A stretch of 64,000 nucleotides of DNA from Schizochytrium sp. TIO01 (Eukaryota > Sar > Bigyra > Thraustochytrida > Thraustochytriidae), in NCBI GenBank assembly GCA_004764695.1, contig SMSO01000031.1:6195261-6259260 (forward strand). Direction: 5' to 3'. This document shows, piece by piece, positions 1-64,000 of the stretch (the stretch's first letter is position 1; each line of letters starts with the position of its first letter). The notes under the pieces were generated by a model. The model saw only the letters and a list, made by a program, of their open reading frames with translations. It was not told the DNA's origin and did not search any database. The translations under genes were made by a program, and so were the position numbers.

Positions 1-1137
1 ATAGTCAAGGTTTCCCCAGACCTCGTCAGAGCAACCTTGAGTATCTAGTTTGGCCAAATCAGTGTACTCTTCAACGCCGCACGCAAGAAGGTCTTCATGA
101 AGGCTTTCCAATCGACGTGCGCGAAGGGCAGACTTGAGACTTTTGTAAATAACATGGTTTTCGCTGCTCGGGCTGGCAGGTACCTCATCTACCATTAGCG
201 AAGGCCGCCCAGGGAGTCGAATACTATCGCGTAAACGAGCTTCCTCTTCTGGATCAATGTTCAGGTTGCGACCTGCAATTGGCTCTTCACTGTCCTCTTC
301 TGTTGCGTCTTCGTAGGCGCTAGCGACAGAATTATCTACCATGCTCTCGACATCTGCAGCAGCACCTGAAGCAGTGCTACGTACAGAAGATCGATTTGAT
401 GGCAAAGATTGACGCTTGGGTGGTGGTGGTGGTGGTCCGGGTGCTGCTGCTACTGCTGGTGGGGCTGGAGGCGCTGGCGGAGCACTAGGCTCGTTATAGC
501 CTTGATCGTAGTCATCTTGTTGCTGGTTTGTCTCAGCCCTGAGCGAATCGATCGTGTTCACACCCTGCAGACCTCCCAATCCAGTGCAGCATCCATATTT
601 CTGCAGAAGACCATTATCAAGGCGCTGCAGACCAGATTTGCGGACGAACTCCATAATCTTGTTCATGCTTGTGAGCTTTGAAGGCTCATAGATTTCATAA
701 AATTGTTCGAGCTTGAGGCGGACCTGGTTTTCAGGCACTCCGTCAATTTGGGCGTGGCCACCATAAGAATCTCCAGCACCCATGTCCAGCTCATCAAAAT
801 CCTCGCTTTCTACGACAGGTCCAGCATTGGCAGTCGTACGTTGAGGTCTAGGAGGCGGAGGGGGGTTGCTGTCACTATTTGCTCCGGCACCTTGGCCATG
901 CGGAGGTGGAGGCGGTGGAGGTGTACGAGGTTCATCAGCGGTGTAATCAGGCGCTGCATATGGCACATCCGTATCTTCCGTAAAATGGTCATCCGAGGCA
1001 ACATCAGTGGCTGCGGCATCCTGAATGATGTCTTGATCCTGGGCTTGATCAAGCTGCTCTTGGTCCTGGTCAGTCTGCTCCGACTTGCCCTTGTCCTTCT
1101 TGCGGCTCTTGGCCTTGAGTTTGCTGAAAAAACCCAT
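1..1137 (-). CDS. Partial proline-rich protein with SAM-like C-terminal region
   Basis: The frame is open from an ATG at 1137 to the left edge with no stop, so 379 codons of the N-terminal part are visible and the C-terminus is missing. Residues 1-20 are strongly basic (GFFSKLKAKSRKK). Residues 71-100 and about 215-240 carry polyproline runs (PPPPPPP, PPPPPKR), which are typical ligands for SH3, WW or EVH1 domains. Residues 139-182 form a helical block with FYEIYEPSKL and LLQKYG, a pattern I associate with N-terminal segments of stramenopile proteins. The visible end (about 330-379: LKSALRARRLESLHEDLL, then GVEEYTDLAKLD) looks like a SAM domain. A cytoskeletal or signalling adaptor is an inference from these parts; no specific family was recognised. 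Confidence 0.72.
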   Translation of the reverse strand, partial: MGFFSKLKAKSRKKDKGKSEQTDQDQEQLDQAQDQDIIQDAAATDVASDDHFTEDTDVPYAAPDYTADEPRTPPPPPPPHGQGAGANSDSNPPPPPRPQRTTANAGPVVESEDFDELDMGAGDSYGGHAQIDGVPENQVRLKLEQFYEIYEPSKLTSMNKIMEFVRKSGLQRLDNGLLQKYGCCTGLGGLQGVNTIDSLRAETNQQQDDYDQGYNEPSAPPAPPAPPAVAAAPGPPPPPPKRQSLPSNRSSVRSTASGAAADVESMVDNSVASAYEDATEEDSEEPIAGRNLNIDPEEEARLRDSIRLPGRPSLMVDEVPASPSSENHVIYKSLKSALRARRLESLHEDLLACGVEEYTDLAKLDTQGCSDEVWGNLDY

Positions 1138-3674
1138 TTCCAAGATCGCTAAATCTCACAGCTCTCCCCGCTTTCAGCCCCAATTTCGCACCACGTCTCA
1201 GCTGTGTCCACAGATTCCGTCACAAAGCCCAAGATTTGCGTAGCTCTTCGCAAAGCTCGTCAGAATCCCAAAGATATTCCAAGCCTCTGAGTCTCTTTAC
1301 AGCCTAGACTCCTGAGGACGCAGCAATGAGAAAGCCCTAGCGAACCCGCCTGCGAGCGATCCCAACACGCACTTGCAGCTTGTTTCGCCAAAGACCGCTC
1401 AAAAGGAAGCTTGCACGATGCCGCCGTCAGCGCCAGGCACCGGCCAGCGAGAGGTAGTCTGCAAGCCTCTTTCGCGACGGGGTTTGTTTCCCATCTCGCT
1501 CTTCAGCAAGAGCAAACGAAGCCGGAGCGCGTCGGCGAATCTACCCCTCTCCAAATACGCCGACACTCATTCAAGGCCCCCTTCACCAAGCGAAAACCCT
1601 CCGCACGTACCTGCAGAATGAGGGGTATGGCACAACTCCATGCGGAGATAACTCGCCGAAATATATAGATACAGCTACGAAGCAAGCAAAATATGATATG
1701 ATACACAAATTTAGGATCGTGAGACTTGGACTTAATTTCAAGAGCAGGTTTATTTATGCACGGGCCCTGCAATCGGTATCGAAACAGCAGTGTCGTCAGC
1801 ACGGCGGTTCGGGTGGCGCAGAGGTACCTCCTGCTGTGTAGAGAAGCTCTGTGGAGCCCTGGAGCTGCTGTTGGTCTTCTTCGCTGTTTCCCAAGCGCGC
1901 TTATTTTGTTCGTCGTGTCTTTTGTCTTCAAGATTGTAATTTATTTTCTTTGTACAAACAAAGAAACAAAGAAACAAAGAAACAAAGAAACAAAGTGGAA
2001 AGTAAAAGAAAACGGAGAAAGGAAACGTAAAGGAAAAGTTAATTTTTTTTATTTAAATAAGTAAAATAATAATAATACTAAAAGTAAAGGTAAAATAAGC
2101 TCTCATCGCATGTTTTCACGAAGTTCTTGCGGAAACCGCCGCAGAAACCGTTCGCGCTGAGGCCTCAACCCACGCTGACTGGGACCTTGCCCACGGCCGG
2201 AGCGGGTCTGAGGGTTTACAGCGCAACGTCCGCTCGTTTCCAACTTCTTCGTTCTGCTACGGAGGAATAAATAGGTAAAGAATGCTCTTTCTTTTGCAGC
2301 GGTCAATCCACTTATTACTCACGCGCCTTTTAACTCTCATTTGTGGGTTTTGATCGCTTTTCTGCGTTGGAAAAACAACTCAATTCGACAGATGAACTGC
2401 GATCGCTTTTGCAATCAGAAAAGCTCAGTCGAATGCAATGCGGTGCGTTGCGATGCAGATGGACAGTGACAGGCGTGGCTCCTCTGCACAGCAGTCGCAT
2501 GCACCTGCGGTGATCTCTCTCAGGGCAGGAGATGGATATCGACCAGTTCTACGCCTTTTGGTTTTCAGTGTTTTGTTTGCTCGTTCATCATCGACGATGG
2601 AAATGTAATGCAAAAGATGCCGAGAGCTTCAGGTGTACGAGCAATGAAATTGGGCCCAGCAGCATGAATCAAAGCAAGATCTCCACGCCGCCGTGGGCAG
2701 AGCTCACTCGGCTCGTGGCGCGGGACCGCCGAAGGATCGCAGACTTCGCGACACCTGCAGAACCGGTAGCTGCAGGGCAAGGCTAGAAAGCATCAGCTTC
2801 GTAGTTGCCGATGATGTTGTTCTTAGAGATAGCAAGTGCATAGGTACTGACTTCTCCATCTTCTTCTTCCTGGTCTTCTGGCAGGCAGGGTTGAACGCCT
2901 TGACTTGGACTTGGCCGTGCTCTCGAGCTGTTCCGCTTTGCGGCGTTCGGGGCTGAGCGGATGACCACGTGAATTCAGTCGGTGCTGGCTGCCAGACTGA
3001 CTCATGAGCTCGTTCTTCGATCGGCCGCTCGAGTCATGGACCAACAACTTCAATGGTCGGTCACTGCGGAGACCTTACTTGCAGCAAAGGTTGAGGAGCG
3101 TGGGACTCTTCGCAAATAGTGTGATGACCACTCCGGTGGTCTTAGCTCAGCTGGGAGCCTTGATCTAAATATGGGGTCCTACGAGCTGTACTGCACGCCC
3201 TGTCTTCATTTCTTCACGCGAAGAGTTACACAGCAAACAAAGAGTCAGACCTCTCTGCTGAACCGCACTGAGCCTCGCCAAGATCAACAACAATCTATCC
3301 ACCTTTAGCTCCAGAGATGTACATTGAAGCTTGGGTAGGTAAGCACGAAGGAGTCCTGACCGCCCGAGAGGTGTCGCCTTTTGTTCTCGCAGCTGCTCCA
3401 TGAACAATCTTTGCGATGTAAAGTATGATTCTGAGATCTGTCTGTTTTAGTCTTCTGCTGCAAAATAGTAAGAAGTGGTAACTTGTGACCTAGAGCAATA
3501 TTTAATTTTTAATTATTTTTTTCCCCTCGATAGCAGAGACACGATAGAAAAGCAAAACGGGGAGGAAAGCAAGAAAACGTGTTTTTGGTCCCCAACTGAT
3601 CAACAGAGATGTGGGGATTATAGGTCTCTATAACACATACTATGAAATGACTTGTCTAGGACAAAACCATCAAC
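1138..3674. other. Intergenic region, no supported gene
   Basis: This stretch separates the divergent-facing start of the first gene from the 3' end of VPS16. Short ORFs exist on both strands but overlap one another, mostly lack ATG starts and show no recognisable domain. About 1138-1400 is probably promoter and 5' UTR of the leftmost gene. A tandem array of an 8-bp unit (acaaagaa) lies at 1955-1995 and is followed by an A/T-rich tract to about 2100. A tRNA-like half (about 3137-3165) was examined and rejected. Confidence 0.6.
1955..1995. repeat. Tandem 8-bp repeat (acaaagaa)
   Basis: About five near-perfect copies of acaaagaa in a row, read directly from the sequence. Simple repeat in noncoding DNA; no function proposed. 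Confidence 0.9.
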
Positions 3675-6600
3675 CTACGGCCCAGCATTGTTAATGTTTC
3701 GCACTTGCTGCAAAATAGACATTTTCAGCTCCTCATCGTTACAGTTGTTACGAATGAGTTGAAGTGTGGTTGTGTCCTTTAGGGAAACTGCCACGCTAAT
3801 GGCGTTTTCCCAAGACTTAGTCTTAACAAAGGCTTCAAGCCTTTCCTGATCATCCTTGATCATCTGAGCAAAGTGCCGTGCTTCCTCGAGATTATCTGCT
3901 TCAGCGCATGCCGTAACGAAGTCGAGCAATGGCGCTGCAAGGCGTTTGTGTGAAGCCATCGCCCGAAGCTTGGACCACTCCAGGAGCTGTGCATGCGCCC
4001 GGATTTGAATGTGCGCAAAGTTTCTATCTGACATCTTGAATTCTTCCTTGATCTCGCGAGCCTTCTCGTCGAGATGCAAGACTAAACAGTTATAGACTGT
4101 ATCAGCTAAAGAGTTGTCCACAAAGTAAGACTGTCCAGTGTTTGACTCAAGCTCGCGTTGAATACTCAGGAGCCGAATGTGCTCATTCGTGGCGCGCGCA
4201 TAAAAGGACCCATAGCGATCCCTTTGGTAAGATTCGACCGCAACTGCCATTTTAGCCAGACGAGGTTTAAGTGAATCACATGCAAATGCCTCTTTGATGT
4301 GGACGCGAGCTAGGCGCGCTGGGTGCACAGTATATGTATACAAATCTTTGAGCATTGCGAGGTCGCCAGAAGCTTCGCAGAACTGTGCTAACGCTGCACG
4401 AACTAATGGAAAGCGACGAATCAACTCGAGGTAACTCGAGCGGGAGGCGACACGCGCGGCTGCGCTCTCACCTTCGCCAGAGTCCCTAGGATCATGTCTT
4501 AGTGGTGACTGAGAACCTGGCCAGGTATACAAAGCAGCAAAGAGGATGATATTAGGGTCATAAGAGTGAACAGCATACTTGAAGGCCTCACGATAGTCCT
4601 CAAGCTCTAGTAGCTGCACAGTCCGCCGAATGCTCACAGGTTCCTGGCGAGCTAAAAGGATAGCCGCGTATGTTTTCCCAGAGGCAGCCGCCATCCGAGA
4701 TAAGCGTGCGTACGGGATTCCACGAACAGGTGCAAGCCTGGCAAGGAGTAGGTCCACTAAGTTCCGCTCTTGCTCTGCCCTCCACGGTGAAGTAAGTATA
4801 CGTTGCGAGAGAAGACCTGGGCCAAGTTCACCTGACAAGTCCACCTGACTTTCGGCATCGTTTGCTATTACTGAAGCTTGGTCACCTTCGCTTTCTCCTC
4901 CTGCTGCTGCCGCCGATGCTGCTACTGTTGCACTGCCACCTTGACCTATGAGTGGAGAAGGAGGAAGTGGCGGAGTGAGGCTTCGTGGAGTTGTCCCATT
5001 GCTGGAAGGTGTTGCATGAGCACTCGAGTGAGACCTAAGCAAAGACGAATGTGTGGAGGTGCTTGCTGGGTTGTGCTCTGGAGCCGTGTAAATTTGCCTG
5101 CTCAAACTTGCCGCAATTGCTGAGGATTTCGCCAAAGTTTGACTAGATTGGCTAATACTAGACGGCGTACGTGTGAAAGAAGGTTCGGCTATTTGTGCTG
5201 GATTTTGCGGGACTATTGCAGTAGCAGGCAAATCCGCCTTTAGTTTGGCACAGGCCCAATCAACAAGTATGGCTTGCTTTACCGACGCATTCAGACCAAG
5301 ATAAGAAGAGACCTTGAGTGCAAGCAAGTGCATGCGGCGACCTGCAAGACGAAAAGCAAGTCGTGGCGCACCCATGAACATAAATTGTTGCATGGTTAGA
5401 GGCAAAGCGACAGATGAATGCCGAACGATATTAAGTACACGTAGAGCGTTACAAGCAAGTACAAAAGCTGACGAACATTCTCGGCGTTCACTGTCACCAT
5501 CGCAAAATGATTTCCCAAGAGATGCAGCTCGCAAAAGCTGTTCCTGCCTAGAAACATCGAATTCAGCTTTAGCAGCCTCGATACAGTCAGTAATAGCTTT
5601 GATAAGCAGGCCATCTTCTTTTAAAGCTTTCATTCCATCGGCCGCAGACTTGTCGTTATTATCCATTGCTTCAGTTACATCACAGAGCATAGCAGCTGGC
5701 TCGAAAGACCCAATACGGCCAACAGCTTCTGTACTCGGGCTGACACGCTGTAGAATTTCGATTTCCCTACTGGAGATTATTCGTAAGGCATCAATTTCCT
5801 GCACGATAACAACGGGCTCACTATAAGTATATTTAATCCAGTCACCGTAAGGTCCAACCACCAGAAGTCCGAGCTCATTCCACTGCATTACGACTGCATC
5901 TGATCCACACCAACACATTTGTGCAGGTGCAATACCGGCCTTTGTGTCAAATTCGAGAAAGGTCGTGCTAAAGTCAGAGCTCATGACTGTAAGGCAGCCG
6001 TTGCGGGAAAAGAATGCAATGTATTTACCATTTGGCGCTGCGCTTGCCCTAAGGACAAAATCACGATCCAGCGTTGTCGGGGACCTTGCAGGGGAATTTG
6101 TGCTGTTTGACTTTGCATTGGTTGTCTCCACCTTCCCTTCCCCCTCCTTGTGCACATGTTGTTCTCCTACATGTTTCCTCTCTGCATCTTTCATAGACAC
6201 TACAAAAACGACACCGGACGCCATTGCTACAACAACTTGAACGGCGCCCAATCGCACATTCTTTTGTTGCATTTGCACTCTGTCGACAACAACCGTCATT
6301 GCAGCCACATCAACCCTTGCCAAAGCTGCTCCCGCACTCATCGGCCGGCCTTCGTTAAGCACATGCACCTTTCCCGGATCACCTCCAAGCGCAACCACCA
6401 CTTTTCCACTTCTCAGTACAGCCGCCACACCTTCTCCGAACACGCACGCCTGCACGACAAAGCCATCATGTTCATCGCCTTCCTCTAGAGCGAGATTCAT
6501 TACCCGCGCTCCAAGATCCTCCTCACTGAGCCCAAAATTCTCACGATCAAGTTCCCCAAGAATTTCTCCGCGGACGCCGCTGCTGCCAGACTCATCTTTG

Positions 6601-7100
6601 GAATCTGAAGAGAACGGATTACTTGATGCAGAATCCTTAGCTTTAGAGATATTTGACTTGGAGTTCTTTGTTTTGGGGTTCTCAGTTCTTGGCCTACGCC
6701 GCCTTCGAAGCTCCTGCGCCGGGTTCATACCATGAGCAGTCACAGCAAAGACAGCACCTGTGACATAGACAGTGACACAAAGTTCTTCGCCAAAACCTGC
6801 CACGCGATCAACCCAGCCGAGACCACCAGGTGCGAGTGGGGTTGTGGCATTAATACGGAGCTGTCCAAGAGTGGTGCCGCACATGTCGCGTAGTTGACCG
6901 CCCTGGCTGCCCTGGAGGAGTGGATCTGAATCATCTGGCACGTCAAGAAGCGCGAGAGGACCCCCGAAGGGTGCTGCGGCAACACCACCGAAGGCGAGAA
7001 GGCTGCTGAGTTTATCTGGCGAAGAGAAAGCAGCGTCAAGGTCAGAGTAGATCGGTTGCTTGCAGAAGCTGAGGCCACCAAGTCGCTGCCAAGTGCTCAT
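3675..7100 (-). CDS. VPS16: VPS16-like subunit of HOPS/CORVET tethering complexes
   Basis: The product is 1141 aa from the ATG at 7100; the frame is open further upstream but only from a TTG, so 7100 is the sensible start. VPS16 is a core subunit of the endosomal and vacuolar tethers CORVET and HOPS, where it binds the SM protein Vps33. The N-terminus (W.RLGGLSFCKQPIYSDLD) matches the family start, followed by a degenerate beta-propeller with segments such as FFSRNGCLTVMSSDFS and CWCGSDAVVMQW. The C-terminal third is an alpha-solenoid with the Vps16_C signature (PYARLSRMAAASGKTYAAIL, LLELEDYREAFKYAVHSYD). At 1141 aa it exceeds the roughly 800-850 aa usual for the family, because of low-complexity inserts: a K/S-rich one near residues 150-205 and an S/T/P-rich one before the solenoid. 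It lies head to head with the methyltransferase-Pkr1 gene. Confidence 0.9.
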   Translation of the reverse strand: MSTWQRLGGLSFCKQPIYSDLDAAFSSPDKLSSLLAFGGVAAAPFGGPLALLDVPDDSDPLLQGSQGGQLRDMCGTTLGQLRINATTPLAPGGLGWVDRVAGFGEELCVTVYVTGAVFAVTAHGMNPAQELRRRRRPRTENPKTKNSKSNISKAKDSASSNPFSSDSKDESGSSGVRGEILGELDRENFGLSEEDLGARVMNLALEEGDEHDGFVVQACVFGEGVAAVLRSGKVVVALGGDPGKVHVLNEGRPMSAGAALARVDVAAMTVVVDRVQMQQKNVRLGAVQVVVAMASGVVFVVSMKDAERKHVGEQHVHKEGEGKVETTNAKSNSTNSPARSPTTLDRDFVLRASAAPNGKYIAFFSRNGCLTVMSSDFSTTFLEFDTKAGIAPAQMCWCGSDAVVMQWNELGLLVVGPYGDWIKYTYSEPVVIVQEIDALRIISSREIEILQRVSPSTEAVGRIGSFEPAAMLCDVTEAMDNNDKSAADGMKALKEDGLLIKAITDCIEAAKAEFDVSRQEQLLRAASLGKSFCDGDSERRECSSAFVLACNALRVLNIVRHSSVALPLTMQQFMFMGAPRLAFRLAGRRMHLLALKVSSYLGLNASVKQAILVDWACAKLKADLPATAIVPQNPAQIAEPSFTRTPSSISQSSQTLAKSSAIAASLSRQIYTAPEHNPASTSTHSSLLRSHSSAHATPSSNGTTPRSLTPPLPPSPLIGQGGSATVAASAAAAGGESEGDQASVIANDAESQVDLSGELGPGLLSQRILTSPWRAEQERNLVDLLLARLAPVRGIPYARLSRMAAASGKTYAAILLARQEPVSIRRTVQLLELEDYREAFKYAVHSYDPNIILFAALYTWPGSQSPLRHDPRDSGEGESAAARVASRSSYLELIRRFPLVRAALAQFCEASGDLAMLKDLYTYTVHPARLARVHIKEAFACDSLKPRLAKMAVAVESYQRDRYGSFYARATNEHIRLLSIQRELESNTGQSYFVDNSLADTVYNCLVLHLDEKAREIKEEFKMSDRNFAHIQIRAHAQLLEWSKLRAMASHKRLAAPLLDFVTACAEADNLEEARHFAQMIKDDQERLEAFVKTKSWENAISVAVSLKDTTTLQLIRNNCNDEELKMSILQQVRNINNAGP

Positions 7101-7921
7101 GGCGCGACAAATGGCGCCGCGGGCGCGAGCTTGGACCGAGGTTGAGGCCGCCGACTCAAGCCGGTCGCACGGTGGACCTTTATGGATGAAATGGAACCAA
7201 AGATTGATGTTATCTTGGATTGGAGATTTGTGAAGATGGAAAATGATCTTTGCAAGTGGCAATTTTTCTAATCTTTTATAAATTTATCTCATATGAAATC
7301 AAAATTGATTATTTAATTTCGATGATAATCGCCAAATGGGCGCAGTTTGAACCTTCATGATAAAATGCCATAATGCAATTGAGGGCGGTGAATATTTGGT
7401 CCTGGTCTCTCAAGTTTCAATATTTACATTTATATTCTCACTCTTGTGATTTAGAGATGAGATGATATTCATGTTCAAGAAGTTAGCCACAACGCCACAT
7501 GCATTTTTGTTCTTCTTCGATTGCACTTGCCCCTCACGACCACAAACTCTTTTGACAGAAACTATTTGAAGCTCCTGCTGCCCTATTCCAAAGAGCATAA
7601 AGACTGTTGGACCAAATAGGATGCCGTTTTATCAACCACTAGTTTGTGGACGTCGTGCAAGCAAGCAACCAAAATGATCGAAAAAAATAAAACAACTCAA
7701 AATAAACGTTGACTTGCTGATCAGAAAATGGGTTGCGCAAATGTGGGTTTCAATTAGCGCAACACAACAAACAAAACATCAACCAACTCCGCCAGAGCAC
7801 TGCCAGAAATAGAAGAAGGGGGAGGAGAAGGAGGAGAAGTGTTTTGTTGTTTGAGCGTGTGGTGGACCGCGTGTTTGTTATTACGGATCAGGAAAGCACA
7901 GATCAAGGGGTAGACGAGAAG
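7101..7921. promoter_or_regulatory. Divergent promoter region between VPS16 and the methyltransferase-Pkr1 gene
   Basis: Both flanking genes start outward from this 821-bp interval, so it must hold both promoters and 5' UTRs. It is A/T-rich in the middle. A purine tract (gaaggg, ggaggagaag units) at about 7811-7840 lies in the probable 5' UTR of the rightward gene. No convincing TATA box was seen. Confidence 0.6.
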
Positions 7922-8842
7922 ATGTCGCAGGAAGCGGAAGGCTTCATCGCTGATGCGCCCAAGCTGGCGCCCTTCAACCCCAGCAGCGCCGATGTAATCC
8001 GACAGGCTTGCGACCTTTTGGCTAAGACGGGCGGCATTGGTAAGGAAGATGTTGTCTTTGAGCTTGGTTGTGGAGATGCCAGACTTCTGTGCGCCCTGGC
8101 ACAGAAGTTTGGGTGTCGAGGCGTCGGCGTTGAGTACGACGCTCGATTTGTGCAGCGAGCGCAGCAGGAAATCGAGCATTACAAAGTAAGTCATCTCGTA
8201 GAGGTGCGCCATGCTGACGTCACCAAGATCAAGGACATTGACCAAGCTACAGTGGTCTTCATGTACTTGAATGTTCAGGACGACAGAGATCTTCAGAAAC
8301 TCGTGGGGGACGCGTATAGTAACGGCGCACGGATTCTCTCTAGCATGTTCTCGTTGAAGTATTTAGGAGACTTCAATGATGCAGTTGTCTGTGACGGTAT
8401 CACGCGGCTCTACTATTACCGTAAGCCGGTTGATGCGGAGGATGAAGATGCGGATTTGGCGTCTCCAGAGGCGTCTGGAAACGGCCAGGATGCTTTGCAA
8501 AACGTGCAGGGTGGAGATGAAGGCGAAAAGTCAGAGCTGCTCAAAAAGCTCGAATGGTTCTTTGACCCATTGCGAAACCCTTATATTATTAAGGTATTCA
8601 ACGGTGCTATGATCTCGTTGTTCTTACTGTTAATCTTCCTCGTGTATAATGGTCTCGGTAACATTCACATTTATAACATTGTGTTACTTTCAATGTGTCT
8701 TTTTTGTGCAGTGAACTGGTTTATTCGTGAGTATCGTGCTGCTGTGGAAAAGGAGACCCAGGAAAAGGAAGAAGCCAAGAATGGCGAGCAGCTGTCTGGG
8801 TTATCAGCAGATAAGCCTGCCGAAGCGAAGAAAGCGGATTGA
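7922..8842 (+). CDS. Class I SAM methyltransferase fused to a Pkr1-like ER membrane domain
   Basis: The product is 306 aa from the ATG at 7922; the upstream in-frame extension has no ATG and is a low-complexity arginine stretch. Residues 44-165 form a Rossmann methyltransferase: motif I ELGCGDARLL at 47-56, acidic loop GVEYD at 69-73, and motif II ATVVFMYL at 109-116. The fold resembles small lysine methyltransferases of the FAM173/ATPSCKMT kind. An acidic linker (172-205) leads to residues 209-272, which match the ER protein Pkr1, a V-ATPase assembly factor in fungi: FFDPLRNP, a first membrane span at about 226-243, GNIH, a second span at about 250-267, and NWFIREY. The tail is lysine/glutamate-rich. 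Pkr1 normally stands alone, so this is a domain fusion. An ER-anchored methyltransferase is inferred; its substrate is unknown. Confidence 0.8.
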   Translation: MSQEAEGFIADAPKLAPFNPSSADVIRQACDLLAKTGGIGKEDVVFELGCGDARLLCALAQKFGCRGVGVEYDARFVQRAQQEIEHYKVSHLVEVRHADVTKIKDIDQATVVFMYLNVQDDRDLQKLVGDAYSNGARILSSMFSLKYLGDFNDAVVCDGITRLYYYRKPVDAEDEDADLASPEASGNGQDALQNVQGGDEGEKSELLKKLEWFFDPLRNPYIIKVFNGAMISLFLLLIFLVYNGLGNIHIYNIVLLSMCLFCAVNWFIREYRAAVEKETQEKEEAKNGEQLSGLSADKPAEAKKAD

Positions 8843-9736
8843 GTATTACCGCTCCATTTATTTTGTGTGGGGCCTGCAGAATGTTAAAGTGCTTTATCTA
8901 GCTCGCTGTCAACATGTGGACTGAGATACGTACCTTGCTCGAAAGTGAGAGTCTTCCAATGTGTGTTACTGCTTGAAGAGAGAACTGGGGCGCTTTGTAT
9001 TGCACTTGGATTTTGGCCCCGGTTGCATGACTCTGAGCAAGTAAAGATATGCGATAACCATTCCAAGGCAAATAGTTATCATGAGCAACACCCCATTATC
9101 GACTCGTAGTTCACGTCCATGTGCATGCAGTCTCCAAGTTAGCTTTTTCTTTCCTTTTAAAAGTATCTCAGTGAGCACACATAATCTCTGATGTGATAAC
9201 CATAATAGCCTTCCTTATCGAAAGAGTTAGACTTAATTTAGCTCATGAATATTTTGAACATAGTATCTTACTGTTTTCAATTAAACAGCGGTTCGTTTTT
9301 CATCCAACCTTATGACCCAACTCATGATTTTTAAAACGCGGCTGAAACCAAAATGCAAAGCCCTGGTTTAGGGTGTTTCTTTATTTGTTGCTGTTGCTGT
9401 TCTTCTATCGTTTTATTGTTTCTATTATTCTCTTTCATATAAAGTTAAGTCGATGGAGTATGTGGGTAACCCGCGCTTCATCTTGGGAGACCATTCAGAC
9501 ATACCAACTCTGAGAATAGGCGGTATCCTCTTTTGATAAATAATCCTAATAATAAATACTTTAAAGTAAAACATCGTCACAGTGTATGGTCTTTGAGTTA
9601 AAAAGAAGAACGATCGATATTTTAAGATTGTATCTTCAATGTACTTCGCAGTCGTACTATTAATCATGATAATAATAACCATATGACTTTCAAATTCATT
9701 TTTATTTACTGCGTCATCCAACTTATATGTATAATT

Positions 9737-9832
9737 TTCAATTTAAAAAAAAAAAAAAAGTAAAAACGTTTATTTAAAAAAGTTAAAAAAAAAAGTTTTA
9801 AAAAAAAAGTTAAAAAAAGTAAAAGTAAAACC
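9737..9832. repeat. A-rich low-complexity tract
   Basis: Runs of 6-15 A separated by gt or gttt, continuing for nearly 100 bp. Seen directly; probably slippage-generated. Confidence 0.85.
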
Positions 9833-10290
9833 AAAAAGATCATGATAATAAAAGAATATTGAATGAGCCTGATCAACGAAGTCGAAAATTGAAAGGAGTG
9901 GGAAGAAAAGAAAAAACGCTGGGTATGCAGAGATTCCGCCACTGGCGAAGCATGGACGATGCATATGTTGTTTTCACGCCTAAAACTTGTTCGTATGACA
10001 CAGGTTTCCCTAGCCCGAGTTAGCTGGCTTTACGTAAACAACAGATGACAAAGTTCACGACATTTACGCTGGTCTGAGTCGCCGAGTGTTTTGCCATTGC
10101 TGCTGTTTCAACCATCATGCCAAACTTTAGACCACTCGTTTCGACGCGCCGGCAGTTTCGCAACCTCTGTCGATCGATCAGACGAATGCTGCCATGATCA
10201 GGGTCTCCGCCACTTAAGGACGCACTCAGCCTTGCACGACCTACCTACTTTCTAAACAAATAAATAAATGAATGAATAATAAGTTATTCA

Positions 10291-10344
10291 TTCAGGTATC
10301 TTCATGTGTATTCAGGTATCTTCATGTGTATTCAGGTATCTTCA
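10291..10344 (+). repeat. 20-bp tandem repeat, 2.7 copies
   Basis: The unit ttcaggtatcttcatgtgta occurs at 10291-10310 and 10311-10330, with a partial third copy from 10331. The two full copies are identical, suggesting recent duplication. Confidence 0.95.
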
Positions 10345-10804
10345 GCTGACGATCCCAGCAATGGATGCAAACTGCTCGGCGAGCAGTTCAACCCTACAAA
10401 CACCGCACAAGCCTAGGCATCGACTGGCATCGAGCATTACCTTAAGTCCGACCAATACATTTCAGCTCAGCCTATGCACAGCAGGAACAAATACGCGCTC
10501 GTCGGACTCAAGTTGCGCTCGCTCCAACTTCAAGTTCACATGAGTCCCTCTGGCGGCTCCAGGGTCGCCTGAGCAGGTTGTTGAAGGCGCCTTTCTTCTC
10601 ATTCTCAGTTGAAAATCAGGCAAAAGCGTCGCTTCCCACTCCGCTCCACAAGAGCACTCACTCTCGGGAGCTGTCTCTCCAGAGTGTCGCCGCGTTTTGT
10701 GCTTTGTAGTAGGCACCTAGGTGCTCTCGTGCTTCATCTCCAGGGCGCCACAAGCGGGATTCCTGGCCGCAGCGAGCATTCCTGTCGAAAGAAAAGGTTG
10801 CTCA

Positions 10805-10848
10805 GGTAGGTAGGTAGCGAGCTAGCTAGCTAGCTAGCTGGCTGGCTC
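10805..10848. repeat. GTAG and GCTA tetranucleotide repeats
   Basis: A short ggta array followed by a gcta array that drifts into ggct. Simple repeats in noncoding DNA. Confidence 0.9.
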
Positions 10849-11264
10849 AAAGGCTGGCTTCAGGTTGTGGTCCTGCACCCTGAGCTCTGCCCTGTGCCTT
10901 TACGAGAATGCAATGCGGCCACCGCTGAAGCTCGCGAGCTCCGGGCCCTCCTCCCCAGTTGGACCACACGTTAGTCAGTGAGTGAGTCAATTCGTTACCT
11001 TTGTCGTCTGCTGCAAGTTCGCGAGTGTCTGCGGTCGATCGATCGCCACGCCTTAGCTCGCCGTGATGCAAACCAAGAGCGCAGGTGGTGGTCCTTCCTC
11101 TCCTTGAGCCCATAGACGCCAGTGCTGCACGCACACACGCTCGTTCGCTCGCTCGCTCGCATGTACATTAAAACCGCCGCCGCCGTTCCGCGTCGGCGAC
11201 AGCCCGCTGGCAATTAATTAATCCATTGGCGGGGATCGGAGCTCCTCCCCGGCGCTCCTCCCGC

Positions 11265-11290
11265 GCTCGAGCTCGAGCTCGAGCTCGAGC
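11265..11290. repeat. Self-complementary GAGCTC array (26 bp)
   Basis: Alternating gctcga/gagctc over 26 bp forms a perfect palindrome at several registers and so could extrude as a cruciform. It sits inside a GC-rich island with no gene. Confidence 0.85.
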
Positions 11291-11466
11291 GCGCCGATGA
11301 CGAATTGGGTCTCCGGCTTCAAATTCAAGTTCGAATTCAAATCCATTCAGGCGCAGAACGAGGTCTTTCGAGGTGATCGGAACGAGGCCACCGTTGCAGA
11401 TGTCGCTCAGTTCAAATCTGTTCTGCCTCCTTCTTACTAAGCCAACTTAAAAAACTAAAACTAAAA

Positions 11467-11556
11467 AATTCAAAATTCAAAATTCAAAATTCAAAATTCG
11501 AAATTCAAAATTCAAAAAATCGAAATTCGAAATTCAAAAAATCGAAATTCAAAAGC
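11467..11556. repeat. AAAATTC-type repeat array
   Basis: At least ten copies of a 5- to 8-bp unit based on aaattc, with some units changed to gaaattc or padded with extra A. Many units contain the palindrome aatt. Confidence 0.92.
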
Positions 11557-11707
11557 TCAAATAACTTCTTCGCGCAAAACTCGACAAATTCAAGACCTCG
11601 ACAAACCCGGCGAAAACCCAAACCCAAACCTGGAGCTCGAGTGCTGCGCCTCCTCCCTTTTCCTTCCTTCCCTCGGCCGGCCGTTCTTTCGACGCATTAT
11701 TGCTCCT

Positions 11708-11833
11708 GCATTGCATTGGATTGCATTGGATTGCATTGCATTGCATTGGATGGAATTGAATTGAATTGCGTTGCTTTGCATTGCATTGCATTGCATTGCA
11801 TTGCGTTGCGTTGCGTTGCATTACATTGCGTTG
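11708..11833. repeat. ATTGC pentanucleotide array with internal variants
   Basis: Over 120 bp of a 5-bp unit: ttgca blocks, then ttgga, ttgaa, again ttgca, then ttgcg. The variant units are grouped rather than scattered, as expected for local expansion of each variant. The frames open through it encode only repeat peptides. Confidence 0.92.
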
Positions 11834-12541
11834 AAGGCGAAGTAGAAGTTGGTTTGGACTCTCGCTGAGCACGGCCTGCAGAAGAAGCGGCGGCGGCGCC
11901 TTCCTTCGCCAGCGAACTTTAGTTGGAGCTTGATTCAGGCGCGATGGCGCTCGTTCGGCGCGAGATATGATGTGCGCTGTCTCTTCTGTCGTTGTCAAAG
12001 CTCACAAAAGCACGAAAAGAGATCGATTAATCGATCGACTTCAAAGCTTTTTCTTTCTTTTTTTCTCTCTTTTTCTCTCTTTATCCCAAACCAAACAAAC
12101 CAAACCGAATCAACAAATGAACGAACACGGGACAGCAAACAGCTCGAGCCACGCTGCAACGAAAGAGCAACGGGAGCGGCGAGTTGGCATGGGAAAGCGC
12201 TCCTCTCCGCGACCAAGCGAGCCCGTGGCCCCTTCAGAAACCCGCACATGCACAACGACACAGAGCAGCGACGCATGTCAAGAAAGTCTGCGCATGACCC
12301 GAAACCAAAACTTCTGACCCCAAATCTTGAACAGTTTGACCTATTTCATTCCATGCATTTTAAAAAATAATCTTAAAAAACAAATTAAAAAATACTTTCC
12401 TTCTTTTTTAATTCACCATTATAATTACAACTAGTCAATCATAAACTATAACATCATAAATTACAGACCATGTTCACAATTAATCATTAAAACCGCCTTC
12501 AAATGACAGTGCGAATCTGAAGATAGAGCATACTTACACAT

Positions 12542-12602
12542 ACAAACATACATACATACATACATACATACATACATTCATTACATACAGAGAGAGAGAG
12601 AA
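12542..12602. repeat. CATA and AG microsatellites
   Basis: About eight cata units followed after a short break by six ag units. Simple repeats. Confidence 0.9.
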
Positions 12603-13179
12603 GGCCTGTTCCGTTCCAGCCGCCCTGTTCTCTTGGGACAGAAGAGAACGCCAGCCGCTCAGGTCCCCCGACCTGGGCGGCGCGGGCTCGAAGACAGCCG
12701 CCAGGCCGCGGCGGGCTTCCAAGATATGGCTGCGATGGATGCGTGCGTGGCAACGTTCGGGCCGCCCCGCCCGATCTCCCCGGGCTCTGCGCGGCTCAGC
12801 CCACGCTCCGCAGGCCTCTGCGCAGCCAGCTCCGGCGCCAGTTCCGGTCTGAGGTGATCGCCTTTGGGAACTACGAGTAACTTCTTCTTCTTCTTCTGTC
12901 TCCTCAGCGCTGCCGTCTGCGCAACGCATTTTGGGCGCCACTGGATGCCCTGCCTCACAAAGCCGACCCCACAGTGCAGTCACGAGCCACTGGAGGATAG
13001 AAAGGAGGGGGAATCCGACTTGGAAGAGGATTTGGGGAAAGTTATAGGGGAGTATGGGGAGGATGGGAGGCAGTGGTAGGGGGGGAGGAAGGCCCAGTGG
13101 AGGCTGGGAGGGGGGGCGCGGTTTGACCTCGAGGTTTACTCTTTGGCTGGAAGAAGAACTTGCAGAGAGGAAAAGGCAA

Positions 13180-13255
13180 AATGAATGAATGAAAGAACGA
13201 AAGAACGAAAGAATGTATTGAATGAATGAATGAATGAATGAATGAATGAATGAAA
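13180..13255. repeat. GAAT/GAAC tetranucleotide array
   Basis: Imperfect gaat and gaac units, ending in about nine clean gaat copies. They are the source of the spurious long minus-strand ORFs in this area. Confidence 0.9.
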
Positions 13256-13942
13256 GCGGAAATGAAAGTGGACAAAAGGAGAACTTGAAGGATTGAGGTC
13301 GCGCGAAGAAGGGATTTGTCCACAGACTCCAGAGACCCCTAGACTGCCGCAAGCCGTGACAGGCCGGCACCCCTCAAGCGCCTCGAGGCCTCGAGATGAG
13401 GCGGCGGCGACGATCGATGGATCGATGGGTCGCTTGGATGGAAGCGGCGGATGAGAGCTCCAACAGGAAAATGGGATTTCTGATTTGACTTGACTCGTGG
13501 AAGTTTCTTTTACTTCGGTTCCTTTCGAATCGGTTTGGGCGACCATAGAAGTGCGTAACCGACTGCTACTGCAACTACAGTTGACCCGTATTACTGTTCT
13601 ATTGTTCAAAAAAGAAAAAGAAAGGAAGAAAGGAAATAAGAACGGGTTGTTGAAGTTGGAGCGGGTTGAGCAGAGTGAGCATCGAGAGCAGATAAAACTG
13701 CAGCAAAGGAGGCGGGAATTGCCAGATAAACTAAACCTGCACAGATGTGGCTTGGCTTGAACATCTCGAGCTCCAGGCAGGTCGTTGGCTTGTTCACGGG
13801 GGAAAGCTCAAGCTTTGGGGCTCGCATTGCAGTGGAAGGCTTCGTTTGGTACGAGATATATGTATAAATATATAATTTTTATTGATTTATGTATTTAATT
13901 AATTATTTATTTATTTATTCTGTAATTGTAATTGTTACGGCT

Positions 13943-13943
<1 letters not shown>

Positions 13944-13979
<36 letters not shown>
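13944..13979. repeat. AAG trinucleotide array, 12 copies
   Basis: Twelve uninterrupted aag units. Noncoding. Confidence 0.95.
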
Positions 13980-13982
<3 letters not shown>

Positions 13983-14146
13983 AGGGGGGAAATGAAACTA
14001 ATTTGTCGATTTTTATCAAACAGGTACCTAGCCTGGATATTACGAACTATTTATATTTTAAAAAAAGGAAAAGGAAAAAATGTTCAAGTGCTGGAAAGAG
14101 ATTCATTGGAAAGTTGAAAAGGCATGGGATTTGAATTTTTATTTTT

Positions 14147-14293
14147 TTCTCTTCTCTTCTCTTCTCTTTCTTTCTTTCTTTCTTTCTGTTTTCCGAAGAA
14201 AGAGAAAGTGAAAGTGAAAGTGAAAGTGATTGGGAGATTGGAATTGACAGAAACCAATTCAAATTATTGATTGATTGATTGATTGATTGATTC
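14147..14293. repeat. Polypyrimidine tract, polypurine tract and TTGA array
   Basis: A ctttt/cttt tract (14147-14187) is followed by a gaaagt-type purine tract (about 14197-14229), then a ttga array (14266-14293). The first two are largely complementary and could fold back on each other across a loop of about 10 nt. They lie roughly 450 bp upstream of the flippase start codon. Confidence 0.85.
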
Positions 14294-14731
14294 AATTCCC
14301 CTTCGGTCGTCCCGGCTCGAGTCCAGGGCCGCGCGAGCCCGGGTCTGTTTGTTTATCGGCGGAAGACATCGAATCCAGGGCGCAAGAAACACCCTCGCCC
14401 ACGGCAGAGCCTGTCCCTGCAGCGAGCCAAACAAGCAGCGAGACGAACAACGCGCGACTCTGTCTGGGATCATCACCGCATCGCGTCGGCCATCGGGATA
14501 TACGATCATCAGGAAAGGAGGCCCGAGGATTTGATCTGCGTGGAACCCATCGAGACGTTAGGCAGCTTTTGCGCCGAAAGCCGAGCCAATCGAGGGCTCT
14601 AGGGGCGCAGAGGGGCTCTGTAAGCTAATTTACGCAGCAGCGCTGGAACCCACGAGAGGCTGCAAAGGTCAACATGACAGACCCCAACTCGTCCGAAGAA
14701 CGAGCTTCCTGCAGCAGAATCTTCATTTGAA

Positions 14732-17700
14732 ATGGCCTCCGTTGGCGTAGCGCTCGTAAACCCGACTTCGGGTGCCGTGGCAGATTCATCCGCAAACAGC
14801 TCGCCGCGCATGCCTAGTCGTGGTCAGTCGAGCGAAGATAGTGCAGGTGAAAGCACCGCCCTTCAGGTCAACACTTACAACCAAAATATTGAAAACGATA
14901 CTGAGGAGGATGTGAACCGCAATGGCTCCGTCATGTTTCGAATTCTCAAGTTTCTGAGGCTTGACAGATGCTTAGACAAACCCGTGAGGGTTCCGGGTAA
15001 AGGTGAACCTGTTGGTACGATTTCATTGGATGTGCCACTCACCAAGGCCTTTCTTCGTGAACAGGCCAAGGCCGGTGCACAGCCCCGCAAATCAAATGCC
15101 GTTCGCACAAGTAAATATACACCATGGACCTTTATTCCTCTTGCTGCAGGCTACCAGTTCCGTCGCTTTGTCAACTTTTTCTTCCTTTGCATCGTGGTCC
15201 TGCTCGTTATCGGTAACTGGGACACCGGTCTCTTCCTTACACCTTGGCAAGCAACAGGAACGGCAGCCTACCTCGCCATCCTTGTCTTCGCTGGTATGTT
15301 GGTTGAGGGCCTCGATGACTTGTCCAAACATCGTGGCGATCGCGAGGAAAACACAAAGGTCATTAAACGTGTTCGCTTCAAGGATGGAGCTCTCGTCGAT
15401 TCCACCTGGGGTGAACTCTTGCCTGGTGATCTCGTCATTGTGAACAACCGAACTAGCTTTCCCGCAGACCTTGTTCTTCTTTACGGTACTGCAACAGAAA
15501 AGAAAAATACATGCTATATCGAAACCTCTGGCATCGATGGAGAAACAAATTTGAAAATTAAGGAAGTGCCAACTGCGATCAACCGATACATTCTCAACCA
15601 CCTCGAGGACGCTTGCCTTAACTCACATGAAACTGAGCTTGAAGCTGCAGCCAAGATTCTTTCACGCGTCGCTCGGGGCCACTACGAGTACGAGCAGCCT
15701 AACGCCTTCTTGCAATTCGATGGCGCTTTCAGACCAAGCCGAGTGCAACTAGTCCAGGACAAGATTCCCCTCGAGTTTAAGCACCTCATCCTCCGTGGCT
15801 CCGAACTCCGCAACACCAAATGGGTAATTGGCATGGTTGCCTACGCAGGTCACGAAACTAAGCTTGCCCTTTCCCGTAAGCCCAGCCCTGTCAAATTCAG
15901 CCGAATTGATGTCCTTGTGAACCGTCTCATGTTTACCCTCCTCGGTGTTTATTTCATCTTTGTGATTGTGGCCGACGTTCTTCTCTTTCAGCAAGTTGAT
16001 ACAAGCGAGTGGTGGTACTTTAAATATACTTCTTCGACGCAAAACTACAAGGTATGGGGTGGATTTGCCTTCTTCCTTACCTTTTGCATCATGTTCAGTA
16101 ACTTGATCCCCATCTCCATGGTTCTTATTATTGAGCTGATCAATAAGTTCTCTCAGAAGATGATCGACAACGATGTTGAAATGTATCACGAAGATACAGA
16201 CACTGCTGCGAAGTGCCGTACAGCTTCTCTTTCTGCTGAGGTTGGCCAAATCACTCATTTTTTTAGCGATAAAACCGGTACCTTAACCCGAAATGAGATG
16301 AAACTCGTAGGTTGTTATGTGGCTGGAACTCCATACGGATTTCAGCCAGCGGAGGTTTCTGCATCAGGTCAACCCATCGCTCAGCAGCAGGAGGACCCTC
16401 GCCTCGGAAGTGATATCGAGGTTGCTTCTACAGTCTCGGAAAAGTCTTCAAATCAGCCTCTCGGAGATCTATCAACGGCCGAGGTCTTCAAAGATATTGT
16501 TTCCCTTCTGGAGTATTCCCGTGACTCACCAGAACGTCAAAAGGTCCTTGACCTTTTGGTCTTCCTTGGTGTTTGTCACACTGTCATTCTAGATCAGGAC
16601 CCGGTTACTGGAGTGACTTCACTCAATGCTGAAAGTCCTGATGAGGAAGCCTTTGTGCGTGGCGTGGAAGCCCTGGGCATTCGCCTTCTCCAGTCGAGCG
16701 ATGGTTGCATCCGCATTCAATTGCCAGACGGAGAGGAGGAAGAATATCTTATCGTTGCGCTCAACCCTTTCAACTCTACTCGCAAGCGTATGTCTCTTGT
16801 TGTGGAGCGTTCTGATGGATCCATGGCACTCTTGATGAAAGGTGCAGATAATAAGATCCTCGAACGCCTTGCTCCTGGACAAGAAGAGTATGTACGAGAA
16901 CTTAATGTGCAGCTGTCTCGTTATGCATGGGGTGGTTTGCGGACTCTGGTGATGGCACGACGTGAACTTTCTGAGGATGAATTTTTGGCCTGGCAGCAAC
17001 GTCATCGTGAAGCCTCCGTCGCACCCAGTGCAGAACGTAAAGAAGCTTTGGCTGCAGTAGCTGAAGACATCGAGAGGGACGTGGTCATTGTGGGAGCTAC
17101 AGCCATTGAAGATCAGTTGCAGCTTGGCGTACCTGAGGCCATCCAGACCCTCCGTGATGCTGGTGTACAAGTTTGGGTGCTCACTGGTGATAAAGTCGAA
17201 ACAGCCATCAACATTGGCCTGTCCTCTCGTCTTCTAGATAATAGCATGGATCAACTCAAGCTTATTTCTCGTGAAGAGAGCGTTGTTCTTGCCCAACTTG
17301 ATGCTGTATACGAAGCAATCAAGGAGTGCAGCTCTATCAGTGACGCGCTTAGTAGAAGTGCTGCCTACGACGAGGAAGAAAATGGTGACGCAGCTGCTAA
17401 GACGGTTCAGTCTGGAGAGGAGCATGTGGATCTTGAAACGGGTACTTCTACAACCCCAAACCAAGGTGCTGACTCTGCGGAGACATTAGCTCTCATTGTA
17501 TCTGGTGATGCTCTTGAGCTTTTGCTCGCCCAACAAAAAGGATCTCCTGAACTCGAGGCCAAGTTCCTTCATGTTGCTAGAAATTGCAAGGTTGTTCTTG
17601 CTTGCCGCGTATCCCCGAAGCAAAAATCTCTCATAGTGGAAATGGTTCGCCATGCTCCTGACAATAAGAAGCTTAAGCGCGAACCGATCACTCTTGCAAT

Positions 17701-18935
17701 CGGTGATGGCGCAAATGATGTTCCTATGATCCAGACAGCACATGTAGGAATCGGCATTAGTGGCCACGAGGGCCGCCAAGCCGTCAATAGCTCGGACTTC
17801 AGTATTGCTCAGTTCCGTTTTGTTGTACGCCTAATGTTGGTGCATGGCCGCTGGAACTATCGCCGCCAAGCTACGGTTATTGCCTTTCTTATTTACTGTT
17901 GGTTAATTTACATTTGTACCCTCTACATCTTCCAGGCATATTGCCATTGGTCTGGTCAGCAAGTGTACTATGAATACTTGTATACATTCTTCGCACCTGG
18001 CCTCTTTAACTTCGCTATCATCGCTGTTGGTTGGTTCAACCAAGATCTCTCCCCTTCTTCAATCAAGGACAATCCCTGGGTTTATGAAGTAGGTACCAAG
18101 AATACCGACCTTAACTTGGCAGTCTTTGGCAATGTCATTCTTCGTGCAATCACCCATCTGGTGATTATTTGGATTTTCATCTTCTATGCAATGCCTAGCA
18201 CTATCCCTCAGGCTGTAGTCGGCTCTACTGCTTACACAACCGTGTTTTTTATCATTTACTTTGGAACAGCTAATTGCTGGCGACTATATTACAAGCGGTG
18301 TCGTTCTGGCATTTGGTCTGATCATCTTTGCTTTCTTTGTTGGTATGTCAGTCGTCACTACTCCCGCTTTTATTTGGTATCCCGGCGCGTTCCCTGCTTT
18401 GGCCTGGTTGCAGATTATTATTACCGTCATGGCTGTTCTGATTGTTGATATGACCTACAGCTCTATTCGCAGATGGTACTTTGCAAAGCCTCTCGATATC
18501 CTTATAGAACAGGATCGTGGATACTTGAATGATGTAAAGAGCAAACCACGTGCAATCCGCGATGGTATGAAGGTTCTTCGTCAAACTGGAACACTCATGG
18601 TCTCCCCAGTACCCAAATCTATTGGGGCTATTCGCCGCGCTGCGAACCGACGCCTACGCTCTCAAAACTCATCAGTCGAGACTAACATCCGCAAGGAGTC
18701 TGCAACAGCGCCAGAGAATGCTGGAGACCTTGATGATCGTGAAATTGGTCCAGTGCGACCTGCATTTGTGTATGATGGTGCCGAGGGAACCTCCGATGGG
18801 CCACAGATGGCAGATGAGACATCATCTGCTTCGGGATCCTCTGATGGAGTTCCTCAAAGACGATCGCTTTCAGAACTGGCTGAGGGATCTTCTCGCATGA
18901 AGATGAGTAAGCACAGCTCTCATGCCAAGGAATAA
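14732..18935 (+). CDS. P4-type ATPase (phospholipid flippase), frame broken once near the end
   Basis: Type IV P-ATPases move aminophospholipids to the cytosolic leaflet. From the ATG at 14732 the frame shows an N-terminal membrane pair, the A-domain motif DGETN, the phosphorylation site SDKTGTLTRNEMK, the nucleotide-binding-domain motif KGAD, and the hinge GDGANDVPMIQTAHVGIGIS, followed by C-terminal spans. It terminates at 18448. The conserved last membrane pair continues in the +1 frame, 18261-18935 (LEQLIAGDYITSG through SSIRRWYF). Dropping one T from the T6 run at 18245-18250 gives YTTVFLSFTLEQLIAGDY, the expected family pattern, and a product of about 1400 aa. The C-terminal tail of about 130 aa is serine-rich and probably regulatory. 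An acidic insert lies between the P-domain motifs (around VQSGEEHVDLETG). Sequencing error, true mutation or +1 frameshifting cannot be separated here. Confidence 0.92.
18245..18250 (+). other. Apparent +1 frameshift site (T6) in the flippase gene
   Basis: Frame changes by one surplus base at a run of six T. The conserved sequence on both sides fits only if one T is skipped or absent. Confidence 0.8.
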
Positions 18936-19510
18936 GTCGCTTCCGACTAGTGCAAGACATGCCGCCTACACGTATGCTTCTAAATAATAGAATAACCTCT
19001 TTATCTTCTTGTTTCCTAAATATGAAGGTTAATTTTTCAGCGTTTGCCACAAAAGACACGTCACAGATGGAATCCAGACTGCGATACAATTGATCTTTTT
19101 CTATGTTGGAGAAAAAGGATTTGGCAGGCTATCAACCAAAAATCAAGAGTGAGTGTAATTTAATAAGCACAACATCAACAAATGATTTCATTTTTATTTA
19201 TCTTTATTTTCTGGAAAGGACAAATATGGACTCGCAACAGTGTACGTGTAGTAGCTTTGTGAAAACATAGTCAGGCAAACATTAACAAGATTGTTGCTAA
19301 CAAAATTAAAGTTCGTCAGCAGTATTCATTACAGAGGTGCAAGCAGGAACAGTAGTAAACACCAGCAACAGCAACATCAAATGTTACCTTTATTCGGTTG
19401 ATACTTTAAAATCCAGTTGACCATGGCCAACGCGCGATTAAGAATAGTTACAGATCAAACAAACACCTGAGCGGAGAAGCAGCCGAAATGAACAGAAGAA
19501 TTCAACAGTA
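18936..19510. other. 3' intergenic region between convergent genes
   Basis: An A/T-rich interval of 575 bp between the stop codons of the flippase and HECT genes. It presumably holds both 3' UTRs. Nothing else recognised. Confidence 0.6.
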
Positions 19511-22500
19511 CTACTGTAGGCCAAAGCCTTCGGCGTTATTAATTGCGACTAGCAGCTTTGAGCGTACTTTATCAAGAGAAGCGTATTCGGGCAACAGAAG
19601 GATGTTAAAACAGGTTGCTGCAGTGGGGAGTTGATCGGTGTCTGGCCCAGCGCGTTGAATCTTAAGCTGAAAGATGCCTACCTGCAGCTTTGGTGCGCCT
19701 GTGCAAAAACGAAGAAATTCGCGCTGCTGCGAATGGTTCATTTCCCCAAGTACTACCCAAAGCCACTGTACAACAGGTGATCTACTTGTGTAGCCCTCAT
19801 AAGTGGTATTATCACGGATTCGGTCAAGCTCAAATTCATCCGATCCTGTGAGAGCGAGCTCAAGTTCATCTGGACGAGCGAAGAGGTTGAAGGAAGTGAG
19901 ATCTACAGGAATCAGCATATGGAAGCCACGCAAGAGAGGTTCTGATGCAGCTTTAATAGAGTCGCCCAAGAGGTAACGCACATAGCAAGAAACGTACTCA
20001 TGAACATTATCATGGTTGACCCATTTTTTATCACCTCCAGGCACGAGTGGTTCCGGCTTACCACTCATCGTCCGGTGTTCAGGAGCCTCAAAGGTTTCAA
20101 CAAAAACATCTTCAAAGTCAGGACCATCGTATTCAAGCATCTGCTGAAGGCCGTTGGCTAAAACTGGATTGAGTTCAGCTAGATCTCTTAAATCTGGTTT
20201 GCTATGCCATTGACCAAGCAAAAGGCGGTAGAATGCTGGACAAAAGTTCATGTCAATGATGGTATTGTTGTACACTGCAAGACCAAGCAACTGACCTACC
20301 ATGAAGAATGAATCCGGGTCTCTAACAGCAGTAGATAATGGGCCTGTATTGAACCAAAACTCGCCCGTATCCAATTCAGGCCGGAACATACCATAATCTT
20401 CGCTGAAAAGCTCTGCAGACAAGAGCTGGAAAAAATTCCTTTTTCACACCACCTATGTCAACACCTTCTTCGTTCTTGAAGCGGATCATCAAAGGGCGCT
20501 TCAGATCACGAGCAGAAGCTTTGCCAAGGGCTCGCATAGTGTCCTGAAGCAAGTTTGCACGGGAAATCTCCAATATAAATGGGGGAATGCGCCCGTCCAT
20601 GGCAAAAAGAAATGGCATATCGCCTTCACCCACATAAGGACGAACCTGCATCTCTTGATCTTCTATCTTTAAGAGAGTAGTTTTTGTGTCAGGAGATAAC
20701 AAGAAGCTATACTGAAAAATAGTCCACATTTGACCAGTAGCACGACGCTTGATACGATTCTCACGCCATTGGAAAAAGTAAGCACGAAGGAACTCTTCTG
20801 TGTAGGAAAGCAGTGCACGTGTATAGAAAAGCTCATTGGAGATTGGATCTTGCACAATGGTAGGAGAAGCAACAATTGCTTTCTTGGAAAGCGTATTTGT
20901 TCCTCGCATTTGCCGGCGTCGCTTAGCATCTTCCTCCTTGCGTGTGTTATTCATGAGGTAAATGCGTCGAGCAATCAAGCATAGTTGTTTGAGGTTTGGT
21001 GCGGCGACCTTGCGACGGCTCAGGTAGACACTGATGGAATCCACAATACGTGGCACAACATACTGTGCAAGAGCATCCCCTGGGACCTCAAGGAAAATCC
21101 AGGTGTGAAGAAACTTTTGCAGAGAGTTTTGTGGTAGTTTTTCCGTTCCAATTACAAGTCGTTCATGCTCGAACTGTGTAAGTAGAGCAGTTGGTGAAAT
21201 AAACAAGAGCAAGTAAGGGCGAACTTGGTCAGGCTCCATAGCTATAGAAGCCCCTTTAACAAGGGCTCCTGTGATAGGCCGCATAATACTTTGCAAAAGC
21301 CGGCGGGCCGCATCGATATCGCCTATACTATTTTCCTTATTAACAATTGCCTTGGTTACAGCGAGCATTGAGCGAAGCACACCCTCCACGTCAAGACCTG
21401 AACCTAACGCTTTATCTGCACGAGCAATCGCGCGTGAGGGTTTTAAAGACCAAGATAGTTTGGATGCGTGCGCTGTTGGAGAGTATGCCGGGCGGCAAAG
21501 GCTAGCAGAGGCCATGTAAGGGTCTTTAAATATGGTTCTCATGAGTATGAGCGTATCTGTAATATCTCCTGTTTCTAGAGCATGCGAGGCTATATTGTAG
21601 AGCTGCCCAGCAGTCACCCAAGCCGATTCATAGATTCTGTTGTTCAACGCAAGGCGCACTTCGCGTTCAATGACGGCAATATCTGAAGGTGCTGCTAGTG
21701 CGACAACCTGGTCCTCAATTGCAATCAGCGCATAGGCTGATTGCGATAAATCTGAGAGAGTGATGAGGTTTGGTTCAGGTTCATTAGCGATCCAATTGAA
21801 GATCTCACCGTTGGTGGCCAGAAAGGAGTTCATTCCGTGAGCTCCAGCACAGACATGGTTGAGTTCAATTCCAGATTTTTCAAAGAAAGAAGCTATATCT
21901 CCAGAGGCTGGACGACCCTCACCGTGCCACATTACAGCGCTTGGGCGGCCCAGATAGATTGTATGAGCATCTCCACATGCAACAGCATCAACAGCAAAAG
22001 GCACAGGAAGGCGAACTGGTTCTGGACATGATTCAACATTATCAAAACCAAGCTGGCCATCGTAATTTGCCCCGCAACCGTATACCCTGCCCGAGGCTGA
22101 GATTGCAACCCAGTGATGAGCACCGGCTGCAAGAGTCTGCATAGGAATGAAACGGATGGATGTTCCAGCATGTCTAAGCTTGGTCATGCTCTTTTTGTGA
22201 GATATGAAGACTCGTCCAGAAATGCCAAGTGCTACAAGAATCTCAAAGGTGCTGACAATCTGTACAATAGGTTCGCCGCCGGGTACTGAGACCTGCTTGG
22301 CAGCGGTATCTGCACCACAGATCACCGAAACGCAACCATTGGCAGCCAGAAGGCCTACATGTTCCGCGCCGCAAGCAACCTGAACAATATCAGCATTAAT
22401 TTGCAGGAACTCGTTTCCTCCAGTGCCCCAAAACGCACGACCGGATTGTGTTACGCATGCTAGATGTTCTCCGCGGCTGCTTACAGACACAATAGGTTCA

Positions 22501-23072
22501 TTAACTCTGGATATAAGCTCATTCCATGGTTCCGCATGCGTTAGTTTGGCAGCCCCTACCTTCCACAAAAATGCATTTCCGTGCCCTTCACCAGCTCGCA
22601 GCGGAGAGGGACCCAGACGAGCCCATTGCTGTGGTCTTGGTTGCGAGCTTCTTCGGAGCGAGTTCCGCAGCTGCGATCCTTTCGCTACGATGGCTGAAGT
22701 AGCTTTCCCAAGGCTCGTACGTACACCCCTGGCAAGTGAAGATCGTCTGCTATTTCTAGTTGACCCCGGCTCATTGCTTTGGACATCCCTCAAATTACTG
22801 TCTCCATCATCTTCGCCGTCCTCGTCGTCCTCAAGGTCAAGCTCTGCCACAGCTTGGAGGTCCTCATCCTCATCGTAGTCATCCTCTGGAAGGCGTTCTC
22901 GTCGCAGTTGCTCTGCAGCGGCTGCGTCGTGCAGGCGCGCCTCACTCAAGCGCCTCAGAGCCATCGCCATCGCGCTCCAACCGGGCGGCCCTGCGCAGCG
23001 ACTGTGTGTTCCCCAATCTCGAACTGTCGTCTCACGCGTTGGTCGCTTGATCCATCGTAACTCCGCACACAT
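19511..23072 (-). CDS. RCC1-repeat HECT E3 ubiquitin ligase (HERC-like), frame broken once
   Basis: HECT ligases pass ubiquitin from an E2 through a catalytic cysteine to substrate. The N-terminal 110 residues are acidic. Residues of about 170-440 form an RCC1-type propeller (VACGAEHVGLLAANG, LAAGAHHWVAISASGRVYGCGANYDGQLG). The HECT domain begins near FILEISRANLLQD and ends with LPTAATCFN, LLLPEY and NNAEGFGLQ; the cysteine in TCFN is the expected catalytic residue. The first frame ends at 20376 and the rest lies in the +1 frame (stop at 19511). Dropping one base from the A6 run at 20430-20435 (T6 on the coding strand) joins them as KKEFFQLLSAELFSEDYGMF, the usual HECT pattern. Total is about 1186 aa. 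The ATG at 23072 is the outermost; ATGs at 22970 and 22964 are alternatives. Confidence 0.92.
20430..20435 (-). other. Apparent +1 frameshift site (T6 on coding strand) in the HECT gene
   Basis: Six T on the coding strand; skipping one restores the conserved HECT sequence without any residue gap. Confidence 0.85.
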
Positions 23073-25436
23073 TCACTATTCAACTATTTACTCCCGTTTA
23101 GTCCCACTTTGCCATAATTTGTTCTACTGTGCACCCAAATTTGTTCTACTGTAGCTTTTCCATACTCTACTGTAGCCCCATTTCATATGCACGCGCCGAG
23201 CTTTCTCCATCAACTTCCGGGCTTCTCAATACATCTATCTGCTCCCACTGCTGCTTGCTTTAATTTTCTGCGAGCGCAGACGCCGAGTCACTTATCCCGG
23301 GGCGGCCTTCCACTCCAGCCTGAGGTACAGACGCCCCGCGCAAGTGGACTATGCGGGCTCCAAGTTTCCTGTGCCTTGTAGAGCTAGCTATCGCCTGGAC
23401 TCCTCTGCTTAAGTCGCAGATTGAGTAATCAGGCGCGCGCGTGAATGTGGCTAAGACTCACTATACCCTCGCTAATCATCGTTTTCCTCGTTTTCCTGTG
23501 ATTTCTTCTTTCAATGATAGGAGTGCTGCCTAAGAGATGGGTGCGTCGCTGCACGCGCCCAACAGGGAGGGAGCGAGGGATGGGGTGAGAAGCTGGACAG
23601 AGGGTAACCAAGAGCACTCGCTGGAGGGGAGGAGAGGGACCTGGGCGGTGTGCGACGTGGCGCTACGTAGGCCTGCAGCGCAGCAACGTCGAGCATCTCC
23701 AGAGAACGCTCTGAACGAGGTTGTCAAAAATAAATCATAAAATTGGCTAAAAGTGAATAATGATCATCGCGAGACTGTGGTACATGCTGTGGGTATAGAA
23801 ATAGCTATATAAAGGGTGGCAGCAGGCCTTAAGATATCAAAGCTCGATGGCATAGACGAAGATCGTAGATCAAAACGGTGTGCGCAACGGAGGACCTGAT
23901 TATCAGGGCCTGGGTCGGTAGCAGAGTGTAACCAGCCCCAAAGCTATAGATTTTCCTAGATTCTGGCAACCACACGAGCGATAATGATGGTGAATTATAA
24001 TCTTTAAAAAGAGCGATAAGCTGAGGATATCTAAGCAAAAGCGACATTGCGGGTAGCGACCGACGGACCCGGTCTGAGGGCTCACTAATGTGGTAATTGC
24101 GGGAAACTGGTTTCTCCATGATCCATCTGCTCTATCTACGCAAATATGTGAATGTGGTACGAGCTCCTAAGGTTACCGCGCACGTGCACGATTCTTTTCC
24201 CGCACACAAAGTTAAGCCTAAAATGGTGTGTTTGGCACCACTGATATCCTACCTCTCCCTTGCACCAACCCTATTGAGAGTATATTCTCAAAATGGACTC
24301 TAATTTACTCCACAGTAGATATTTTTAAATAGACTCACACTGAGAATGTGTGAGGCAGTGGGGAAGAGCAAACCAGCGTGGGCTACCAAATTCTGAGTGA
24401 GTCTGCCACCTTCAATTTGTTGACCTCGAATCAACGCATGGTGGTGTGTCTGAAATATGCAGTATTAAGCTCGCCGAGCCATATTCATGCCAATATATAC
24501 TTTCGTAATCTCGACAGATGACAACTCGATATTTCTGTGCTGGAAATTTTGGACGTGTGAGATGAGTAAATCCAAAACACACCTTCAGGTAAATAATTAT
24601 TGCACCTTTTTTCTTTTATTTTTTGAAGTTTTAAATGGTCCTGCCACTCATTATAATTAAAGTTTTGACATTTTCAAGCGAATCACTGTTCGATACCTCA
24701 GCTTAAATTGCCAAAGGGAAGGGCTTTGCTATCGAGAACACGACCTCCCCATTCTGAGGGCCGCCTTTTCTCTTTGCTAGCGTGGTTTGATCAGAGGTGA
24801 TAAATCGAAGTTGTTTGGTACCTATCGTATAAACAATGTGTACACACTCATGATTGATTATTATGGCTTTTCACTTTCTTTTAACATTGCAAAATAATAA
24901 TAACAATGAATAGAAATTGGAATCGTTGTCATAAATTTTCTGAAAACTGGAATGGAGTAGAATAGAACAGAATCACCTTCACCTCTAGGCCGAAGGAGCG
25001 ATCGACCGATAGATCGTCCGCGGCCGTGCTGGAGCTGCAATTCCAGTGATTCATAGACACAAAACCTAATTCGCGGCACCTGTCTGGTGTTGTGTTGGCA
25101 CGACTCGCGGCATCTGAGAGCCGAGTTCCTAGCTTAAGATCGCGCTTGCACTCCGCTCAACGCGACGTCGTTGAGCGCCCGTTGACTTTGATTGACAGCA
25201 GGCGCTGGAGACAAGCCGAAGCTGATTGTTCTGTTGGCGAGCATACATTTACATAAGGCGCCACGCATTCTTGAACATTATTAGTAGTATTTTGCGTGTG
25301 CACGAAGAATACCAAACAAGCCGATCTCGAGGACAAAAAGGGATTTGACTTTGAGTCCATAGAGTACAGCCCAGCTGAGGATTTATACATATCTGCTGTT
25401 GCTGAAAGCAGATAAATAATCTTAACACTCGGGAAC
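23073..25436. other. Divergent intergenic region between the HECT and GTPase genes
   Basis: About 2.36 kb. No ORF with recognisable content. It holds the start regions of two divergent genes, a triplicated 8-mer beside the HECT start (listed separately), and a 7-bp-stem inverted repeat at 24334-24354 (ctcacac, 7-nt loop, gtgtgag). Confidence 0.6.
23123..23173. promoter_or_regulatory. Three phased copies of TCTACTGT upstream of the HECT gene
   Basis: The 8-mer occurs at 23123-23130, 23145-23152 and 23166-23173, with start-to-start spacings of 22 and 21 bp, about two helical turns. It lies 50-100 bp upstream of the HECT start codon. A protein-binding site array is an inference. Confidence 0.45.
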
Positions 25437-28400
25437 ATGTCGATGCTTGACTCCTCGGAAGACGCCATGGCGCGTCTGCAGACGAATGAGCGCATCGTTA
25501 AATTCCTTGGCAGTGATGACAAGCGCCGCATTTCCATGTTCTCTGGCACACGTGTAGGTTCGTCTAGATTTAGCAGTGGTCGTGCTGCTGAAGGTGTGTT
25601 GCGTGTGGACCCCGAAGGCTTGGTGCTTGTTCGTTTCGCATCGAAGCGATTCTCTTCGTTTCGCTCCCGCCGTCAATCAGCCAAACCCGAGGTTCTTTGT
25701 AAAATCGACGAGCTTGTTGACGCTCGCTTGAGTCCTGATGCTCAAGAGAAGCGCGAAGGCAAGTGGCAGCTCAGTGCCGAAAGTGCCTCTGACGGCCGTG
25801 TGACGGTCTTCAACTTTGAGAGCCCCAACATCTTCGAGGCCGTAGGTTGGATGCAAAGTATTCGCAGCCTCCGCGGTCTTCGGGAGAGGCCTGTAGTTGC
25901 CATCATCGGCGAAACCGGCGCTGGAAAGTCTCTACTTGCCTCTAAGCTTGCGGGCCTGGAACATGATAACTCAATCTTTCGTGTGGACGATACCCCCAAA
26001 AGCGTGACTGAGACTACTGACATGTACCTCACGCGTTGGCTTGGCAACGAGAGCGAGGAGGAGATTGTGATTGTTGATACTCCCGGTCTCTTGGATAGCG
26101 AGGGACGCGATGCAGAGCACGCGGCTGATATGCTCATCAAGCTTGCTCAACTCGGTTGGGTCCACACATTTGCGATTGTGTTGAACTCGCAAGACGCTCG
26201 TCTTAAGGGTCCTCTCACACAAATGCTGACGACACTGGAGAAAAACTATGGCAAACAGTTCTGGGCACATGCCTGTATTGTTTTCTCTCACTGGTTTATG
26301 GACACTGCTTCAATTCGCCGCCGTAAGAAATGTGATGAAAATTTCATGTCGGAACGCTGGAATAGCGAGCTGGCCCACCGCTTTCCCTCCATTTCAGAAC
26401 TGCGGACCATTGACAAGACCCTGCCGTGCTTCTTTGTTGACTCGGATGCCGTGGAGGTAGACGAAGTCAAGCTTCTTAACTCTGAACTCTCACGCTTCGC
26501 AGAATCTGCCTCTCAGAACCTTCCCATGGATTGCCGCAAGATCCTTCCTGATCTTGAATCCGCAATGAACGGAGCTGAGGTACCACCTGAAGCCCGCGAG
26601 CTGGCTCAGCACCTCCGTGAATTGGACCTTGCTGATCGTCTTCCGCGTTTAATTGAGAATGGTGTACTCACAATCGAGGCTCTTGGAAACCTCCGTAACC
26701 GAACTCTGCGCAACCTTCTTGGATGGTCAACAGTGGACGTGTCAAAGTTACGGAATGCTAAGGACGCCATCAGTGCTGATTCGCCTGAGCATATCCTCAT
26801 TCGCGACTTCCAGGCCCTTGGACTCCCAGTGGATAAGATTGAGGGCACTGGCCTAACCTCCAAGGAGCTTCTGTGCATGCAGGATAGTGAAGTCATGAAG
26901 CTTGGTGGCTTTAACCTGGAGCATATGGAGCTATATGATACTTACCGCGAGACCGTGCTTCGCCACCAGCGTGTCACTGCCGATGTGCTGTGGGAAGGTG
27001 CCATGGTGTCTCGTAACATCTCTGGTTGGAACTATGGAACCGACTCTCGCCCCCAGGACTTTTTGGGCCCTGGTATGATTATCAATTGGCGAGACTTAAA
27101 TGGCGATGTTCATGGATCTCTCGAAACGCCTCCAGATTTCGATGGTCATCCTCGTACTTACACGGCCCCTGCATACCCTGGTTGGGCTCGGGTATTCTGG
27201 TTTGGTACCGGATATTGCAACAATTACCGAATTGGTGCAGATGATATACATGAGCTTAAGTTCGAAACATCCGAGGATGTTAATGTAGAATCCGCTGATC
27301 CTGAAGACCTTGCTGGTATTCAGTTTAAGCCACTTGAACGGCAGCCGACAAATGTGACTCACCGCGATTTGCGTTGCACATTCCCATTCCCCAAGGGTCA
27401 GCGCTACGGCCACTGGGCCAAATTTGATGTGCGTCCTGAGATTTGCCGTGCTGTTGGTGGCTTTCAACCGGGTCAAAAAGTGCGTTTGCCGAACACCCCT
27501 GTTGAAGCAATCTGCGTGGGCGTCGGTGTCGAGGAGGAAGGAAACATCAAGCTTTGGTTCCGTGTGCTTAGCGATGGTGGTACCCTTGGTGCAGGTCTCT
27601 TCCCTGATCAGGTTCTTGGCTCCCTGGAAGTATTTGGCGAAGACGATGTCGAGCCTGCCAAGCACGACGACTGGGAATGCCACTCCGATGATGGTATTGA
27701 AAATGATGAGCTTGACTATGTGAGCAAGAACGCTGTTGAAGATTTCAAATATGTCACTGGTGTTCGTTTCCGTGAGTATGTATCTTTTGATATTCGTGAT
27801 GATATTGTTGGTCGCTTTGGGTTTAAGATTGATGGAGAGATTCTCCATCATGGAGACGTAATCCGACACAAGTCATCTGGTGCTGTCTTTACAACAGTTG
27901 GTGTAAGTAAACATCAGTCTGAAATACCACGTTTTTGGATTCACAATGAGCGTAATCCAGGCGCAAGCGTTTGGACATTTCTCCATAACGATCTCAATCA
28001 GTTCGAGCGCACTGGCGAAAAGAAGGTTTTGCAACAGATTGAACCCCCCCGCAACATGTTTGAGCCTCCTAGTGAGGAAGCTCGTCGCGCGATGAACTTC
28101 GAATATACTTTCGAATTTCCGCGTGGGACAGGTATGCAAACAACTACTGCTATGTTTGATATTCGCCCAGACATGGTGCAGCAGGTTTGTGGCCAGGTCC
28201 CTGGAGCTGTATTTCTTGGTCCCGATGGGCGTCGTATCACTGTGATTGGTGTTGCTGTCATTCCAGAGACAGGCGAACCAGAAGTTTGGTATCACTTGGA
28301 CGGCTCTCGCGGTGCAGGCCTTCTCCCTGATTTCTCACGTCTGGTTACTGGCCAAATGTTTACTGACACCGGAGAAGTTCGAGATCTTTCGGAGCTGCGG

Positions 28401-28736
28401 GAGGAACTTTCGAACCTGCCGGGTCCCATGAACCCTCTTCAGGCACTCTTGCAAGCTCTTGAGCGTGCTGCTGATAGTGTGAACCAAGAAGATGGTGAAG
28501 ATCATTTAGCCGATTCCGATGACGAAGAGGTTGATGAAGAGGCGTCTGCGCAGGGGTCCCGCTCAAACCGTAATTCGATTCGCAACAGGACCCCAAGTGA
28601 ACCGGGCACAACTCGAACTCGCCCAGTTGGTGACGACGATGATGCATTCATTAGTTATCTCCGTGGCCATGACGACGAGGATGATTCTGACGATGAAAAT
28701 GATGATCACGATCGCCACCGCGCAAGCCACTTGTAG
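25437..28736 (+). CDS. Multidomain AIG1/GIMAP-like GTPase with SAM-like, MIB/HERC2-like and triplicated C-terminal domains
   Basis: An intact 1099-aa frame from the ATG at 25437. Residues 48-146 look like a PH domain (EGVLRVDPEGLVLVRF ending AVGWMQSIRSLRG). Residues 153-360 form a GTPase close to the AIG1/TRAFAC septin-like group: P-loop GETGAGKS at 158-165, threonine-rich switch SVTETTDMY, and G3 DTPGL at 214-218. The G4 position reads IVFSHWFMD rather than N/TKxD, so base specificity is uncertain. Residues 384-445 and 450-510 each resemble SAM domains. Residues 519-610 resemble the MIB/HERC2 domain (GAMVSRNISGWNYG, then ARVFWFGTG, NNYRIG, IHELKF). Residues 646-732, 770-858 and 888-972 are three divergent copies of one unit (FDxRP, VxGVxV, GAGLxPD). 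The tail is acidic with S/R. No single known protein has this architecture to my knowledge. A membrane- or ubiquitin-linked scaffold GTPase is speculation. Confidence 0.82.
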   Translation: MSMLDSSEDAMARLQTNERIVKFLGSDDKRRISMFSGTRVGSSRFSSGRAAEGVLRVDPEGLVLVRFASKRFSSFRSRRQSAKPEVLCKIDELVDARLSPDAQEKREGKWQLSAESASDGRVTVFNFESPNIFEAVGWMQSIRSLRGLRERPVVAIIGETGAGKSLLASKLAGLEHDNSIFRVDDTPKSVTETTDMYLTRWLGNESEEEIVIVDTPGLLDSEGRDAEHAADMLIKLAQLGWVHTFAIVLNSQDARLKGPLTQMLTTLEKNYGKQFWAHACIVFSHWFMDTASIRRRKKCDENFMSERWNSELAHRFPSISELRTIDKTLPCFFVDSDAVEVDEVKLLNSELSRFAESASQNLPMDCRKILPDLESAMNGAEVPPEARELAQHLRELDLADRLPRLIENGVLTIEALGNLRNRTLRNLLGWSTVDVSKLRNAKDAISADSPEHILIRDFQALGLPVDKIEGTGLTSKELLCMQDSEVMKLGGFNLEHMELYDTYRETVLRHQRVTADVLWEGAMVSRNISGWNYGTDSRPQDFLGPGMIINWRDLNGDVHGSLETPPDFDGHPRTYTAPAYPGWARVFWFGTGYCNNYRIGADDIHELKFETSEDVNVESADPEDLAGIQFKPLERQPTNVTHRDLRCTFPFPKGQRYGHWAKFDVRPEICRAVGGFQPGQKVRLPNTPVEAICVGVGVEEEGNIKLWFRVLSDGGTLGAGLFPDQVLGSLEVFGEDDVEPAKHDDWECHSDDGIENDELDYVSKNAVEDFKYVTGVRFREYVSFDIRDDIVGRFGFKIDGEILHHGDVIRHKSSGAVFTTVGVSKHQSEIPRFWIHNERNPGASVWTFLHNDLNQFERTGEKKVLQQIEPPRNMFEPPSEEARRAMNFEYTFEFPRGTGMQTTTAMFDIRPDMVQQVCGQVPGAVFLGPDGRRITVIGVAVIPETGEPEVWYHLDGSRGAGLLPDFSRLVTGQMFTDTGEVRDLSELREELSNLPGPMNPLQALLQALERAADSVNQEDGEDHLADSDDEEVDEEASAQGSRSNRNSIRNRTPSEPGTTRTRPVGDDDDAFISYLRGHDDEDDSDDENDDHDRHRASHL
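27372..28352 (+). repeat. Triplicated ~90-residue unit inside the GTPase gene
   Basis: Protein-level repeats at about 27372-27632, 27744-28010 and 28098-28352. Copies 1 and 3 share FPFP/FEFP.G, FDVRPE/FDIRPD, a GV.V core, a W(F/Y) step, and GAGLFPD/GAGLLPD. Copy 2 is more diverged (FDIRDDI, VGVS, FWIHNERN). Not a family I can name. Confidence 0.7.
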
Positions 28737-28996
28737 ATCTAATCGATGATTACTATCACTTCAATTGTCCTGGTCTACAATTTTAGTTCTCCCAGCTGAA
28801 TATGATTCTGGAGCTTCTCAGTATTTAAATCAATCTATGGAAAACAATCAAATTCACTTTTCTTTTTCTACAAGTATTCACCTTTTCCTTTTGTTCGACC
28901 TTGTGCTGATATACATCAGCTTCACTTTTCGAAACCCTTGGGATACTTATCATGGACAATATCGCTTCATAATTTGTTACATTCTGAGATTGTACA

Positions 28997-31043
28997 TTAA
29001 ATGCAATATTTGGCCAAATTCCCACCACTATCTAGCACCACGCAGCTATTTTCATTGTGAAATGTGATTGCGGTTTTACATGCGTAGGCAGGAAGTCGCA
29101 AGCCATTAGGAGAGAAGAGAGCTCGTGGAAACGCTATAGTGCCAATTGGACAGGCTGAATAGCTTCCTCTTGCCGAAGAAGTATCGAAGATTGAAGCACC
29201 TCCAATCCCTGTAATTATTGTTTTGCTTGCCCAAGGGGATACTGTGATATCCCCAATAATGGAGACGGCTTCGTCATGCCAACCTCCAAGTACTTGAAGT
29301 TTCCGAATGTCGATAACCTTAATGCAACCATCTCCAAAACCGAGCATTACGGTTGTATCACCGATGAATCCATGAGTGAAGAGAGGTGGGTCCTTTGTAA
29401 ATGTGCTATCCGCATGAGCATTCATACAACGCACGCTAGATCTTGCTCGAACATCATACATTTCAAATGTTCCGGAATCCAATGTCCAACTTACTAGATC
29501 GGCAGATCGCGGATGCCAGTGCACGCTGCCTACAACCCCACTTGTTTCGTATTCCACATCTGGAGGCTCGATTCGATCGAATAGAACACGGTCAGGTCTC
29601 CATATCTGGATTCTTTTATCAAATCCTCCGGAGGCAACCCGTATTACACTGCCATCGCAATCGTTGGAAACACTCATTTGACGTAATGTACTTGACTTTA
29701 CGCGTCCTCCCCTCTGACAGGTTTCATATCGCACATCTTCGAGGGATTCGTAATCATTGGGATCTAAAAACGTTAGACCAAACGAAGTGTCTGTAGCAAC
29801 AAGGGCTTGACGTCCTTTGCGTAGCCAAACCATGTCACGAACACAATTTTCTCCCAGACGTATGATTTTGTGAGTCAAGGATCCAGATGAACTAGCAGTA
29901 GAACTTTGGTCACTCTGTACACTGCCTGCGTACGAAGATTCAGAAGGCGTTCGAGGCAACGTATCCTGATTAGTGCGAGCGATGAGAACTGCTCCGTCCT
30001 TTTTCTTGGTAGCTAATGCTTCTCGTGTGAGGAGCTGGTCTGTGCCAGTAATAATTATGTTCATATCCTGTGCAATTAGGGGTTTACATAAAGATCTAGA
30101 TTTCCCAAATGTCTTTCTGGCCAAGGAAATCACTTGAATCGGAGACAATGTTGGCGTCCGCAACTCTTGAGCACTTACACTCTCATCACCTAGGATTTCG
30201 CGTGCGCTCAATTGTCTGTGAAGAGTAGAGTTGATTTCGTCGCGGTGGCTAGTATAAACGCAACCACGATTCGCTCTCGCTCCAGCGTCATTAGGGAAAA
30301 TATCATACTCAGAACTAGATGGTGCTGTGCCAAACTCTGTAGAATTTCCCCAGCTTTTAAAATCACTGCAAGAGCTATTTGGTACATGATCCTTTGTTTG
30401 ACATGTTTTCTGGTGGCCTCCTAGTTGCAACGAGCGAAGAGTTACGCACAGGTACTGGTACATATTGAACATTCACCGGGTTTTGCTTTGACGTCGTGTT
30501 TAATGCTGTTTCGAGCCTAGAGTGCGATGTTTTTTCATACAAATGAGATTCACTATGGATAGTGTTGGTTGTAGATTTTGGCAATACTGGTGGCGGAGGC
30601 CCTTCTGTATCATCAATTCCAATGTTTGACCTTTCTGCTGAAGCACCATTATAAAACACTTTATCTGCTTGCATCGAAGTATGGTTTGCAATGAATGATG
30701 TCAAATGTTTGCTATCATGAGAGTCACTCAAAACAGAGAAAGAGCCTGATGAATTTAAAGTATCACTCCGAGCGGTTGCGATTTGCCTGCTGTGGCCAAG
30801 CTGCACATTTTCCTCCTCAAAGAGTCCCGTCATCCAGTCTAGGTCTACAAGCCCTGTTTCATCTATCACATTGGTTGATTCTTCGTTATTTAAGAAGTCC
30901 ATGGAGAGGATGCTATGCATACTTTGAATGCTATTCATGCTTGGTTTTGTTCTAACACACTTCTCGCGGTCATCATGAGGCGAAACGTCAATACTAGGAG
31001 GACTTCGGAAGCGACTTGCGCCTGGTGTACTTGCGTCCTGCAT
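28997..31043 (-). CDS. WD40-repeat protein of unknown role, frame broken once
   Basis: Starts at the ATG at 31043. The first segment (31043-30375) is serine/asparagine-rich and disordered (PPPPVLPKSTTNT, VPVPVRNSS). The second (stop at 28997) lies in the +1 frame and holds a WD40-type propeller: IRVASGGFDKRIQIWRPD, VVGSVHWHPRSADLVSWTLD, VMLGFGDGCIKVIDIRKLQV and FPRALFSPNGLRL. The frames overlap between 30472 and 30375. The most natural join is near the GG/AAA runs at 30391-30395, giving about 681 aa. Its 3' end faces the GTPase gene across only 260 bp. No orthologue was recognised. Confidence 0.75.
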
Positions 31044-33256
31044 TAGTGTGTAACGAATTTTGATCTCTTGCCCTGGTAAATGTCTTGATGACTTAAGAGT
31101 AACACTAAGATAACTTGTGCTCGGAGTCTGTCAAGTTCGATTGAAGAGTTTTTGGTCAAAAACTGATGCCTTCTACGTCAAGTCGGTACGCCACTGTTTT
31201 TGATACGTCAAGGGGCGACGAAGTATTCAAGAGATCTATAGAACCTAATACATGATAAGTACTAGAGTTTGGTGTCTGCTGACTTGAATTCACTTTTCTT
31301 CGTCATCTTTCGTAGGAAAGGAAGGAAACGGGAGATTTCTTTCTTACAAAAACTGACCCTTCTACTTGCCTTTAAATCTTATCTTAGAAGAATAAGGTCA
31401 CCCATTTTACCTTAACAATTAGACGTAAGGGGTTCCACGCATGACAACCTCTCCAATTACAATGTATTCCAAGAACTCCGTCTTAGAATTTGTCTCGTAT
31501 AAACTATATAGGGAGCTTTCATTGATCGAGGCGTCAAGCTACGACATTGAGGCATACGAAAAGAAGCTCTTGCTTCACGACAGAAAGAAGTAATTGGCTT
31601 CCTCTCTTGCCCACCATTCTGAGTAATTGTGCTTATAAAAGAGTATATTCGCCTTCTCCATCTGTACTATTGTCTTCATCATCCGTACGCGTGGCACAGT
31701 TCAATCTTACCAACTGATGTACCCAGATAAATAACTGTCATTCATATTGTTTACACTATTCCATAGTCTTAATGCAAGAGGGCGCGGACGAAGGCTAAAA
31801 TGAATCTCATTGGCCACAATAAATTGGAAGTGGAAGGGAACCCAATTCATATTAAAAAATATAAATATTTCAGTTGCTACTGCTTTTATACGACGTTATG
31901 AGAGTAAACCTATTATGACTCTCTCGCCTGCAGAGGGTTGCGTCCTGGCCTCTGTCATCGGTCCTAGGGCACTGATAGCGGACAATTGTTTAGAATTTAA
32001 GCCTTTCTTGCTTTTGTTTGAAACTAAGAATAGTCAAAGCTGACCGCACTCTCTTACTGTTTTGCAACGTACGTGATATGACCCAAGTACTCTCTGCGTC
32101 CCTTTCCCTTCGGCTATAAATGATGAGAGAGTATAATTTCAACGTAGCTGTCTTCTTTAACTCTTTTTTGACTGTTATTGGGAAACTCCAAGGCAAGATA
32201 ACTGATAGAAATATAATGCTTGCTCTCAATGAGAGAGGGACGCCTTTTGCTTTTTACTTTTCCTTAAAGATGACATCCTGTCAAAAAGCAAGGGGTTGGC
32301 ATGAACAAACACTCAATAATATAAACATTCAACCAAAAACGAATATATGAAAATGAATATTCGAAATGAACGTATTTCCATGGACTTCGGAGAGGAAGTA
32401 ACGGGGTATGTACCTGGTCTGCTAATGAGAGCTGAAAAAGAAAAAGACTAGAATAAACATTCAGATATAAGTATTTATCAGTTGGTTTGGCTGATTGGAT
32501 TGCATCTACAGCGAAGTCTCTGTTGCTATAAACTTCCTCTTGTAAGCATTTATAGCCTACCATCGTACAATATATTGTAGCCTTGATAACATACTTAACT
32601 CACAATTTGCATAGAAAATGAAGGGAAAATGTTATTAGATAGCTTTTATCTTTTAAACTACTAGTAAATCGTAATCAAAAAAGGTGTATTTTGAAACCTG
32701 ACAGATACATACAAACAAGTCCTGAAATCTAGGTAAGAGCGCTTTGAACCTCAGAAGTATTAATTTTCGTGTTAGCGTTTCATTTTTGTTGAAAAGATAC
32801 CACCATTCCTAATGATAGGATATCTAAGCAGATTGATGAAAGAGCGCAGTCCATTCTGATTTCTGTTTCTTTTCTCTTTTCCGAGGTACTATTTCCAGAG
32901 CAGAAGAGAATACACTCTGTGCACTATCTATGCCTGCATGAAGCAAAGTATACACACCTCTGCACCGGGACTGTGCATGTAGTCCAAACAACGCAGTCTT
33001 TAGTTATGTTTGCCCCGTGATCGTTGCCCTGGGTACATTACACTTTATTCAACGCCCATATCCACCTAATCTTGTGCAGCCACGCAGCTGTTAGCCCATC
33101 AAGGTCGTCACCATCCTTCGTCAACATCACAAGCTGCTGCGTTCCCAATTCCTGCATGTTCCAGCCCTCTAACACACTATTCATTTTCCACATCATTGCC
33201 ACAAATTTCTTCTTAAAATAGCTTGGCCAGCGCTAGCTAGACTCGCGCCTCTATCG

Positions 33257-33288
33257 CTTCATCCTTCATCCTTCATCCTTCATCTTCC
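33257..33288. repeat. CATCCTT heptanucleotide array
   Basis: About four copies of the 7-bp unit. Simple repeat. Confidence 0.9.
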
Positions 33289-34323
33289 AGTTGCTGCTGC
33301 TCTCGAAGTCACGAAGCATTACAACATCGCAGCACACCTGTAAAGTACAGGACTACCTAGCACCTGCATTCCTTCCTTGTAACACCCAGTATTTAGAACC
33401 AGGTGCGAGTATCACATGGTCTTGGCAAGGACTGCAGAGTACAGCGGCACAGCTATGCGCACGACGAGAAGCAGAACCAGCGCACCTTGCTGGTAAAGTG
33501 CTTTCGGCTGGCCCAAGCAGCAGCAGCAGCGGCAGTGCGAGCAGAAGAAAGCACAACTTGAGGCCATTGCAGCAAGAAGTTAGAAATAGACAGCTTCAGC
33601 ACAAATTTGTCTGGGACCGCGAAAGATGCTCTGTTCGCGGCATCGCGCTCACGCCGAGAGTTGCGAAAGCTCGCTGCAGCCTAAAGAGGCCACCCGCGTC
33701 TGCAGCAGGCAGGATGCTTGTTTTGCCACGTCCAGCTTCTGCTGTGCAAGTGGCCTTGCCTAGAGTTAGTTGTTAACAAAGGCTGTGACGGAGGAAGTAG
33801 CAGGGCTATTTGGAAATCGCTCATCGTGGCCTGCGATGATGTGATGCAGCTCCTGAGACGACTTCAGGTGCAAACCTTCGACCTCGATCAGATCCAAGGC
33901 CTGTGTGCCACCTCTGAGCTTTGCAGACGGGTCCAAGCTCGCTCAGTCAGAGCGTTGATTTCTGCTCCCGACTTGGCAATTTGTCTCCTCGACTTCACAA
34001 AAAAACAGCTAAAATTCGCAGACACGAGAACAAAAACGAGGCCGCCCAATAACTAACTAACCAAGACTTCAACTTCATTCAGGAGATGCATAAGGGCAAT
34101 GCGACCGCACAAGCAGATAGGCACGCAAGCACCTTCCGGCGTTCAGAGCTCCGTCGCAGACTCCCAAAGCTCTCTGCACTTCACCGTTTGGCTTCAGTCG
34201 CGTTCTAAGAGCGCTTTTCCAGTTTCTCGAACCCTCAAATCAATCATCAAAAAACCTGCAAAACCAATTTTCTTTCTTTTTCTTTCTTCTTAATTTAATT
34301 AATTTATAAAACTATTTTGTGTA

Positions 34324-34384
34324 CTTATTTATTTATTTATTTATTCATTCATTCATTCATTCATTCATTCATTCATTCATTCAT
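34324..34384. repeat. TTTA array continuing into a TTCA array
   Basis: About five ttta units change abruptly to about ten ttca units. It directly abuts the first hairpin repeat at 34382. Confidence 0.92.
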
Positions 34385-34526
34385 CCCAAAAGAAGTGATA
34401 CCAATATACTTATCACTCAATTTTTCAATGAAACTGTTTTGTACACTCAGACTCATTTCAGACTCATTTATGATTGATCGATCGAATCATCCCAAAAGAA
34501 GCGATACCAATTTACTCATCGCTCCA
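34382..34526. repeat. Two ~39-bp direct repeats that each fold into a hairpin
   Basis: Copies at 34382-34420 and 34488-34526 share catcccaaaagaag.gataccaat.tact.atc.ctc. Each contains an inverted repeat: AGTGATA/TATCACT (34394-34400 with 34411-34417) in copy 1, and AGCGAT/ATCGCT (34500-34505 with 34518-34523) in copy 2. The stem difference T to C in one arm is matched by A to G in the other, so pairing is kept. Function unknown. Confidence 0.7.
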
Positions 34527-35221
34527 AAAAAAAATGACAAAGAACCTCAAAATACAAAGACCTTCTTCGACCTTTGTTTGTTTCAATTCTTTGTAATCAT
34601 TCGATTGTAATCGACGCCGCTAACAAAAAGAAAGGAAAGGGAAGGACTGACACATCTACCCCGACCACGCGTATTTCTCCTAATATAGCACATAATCCAT
34701 CGCGTTCTTGTAATGGCGAGCCCCCTCGCACCTTCGTCGCTTAGAATTTCCCGGACCTCCTAGCGGCCTCCTAACCCTTTCTGTAGGACTTCAGGCCAGA
34801 TGGATGAGACGAAGCAGTCCCAAAAAAAAGAAAAAGATAGAGACCCACTTCGCGATCATAGATACCTTTGCCACGTTGTTGACGCGAGGCTCTCTTGGGT
34901 TTGGCTGGGCTGGAGACACGAGAGCTGCCTCGAGGCCGTCTCCACCTGCCACGCGCCCTCGACAGAAGCAGCAGTGTCAGCGGCGCTCTTTGCAGTTTGC
35001 TTCTGTGAAGGTAGGTAAGTAGGAAAGAAAGATTGGAGATAAAAGAATAGGATAAAATAGGGTAAAATAAGGTGAAATAGAATGACATGAAAAGGTGAAA
35101 GAAAATCTAAACATAGCGCAGTTCTCGTATCATCGAGCAAATCCCGAACTGCAAGGCTAGTTGAGCCCGACCCTTTTGTGCCTTCGCCTGCGTACTCCGT
35201 GCCTCGCTATACGCCTCCACC

Positions 35222-36160
35222 ATGCTGGCCTCGTCTCTCCTCAAGTCCGCTTCCCTGCGCTCCTCTGTCTCCATGAGCTCGAGCCTCGGCATGTCCGTCT
35301 CCAGCGCCCGCCTCGCTCGCTCGTCTGCCCTCGCAAGCCTGTCTCGCGGCGCCCGCTTGATGAGCACCTCCTCTTCTGAGCATGGAAGCTACGAGAACAT
35401 TGTTGTCGAGAAGCTCGAGGGCCGCGTCGCTCTTATTCGCCTGAACCGCCCCAAGGCACTCAACGCTTTGTGCACGCCCCTGGTGGAGGAGCTCAACGCT
35501 GCTACGCACAAGCTCGACATGGACCCCGAGTGTGGTTGCATCGTCGTCACCGGCATGGACAAAGCCTTCGCTGCCGGTGCTGATATTAAGGAGATGCAGC
35601 ACAAAGAATACGTCCCCGCCTACACGAGCAACATGTTTGCAAACTGGGCCAACATTTCCAAGATCCAGACCCCGACAATTGCTGCCGTCAACGGGTTTGC
35701 TCTTGGCGGAGGCTGCGAGCTTGCGATGCTCTGCGATATCATCGTGGCAGGCGACAAGGCCAAGTTTGGCCAGCCCGAGATCAAGCTCGGTACGATCCCT
35801 GGTTGTGGTGGAACCCAGCGTCTTATCCGCGCAGTTGGAAAGTCCAAGGCTATGGAGCTTGTGCTCACGGGAGGTATGATGGATGCCCAGGAGGCAGAAG
35901 CCAAGGGCCTCGTGGCTCGCGTATACCCTGCCGATGAACTTGTGGATGGAGCGCTCAAGATGGCTCGCCAGATTGCTAGCTACTCTAAGCCTATTGTGCA
36001 GATGGCGAAGGAGGCTGTCAATGTATCGTATGAGATGAGCCTTGAGGAGGGACTTCGCTTTGAACGCCGCATCTTCCACAGCACTTTCTCGACTGAAGAC
36101 CGTCTTGAGGGTATGACTGCCTTCGTCGAGAAGCGTGCCCCGAACTTCAAGCACAAGTAA
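35222..36160 (+). CDS. ECHS1: Mitochondrial short-chain enoyl-CoA hydratase
   Basis: 312 aa from the ATG at 35222. It hydrates trans-2-enoyl-CoA to 3-hydroxyacyl-CoA in beta-oxidation and in branched-chain amino-acid breakdown. The first 46 or so residues are rich in S, A, R and L without acids, as in a mitochondrial presequence. The mature part is a complete crotonase fold with the oxyanion-hole segment AGADIKEM and both catalytic glutamates in context (ALGGGCELAMLCD and FGQPEIKLGTIPG.GGTQRL). The C-terminus FSTEDRLEGMTAFVEKRAPNF is typical of ECHS1 rather than of long-chain or methylglutaconyl paralogues. Intact and intronless. Very high confidence. Confidence 0.96.
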   Translation: MLASSLLKSASLRSSVSMSSSLGMSVSSARLARSSALASLSRGARLMSTSSSEHGSYENIVVEKLEGRVALIRLNRPKALNALCTPLVEELNAATHKLDMDPECGCIVVTGMDKAFAAGADIKEMQHKEYVPAYTSNMFANWANISKIQTPTIAAVNGFALGGGCELAMLCDIIVAGDKAKFGQPEIKLGTIPGCGGTQRLIRAVGKSKAMELVLTGGMMDAQEAEAKGLVARVYPADELVDGALKMARQIASYSKPIVQMAKEAVNVSYEMSLEEGLRFERRIFHSTFSTEDRLEGMTAFVEKRAPNFKHK

Positions 36161-36668
36161 GGAAGTAAATATGCTCACGACGTCCTTGATGCAATGCTTC
36201 TTACACGTGCCTCACAATGACTCCGCCAATTGTGACCCCGCCTCGTGAAGAAAGCGGATCAGCGTAGACCATGCTTTTCAAAAGTTTTGCATCTGTGGTC
36301 AATCTCATACGAAAGTTGGTTGTGTGTTTTGTCTAAGGATTGCAACATTACGGATCAGCCGCTTTTTTTTACAGATTTGTTTTCCTTTCGTACGCCTTTA
36401 CACAGATAATGCGCGGGAAGTGAAGTCACCTTGTCTAATTTTATCTCAACTCAATTTTACAAATCAAATGAACAAATTACAATTCCAAAACTTGAACTTT
36501 TAAAGGGTTAAACCAGAGTACCATAGTTGTCTCTCTGAATAGTGAAGAGAAGACAAAATCGCACTTATTCAGGCAATACGCAACCTGAATGCTTGCCTTA
36601 TGATCAATACGTATAGTTACGAAATTAGCTTATACCAAGGTCTGAACTAAAGGCAAAGGTGTATCAGC
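36161..36668. other. 3' intergenic region between convergent genes
   Basis: About 510 bp between the hydratase stop and the NKAP stop, A/T-rich, with a T8 run near 36364. Presumably both 3' UTRs. Confidence 0.6.
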
Positions 36669-41028
<4,360 letters not shown>

Positions 41029-41916
41029 ACCGGCCTCGTTGGGACCCCAGGAAATAGATGCAGCAGCGGTTTTTAGTGCCAACGATCGGCGTCAATTCCT
41101 CCTCTGGAGACAGTTAGGCTTTTCGTTTTTTCGTTTTTGCGACCTAACACGCAGACCTATGCCCACGGGACTGTGCGAATGCAGCCCGAGTTGCTGAGGT
41201 TTGCGGTACCGCCTTTGCAGGCGTCATCAGGCTGTTTCAACATACTTATTTTTAAAGCTCGAAAACTTTTTTATTTCTAATATTTCTCCATCTCTTTTTC
41301 TTTAAGGAAACCAATTCTCGCTTGACAATTCGTCTTCGATCAGTTTAGCTGTAGATTTTCTCTTCAAGGCTATTGGCGTGCATGATAACTAGATGACCAG
41401 GGTGCAGGGTCACGTATCGTCTGAACATGGTCCCATAATTTGCGGATCTGAGAGAACGTTGGATTTGGTGGAATCTGGCTGTCGAGAATTAGATGTGTGT
41501 GCGATTCTGAGGGCAACCCAGAGAACTTCGGCAGAACGACCTAAACGGATCATTAGGTGTATTGTATAAGTTTACTTATGCCGATAGCCATTACTCAACA
41601 CTGTTATCAAGCTGCTTCGGCATAATTAATTCGGACTACACTTGTCGTATATACCTTTCGGAGAAACTCAGTCTTTGGTGATCATTCATGTGTAGTACAG
41701 ATCTACCACGATAAGAGAGTATGAAGTGCTTTTTACGAAACGAAGAGGCCCTGCAAAGCTCACAACCAATATCGAAGGCATTGGCAAACCCACCCAGGGG
41801 TTTGCTTATGCCAAAGGAAGGAGGATTGCTCCAACGTCGCAAAGGAAGGCGTTGTATTGCCAAGATAGGCAACACGGGCTGCAGGCAAGGGTGCCAAGTT
41901 CGTGGCAAACGGCACC
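41029..41916. promoter_or_regulatory. Divergent intergenic region
   Basis: About 890 bp between two genes pointing away from each other. It should hold both promoters. No distinct motif was recognised. Confidence 0.5.
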
Positions 41917-44900
41917 ATGGAAGAGCTCGCCAATCTTCCGGCCGAGGAGCTGGAAACGCTGCGCTTGAACTTTTTATCACATGGCGACGAAGGACTCAAC
42001 CTGGAGCAGTTTGTCAAAGTAATTTTAAAGACATTGGGCTGCAATGATGAGGACCAAACTGGATCAGATAGCTCATCAGACCATCGTGAGTTAGTTTCTT
42101 CAATGTGCGAAATGTTTGAGGAGATTGACCGCAACGGAAATGGCCGTGTTGAATGGGCTGAGCTCACTTCATTTTGGGTGGCGAAGGGCTTTGTTGCTAC
42201 AAGAAGATTTGTTGAGCCATTGCGTTTCCGCTATCAAGAAGACATGCAATACAAAGATCGATTTAGTCGGGGCTCAAAGATTAACAACCTTATTTTCCTC
42301 AAGTCTATCCAGCGAATTGCAAGCTTTGAAAAGGAAAGTATGAAACTTAAACTCTATGACCCGCGACTTCACCTTTGCAATGAAATAGATGTGGGGCAAA
42401 CAATTCGTAAATATCGTTCATCTTACAGACGAAAGGATGAACTTCGTAACTGTCTTGTTGTACCTCGACGCAATATTCTGGTGGTTCTTTCATCAGACCT
42501 GAGTATCACATTTTGGGACGCCATCAACCTCCGTTTCAATCATTTTGCCTTTTCAAAGTCACCACAAACATGTCTCACATACTCACTAAATACAGGAAGG
42601 GTTTACACCGCTGGAAGCAGTAATAGGATACAAGTTTGGGTTCCTGAAAAGGGTGTCCGCATCGAAAGTATTACAACACGTCATAAGGAAGCCATCACAG
42701 ATATTGTAGCTATTCCAGGGATGCTTATCACATGCTCTTTAGATAAAACCATTCAAATGCACGATATAACGACTGGCAGGTACCGAGGTTCTCTAGTTGG
42801 TCACAAACTAGGTATTAGACATATGGTGTACTCCGAACGCCAAGGCACCTTACTCTCCGCAGGCATGGAGCCTGACGTGCTGGGTTGGGACCTAGGGTCG
42901 CACAAGCAAGTCGTTAAACTTGTCGGCCATCGGTCATCTGTCATTGGGATTCAAATTCTCGCTGCCAATGAACCAGGGAAAGATCGATCGTGCAATCACA
43001 GCAGATGATATGGGTAATTTTCGCATTTGGGATTTCCAGCGTTCACATACTGGACAAGCAGTTTGTTTACAAGTCTTTCAACGAAAAATTCGCAATTTTC
43101 ATGGTAAGTCGAAAGAGAAGAGTTCTCGGGAAGGTCAAAAGCCCTTCTTACCTGGACAACAGCGCTGGACCTTGGACGATTTTCACCCAAATACCTTCTG
43201 TGTGACTGAACCAGGAGCAGACCTTATAGCTGCAACCTCAAAAATGTTCCGCTTTACCTCCTCAGGCCACAAGAATATGAACAACTTGCCCAACGGTGCC
43301 ATTTTTAACTCTGTTTCTCTTTCTTTCATCACCATTACGGGTCACGATGTACAAGTTTGGGATGCACGCACGGGACGTGTAGGAGAAGATATGTTCAATC
43401 TGTCTTCCTCTGAGCTTACAAAGCTTGTGCTGGATGACCGGGAGAGGAAATTTATTGTTGGTCATGCCACTGGCCAAATTCATGTACATAGCTACCTGAA
43501 TGGCGTAAAAATGAAGCAAACAGAAATTGCCCATGAAGCCGATGTAACCGACATTGCCTATGTTGGCAGGGAGAAGTTGCTTATTAGTGTAGCGCGAGAT
43601 CGTAAGCTTTTAATTCATGATGAGTGGCCGGAAGATGAGTCTGCTCCATTTCTTCGAGGAGTCTCTTCTGCGCATCATGCTGACGTAACCTGTGTATCAT
43701 ATTCAGAACCCTTTTCACTGATAGCAACAGGATCAGCAGATGCTACCGTGGCGTTATGGAATTTCGAATTTCTCAAGGTGGAAACCTTGTTGTATGGACA
43801 TTCAGCTGATATTGTTGCGTTGTCCTTTGTTGGAAGCTACCCAATTCTTATCTCTGCCGACTCGAAGGGCGTCGTTTTATTCTCTCTCATCCATCCGTCT
43901 TCTGCAAAAGGACGTTGCCTTTATCGATTCGAAAATTGGAATGATATTGAAAAATTTGGAAGCGGATATTATTACGATGGAAGGGCTGAATCAAAATGCC
44001 AAAGGACTGCTGTCACAGCGCTTTGTGTACACCTACAACAGGCCACTGGGAACTGGATTCTTGTTCTGGGTGACGAGCTAGGAGTGGTGAAGCAGTTCGA
44101 TCTTTCGGTTTTGTTGAAGTCTTATGAGCTAAAAGTTCGAGATCCGCAAACCTACCCGATGCATCGTACCGGATATAATGCACGTCGGCGCCTTCGCAGA
44201 GACTTTGGGTTTGTAATGGATGATCAAGTTCGTATGCAGCAAAATGCAGCACGGAGTGAAGTCGCAGCGGTTTCTTCAGAAAGAGCAAAACTGCCGCTGA
44301 TTTCAGCCATCAAAGCCCACTCGGGAGGAATAAACTCGATTCAGATTGTAGACGCACCTCTTTGCGTGCTCACATCTTCCCAAGATCGCTCAGTTCGTAT
44401 TCACGATCTCGGCACTGGTGATCTTGTCGGCATGCTGAACATGAGTGATGAGGATAAAGAGGCAGTGCTGAAGGGAGAAATGACACGAGCTCCATGGCTC
44501 TTTGATGTTGGCCCATCCATCCAACGTTTGGAGGATCTAAGAACGCAGAAAGCTACAGTTGTTCTTGAGCAACTTCATGCGAACCAACATGCAGAACTCT
44601 CAAAGAATTTGGCTGCGGACACTCATGAAGTCCGTCAAAAGCGTCTGGCTCTTGCCAGAGCACGGATGTCAATTTCTGTTAATCAAGCTCAAGCACTTGA
44701 CGAAGATGCCGCGATAGATGCAGCAACTGCAAACTCCAACGCAGATATTATGGTGATCAATTTTGAGCCTGTGAAAACTCACGAGGAGGAGCTTCGTGAA
44801 TTCAAATTACAACTTTTAGATCAAATAAATACAAAGGATGCATCTGCAGCACCAGGTGTTAGGGCAACACCAAGCTCATATGGAAACTTTGCGCAAGAAA

Positions 44901-46339
44901 ATTTGCGTCATAAATTGAACAATAAACTCCTCAAGCAACTTGATACTGAACCATCTCAGTTTCTGCGACACCAGCTTGGGTTCGGAGCGAATACCCGTCT
45001 TCGGGAGCGAAAACAAAAGAAGCTGGATTCTCTCACACAATTCAAGCGCAAATTTGCAACTAAAGGTCTTCTGGAGGACACTTTGACCATGAGTTCTTGG
45101 CTTGATCCTGGCCTCATCAACAATTCTGAAGGTGAAATGACAAGGAGACCAAACACTGCTCCAGAGCAACTGAGCTCTGAATTACCCATCACTGATCTAT
45201 GGAATAGAACAAATGCATCCTATGTTCAAGCTATTGACAATTTGCTGGCATCTGCTTTGCCGACTCCTCGTCAGCTTGAACCTTTAGAAAACACTGCTGC
45301 TTGTTTTTCTCCGACGAAGAAACGCCCAAGCACAGCAGGGGCTAATGAGTCTCTCGACCGGAACTGGAGGCGCCGGAGTACCGCCGTTCTCGAGCGCTTT
45401 GAGCTTGCCACGACTTCCCAACCTGAAGGTTTTAATTCGAGCACTGAGCAGTCGATGTTAAACTCTGAGAACCCTCAGTCAAAGAGAGGTACAGACACAA
45501 ATGGACCGCAAAGGCTGACACTATCAAGTGCAGGCCGGCGGCGGCGCTCGTTGATTGATCGTCAAAAGGATTATTCAAATGTATCTACAGATGAAAGTAA
45601 GTCGCGCAGACTATCAATAAAATTGAAACCACAGCCTAGGCGCTCGTCCGTTTCTCCTGGAGTTATGGCAGGTGTTCGTTTTGGACCATATCACGAATCG
45701 CACGTTCGTGGCTTCATTGAAATGTTTAAAGAGCTTGATCCTGATCATAGTGGTTTCATAGACATGCAAGAATTCTATACAAACGCTGAACTGCGAGAGT
45801 CTCCCATCGCGGCGTCCCTCGGAAGTATCTTCGAGACAATGGACGAGGATGCGAATGCTACTGTGGATATGGTAGAGTTCTTGGCATGCTTTTTACCAAT
45901 GGCTCAACATTCAGATATACTTGCAATGGTGAAACATTTTGAGAATTTGAAGGCAGGTGAGCAAAAATATGTAAAGCAAGAGCTGCAGACTTCGGATTTA
46001 TCCGAAGATGCACTAAAGGAAATTGACGACCTTTTCGAGTTCTTAGATGTTAACCACGATGGAAGCATTCAGCTAAATGAATTGCAACATATTGCCAAAA
46101 AGAATAAATTCATTGACAAGGCTGATTTGAAACACATTTCGCAACGTTACTCGACAAATGAGAACGGAGAATTGAACAAGAATGACTTTATTGAGCTTTG
46201 TCGAGAGTATTTCTCTTATAATTCAGACAAACTTATCCGTGAGATTCTTTCGTATAATCAACACAATAAAAAGAAGGATGGCCTACGGGCCAGGCTCTCA
46301 ATTCTCGAAAGTACAACATTGGCGCTTGGTGAACAATAA
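41917..46339 (+). CDS. EF-hand and WD40-repeat protein (WDR49/WDR64-like, probably ciliary), frame broken once
   Basis: Starts at the ATG at 41917. An EF-hand (DRNGNGRVEWAE) lies near residue 65, followed by many WD40 repeats (LNTGRVYTAGSSNRIQVW, GMLITCSLDKTIQMHD, FSLIATGSADATVALWNFE, PLCVLTSSQDRSVRIHD). A long disordered linker is followed by three canonical EF-loops (DPDHSGFIDMQE, DEDANATVDMVE, DVNHDGSIQLNE) and a fourth, degenerate one (STNENGELNKND). This order resembles animal WDR49/WDR64-type axonemal proteins. The first frame stops at 43008; the rest is +1. Losing one base from GGGAAA at 42976-42981 joins it as ANEPGKIDRAITADDMGNFRIWD. Total is about 1473 aa. The calcium-binding loops suggest Ca2+ control of flagellar beating; this is inferred. 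Confidence 0.85.
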
Positions 46340-46469
46340 TAATAAAGAATGTTTTTGAATTTAGACAGGATTCTCAAAGACCGTCATTTGCACTTTAGGT
46401 GCTGAAAACTTGTAACCTTATGGCTGATGAAATTTGAGAAAAAAATAATTGTACAAGTGTCAGTTTTGC

Positions 46470-47333
46470 TCATAGGCGCAATGGCTCTGCTAAAAGGTCT
46501 GTTCGCTTTACGTCGTCACCGCCGACGGCAAGCTCTCGCATCATATCCTCAATGGTCTTAACTCGACGATACTCAATGCGCTGCACATGATCAGACCAAG
46601 GGTGGTCGCAATTACAAACCCAGGGACTAAAGAATTTGGCACAACTGCACGACGCTTTTGAGCAAGCGTGTGTCCTCGGGTCATGATCTGTGTGTTTGTG
46701 CTTACAACTGCAACGCAGTATCCAAGCACCCTCAGCAACAATAAAAGTAAACTTCGAACAGGAGCATTTCCCACTACAACACTGAAAGGCTACACCTCCC
46801 CCAGGCATTTCTTTCGGTGGATGGTCTTTGAGTCGATGGCCGCACATGCACCGACTTTGGTCTCTGACAGGAATGCATTCCTTTTCGCACGTGCTACAAC
46901 TCCAAACTATGGTGGGCTTGAGTTTCACATCTCCATTCGTATGGCTAGTTCGAAGTGGTGCTACAACTTGAAGTGTTGCTTCTTCCTCTCTTCCTGCAGT
47001 TCTATTTACTCCTGCTTTCACAGGCACCTGTCTAGTTGCAAGTGAATTTGGTTGTTTAAGTCCAGATTTCTTCGTAGCGTAGGAAAACCTTGCTGTATTC
47101 ACTTGAGGACGGCCTTCCTCGTGGTCCTCTTCAACGCGTTCATTAACCTCTCGTGGAGATAACCTCTCTCTGTTTGACTGATCTCTATATCTTGGAATAA
47201 GAGTAGCCGGCGTTCGCGGTGAGGTTGAGAGAACTTTGTTTGCTGCTGTGGGTTTTCTTCTCCGGGCCTTGAGAAGCTTAAGCTGAGCTCGAGCTTCTTG
47301 GGCCACGCGCCCTTGGTCCTGATGATTCTCCAT
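46470..47333 (-). CDS. FAM221 family cysteine-rich protein
   Basis: 287 aa from the ATG at 47333. The N-terminal half is basic and disordered. Residues of about 145-260 form a cysteine/histidine-rich module: CSTCEKECIPV, RCMCGHRLKDHPP, CCSGKCSCSKFTF, ILRCSCKHKHTDHDP, CSKASCSCAKFFSPWVCNCD and HPWSDHV. The repeated C.CGH/CKH..DH units are those of FAM221A/B, small metal-binding-type proteins conserved in ciliated eukaryotes and linked to flagella and sperm. It lies head to head with the WDR54 gene, 399 bp apart, and end to end with the EF-hand/WD40 gene. Whether it is closer to FAM221A or FAM221B cannot be decided by eye. Confidence 0.82.
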   Translation of the reverse strand: MENHQDQGRVAQEARAQLKLLKARRRKPTAANKVLSTSPRTPATLIPRYRDQSNRERLSPREVNERVEEDHEEGRPQVNTARFSYATKKSGLKQPNSLATRQVPVKAGVNRTAGREEEATLQVVAPLRTSHTNGDVKLKPTIVWSCSTCEKECIPVRDQSRCMCGHRLKDHPPKEMPGGGVAFQCCSGKCSCSKFTFIVAEGAWILRCSCKHKHTDHDPRTHACSKASCSCAKFFSPWVCNCDHPWSDHVQRIEYRRVKTIEDMMRELAVGGDDVKRTDLLAEPLRL

Positions 47334-47732
47334 TCTCCTAATCACCTTCTCTGTTGAAAGCTTTGTACTTTCTGATCAGTGTCCAGCGCCTCCCGAGAGT
47401 AAAGACTTGGCACAAAGTACACGTGATTTGGTCTATTTACGAGGATTTTCGCTTCTGGGCTCCCACGGATTGTCTCGCGGTTTGGGCTTTTGAGATTTTG
47501 CATGAACTCCTCGAAAAATAATAATAATTATTATTATGATTACTGAGTTGCTCAACGGTCATATTATTACTATGCAAGTTCGTAATACATGACTGGCAGA
47601 CCACAAACAAAGCAGCTCGAGAAGTAGCTCGTGCAGTAGTGTCACAGCAGAGGCGTATAGCTCATTCAAACTTTGAATCGTTGAGGACTTGCGAGCCTTT
47701 TGCTTGGTTGGTGCCATTTCATTGACTAGACA
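47334..47732. promoter_or_regulatory. Shared divergent promoter of FAM221 and WDR54 genes
   Basis: A 399-bp interval from which two cilium-associated genes diverge. It contains a perfect 20-bp AT palindrome at 47518-47537 near its centre and a CACGTG core near 47421. An RFX-type X-box was looked for; only a weak half-site (gttgctcaac, about 47551) was found. Confidence 0.5.
47518..47537. repeat. 20-bp perfect AT palindrome
   Basis: The sequence ataataataattattattat reads the same on both strands, centred between 47527 and 47528, in the middle of the divergent promoter. Confidence 0.85.
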
Positions 47733-48893
47733 ATGGCGACAACAGTGCTCAAACCCGCGACGGAATCTCAAGTAAGTCTTATTTCAGAACATCGCTGTTG
47801 TTGCAGTACAATTAAAGCAAGTTGCCTCAATCGTATGAGACGTGGTGTGCTCTTTTGATGCATGAGTTCTTCTAATTTAGCGGAAGAAAATGAGCCGGAA
47901 AAAGCTAACTTTTATTGATCTATTATTTTCGGACGTGGCGTGATAATAAACAATGTAACTTAGAGTCTCACCTTGGCTGGAACTCCTTCGTACAGGTTTA
48001 ATAATCTTTCTATGAATGTAGATGGGTTAGTTGCTTACGTAGACAAATCCCACATTCGGGTTGAAAACGCGAAGGAGCGCACGGGCCGTCTTACTCCTGT
48101 TGCCTCAGCTAGGCTTGTTCAACAAGCTAAATTTATCACGATTGACTGTATAGAGTACCTTGCTGTGACATCTGATATCGGTGTCCACCTTTTTGACTCA
48201 ACTGGTTCGAGTCTTCTTTCATACTTTAGTGTTAAGGATATTCACTCCATGGTGAAGAGCAATGCTGATCCTGAGCGATCCGAGTATTGTTGTGGTATTG
48301 ATGGGATTCAGGGTACTTCAATGCTTGTTGTTGGCACGTCTCGAGGGGCTTTGGCCACTCTTCATTACGATTCTCGAAAGAAAAAGCTAGGTCTGGAGCA
48401 GGTTACCCGTCTTCACAGATATCCTATTTCCTCCGTTGTTAGTAGCCTCTCATACATTGCCTCGGCAGATGAGTCTGGCCATGTAATTTTGTGGACGGCT
48501 ACATCGCTGGAGGAACACTGCCAGTTTCCAAGCATGGGAGTTCCCTGTTGCAGTGTGGAAATTCGTGCTGATTACGTCGTTGCTGCGTTTGTGAGTGGCG
48601 TTGTTCGAATTTATAGCATTGCGCAATCTCGACTTGTCATTGAGGTTGACGCACATGCTCGGGCGCTTAACTCAATGTCAATGCACCCATTCTCAAACGC
48701 TTTTGCTACCTGCGGTGAGGATGGTTTCGTTAATGTTTGGCAGCTACCAGACAAGCAAAATCATGATCTTCAGCTTCTTTCTTCCGACCAGTTTGAAAAT
48801 CAGCTTCTCGTGGGAGTCACCTTTGCAAAAGAAAACGCATGTAAGTTGGCCTTAACAGCTTATGATAGTACAGTTCTAATGACAAGGTTTTGA
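47733..48893 (+). CDS. WDR54: WDR54-like WD40 protein, two exons
   Basis: Exon 1 is 47733-47771 (ATG, 13 codons ending in CAA). It is followed by the canonical donor gtaagt. Exon 2 is 47964-48893, after an acceptor ttag. Phase is 0 on both sides, giving about 322 aa beginning MATTVLKPATESQ-SLTLAG. The body matches animal WDR54: NNLS near the start, DSTGSSLLSYFS, SSLSYIASADESGHVILW, GVPCCSVEIRADYVVAAF, SGVVRIYS, VDAHARALNSMSMHP, CGEDGFVNVWQL and the end LALTAYDSTVLM. WDR54 orthologues track with flagellated lineages. Without the intron the frame would start only at a TTG (47973), which supports the splice model. Its last 34 nt overlap the convergent gene. Confidence 0.88.
47772..47963 (+). other. 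Spliceosomal intron of the WDR54 gene (192 nt)
   Basis: Begins gtaagtc and ends with acttag. A possible branch-point region (tgataataaac) lies 15-25 nt before the acceptor. In-frame stops inside and phase 0 at both ends support it. It is the only intron I can argue for in this window. Confidence 0.75.
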
Positions 48894-49786
48894 TCGCATG
48901 GTATAATCTCTCGATGAGATGGCGTTTGAGGTGCCCTTCGAGGTGCCAGCCTTGGTTTAAATGAAGACATTTTGTGCGACGTTTGTTTCTGATCTTGCGT
49001 TGTCTGAGGTCCCACTACCCAGTCTGGGCGTTTAGACGACATTGATGTTTGGGGCCGTCGTGTCCTCGGAGCTTCGCTTGAGATTGGAAATCCCCCAAAT
49101 CCTTCTTGAACCCACTGATTATCACGAGAAAATGGCCTTGCTCTTGACCCAGGTATCACTTTCCTTTCATCTGGCTCTTCTCGCGAATCAATCATTTGTC
49201 TCAAATCTTGCGGTTTGGGCATGGTCTTTCGAGCACGAACTGTTTCTTTCATCAGTTCTTGAATCTCATCGCTCCCACGACAAGACTCTAACAGTTTCGC
49301 GAGACTTGCAGCTGATGCTGTCCCGGAAAGAACCGAGCTAGCATTTAATTCTTCCGTATGTAAATCTGCAACATGGCCTTTATTAAGCCTTCCTCTTGAA
49401 TACACCTTTGAGTAAGCATTCTTCTCGTATTCCAGGGAAGTTTGCAAGTGACTCCAAGGGTATTTTGATTCTGCTACAGTCCCTCTGGCGGAGGAGGAGT
49501 GTAGAAGAGGCGAGCTCAAAATAATACCATTAAAGTTGTTTAGCGCATCATAGTCAGGCCTCCTTGCTGCTTTTCGTGCTCGCGCTTCTCTCCCATATGT
49601 TTCAAGAACCGCTTGGTCAACAATTCTTGCTTGACGTACCCGCGTTGAGCTTGGCGTCTTGGCCCGTCGTAATTTCTCGACGCCGTATCGCCTTCTTGGT
49701 AATGAACCCATTGCAGGCGCTGACTTAAGCTCTCGTGCCGCCCCTGCTCCATCGGTATATTGACCATCCTCAAGAGATTCAAACAT
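48860..49786 (-). CDS. Basic protein of unknown function overlapping the WDR54 3' end
   Basis: 308 aa from the ATG at 49786 (MFESLEDGQYTDGAG); the open frame begins at a GTG 14 codons earlier. It is rich in R, S, A and K with no clear fold. Notable segments are RRYGVEKLRRAKTPSSTRVRQA, a YPWSHLQTSLEYEKNAYSKVY block, a helical SAASLAKLLESCRGSDEIQELM, and a proline/arginine tail. Its last 34 bases overlap the coding end of the WDR54-like gene on the other strand. Position beside FAM221 and WDR54 suggests, but does not show, a flagellar role. Not recognised. Confidence 0.65.
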   Translation of the reverse strand: MFESLEDGQYTDGAGAARELKSAPAMGSLPRRRYGVEKLRRAKTPSSTRVRQARIVDQAVLETYGREARARKAARRPDYDALNNFNGIILSSPLLHSSSARGTVAESKYPWSHLQTSLEYEKNAYSKVYSRGRLNKGHVADLHTEELNASSVLSGTASAASLAKLLESCRGSDEIQELMKETVRARKTMPKPQDLRQMIDSREEPDERKVIPGSRARPFSRDNQWVQEGFGGFPISSEAPRTRRPQTSMSSKRPDWVVGPQTTQDQKQTSHKMSSFKPRLAPRRAPQTPSHREIIPCDQNLVIRTVLS

Positions 49787-50959
49787 GTTGGTGTGCTGCA
49801 ATATTGTGCACAGGTTAGCCAGGAACACCGAAACTGAATCTACCGACTGTAATTTGTAGCAAGGTGACTTCCTTCAGTGTAGCCGCACTAATTTGTCATG
49901 TCACAGGGTCTCTGATTCAAGTTCACTGTTTTCTGAACAACAGCCAAGCCAGCATCTACCTACCTATCTACAACTATTTGCGATTAAAAAGGATTTTTCA
50001 TAGAGTATCAACAGTCGAATGGTATTACTTTGGTACAATGATATACTTCTTTCACAGAGCGATTCAACTCTGGGTGCGTAAAAATCTGCAGTCCGGACTC
50101 CTATACTCTGTCTTTGCTAGGTTCGGTAAGCAGCGCAAAAGTATTCTATAGCAAACTGACTTCCAAAACGTCTCTTCCTGCCGGATACTTTCGCGTTCCT
50201 CTCTACTCCTCGCCTCGTACCCACCCTCCCTTCGTTTCTGATGCAACTGCTACCCAACGAGCACTCTATTTAGTCCTTGTACACTAAAACACTTTCTAGG
50301 TTACTAGCACCCCTCTAAAACTAACCATCACCAGCTACAATTCCCCATTGAGAATTCTAAAAGCCTTCAGCTCTACAAAGCAACACGCTCAAGGCTCAAT
50401 TCATTTAATACAGTATCATGTTTTAGGGAAGCTCCCGACACGTCCTCCTGCGACTACCCACCCGTCTTCAATACATGGCTCGCGTCCTTATCCTAGCACT
50501 TGCATCAAATTCAATCCTCTCAGATGCCGTAACGGCTCTCGTTCGCTCGCGCGCGACCAAGCGCAATATAGGGACCTCGCGGAAGCGTCCCTCGCAGGGA
50601 CTCTTGCTACGAAATAAATGAAAAGGAAACAAACTTTGAAAGGGATAAGATAAGAATGATAGGTAATAAGGGAATAGAGAACTGATAATGAGAAAATAAA
50701 ATTTTCAATGTAAGAGTATGATTTATGGAAATGAAATTTTGTAGGGTAGTACAACTAATTAATCAAAGCCAATTTTGAAGGCTGCAGGGATTTGTGCCAG
50801 TCCTGCTGAGCATTGGCGGCGCAGGGTCGTGTTGCTACGGGAGGTGCTAGTTTCGACGAATCGGTTTTGACGGCTCTACTTTTTGTTGTTAGGGTACTCT
50901 CTTTGCATTGACCGACATCAGACGCCTTCGGACGAGATTAAGAATTCGGGTTGGCTGCC
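49787..50959. other. Intergenic region, nothing recognised
   Basis: About 1.17 kb separating the unknown basic protein from the small cysteine-rich protein. Short ORFs lack recognisable content. Confidence 0.55.
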
Positions 50960-51616
50960 ATGGCAGAATCCTCGGACGAAGTCTTCTCTCGAAGTCTCAA
51001 TCTCTGCGAAACGGTTACACGCCGAGCTCGCCGTGGCGAGCTTGTGCTTGAAAAACTCCCTGATGATAACGAGACTCCAATTAAAGCTCCGAAAAAACGC
51101 AAATCCGTATCTTTTAAGATCGAACCTCAGGTCATCCAACTAGTACTCCAAGAGGGTGCCGAAGAACACCTTTCGCGTGTCTTTGGCTTCTCAAGCGAAG
51201 ACCAGCCTCGAGTGAAAACTAGCGAGCTCTTGCCCATGCGCGAGTTCTTGGAACGGAGTGCGAGAGCCATGGGATTTCTCAACATCTACCTGGATGGACG
51301 CCGATTTGGACACGAGGATGCCGATCGTTGGAGAAGGTTTGGCGAGGACGGCTCCATGGCGGTAGACGACGTGAACGAAACGCTTCCACGTTCGCTTGGG
51401 GGCTGGAAGTTTTCTCAGGAACAGATTGATAAACTCGTGCAGGTGCACGAGGCTCTCCCAGGGCATACGTTTGTGGATGATGGCACATCTTGCATGTGCG
51501 CGACATGCCTGAAAACACAATCAGCCTGGTGCGAGTTATGCGAAGCGTGCCCGAACTGCTCTACCTTAACCCTTGATGCAGCAGTATGTGACCTGGCGAT
51601 CGGATATAAGTTGTGA
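50960..51616 (+). CDS. Small protein with C-terminal cysteine cluster and PP1-docking-like motif
   Basis: 218 aa from the ATG at 50960; the frame opens at a TTG nine bases earlier. The N-terminus is polar, followed by KKRKSVSFKIEP, in which KSVSF fits the RVxF docking motif for protein phosphatase 1. A helical middle (FLERSARAMGFLNIYLDGRR) follows. The last 50 residues carry eight cysteines in close pairs (CMCATC, CELCEACPNC and a final C), likely to bind zinc. No family was recognised. It could be a PP1 regulator or a zinc-ribbon protein; both are inference. Confidence 0.68.
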   Translation: MAESSDEVFSRSLNLCETVTRRARRGELVLEKLPDDNETPIKAPKKRKSVSFKIEPQVIQLVLQEGAEEHLSRVFGFSSEDQPRVKTSELLPMREFLERSARAMGFLNIYLDGRRFGHEDADRWRRFGEDGSMAVDDVNETLPRSLGGWKFSQEQIDKLVQVHEALPGHTFVDDGTSCMCATCLKTQSAWCELCEACPNCSTLTLDAAVCDLAIGYKL

Positions 51617-54109
51617 GCCGTGAGCGAATGCTTCTTTCAAGAACTCATCTGATGACACAATCTTTTGTGCTTGTGGTAATCCCAAGGCTTTTCACCGTTT
51701 TATCCACCTGCTTTATCCTTGGTACCACACTTCTTTGCTCTAAGGTTTTTGAAAACAGATGCGTCAATCTATGCCTTTTGTCTTTCTATTAATGTGTTTC
51801 CCTTTCATCTGTTTGCGTCAAAAGGTGGTGAGTTAGGTTATTCAAATTCAAAGCAAAACTCTAACTTTAAGTCTGCTGGATTGATGCTCTCTGCTGGAAG
51901 CTCCTGTACGCATGATTTGCGAAATATGATATTGTTAGGATTTCTAGTACATAATCTTTTCACTTAAATCAGCACACATATCTTCCTGTTGGTTAATACA
52001 TTTCTGCAGTAATCCTTTAGCGGTATAGAAAGCTTCAGCTGCTGCGAATCAATTATCTCCTTGCGAGGGATCTCTAATGTTTCTCCAAACCCAGTGCCAG
52101 AGGTGTACAATTATTTGTCTTCGATGCAACAAATCCCGGTTTCTGTGATGTGAAAATATATAAAAGATATTGAATCTGATGCGCCCTGTGCATCCAACAA
52201 CCTTTAAATATTAACATATTTAAATATCTCTTTAGTCGACTAGATCTAGACATCCTGGACTGTACTCGAACCAAATCATTCGTCTCTAAGCGTTTTCCAT
52301 ATTTTTTAAAATTAAGTAATTGGTCGTGAGATAAAAAAGAAAGAAAAGTAAAAAAGAACACAAGAAAATGAATGATGTGATATTTTTTCTTGATAAATCG
52401 CCATATGAACAGGAAAACCATTTACCAAGTGGTTCAATTTGCAATGTGAATAACGCTGCCGGCGTGAGATTTGGTTCGCAATACAGTACAATATTTCATT
52501 ATTTTACCGACCACAATTTACATATCTATGAATTAGCCCCTAGATGTACAACTTCATGTCCCGCCGTTGCTGTTGGTGTTAGGTTAGTTCATTTCCATCA
52601 CTCAGAACTGTCCGGTTTCGCTGGAGCGCTAATACGCATCCAAGTAGTATTTGCAGTATCGCCTTGAGCTACATCGTTTCTACCGACCCAGGGGAGCGGC
52701 TACTCGGAGATTTTGTTTTCGGCTGTGATGAATGGACAAAAAAGATGCTGTTGACAAGTCGGATTCAACGTGCTTTTTGTCGTTTCCAAAAGTACCCTTC
52801 ACCTCCCCTCAGAATTCCAGTCTTTAGGGCATTCTCCACTCGTAAACACTAAGTCACTTCGTTCAATATGTCAAGAGTTGATCTCGTTTGGGACAACATT
52901 GGTTTTTATTTTAGTACAAAGAGCTTCCTAGTGGGGCAAAAAATCCGTGAAACTGGCAATCTTGAAACTCTTATCTTCCATTTGTGGCAATGTCCACCAT
53001 CTACAACGTAGGACAACTCTGAGTACTCGAGTGCGCTTAACCCCACCTATTTTATTGCTATTGCTAGCTTTCTCACTTCTGTGATCGGCCCTCCTTGCGG
53101 TCATATCATCACAGGGCTGCTTCACATAAAGTTTCATCTGTCCTCTTTAGTTCCTAGTATCGTTGATAAGAAATAAATGGCAAAACTCTCACAACTTCAA
53201 CACAGAATTGCAACGCTATACCGTTGATCTTGACTTTCTCACTTTGCTCGCCATGGTGTATCTACCTCATTGTTCTATCTAGCATCCAAGATCTCTCAAA
53301 AAGTCATTCTAGATGGAAAACCATCCGATGGTCGCGCGTGACCATTTCTCCCCTTTTCGTTTTTGCCCAACCCAGAACATAATGAGGTTACTCTAGCCTT
53401 GAGAAGGCGATTTGGAATCCAGACTTTTACAGTGGGCTCATGTTTAGCTCAAGCTAATTATGTCTCTCTCTTGCCTCGTCCTCGAGCCAAAGCAAGATTG
53501 TATTTGCTCTCCGCATACCTGAAGGTTTCGTTTCATTGAAAAAAAAAAATCTTAAAGAAATCGACATTTTCTGGAGACAGGCGGACCAAATTAAATTGTT
53601 TGAAGTTTTTTGGAACTGTGAAGGATCCACTCATTAGGTCCTCCAGGCTCGTGGATGGCCAGCATCAGATGGAATTGGATTTTTTTCTAATGTAGGTCTG
53701 AGGAGAGAGCTTGAAAAGTTATTTCGAGTACAAAACATCGTCCGACACGGCCAGAGATGTGGCCCCGCCTCTCGTGAGAGTAACTTCCCACAGAATTGGG
53801 GGAGTTGATTCAAGAATGCTGCACGCGCGAAATGTTATGCAGTATCTACTCTTTTGTACATGCAACATATAAATGGCACAAACGCCACGATGACCTGCGA
53901 AGAGTTTATCGCACCAGAACCGTATTCTCTAATCTCTAGCAGACAACGTCGTGTTTTGCGTTAATCCAAATTAAGTTTCGAAGCCCTTCACAAGCGGTCA
54001 GCAACTAAGTAGTCAAGGAGGTAGGCTCACGTGTCTACCTCCTGGAGATAAAGAAGAACAGAAGACTGGAATTTCGATTGGAACATATATAGCAGATCGA
54101 GCCATCATC
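51617..54109. other. Intergenic region, no supported gene
   Basis: About 2.5 kb. One ATG-started ORF of 99 codons (52368-52667) has no recognisable domain. The right end holds a stem-loop with a CACGTG core and a TATA-like acatatatag at about 54083-54092, just before the 7TM-RGS gene. Confidence 0.55.
54016..54043. promoter_or_regulatory. Perfect 9-bp inverted repeat with CACGTG in the loop
   Basis: AGGAGGTAG (54016-54024) and CTACCTCCT (54035-54043) flank a 10-nt loop that contains CACGTG at 54028-54033, an E-box/G-box core. It ends 66 nt before the start codon of the 7TM-RGS gene. It could act as a DNA palindrome bound by a bHLH factor or as an RNA hairpin; neither is shown. Confidence 0.5.
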
Positions 54110-55630
54110 ATGTCTTTGAGTAATAGCTCGAATTTAACGTATGCGGAAGAGATTTGTGAATATCAATATGAAGTTGGCAGTGAAAGGGTCGCTCCAGAAT
54201 ATGTATTGCCCGTTCGCGTCATAGCGTTGCTACTCTTGGTGATTGTGATGTTATTCTATGTTCTCACTATTGCTTGGTGGTTTGTGGAACGCCGACATGA
54301 CAACATGGTCTACAAGCGTTCATCCCTTTTTATGTTGCTCTGCGCCATTGGTTGTATGTGGGTCACTCTGGTCCTCTATCAGCGTCTCTATATTGGTCCA
54401 GGAAAATACCTTTGTGATGTATACGTGTGGCGTTTCTTAGGCATTCCTGCAATCTGTGGCCCTGTTATCACACGAACGCTTCTTTTCTATGCACGAATGC
54501 GCTTTAACAGACTGATGGTCGAAATTGATGATTCTCAAAGTATGGTGTTAGAGCAATATAAGCACCTGTCCATGGCAAATGCAATGCGTGCTTTCCGAGA
54601 TCGAATGCTTGATAATATTCCTGGAATTCACCGGGAGGTAATAGATGATGACGACGGAGAGAAAAGCAGCGTCAATCGAATGGAGAACCGGTTACTATTT
54701 CTTTTCTTTTTCACAACAAACGCGTACGGAGTAATGATTTGGACTCTTACCTTGATCATTGCCTTCATCTACATTTCTTATCTTTATACGGTGAATGATT
54801 CCCCCCTTGGCTATGGATGTACTGGATGTGGTCCTATGCACAATGAAACAGCGTTTCTTGCAAGTGTGCTTCTAGGCATGTGGGCGATAGGTCTACTTCT
54901 TTTGTTTCACATTCGAAAGGAAGAAGATCCTTTGGGTATCATGTCTGAGTTACGTATGGTTTTGTGGCTATATGTTCCATTTGTCATTACCAGTGTGCTT
55001 GACACAGTCGATCCTGGACACACTGCCAAAGATGGCACGTTCAGTTGGACGTTGATTATGCCTCTTTGGTTTGCTGCTATGCATTTTGTACAATGTCCAA
55101 TGCAGCTTATGAAAAAGTATCAACGCAGAGTCAGCGTCAAAGCAGCCCCTGAAAAGGATACAGAATCAGGAAGCAGGATTCCTCAGACACTGGAAGAGGT
55201 GCTTGCAATACCTTCAGGACGCCACACGTTTGTTCGTTTCCTGGGTAAGGAGTGGTCAGTTGAGAACATGTATTTTCACGACGCAGTTTTGCGTTATCAA
55301 GCTCTTGATGGAAATGGCGTCACGCGCTATGAGCAAGCTCTCAAAGTCTATCGCACGTTTATTCCCGACACAGCTCTTTTTCAAGTTAACATTTCGCATA
55401 CGGTTCGTCACAAGATCGAGCATCAAGTTGCCGAACTTGAGCCGGGAGAAGCACCTGAAGATCTCTTTGATGCTGCGAATGAAGAGATTTTCCACCTCAT
55501 GAAGACAGATTCCTTCGAACGATTTGTTAAATCTCCAATTTTCAAAGAGTGGATCAACAGTGCAAGCACACGGCTTCCACACGTGCCTGTGCCTCTGGAC
55601 ACCTCTCAGCAAGCTGCGGCGCTTGCGTAG
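54110..55630 (+). CDS. Seven-transmembrane receptor-like protein with C-terminal RGS domain
   Basis: 506 aa from the ATG at 54110. A short N-terminus with N-glycosylation sequons (NSS, NLT) precedes seven hydrophobic spans at about residues 33-60, 72-95, 107-130, 199-230, 247-268, 280-300 and 307-330. A long charged loop separates the third and fourth spans. The cytosolic part (about 350-480) is an RGS domain: TLEEVLAIPSGRHTFVRFL at its start, ENMYFHDAV, and an ending MKTDSFERFVKSPIFKEWI. RGS proteins speed GTP hydrolysis by G-alpha. The 7TM-RGS layout is that of plant AtRGS1 and of proteins in several protists. A ligand-regulated brake on G-protein signalling is inferred. Intact, intronless. 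Confidence 0.88.
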   Translation: MSLSNSSNLTYAEEICEYQYEVGSERVAPEYVLPVRVIALLLLVIVMLFYVLTIAWWFVERRHDNMVYKRSSLFMLLCAIGCMWVTLVLYQRLYIGPGKYLCDVYVWRFLGIPAICGPVITRTLLFYARMRFNRLMVEIDDSQSMVLEQYKHLSMANAMRAFRDRMLDNIPGIHREVIDDDDGEKSSVNRMENRLLFLFFFTTNAYGVMIWTLTLIIAFIYISYLYTVNDSPLGYGCTGCGPMHNETAFLASVLLGMWAIGLLLLFHIRKEEDPLGIMSELRMVLWLYVPFVITSVLDTVDPGHTAKDGTFSWTLIMPLWFAAMHFVQCPMQLMKKYQRRVSVKAAPEKDTESGSRIPQTLEEVLAIPSGRHTFVRFLGKEWSVENMYFHDAVLRYQALDGNGVTRYEQALKVYRTFIPDTALFQVNISHTVRHKIEHQVAELEPGEAPEDLFDAANEEIFHLMKTDSFERFVKSPIFKEWINSASTRLPHVPVPLDTSQQAAALA

Positions 55631-56312
55631 TCTTGCTTTGCAATTTAGCTCTTCGCTCTTTCGGTTCAAAGTCCTTTTCCAATACAATTTGAGCACCATC
55701 AATTTCCAAAGGATTGCTTTGCTCCCATCTTACGGTTTTCTTTCGCTGGATCTTTCACCACCTCTCAAAGACCCAGATTTGGCTTCACATCACCAAGAAA
55801 CCGAAGTAGATCCCGTACCCTAGTCCCCACGAGATGAAAAGTCCAGCTGGGCGTGACCAAATCTATCCTAATCTTTTACCATGATCCAGTATGTTCACTT
55901 TGCCTCGTCCCCACTTCCTCAGTACCAAGACCTCATTTTAACCTAAAGTCTTCCACCAATTTTGTTCATTTATTTGCAAACCTATTCATCATACCAATAC
56001 AATTTGGTCAGACCCATCTATAATATTTGTCTCTTCGTTTTTGCCATACTCTGCATTGGTGCTTGAGGTTCTTGACCTTTGCCGCTCTTCCCAAAGTCGT
56101 CAAGTTGCTGTCTTCCCCGAAAATGTCTTTATTGTTCTTTTGTAAATCGATTCTTTGCGCACTTTTTACATTCATCATTTATGGCAAGTTTACATATTTT
56201 CATTTTTTTGACAGAATACCGTAGAAGTTTTCCTTATTTACTACTAGATAAAATAAGCAAGAGTTCTAAAGTGAAATGTACCAGCAATCCCGAAACGGTC
56301 AAAGGGATCGCG
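55631..56312. other. Intergenic region before the kinase gene
   Basis: About 680 bp, A/T-rich, presumably the 3' UTR of the 7TM-RGS gene and the promoter of the kinase gene. Frames open here extend the kinase ORF upstream of 56313 but lack kinase-like content. Confidence 0.55.
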
Positions 56313-59300
56313 ATGGAGGCGACCGCGCGGTGGCGCGCGGCGGCCGCTCGCGTGGCAACAGAGCGACCAACCGCTTTGGATGTATCCCCACTGGATCCGT
56401 CGACGCCAGTTCGTACTGTTGAGGCGTCCTTCGGGGCTCATGTGGCTGAGATGGGACGAAATGGGACTCATGCGGCGGTCCTTAGTTCTGTTATAGCCAA
56501 CGCGACCCTTGCACTAAATCCTGCGATCGCAAATACTCTTGCGAGTTGTGAAGCTGTTCCCAAGATACGGAATCATGAAGAAATGTCCAAATCGTACGTG
56601 CCGACTAATATAAGTTTGAGCGTAGCGAGACGAGGCGTGTCTGGTCATGAAGCAGAAAGTGAGATTGTGCTGCCAGAGATCAAAGGTGCGTCAAGAGATG
56701 AGGACTCTCCAGGAACCTCTCAAACTTGTGCGTCAGCTCTTACTCCTGGGAAACCTTTGACACCATCTGTACTCTCAAACCACCCGCGAACCCCATTGTC
56801 AACGATGGTGGCATCTGGTCCGTCTTCGGGTCGTCCTCGACAGCGGCGTGTAAAGAGCGCAAACAATAATCAGCGTCTTGAGATTGAAGTTGGCGCAGGG
56901 TTTTCACCAGGAGATCGCGTTCAACAAGCATATACCTCACTAAACCCTGCAATGTCTTCGAATCCACATGGAAATAACCAAGCATCATCTATGGCAGGAA
57001 CTTCGATAGCATCTACTTCAAAGAACCAACCTTTACATACTCCTACTACTGGAGCAGGCCGAAGAGCTACCTCCGCGCGACTTGTAGACTCACCCTCAAG
57101 GGCAGCTTTCATCACGCAGAGTGGAACTCCTGTACGAGCTGTAGTGGATTCTGGGAGAAGTAGTCAAAGACCAACAAGCTCGCGTCGCACTAAACCCCTC
57201 AGTAATCATCGACCGTCGCATCTTGATGGAGTTGCCAGTATGCTCCCATGGAATAACCCAAAGATGACAAAGAAACGCATTCCGATCGTTTCTGAAATTC
57301 CTTTTCAATTTCGCAAGAAAAAGGTGAGTGTGCGCGACCTTGCAAAAGCACACCAAAGGCAACGGAGAGATCCCCGGCGCCGATCATCATCTGGTGGACA
57401 AAGTGAAGGAGAAACACGCCATGAAGACGATGGTTCAAATGGACCTGTGCCTAAAGATCATACACAAAATCAGAGTGCTGGAGAAAATTCTTTATCCACT
57501 GATTTGCCACAAGGGAAACGCATCAGAAACAGCCAAGTCTAAGGATGAGAGGGTCAAATCTGGGAAATTCCGACCGCCTACACTTGATTTGACAAAACTT
57601 GTTCTCGAAAAGCCGCATGCAGGAACCCAGAGAGATCATATGCATGTTTCGCATGCTTCGAGCAGTGTTTCAATGAGTCTCAAAACATCTAACAATCAGC
57701 CAGCTCCAGCAGAGATTATAGGAGAAGTACCAGAGATATCGAATGTCGTTTCAGAGAATAAACTCAGCGAAGAAGATCAAATGGCTCGTTCATTCCACGT
57801 ATCAGAGACAGGGAGTCTAAAAATTCATGGATTTGAGATCCAAGAATCTGGTATAACCAGAGCACCATCAGGGGTCCTACCCTCTTTAAGTATGCGCGAT
57901 GGCTTGATTAAGCTTTCTCTTCTTGGTCGAGGAGCTAGTGGTGTAGTTCGAGAAATGTTACATGAGCCGTCCCTTAGTTTGGTGGCTGTAAAAAGTATTC
58001 CTTGTTTCGAGCAACGCAAGCGCTTGCAGATGATCAAAGAGCTCAAGGCTCTCTACGCAAATTTAGTTCCTGTTCGGAAAACCCCGTCTAGGAGTTTAGG
58101 CAGACCCTTTTCGGCAGGGAATGCGACTCGAGACCGCCTAGCTGTGTCTGATGTCGGTGGCTCAAATAACACGCAAGGTAATGCAGCGCGCACTAGCGCT
58201 TCGACAGGTACAAGAGATGACGGAGCACTGCAAAATCCTGCTTGCCCTTATATTGTCGCATTTTACGATGCATTTGTAAACCCTCAAGAGGGCAGTGTGA
58301 ACATAGTCATGGAATACATGGACGGAGGAAGTCTTCAAGATGTAGTTGATGCTGGTGGTTGTGATAGCGAGGACGTTTTGTCCGTTGTGGCAGAAAGTGT
58401 TGTACGAGGTCTCATGTTTCTTCACAATCGTAGACAAATTCATCGAGACATCAAGCCAAGCAATCTTCTGTTGAATGGAAAGGGTGAGGTTAAAATAAGT
58501 GATTTTGGGATCATTCGTGACGTCACGGAAGACCAAGCCAACGCCCACACCTTTGTTGGGAACCATGGTATATATGTCTCCAGAGCGGATCAATGGAGAG
58601 GCCTACTCTTTTGCAAGTGATATATGGTCATTCGGACTTACACTCATGACATGTGCTCTAGGTCTCTTTCCTTTTCGTAAGGGGGGTAGCTATTGGGATA
58701 TGTTAAATAGTATTAACAACGATCCAATTCCACAACTGCCTGCTGATCAGTTTTCTGTACAATTTGTTGATTTTGTAAATCGGTGTTTGTGTAAGGACCC
58801 ACTGGACCGGCCTACAGCTGCGGAACTTCTTAAGCATCCGTTCGTGCGCGATCGGCAAACAAATCAACCAAGCCCACAAACTGAGCCAGCAGATATACAG
58901 CCGTTAAGACCATCTCCGGGATCTGCAATAACACCATCACCTCGACCAGAAACCAGCCCACTCCCTCCCAAAACAGCAGTAGATCCTACTCCTCCAGCAG
59001 GAGGTACCAATCCTGACTCGTGTTCCGGCTCAGAAAGCAGGGAAAAGTTAGAGGAAATTTGCACGAAGCTGGTGGACTACCAGCTTAGTAAAATTTTAGA
59101 AGCTGATCAAAAACGCATTAAGGCAAGAGAGTCTTACAACACCCCTGAAGGCGACACAACAATACCTGCTGCAAACGCAACCGCAGCGTCAGCAAATGCA
59201 TCAGTATGCACTGCTCCTTCTACACTTAGTGGCCAAGGCATTCCTTTGGATCCAGAAACCACAGATGATCCAAACGGGGCAGCTGGGTCTGGGGCAAACG

Positions 59301-59641
59301 CAGCGCGACGTCGCAAAAAACTGAATTCGAAGCGACGGAGCGATCCCAACCCCCCAACTTTGACAGAAATGGGCAAATGCTCTTGCAATGTAAAGGGAAG
59401 TAAATGCGCATATTGTATGACCACAACCATTGGTCCGCAATCACACTCTACATCAACTTCCACGGAAAACCAAGTGAGTGTCAATACAGTGCCATTCAAT
59501 CTTCGCAAGTATACTAGAGACGAGTGCGTATTCATCGCAGATCAAATAGGCATAGACGCAGCGATTGTCAAGTCAAGGGTGAATGCACATATTGGCCGTG
59601 CAAATGAATTCCTTCGCCGTTCTAGATTGTACGCTAGTTAA
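56313..59641 (+). CDS. MAP2K (STE7)-like protein kinase with long N- and C-terminal extensions, frame broken twice
   Basis: Start at the ATG at 56313 (MEATARWRAAAARVATERP) is chosen over upstream, low-quality codons. Residues 1-500 or so are S/T/P-rich. The kinase domain starts at IKLSLLGRGASGVV, then VAVKSIP and a glutamate in MIKELKALY. It continues with YIVAFYDAF, VMEYMDGGSL, catalytic HRDIKPSNLL, DFGIIRDV, GTMVYMSPERI, ASDIWSFGLTLM and ends DRPTAAELLKHPFV. HRDIKPSN and the GRGASGVV loop point to the MEK group. About 70 disordered residues are inserted between helix C and strand 4. The tail has a cysteine cluster (KCSCNVKGSKCAYC). Frames change by +1 at about 57513-57518 (GGGAAA) and 58558-58562 (GGGAA); the second sits inside FVG-TMVYMSPE. 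The joined product is about 1108 aa. Confidence 0.87.
58558..58562 (+). other. Apparent +1 frameshift site in the kinase activation segment
   Basis: Skipping one base of GGGAA changes FVGNHGIYVS into FVGTMVYMSPE, the invariant end of the kinase activation segment. Confidence 0.85.
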
Positions 59642-60336
59642 ACCATTTATACGCAGAACCTTTTGTGTTTGCAAAGGGTTGCAGAACACAAAAACTCCGT
59701 AATTATAATAAAAATGTTGCGTATGTGTTTTCTCTAAAGGATATTCTTTTTTGCTTTCAAATCAAGGCTAACAATTGTACTCGAGCCCAATGTCCAAGAC
59801 ATGCAAAGTCGATATTGATGTTGTGAGAAACCAAATATTGGGGGGGGGGGGAATGAAGGAACTTCTGCCTTTGTTTATATTTTGAGCTTTTCTAAAGATA
59901 GAGGGGAGCGAAAAGAATGCACAAAGTGAATTCCTATCTAACACACACGAATATATTTCACCGGATGCACGAGGGAAATTTCTAAACAAACTGCGCACAA
60001 CATACACATAAAGAGTTCTCTTCGACCCAGAGCAAATGCATTGCACTTGATAATTAAAAGATAAGAGCATCAAGCAGTACCTACGCATATATGCGCTAGA
60101 CCTCCTTTGAGTAGTGACAACGCCGTCTGCATTGAAACTAGGGTCTATGGCTCGCAGATCAGGCAGCTTAAAAGTCTCTTTCATTAATTCAATTCAAAGT
60201 CGAGAAACAAATGTGTTGAAGCCCAAATTTGAGTGTACACTTTGTCAGTGGCGGGGAAATAAAAGTGGTGACCTGACTAGCTGCATTTCAAAAAAATATG
60301 CATAACTGAGCGTGAGATCGAACATCAGGATTTTTC
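59642..60336. other. Convergent 3' intergenic region
   Basis: About 695 bp between the kinase stop and the transporter stop. It includes a run of 12 G at 59840-59851. Nothing else recognised. Confidence 0.55.
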
Positions 60337-61428
60337 TTAAGCTGCAGCGTGCTTGTTGAACATGGAAATACCAATGGCCACCATTGCCAAAGCAACGAGG
60401 TGCCACACGGAAAATGGAGCACCATAAATTGTTACATCAAGCATCAAGGTTAAACCGGGTTGAACACACGCAGCCAGGGCAACGACAGAGCTCGGGACTG
60501 TGGCATTGGCATAGGCAATGCACAAAGAGTTGATCAAGGTCAATGCCAAAGCGTTGTACAAGAGAGCACCAAAGAAGGGTGTCGATTTGTTGCACATTTC
60601 AATAAGTGAGAACATGCTGGACAATACTCCATCACCAACAAATGTGAGGTGGAAAATGCATGAGACCAAGCCACTGAGAGAGATCCAGCATGCAAATGGA
60701 AACAACTTGTACTTGGAGACCACGGGCTTCTGCATAATAATGCTAGCACCAAGGGACGACGCCTCAAGGATAAGGCAAATAATTGCAATGTTGAACATAC
60801 CGTTGGAATCATCTGCACCAGTAGATACCTCAACGCTCTCCGTTTCGCTATCACCTCCAGAGACCAGAATCAATGTCGCAGCACCTCCACTTGCCAACGC
60901 CAAGGCAATGGCAACACCGAGACGGTCCTTGGAAAGTTTAGGGAGAACCTCAGCTCCAACGCTGACGGCCATGACGTAGACCACAAGAGGGATGAAGGGC
61001 CCATCAAAGATTGACGCAATGGTGGGTGGCACGAACTGAAGACCATAAAGGTAAAACATCGGAGAGCCATATTGTGCAAGAACTCCTGCGATAGCAATGC
61101 GCCAGCGGTCCTCCTTGCGGGGAATGAGGCTCGAGGGGCCATATTGCCAAATAGAGATTGCAGCAAGCGCAGACGCAGCAAGGCAGTGCCTGCCCAAGAG
61201 GAACACAGACACCGGTACTGTATCCCCCTTGAGTGACTTGGAGCCAATCGCAGCCCAGAGAGCCATCAGCATTTGGTAAAGGCCCAGAGCAGCATATGCA
61301 AGCATGACATTCTTCCCCTGCGATTTATAGGCCTCGTGGGCGACTTTCATGCCCGGAGCCGGGTTCTTGGAGTCCAGGAGCTCACCGTTTTCCATGGCGA
61401 CCTCCGCATCTTCGTCTAGGGACCCCAT
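60337..61428 (-). CDS. EamA/DMT superfamily membrane transporter
   Basis: 363 aa from the ATG at 61428 (MGSLDEDAEVAMENG). After an acidic cytosolic N-terminus come about ten hydrophobic spans, in two EamA-like halves of five. The first half has NVMLAYAALGLYQMLMALWA and the typical LQFVPPTIASIFDGPFIPLV ending; the second has SLCIAYANATVPSSVVALAA followed by CVQPGLTLMLDVTIYGAP and a final hydrophobic span. The P.IASI and P.L..L positions match drug/metabolite transporters of the WAT1/EamA group. An acidic loop (SETESVEVSTGADD) splits the halves. Substrate cannot be read from sequence; nucleotide-sugar, amino-acid or metabolite export are all possible. Intact and intronless. Confidence 0.83.
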   Translation of the reverse strand: MGSLDEDAEVAMENGELLDSKNPAPGMKVAHEAYKSQGKNVMLAYAALGLYQMLMALWAAIGSKSLKGDTVPVSVFLLGRHCLAASALAAISIWQYGPSSLIPRKEDRWRIAIAGVLAQYGSPMFYLYGLQFVPPTIASIFDGPFIPLVVYVMAVSVGAEVLPKLSKDRLGVAIALALASGGAATLILVSGGDSETESVEVSTGADDSNGMFNIAIICLILEASSLGASIIMQKPVVSKYKLFPFACWISLSGLVSCIFHLTFVGDGVLSSMFSLIEMCNKSTPFFGALLYNALALTLINSLCIAYANATVPSSVVALAACVQPGLTLMLDVTIYGAPFSVWHLVALAMVAIGISMFNKHAAA

Positions 61429-61988
61429 CTTCACGAAGAAACCCGCTTACTTTCAATAAGCTATGTGCAAAGGCCAGACACTAATCCAAACTCGATATCC
61501 GAGTCCGATCCGGTGCCCAATCCGCTGTCAGTGTTTGCTTTCTGGTTCACTTGCAATCTAATCTCCTCTAATTAGCATTGGCCAGGAGCCGACGACTGCC
61601 GCTTCCCATTAGAGCCCCCGCTAGGACCGCAGTAGGACGTGCCTACGTAAAACGGGACCTCCTGGATTACGACCATTCTTCAGCCATCAAAACATCTACG
61701 AAATGTTCTGCTTGGAGCTGATACCCATACTTAGCATAGACTTAGGTCAAGTCGATTGCTTGGTCCAGGTTATTACAGCCTGAAGAAAGTGTTTCAGAAA
61801 GATATTGGTGAACGATCTCGAGCCGCAACGTGTTTGTACGAAATTCAAGTTGGGCGTATTTTATTTGTATTAAGGACACATAGGCAAAGGTGGGTACCAA
61901 GAGCTCGCAAAAACGTGCAAAACAGAACTAAAACGCGAAGAAACTTCAACTGGGCTGGCAAAGGACCGTTTGTGTTGACGCACTCGCC
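61429..61988. promoter_or_regulatory. Divergent promoter region of transporter and LRR genes
   Basis: 560 bp between two genes that start outward. No distinct motif recognised. Confidence 0.5.
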
Positions 61989-62621
61989 ATGGCCTCCGTC
62001 TACGATTCTCAGGGAGAGCCGCTGTCGAAAGAGCTGAGCTGCGCAAAGGATGGGCGCAAGTGCTGGAAATTGAGCTTCAAGTCCGTTGACGACAACGTCT
62101 GTTGCCAGAAAGTCTGTGCTGCACTCCCGGAGCTCGACTGTGAGATACTGGATCTAAGCTGTAATGCGATTGGCCCTGCAGGAACAAAAGCATTGTGCGA
62201 TATATTACAAACACACGAGACTGTGCAGGATATTGATCTTTCTGCGAATTCCGTGAACGATGGAGGGGCTCTTGCTCTGGCTCAACTTCTCGAATGCAAC
62301 TCTAAAATTATTCGCCTTGACGTGCATGCGAGCCAAATACACGATGAAGGAGCACTTGCGCTTGCAGAAGCGCTCAAGTCGAACACAAGTTTGCGAGAAA
62401 TTGACCTTTCGGCCAACTATATCACTGATAAAGGGGCCTTAGCGATTGCAAAGATGCTTGAAGCCAATACAGGTCTTGTGTCGATTTCAATGCGATCCAA
62501 TGATTTCGAAGATGAAGGAAAGACTGCCTTGATCAAAGCGCTTCAGCAAAACCCAAGGATTGAGTCTTTAGAAGGCACTGACAGAATGAGAGCATTCGAG
62601 TCGATTTGCGTCTGTATGTAA
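61989..62621 (+). CDS. Small RI-type leucine-rich repeat protein
   Basis: 210 aa from the ATG at 61989. From about residue 50 to 195 it consists of 27- to 29-residue repeats of the ribonuclease-inhibitor class: CEILDLSCNAIGPAGTKALC, VQDIDLSANSVNDGGALALA, IIRLDVHASQIHDEGALALA, LREIDLSANYITDKGALAIA and LVSISMRSNDFEDEGKTALI. Each starts with the LxLxxN strand and ends with a GA.ALA helix. Such proteins are protein-binding scaffolds; no partner can be named. The N-terminus (to residue 45) has several cysteines and the C-terminus ends ICVCM. Complete. Confidence 0.85.
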   Translation: MASVYDSQGEPLSKELSCAKDGRKCWKLSFKSVDDNVCCQKVCAALPELDCEILDLSCNAIGPAGTKALCDILQTHETVQDIDLSANSVNDGGALALAQLLECNSKIIRLDVHASQIHDEGALALAEALKSNTSLREIDLSANYITDKGALAIAKMLEANTGLVSISMRSNDFEDEGKTALIKALQQNPRIESLEGTDRMRAFESICVCM

Positions 62622-62849
62622 ACCAAAGTGAAAAATATTAAATGAAGTGAATTCCAAATCAAAACAATTACTTTCCATTAAAATACCTCTATGTAGAGCT
62701 CAACTATAGTATGGGTGATGTATTGCATGGATAGAATATTATACAAGACGGTTCAAATTTCTTTTTTTCTCTTCGTCCATCCCACTCCAAAATCTCATAA
62801 GTCGTGGTTGAGCTAGAGAGGAGATGGTGATTGTGTAAATTTCATTTTT

Positions 62850-64000
62850 TTATTCCTCGAGCAGTGGAACATGACTTAAATCAGACATTGGGCTCGTCGG
62901 ACTGGCCCCTGATGATGTTGTTGAATCATCAGAATCTCTAGACCCGCGGAGTGCTGTGTTTTGGTAATTAAGACTGTCAATTGCTTCTTGTTCATCTGCA
63001 AAAGAAACGACCGAAGCAGAACTTCGTAGCCCATCCCGGCTGTTGTTACTTTGTCGAAATCCAGAAGGTATACGACATCCACTGGGTGTCCTAGGAGTCT
63101 CATATGGGTCATGGCTGTCCAGATATGGCTGCAATGGAGCCAACTTAGAAGAGGTTTTCTGCAAGTAGATTGGAATGAACATTGCTGCGCTCGCAAATGC
63201 TAGATAGGCTGATTTAAAAAGAGAAAATCCTGTGGAGGAGAGTGCCCTGATGTGAAATCCATAGCGCAATATTATTCCAAAAGTAAGCACCGGTAAACCA
63301 AAGAGGAAGCCAATCCAGAGCGTTGCGACCAAACAGCAGTAGAGGGGGTGCTCAACCTTTCGCAATGGACCTAAGCTAGTATACAACACATCAAAGCGAC
63401 GACGCCCATTCGCATCTGTTGGCACACGTTCTGGGTAGCGAAGACGGGGCCAATAAACAGTAGGGAAAAACCCCATCTCAACAGCATATTTTGCTTCGTG
63501 GAGGGCACCTAAAGTGGAGAGGAACGCATTGACCAAAGAATCAGGAGCAAATGAAGTAAACGCCGAGTATTTCCCTGGTGTAAGTGGTTTAAAGATCCCC
63601 ACCTCTGGACCATAATGATGCAAAAACGACTCTGCACCAATGTTTATGAGGAACCCAATTACAAAGGTAAGAAGAACAGCCTTCTGAAGATGAGGATGGC
63701 GTAAGGCATGATCACGGTCAATCCAAGTGTTGATGTAGTGTTCTTGCAGATCCCCTGACTCAAGCATTAAAACTTGGTATAAACCGCTACGCCGTTTTTT
63801 CAGCTCTATAAGTCTTGTTCGCTTGATGTGAATAAATCCGGATACGAGGCCAATGAGGATGGTTACAATTGCCAATCCAAAACTAGCAAAATGCACAACC
63901 TTTACAGTTTGTTTTGCAAAATCACACTGTGCAAACATCCTTTTGTGCTCAGCGGAGAGCTTTTCGTGAAATTCTGCACGGTAAAGTGGCAAAACCGTAG
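62850..64000 (-). CDS. Partial multipass membrane protein of unknown function
   Basis: The frame is open to the right edge and there is no ATG before it, so the 5' part of the gene lies outside the window; about 383 codons are visible and the stop is at 62850. Four hydrophobic spans are seen: VVHFASFGLAIVTILIGLVS, AVLLTFVIGFLINIGAESFL, CCLVATLWIGFLFGLPVLTF and FKSAYLAFASAAMFIPIYL. Between spans two and three lies an about 90-residue loop with HEAKYAVEMGFFPTVYWPRL and RYPERVPTDANGRRRFDVLY. The last 90 residues are a serine-rich cytosolic-type tail ending LSHVPLLEE, with an acidic dileucine-like PLLEE that may direct endosomal sorting. No family was recognised. Confidence 0.7.
   Translation of the reverse strand, partial: TVLPLYRAEFHEKLSAEHKRMFAQCDFAKQTVKVVHFASFGLAIVTILIGLVSGFIHIKRTRLIELKKRRSGLYQVLMLESGDLQEHYINTWIDRDHALRHPHLQKAVLLTFVIGFLINIGAESFLHHYGPEVGIFKPLTPGKYSAFTSFAPDSLVNAFLSTLGALHEAKYAVEMGFFPTVYWPRLRYPERVPTDANGRRRFDVLYTSLGPLRKVEHPLYCCLVATLWIGFLFGLPVLTFGIILRYGFHIRALSSTGFSLFKSAYLAFASAAMFIPIYLQKTSSKLAPLQPYLDSHDPYETPRTPSGCRIPSGFRQSNNSRDGLRSSASVVSFADEQEAIDSLNYQNTALRGSRDSDDSTTSSGASPTSPMSDLSHVPLLEE

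Follow-up and report, generated by a model that had tools for sequence, protein, structure and literature searches.

A 1099-residue Schizochytrium protein that combines an AIG1-like GTPase domain with SAM, MIB/HERC2-like and triplicated repeat segments

The window, a 64,000-nucleotide stretch of Schizochytrium sp. TIO01 DNA, contains a gene that runs on the forward strand from an ATG at position 25437 to a stop codon at 28736, with zero internal stops by direct reading. The chance expectation for a frame this long in the window is ~3e-22. Codon-usage log-odds, computed against four neighboring frames, are positive for this frame alone among the six and exceed zero in all six (6/6) blocks of the protein. 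Because its codon usage is like that of its neighbors and its 1099 codons are free of stops, the frame is real; an earlier reading made from the letters alone (the sequence-only reading) had described it as one intact frame, and this holds throughout its length. The features of the gene and its product are as follows.

25437..28736, + strand: whole gene, a single unbroken 1099-aa frame (the end coordinate takes in the stop codon)
25491..25880, + strand: PH-like N-terminal domain, residues ~19–148 (PH model from the same genome; suggestive only)
25884..26516, + strand: AIG1-like P-loop GTPase domain, residues ~150–360 (Pfam AIG1; best PDB matches GIMAP4 and GIMAP7)
25908..25931, + strand: G1/P-loop GETGAGKS, residues 158–165 (direct reading)
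26076..26087, + strand: G3 motif DTPG, residues 214–217 (direct reading)
26199..26201, + strand: R255, candidate arginine finger
26286..26303, + strand: non-canonical G4 region SHWFMD, residues 284–289
26589..26771, + strand: SAM domain, residues ~385–445
26787..26966, + strand: segment first called a second SAM domain, unsupported
26979..27272, + strand: MIB/HERC2-like domain with a probable insertion, residues ~515–612 (Pfam MIB_HERC2 below cut-off; HECTD1 structures)
27342..27632, + strand: repeat unit 1, residues 636–732 (leave-one-out HMM)
27720..28022, + strand: repeat unit 2, residues 762–862, the most diverged (leave-one-out HMM)
28086..28364, + strand: repeat unit 3, residues 884–976 (leave-one-out HMM)
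28365..28733, + strand: acidic tail, residues 977–1099

The protein has no transmembrane-like stretch (best 19-residue Kyte–Doolittle mean, 1.3), and its acidic tail, in which Asp and Glu account for 36 of 123 residues alongside 12 Arg and no Lys, is probably disordered. The window neighbors of the gene include Vps16, a phospholipid flippase, RCC1 repeats, NKAP, RGS and a kinase, and look eukaryotic and ordinary, of the housekeeping type. To call the locus the best candidate for an ‘undescribed system’, as had been done, was an overstatement for a single gene in such surroundings.

The G domain is supported as a P-loop GTPase closest to the AIG1/GIMAP family, in agreement with the original assignment. 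Pfam AIG1 (PF04548) scores 38.7 bits on the whole protein against a cut-off of 27 (E = 9e-10) and 42.9 bits on the isolated G-domain segment (E = 4.6e-11). It ranks first among the 13 Pfam models reported for the protein, with MMR_HSR1 second (E = 3.5e-7 on the whole protein). The lead of AIG1 over MMR_HSR1 is ~260–390-fold across the whole-protein and segment scans; this is a gap between HMM E-values, while the gap of 1e-4 demanded for equivocal AIG1 cases in the available text of a coral survey (PMC3723955) is one between BLAST E-values. A PDB sequence search with the G domain places GIMAP4 (E = 6.3e-6) and GIMAP7 (E = 9.7e-4) on top, followed by GBP2 and GIMAP5, among 27 sequences at E ≤ 0.5. 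The alignment with GIMAP7 spans about 130 residues. Because the AIG1 model also gives matches in 12 of 14 control prokaryote genomes (above cut-off in 8 of 14), because its match here stops at profile position 125 of 212, and because its lead is a few hundred-fold, the domain would be best labelled AIG1-like rather than GIMAP. GIMAPs in the strict sense are further characterized by a coiled-coil next to the AIG1 domain.

In addition to G1 and G3, the G domain keeps the switch-I threonine (SVT here, SIT in GIMAP4 and AVT in GIMAP7). In the phmmer alignment, R255 is paired with the arginine of the GIMAP7 ‘qlgr’ stretch, which we take to be the arginine finger residue. According to the available text of the respective papers, GIMAP7 is activated via dimerization, in which a catalytic arginine finger is supplied (PMC8066113), and AIG1/GIMAP and TOC GTPases are described as having R-fingers (PMC11238149). 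The G4 motif had been described as degenerate, and the alignment bears this out: residues 284–289 read SHWFMD, at a site where TKWN occurs in four further AIG1-like GTPases encoded by the genome. The accessible part of a snail AIG study defines the AIG1 domain by G1, G3, G4, a G5/IAN motif and a conserved box (PMC7053062); of these, G1 and G3 are present here, and the G4 site is not canonical when judged against NKxD/TKxD.

Models for the SAM and PH families were built on the best 30 of 32 listed SAM matches and the best 30 of 82 listed PH matches in the same genome, and each segment was scored against 2000 shuffles. The first SAM segment scores 21.0 bits, which none of its 2000 shuffles attains; within the whole protein the score is 15.9 bits. 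The match covers residues 385–427, and its tile ranks top for the SAM model out of 267 tiles cut from the long frames of the window; a SAM domain at this position is supported. The PH-like segment scores 7.2 bits (reached by 2 of 2000 shuffles), or 7.5 bits for residues 15–150 (1 of 2000), and its tile likewise ranks top for the PH model among the 267 tiles. A PDB search with this region returned one match, a helicase at E = 2.3. Pfam scans of nine segments, in which the filters drop most weak matches, reported neither SAM nor PH at E ≤ 10. The PH domain of the sequence-only reading is suggestive only.

The segment that had been named as a second SAM-like domain scores 0.2 bits with the same SAM model, a value equalled or exceeded by 466 of 2000 shuffles, and is not supported as a SAM domain. 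Elsewhere in the genome, several SAM matches do occur in single frames: at least seven in a 2424-aa frame (C33:4367421–4373681) and at least three in a 1557-aa frame on contig C7.

Mind bomb, HERC2 and HECTD1, all of them E3 ligases, are the typical carriers of MIB/HERC2 domains. The likeness to these domains lies in the C-terminal half of the segment, GWARVFWFGTGYCNNYRIGADD, with the pattern ‘GW..V.W..G..N.YR.GA’; this half matches both Pfam MIB_HERC2 and HECTD1 structures, and the HECTD1 alignment contains the portion W..G..N.YR.GA. Pfam MIB_HERC2 gives E = 0.034 on the whole protein and 0.0015 on the segment, where 18.8 bits compare with a cut-off of 33.5, and the best stretch covers profile positions 35–63 or 35–64 of 66, i.e. 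the C-terminal half only. A PDB search with this half returned two HECTD1 structures only at E ≤ 10 (E = 0.011 and 0.015), and with the longer segment glucosaminidase chains rank above HECTD1. We accept, on weaker support, that residues ~515–612 form a diverged domain of the MIB/HERC2 type, probably with an insertion. In comparison with known MIB/HERC2 proteins, the N-terminal half is the diverged part that appears to hold the insertion, and a ligase domain is unreported. The earlier assignment thus stands for the C-terminal half and its HECTD1 matches, but the Pfam match is half-length and below the cut-off. Pfam scans at E ≤ 10 reported no RING, HECT or U-box for the protein. Since RING and HECT are unreported in these scans, nothing makes it a ubiquitin ligase, and on the evidence here it is probably not itself an E3.

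A genome-wide search for the MIB_HERC2 family does not list the 1099-aa gene. It gives three matches elsewhere, in frames of 7037, 441 and 4509 aa, two of the three above the cut-off; the two very long open frames are those at C5:1251731 (L013, 7037 aa) and C31:4467412 (L015, 4509 aa, below the family cut-off). Upstream of the 1099-aa gene, the window encodes an RCC1-repeat protein at 20376–23072 (−). RCC1 and MIB domains occur together in HERC2; the adjacency here is probably a coincidence.

Residues 636–976 contain three copies of a ~90-aa unit. Leave-one-out HMM scores are 19.1 bits for unit 1, 11.3 for unit 2 and 24.5 for unit 3, and 0 of 2000 shuffles reach each, supporting the triplication. 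Neither Pfam nor PDB sequence searches recognize the repeat, which the sequence-only reading had described as three copies of an unassignable unit. At the level of a predicted model of low to modest confidence, the fold looks SH3-like or BAH-like, resembling a small β-barrel, and BAH, Tudor, CAP-Gly and SH3 modules are among its weak fold matches. The model also resembles, as it does BAH domains, at fold level only, a kinetoplastid mitoribosomal protein (the large chain of 7aor, 6hiy, 7ane, 6hiw and 7pub); a profile search with the repeat lists no kinetoplastid mitoribosomal or BAH chain. This large chain is probably mS48, a name assumed in part from the size given in the available text of PMC8998825. 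The proposal that all the named domains occur in one protein therefore holds for the GTPase, one SAM domain, the MIB/HERC2-like segment and the triplicated unit; the second SAM domain drops out and the PH domain remains suggestive.

Searches of the genome (64.06 Mb in 37 contigs, eukaryotic) with the whole protein, repeat units 1 and 3 and the G domain found the 1099-aa gene as the sole place. The six AIG1 matches in the genome are this gene, four proteins of another type and one different GTPase frame below the cut-off. In wider collections, the whole protein has no relative among plasmids or viral contigs and nothing beyond weak P-loop matches among phages, the repeat has no relative among viral and prokaryote contigs, and the G domain has two partial matches to bacterial sequences and none to viral contigs. 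None of the sequence collections searched yielded the same domain order; because these are taken to hold few eukaryotes, its absence there says little. The literature searches likewise turned up no description of this order.

The four proteins of another type form a small AIG1-like GTPase family in the genome (L008 and L009 on contig C36, L010 on C24 and L011 on C6). Pfam BTB_2 lies ahead of the GTPase in three of the four (L009–L011), and L008 has no BTB_2 match; the joining of BTB to an AIG1-like GTPase looks unusual. These proteins, encoded in frames of 572–856 aa, resemble the 1099-aa protein in their AIG1-like G domain. They differ from it in having a common DTQGLGADTS stretch and in reading TKWN instead of NKxD, and a Pfam scan at E ≤ 0.01 finds no SAM or MIB domain in them.

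With AIG1/GIMAP proteins (PF04548; GIMAP4, 3lxx; GIMAP7, 3zjc) the 1099-aa protein shares G1, G3, the switch-I threonine and the arginine at the ‘qlgr’ position, and it differs from them in its non-canonical G4, the unmatched second part of the profile, its large extra domains and the lack of a transmembrane-like stretch. AIG1/GIMAP GTPases had been described as usually short, but this is not always so. The available text of the snail study describes 91 complete AIG genes with 19 domain architectures and proteins of up to 1286 aa, and names death-domain, kinase, ARM-type and Hint partners of AIG1 in Biomphalaria glabrata (PMC7053062). These multi-domain proteins resemble the present one in joining an AIG1-type G domain to interaction domains in a large protein, although SAM, MIB/HERC2 and the triplicated unit are absent among the partners named in that text. 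Because multi-domain AIG1 proteins are already known in a mollusc, the 1099-aa protein is a variant, not a new kind: an unusual combination of mostly known parts, with a repeated domain new to Pfam and PDB sequence searches.

Our preferred reading, offered tentatively and with somewhat less than even confidence, is that the protein is a soluble, nucleotide-regulated scaffold, not part of a multi-gene system, in which the GTPase switches a multi-site binding platform. Because G1 and G3 are intact, the AIG1-like G domain is expected to bind a purine nucleotide. By analogy with GIMAP7, the nucleotide-bound domain may then pair with a second copy, with R255 as the candidate finger across the dimer. 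The SAM domain could contribute homotypic or heterotypic assembly, the PH-like region, if real, could provide membrane placement, and the MIB/HERC2-like domain and the three small β-barrel-like repeats would bind partner proteins. The GTPase would thereby switch assembly of the platform. Known settings of this GTPase class are endomembrane traffic and defence-like responses, and a cellular role in either may be envisaged.

A role as ubiquitin-ligation adaptor, with the GTPase as regulator and with substrates or an E3 recruited through the MIB/HERC2-like domain and the repeats, seems unlikely. The usual company of MIB/HERC2 domains in E3 ligases, the HECTD1 matches and the other MIB_HERC2 matches in the genome are consistent with such a role, but the Pfam scans give no RING, HECT or U-box for the protein, the MIB match is half-length and below cut-off, and the gene is missing from the genome-wide family list. 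A defence-like role, as a GIMAP/dynamin-like GTPase assembling on membranes that are damaged or enclose pathogens, is in our view quite improbable. GIMAPs are the nearest structures, with GBP2, GBP5 and IRGB10 lower down, and in PADLOC the G domain matches LeoA (E = 4.1e-5). However, the LeoA, GBP and IRG matches are confined to the first part of the domain, and the one copy found, with its housekeeping-type neighbors, is unlike an expanded immune family.

The G4 region bears on whether the domain switches at all. GIMAPs carry TRKD-like G4 motifs. SHWFMD in place of the TKWN of four genomic relatives, together with C-terminal G-domain motifs that the Pfam scan did not recover, would suit a static scaffold in which the G domain is a structural module only; complete loss of nucleotide switching should erode G1 and G3, but these are retained with the switch-I threonine and R255, and we consider this reading doubtful. 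That adjacent exons or genes were read as a single frame, by chance fusion or annotation artefact, is highly improbable: the gene is single-copy as far as found and has no whole-protein relatives in the viral, phage and plasmid collections beyond weak P-loop matches, but its one 1099-codon frame has coding-like codon usage from block to block.

In the available texts of two surveys, AIG1/GIMAP GTPases are described as patchy across eukaryotes, with an origin called an open question (PMC3723955, PMC12845241). A large protist protein that combines an AIG1-type G domain with SAM, MIB/HERC2-like and new repeat domains would lend itself to finding out what this GTPase switch controls, and a thraustochytrid, Aurantiochytrium limacinum, is transformable according to the accessible part of PMC12227449. 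An unlikely extension of the scaffold reading would make the protein a member of a class of GTP-switched scaffolds that is conserved in thraustochytrids, or in stramenopiles more broadly. In such a class a G domain of the AIG1 type, altered in its recognition of the base, would govern assembly of a platform made of SAM, MIB/HERC2-like and new triplicated β-barrel domains, and the biology of GIMAP-like GTPases would be tied to recognition of the ubiquitin-ligase type outside animals and plants. If the domain order is not conserved, the protein would represent one further rearrangement of domains around a versatile GTPase. What merits follow-up is the new triplicated domain and the altered G4.

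Some other frames were also observed. Two overlapping frames at 41902–46339 (+) of the window encode WD40 propellers with EF hands on either side and may be parts of one gene, and a frame at 7733–8842 (+) joins a methyltransferase domain to a following Pkr1 (ER protein) domain. The genome also holds a 1647-aa open frame with two FabA domains; a PDB search with 1087 aa of it returned FabA-type and fatty-acid-synthase dehydratase chains and nothing else, and the frame is presumably a thraustochytrid PUFA synthase subunit C, which it looks like.
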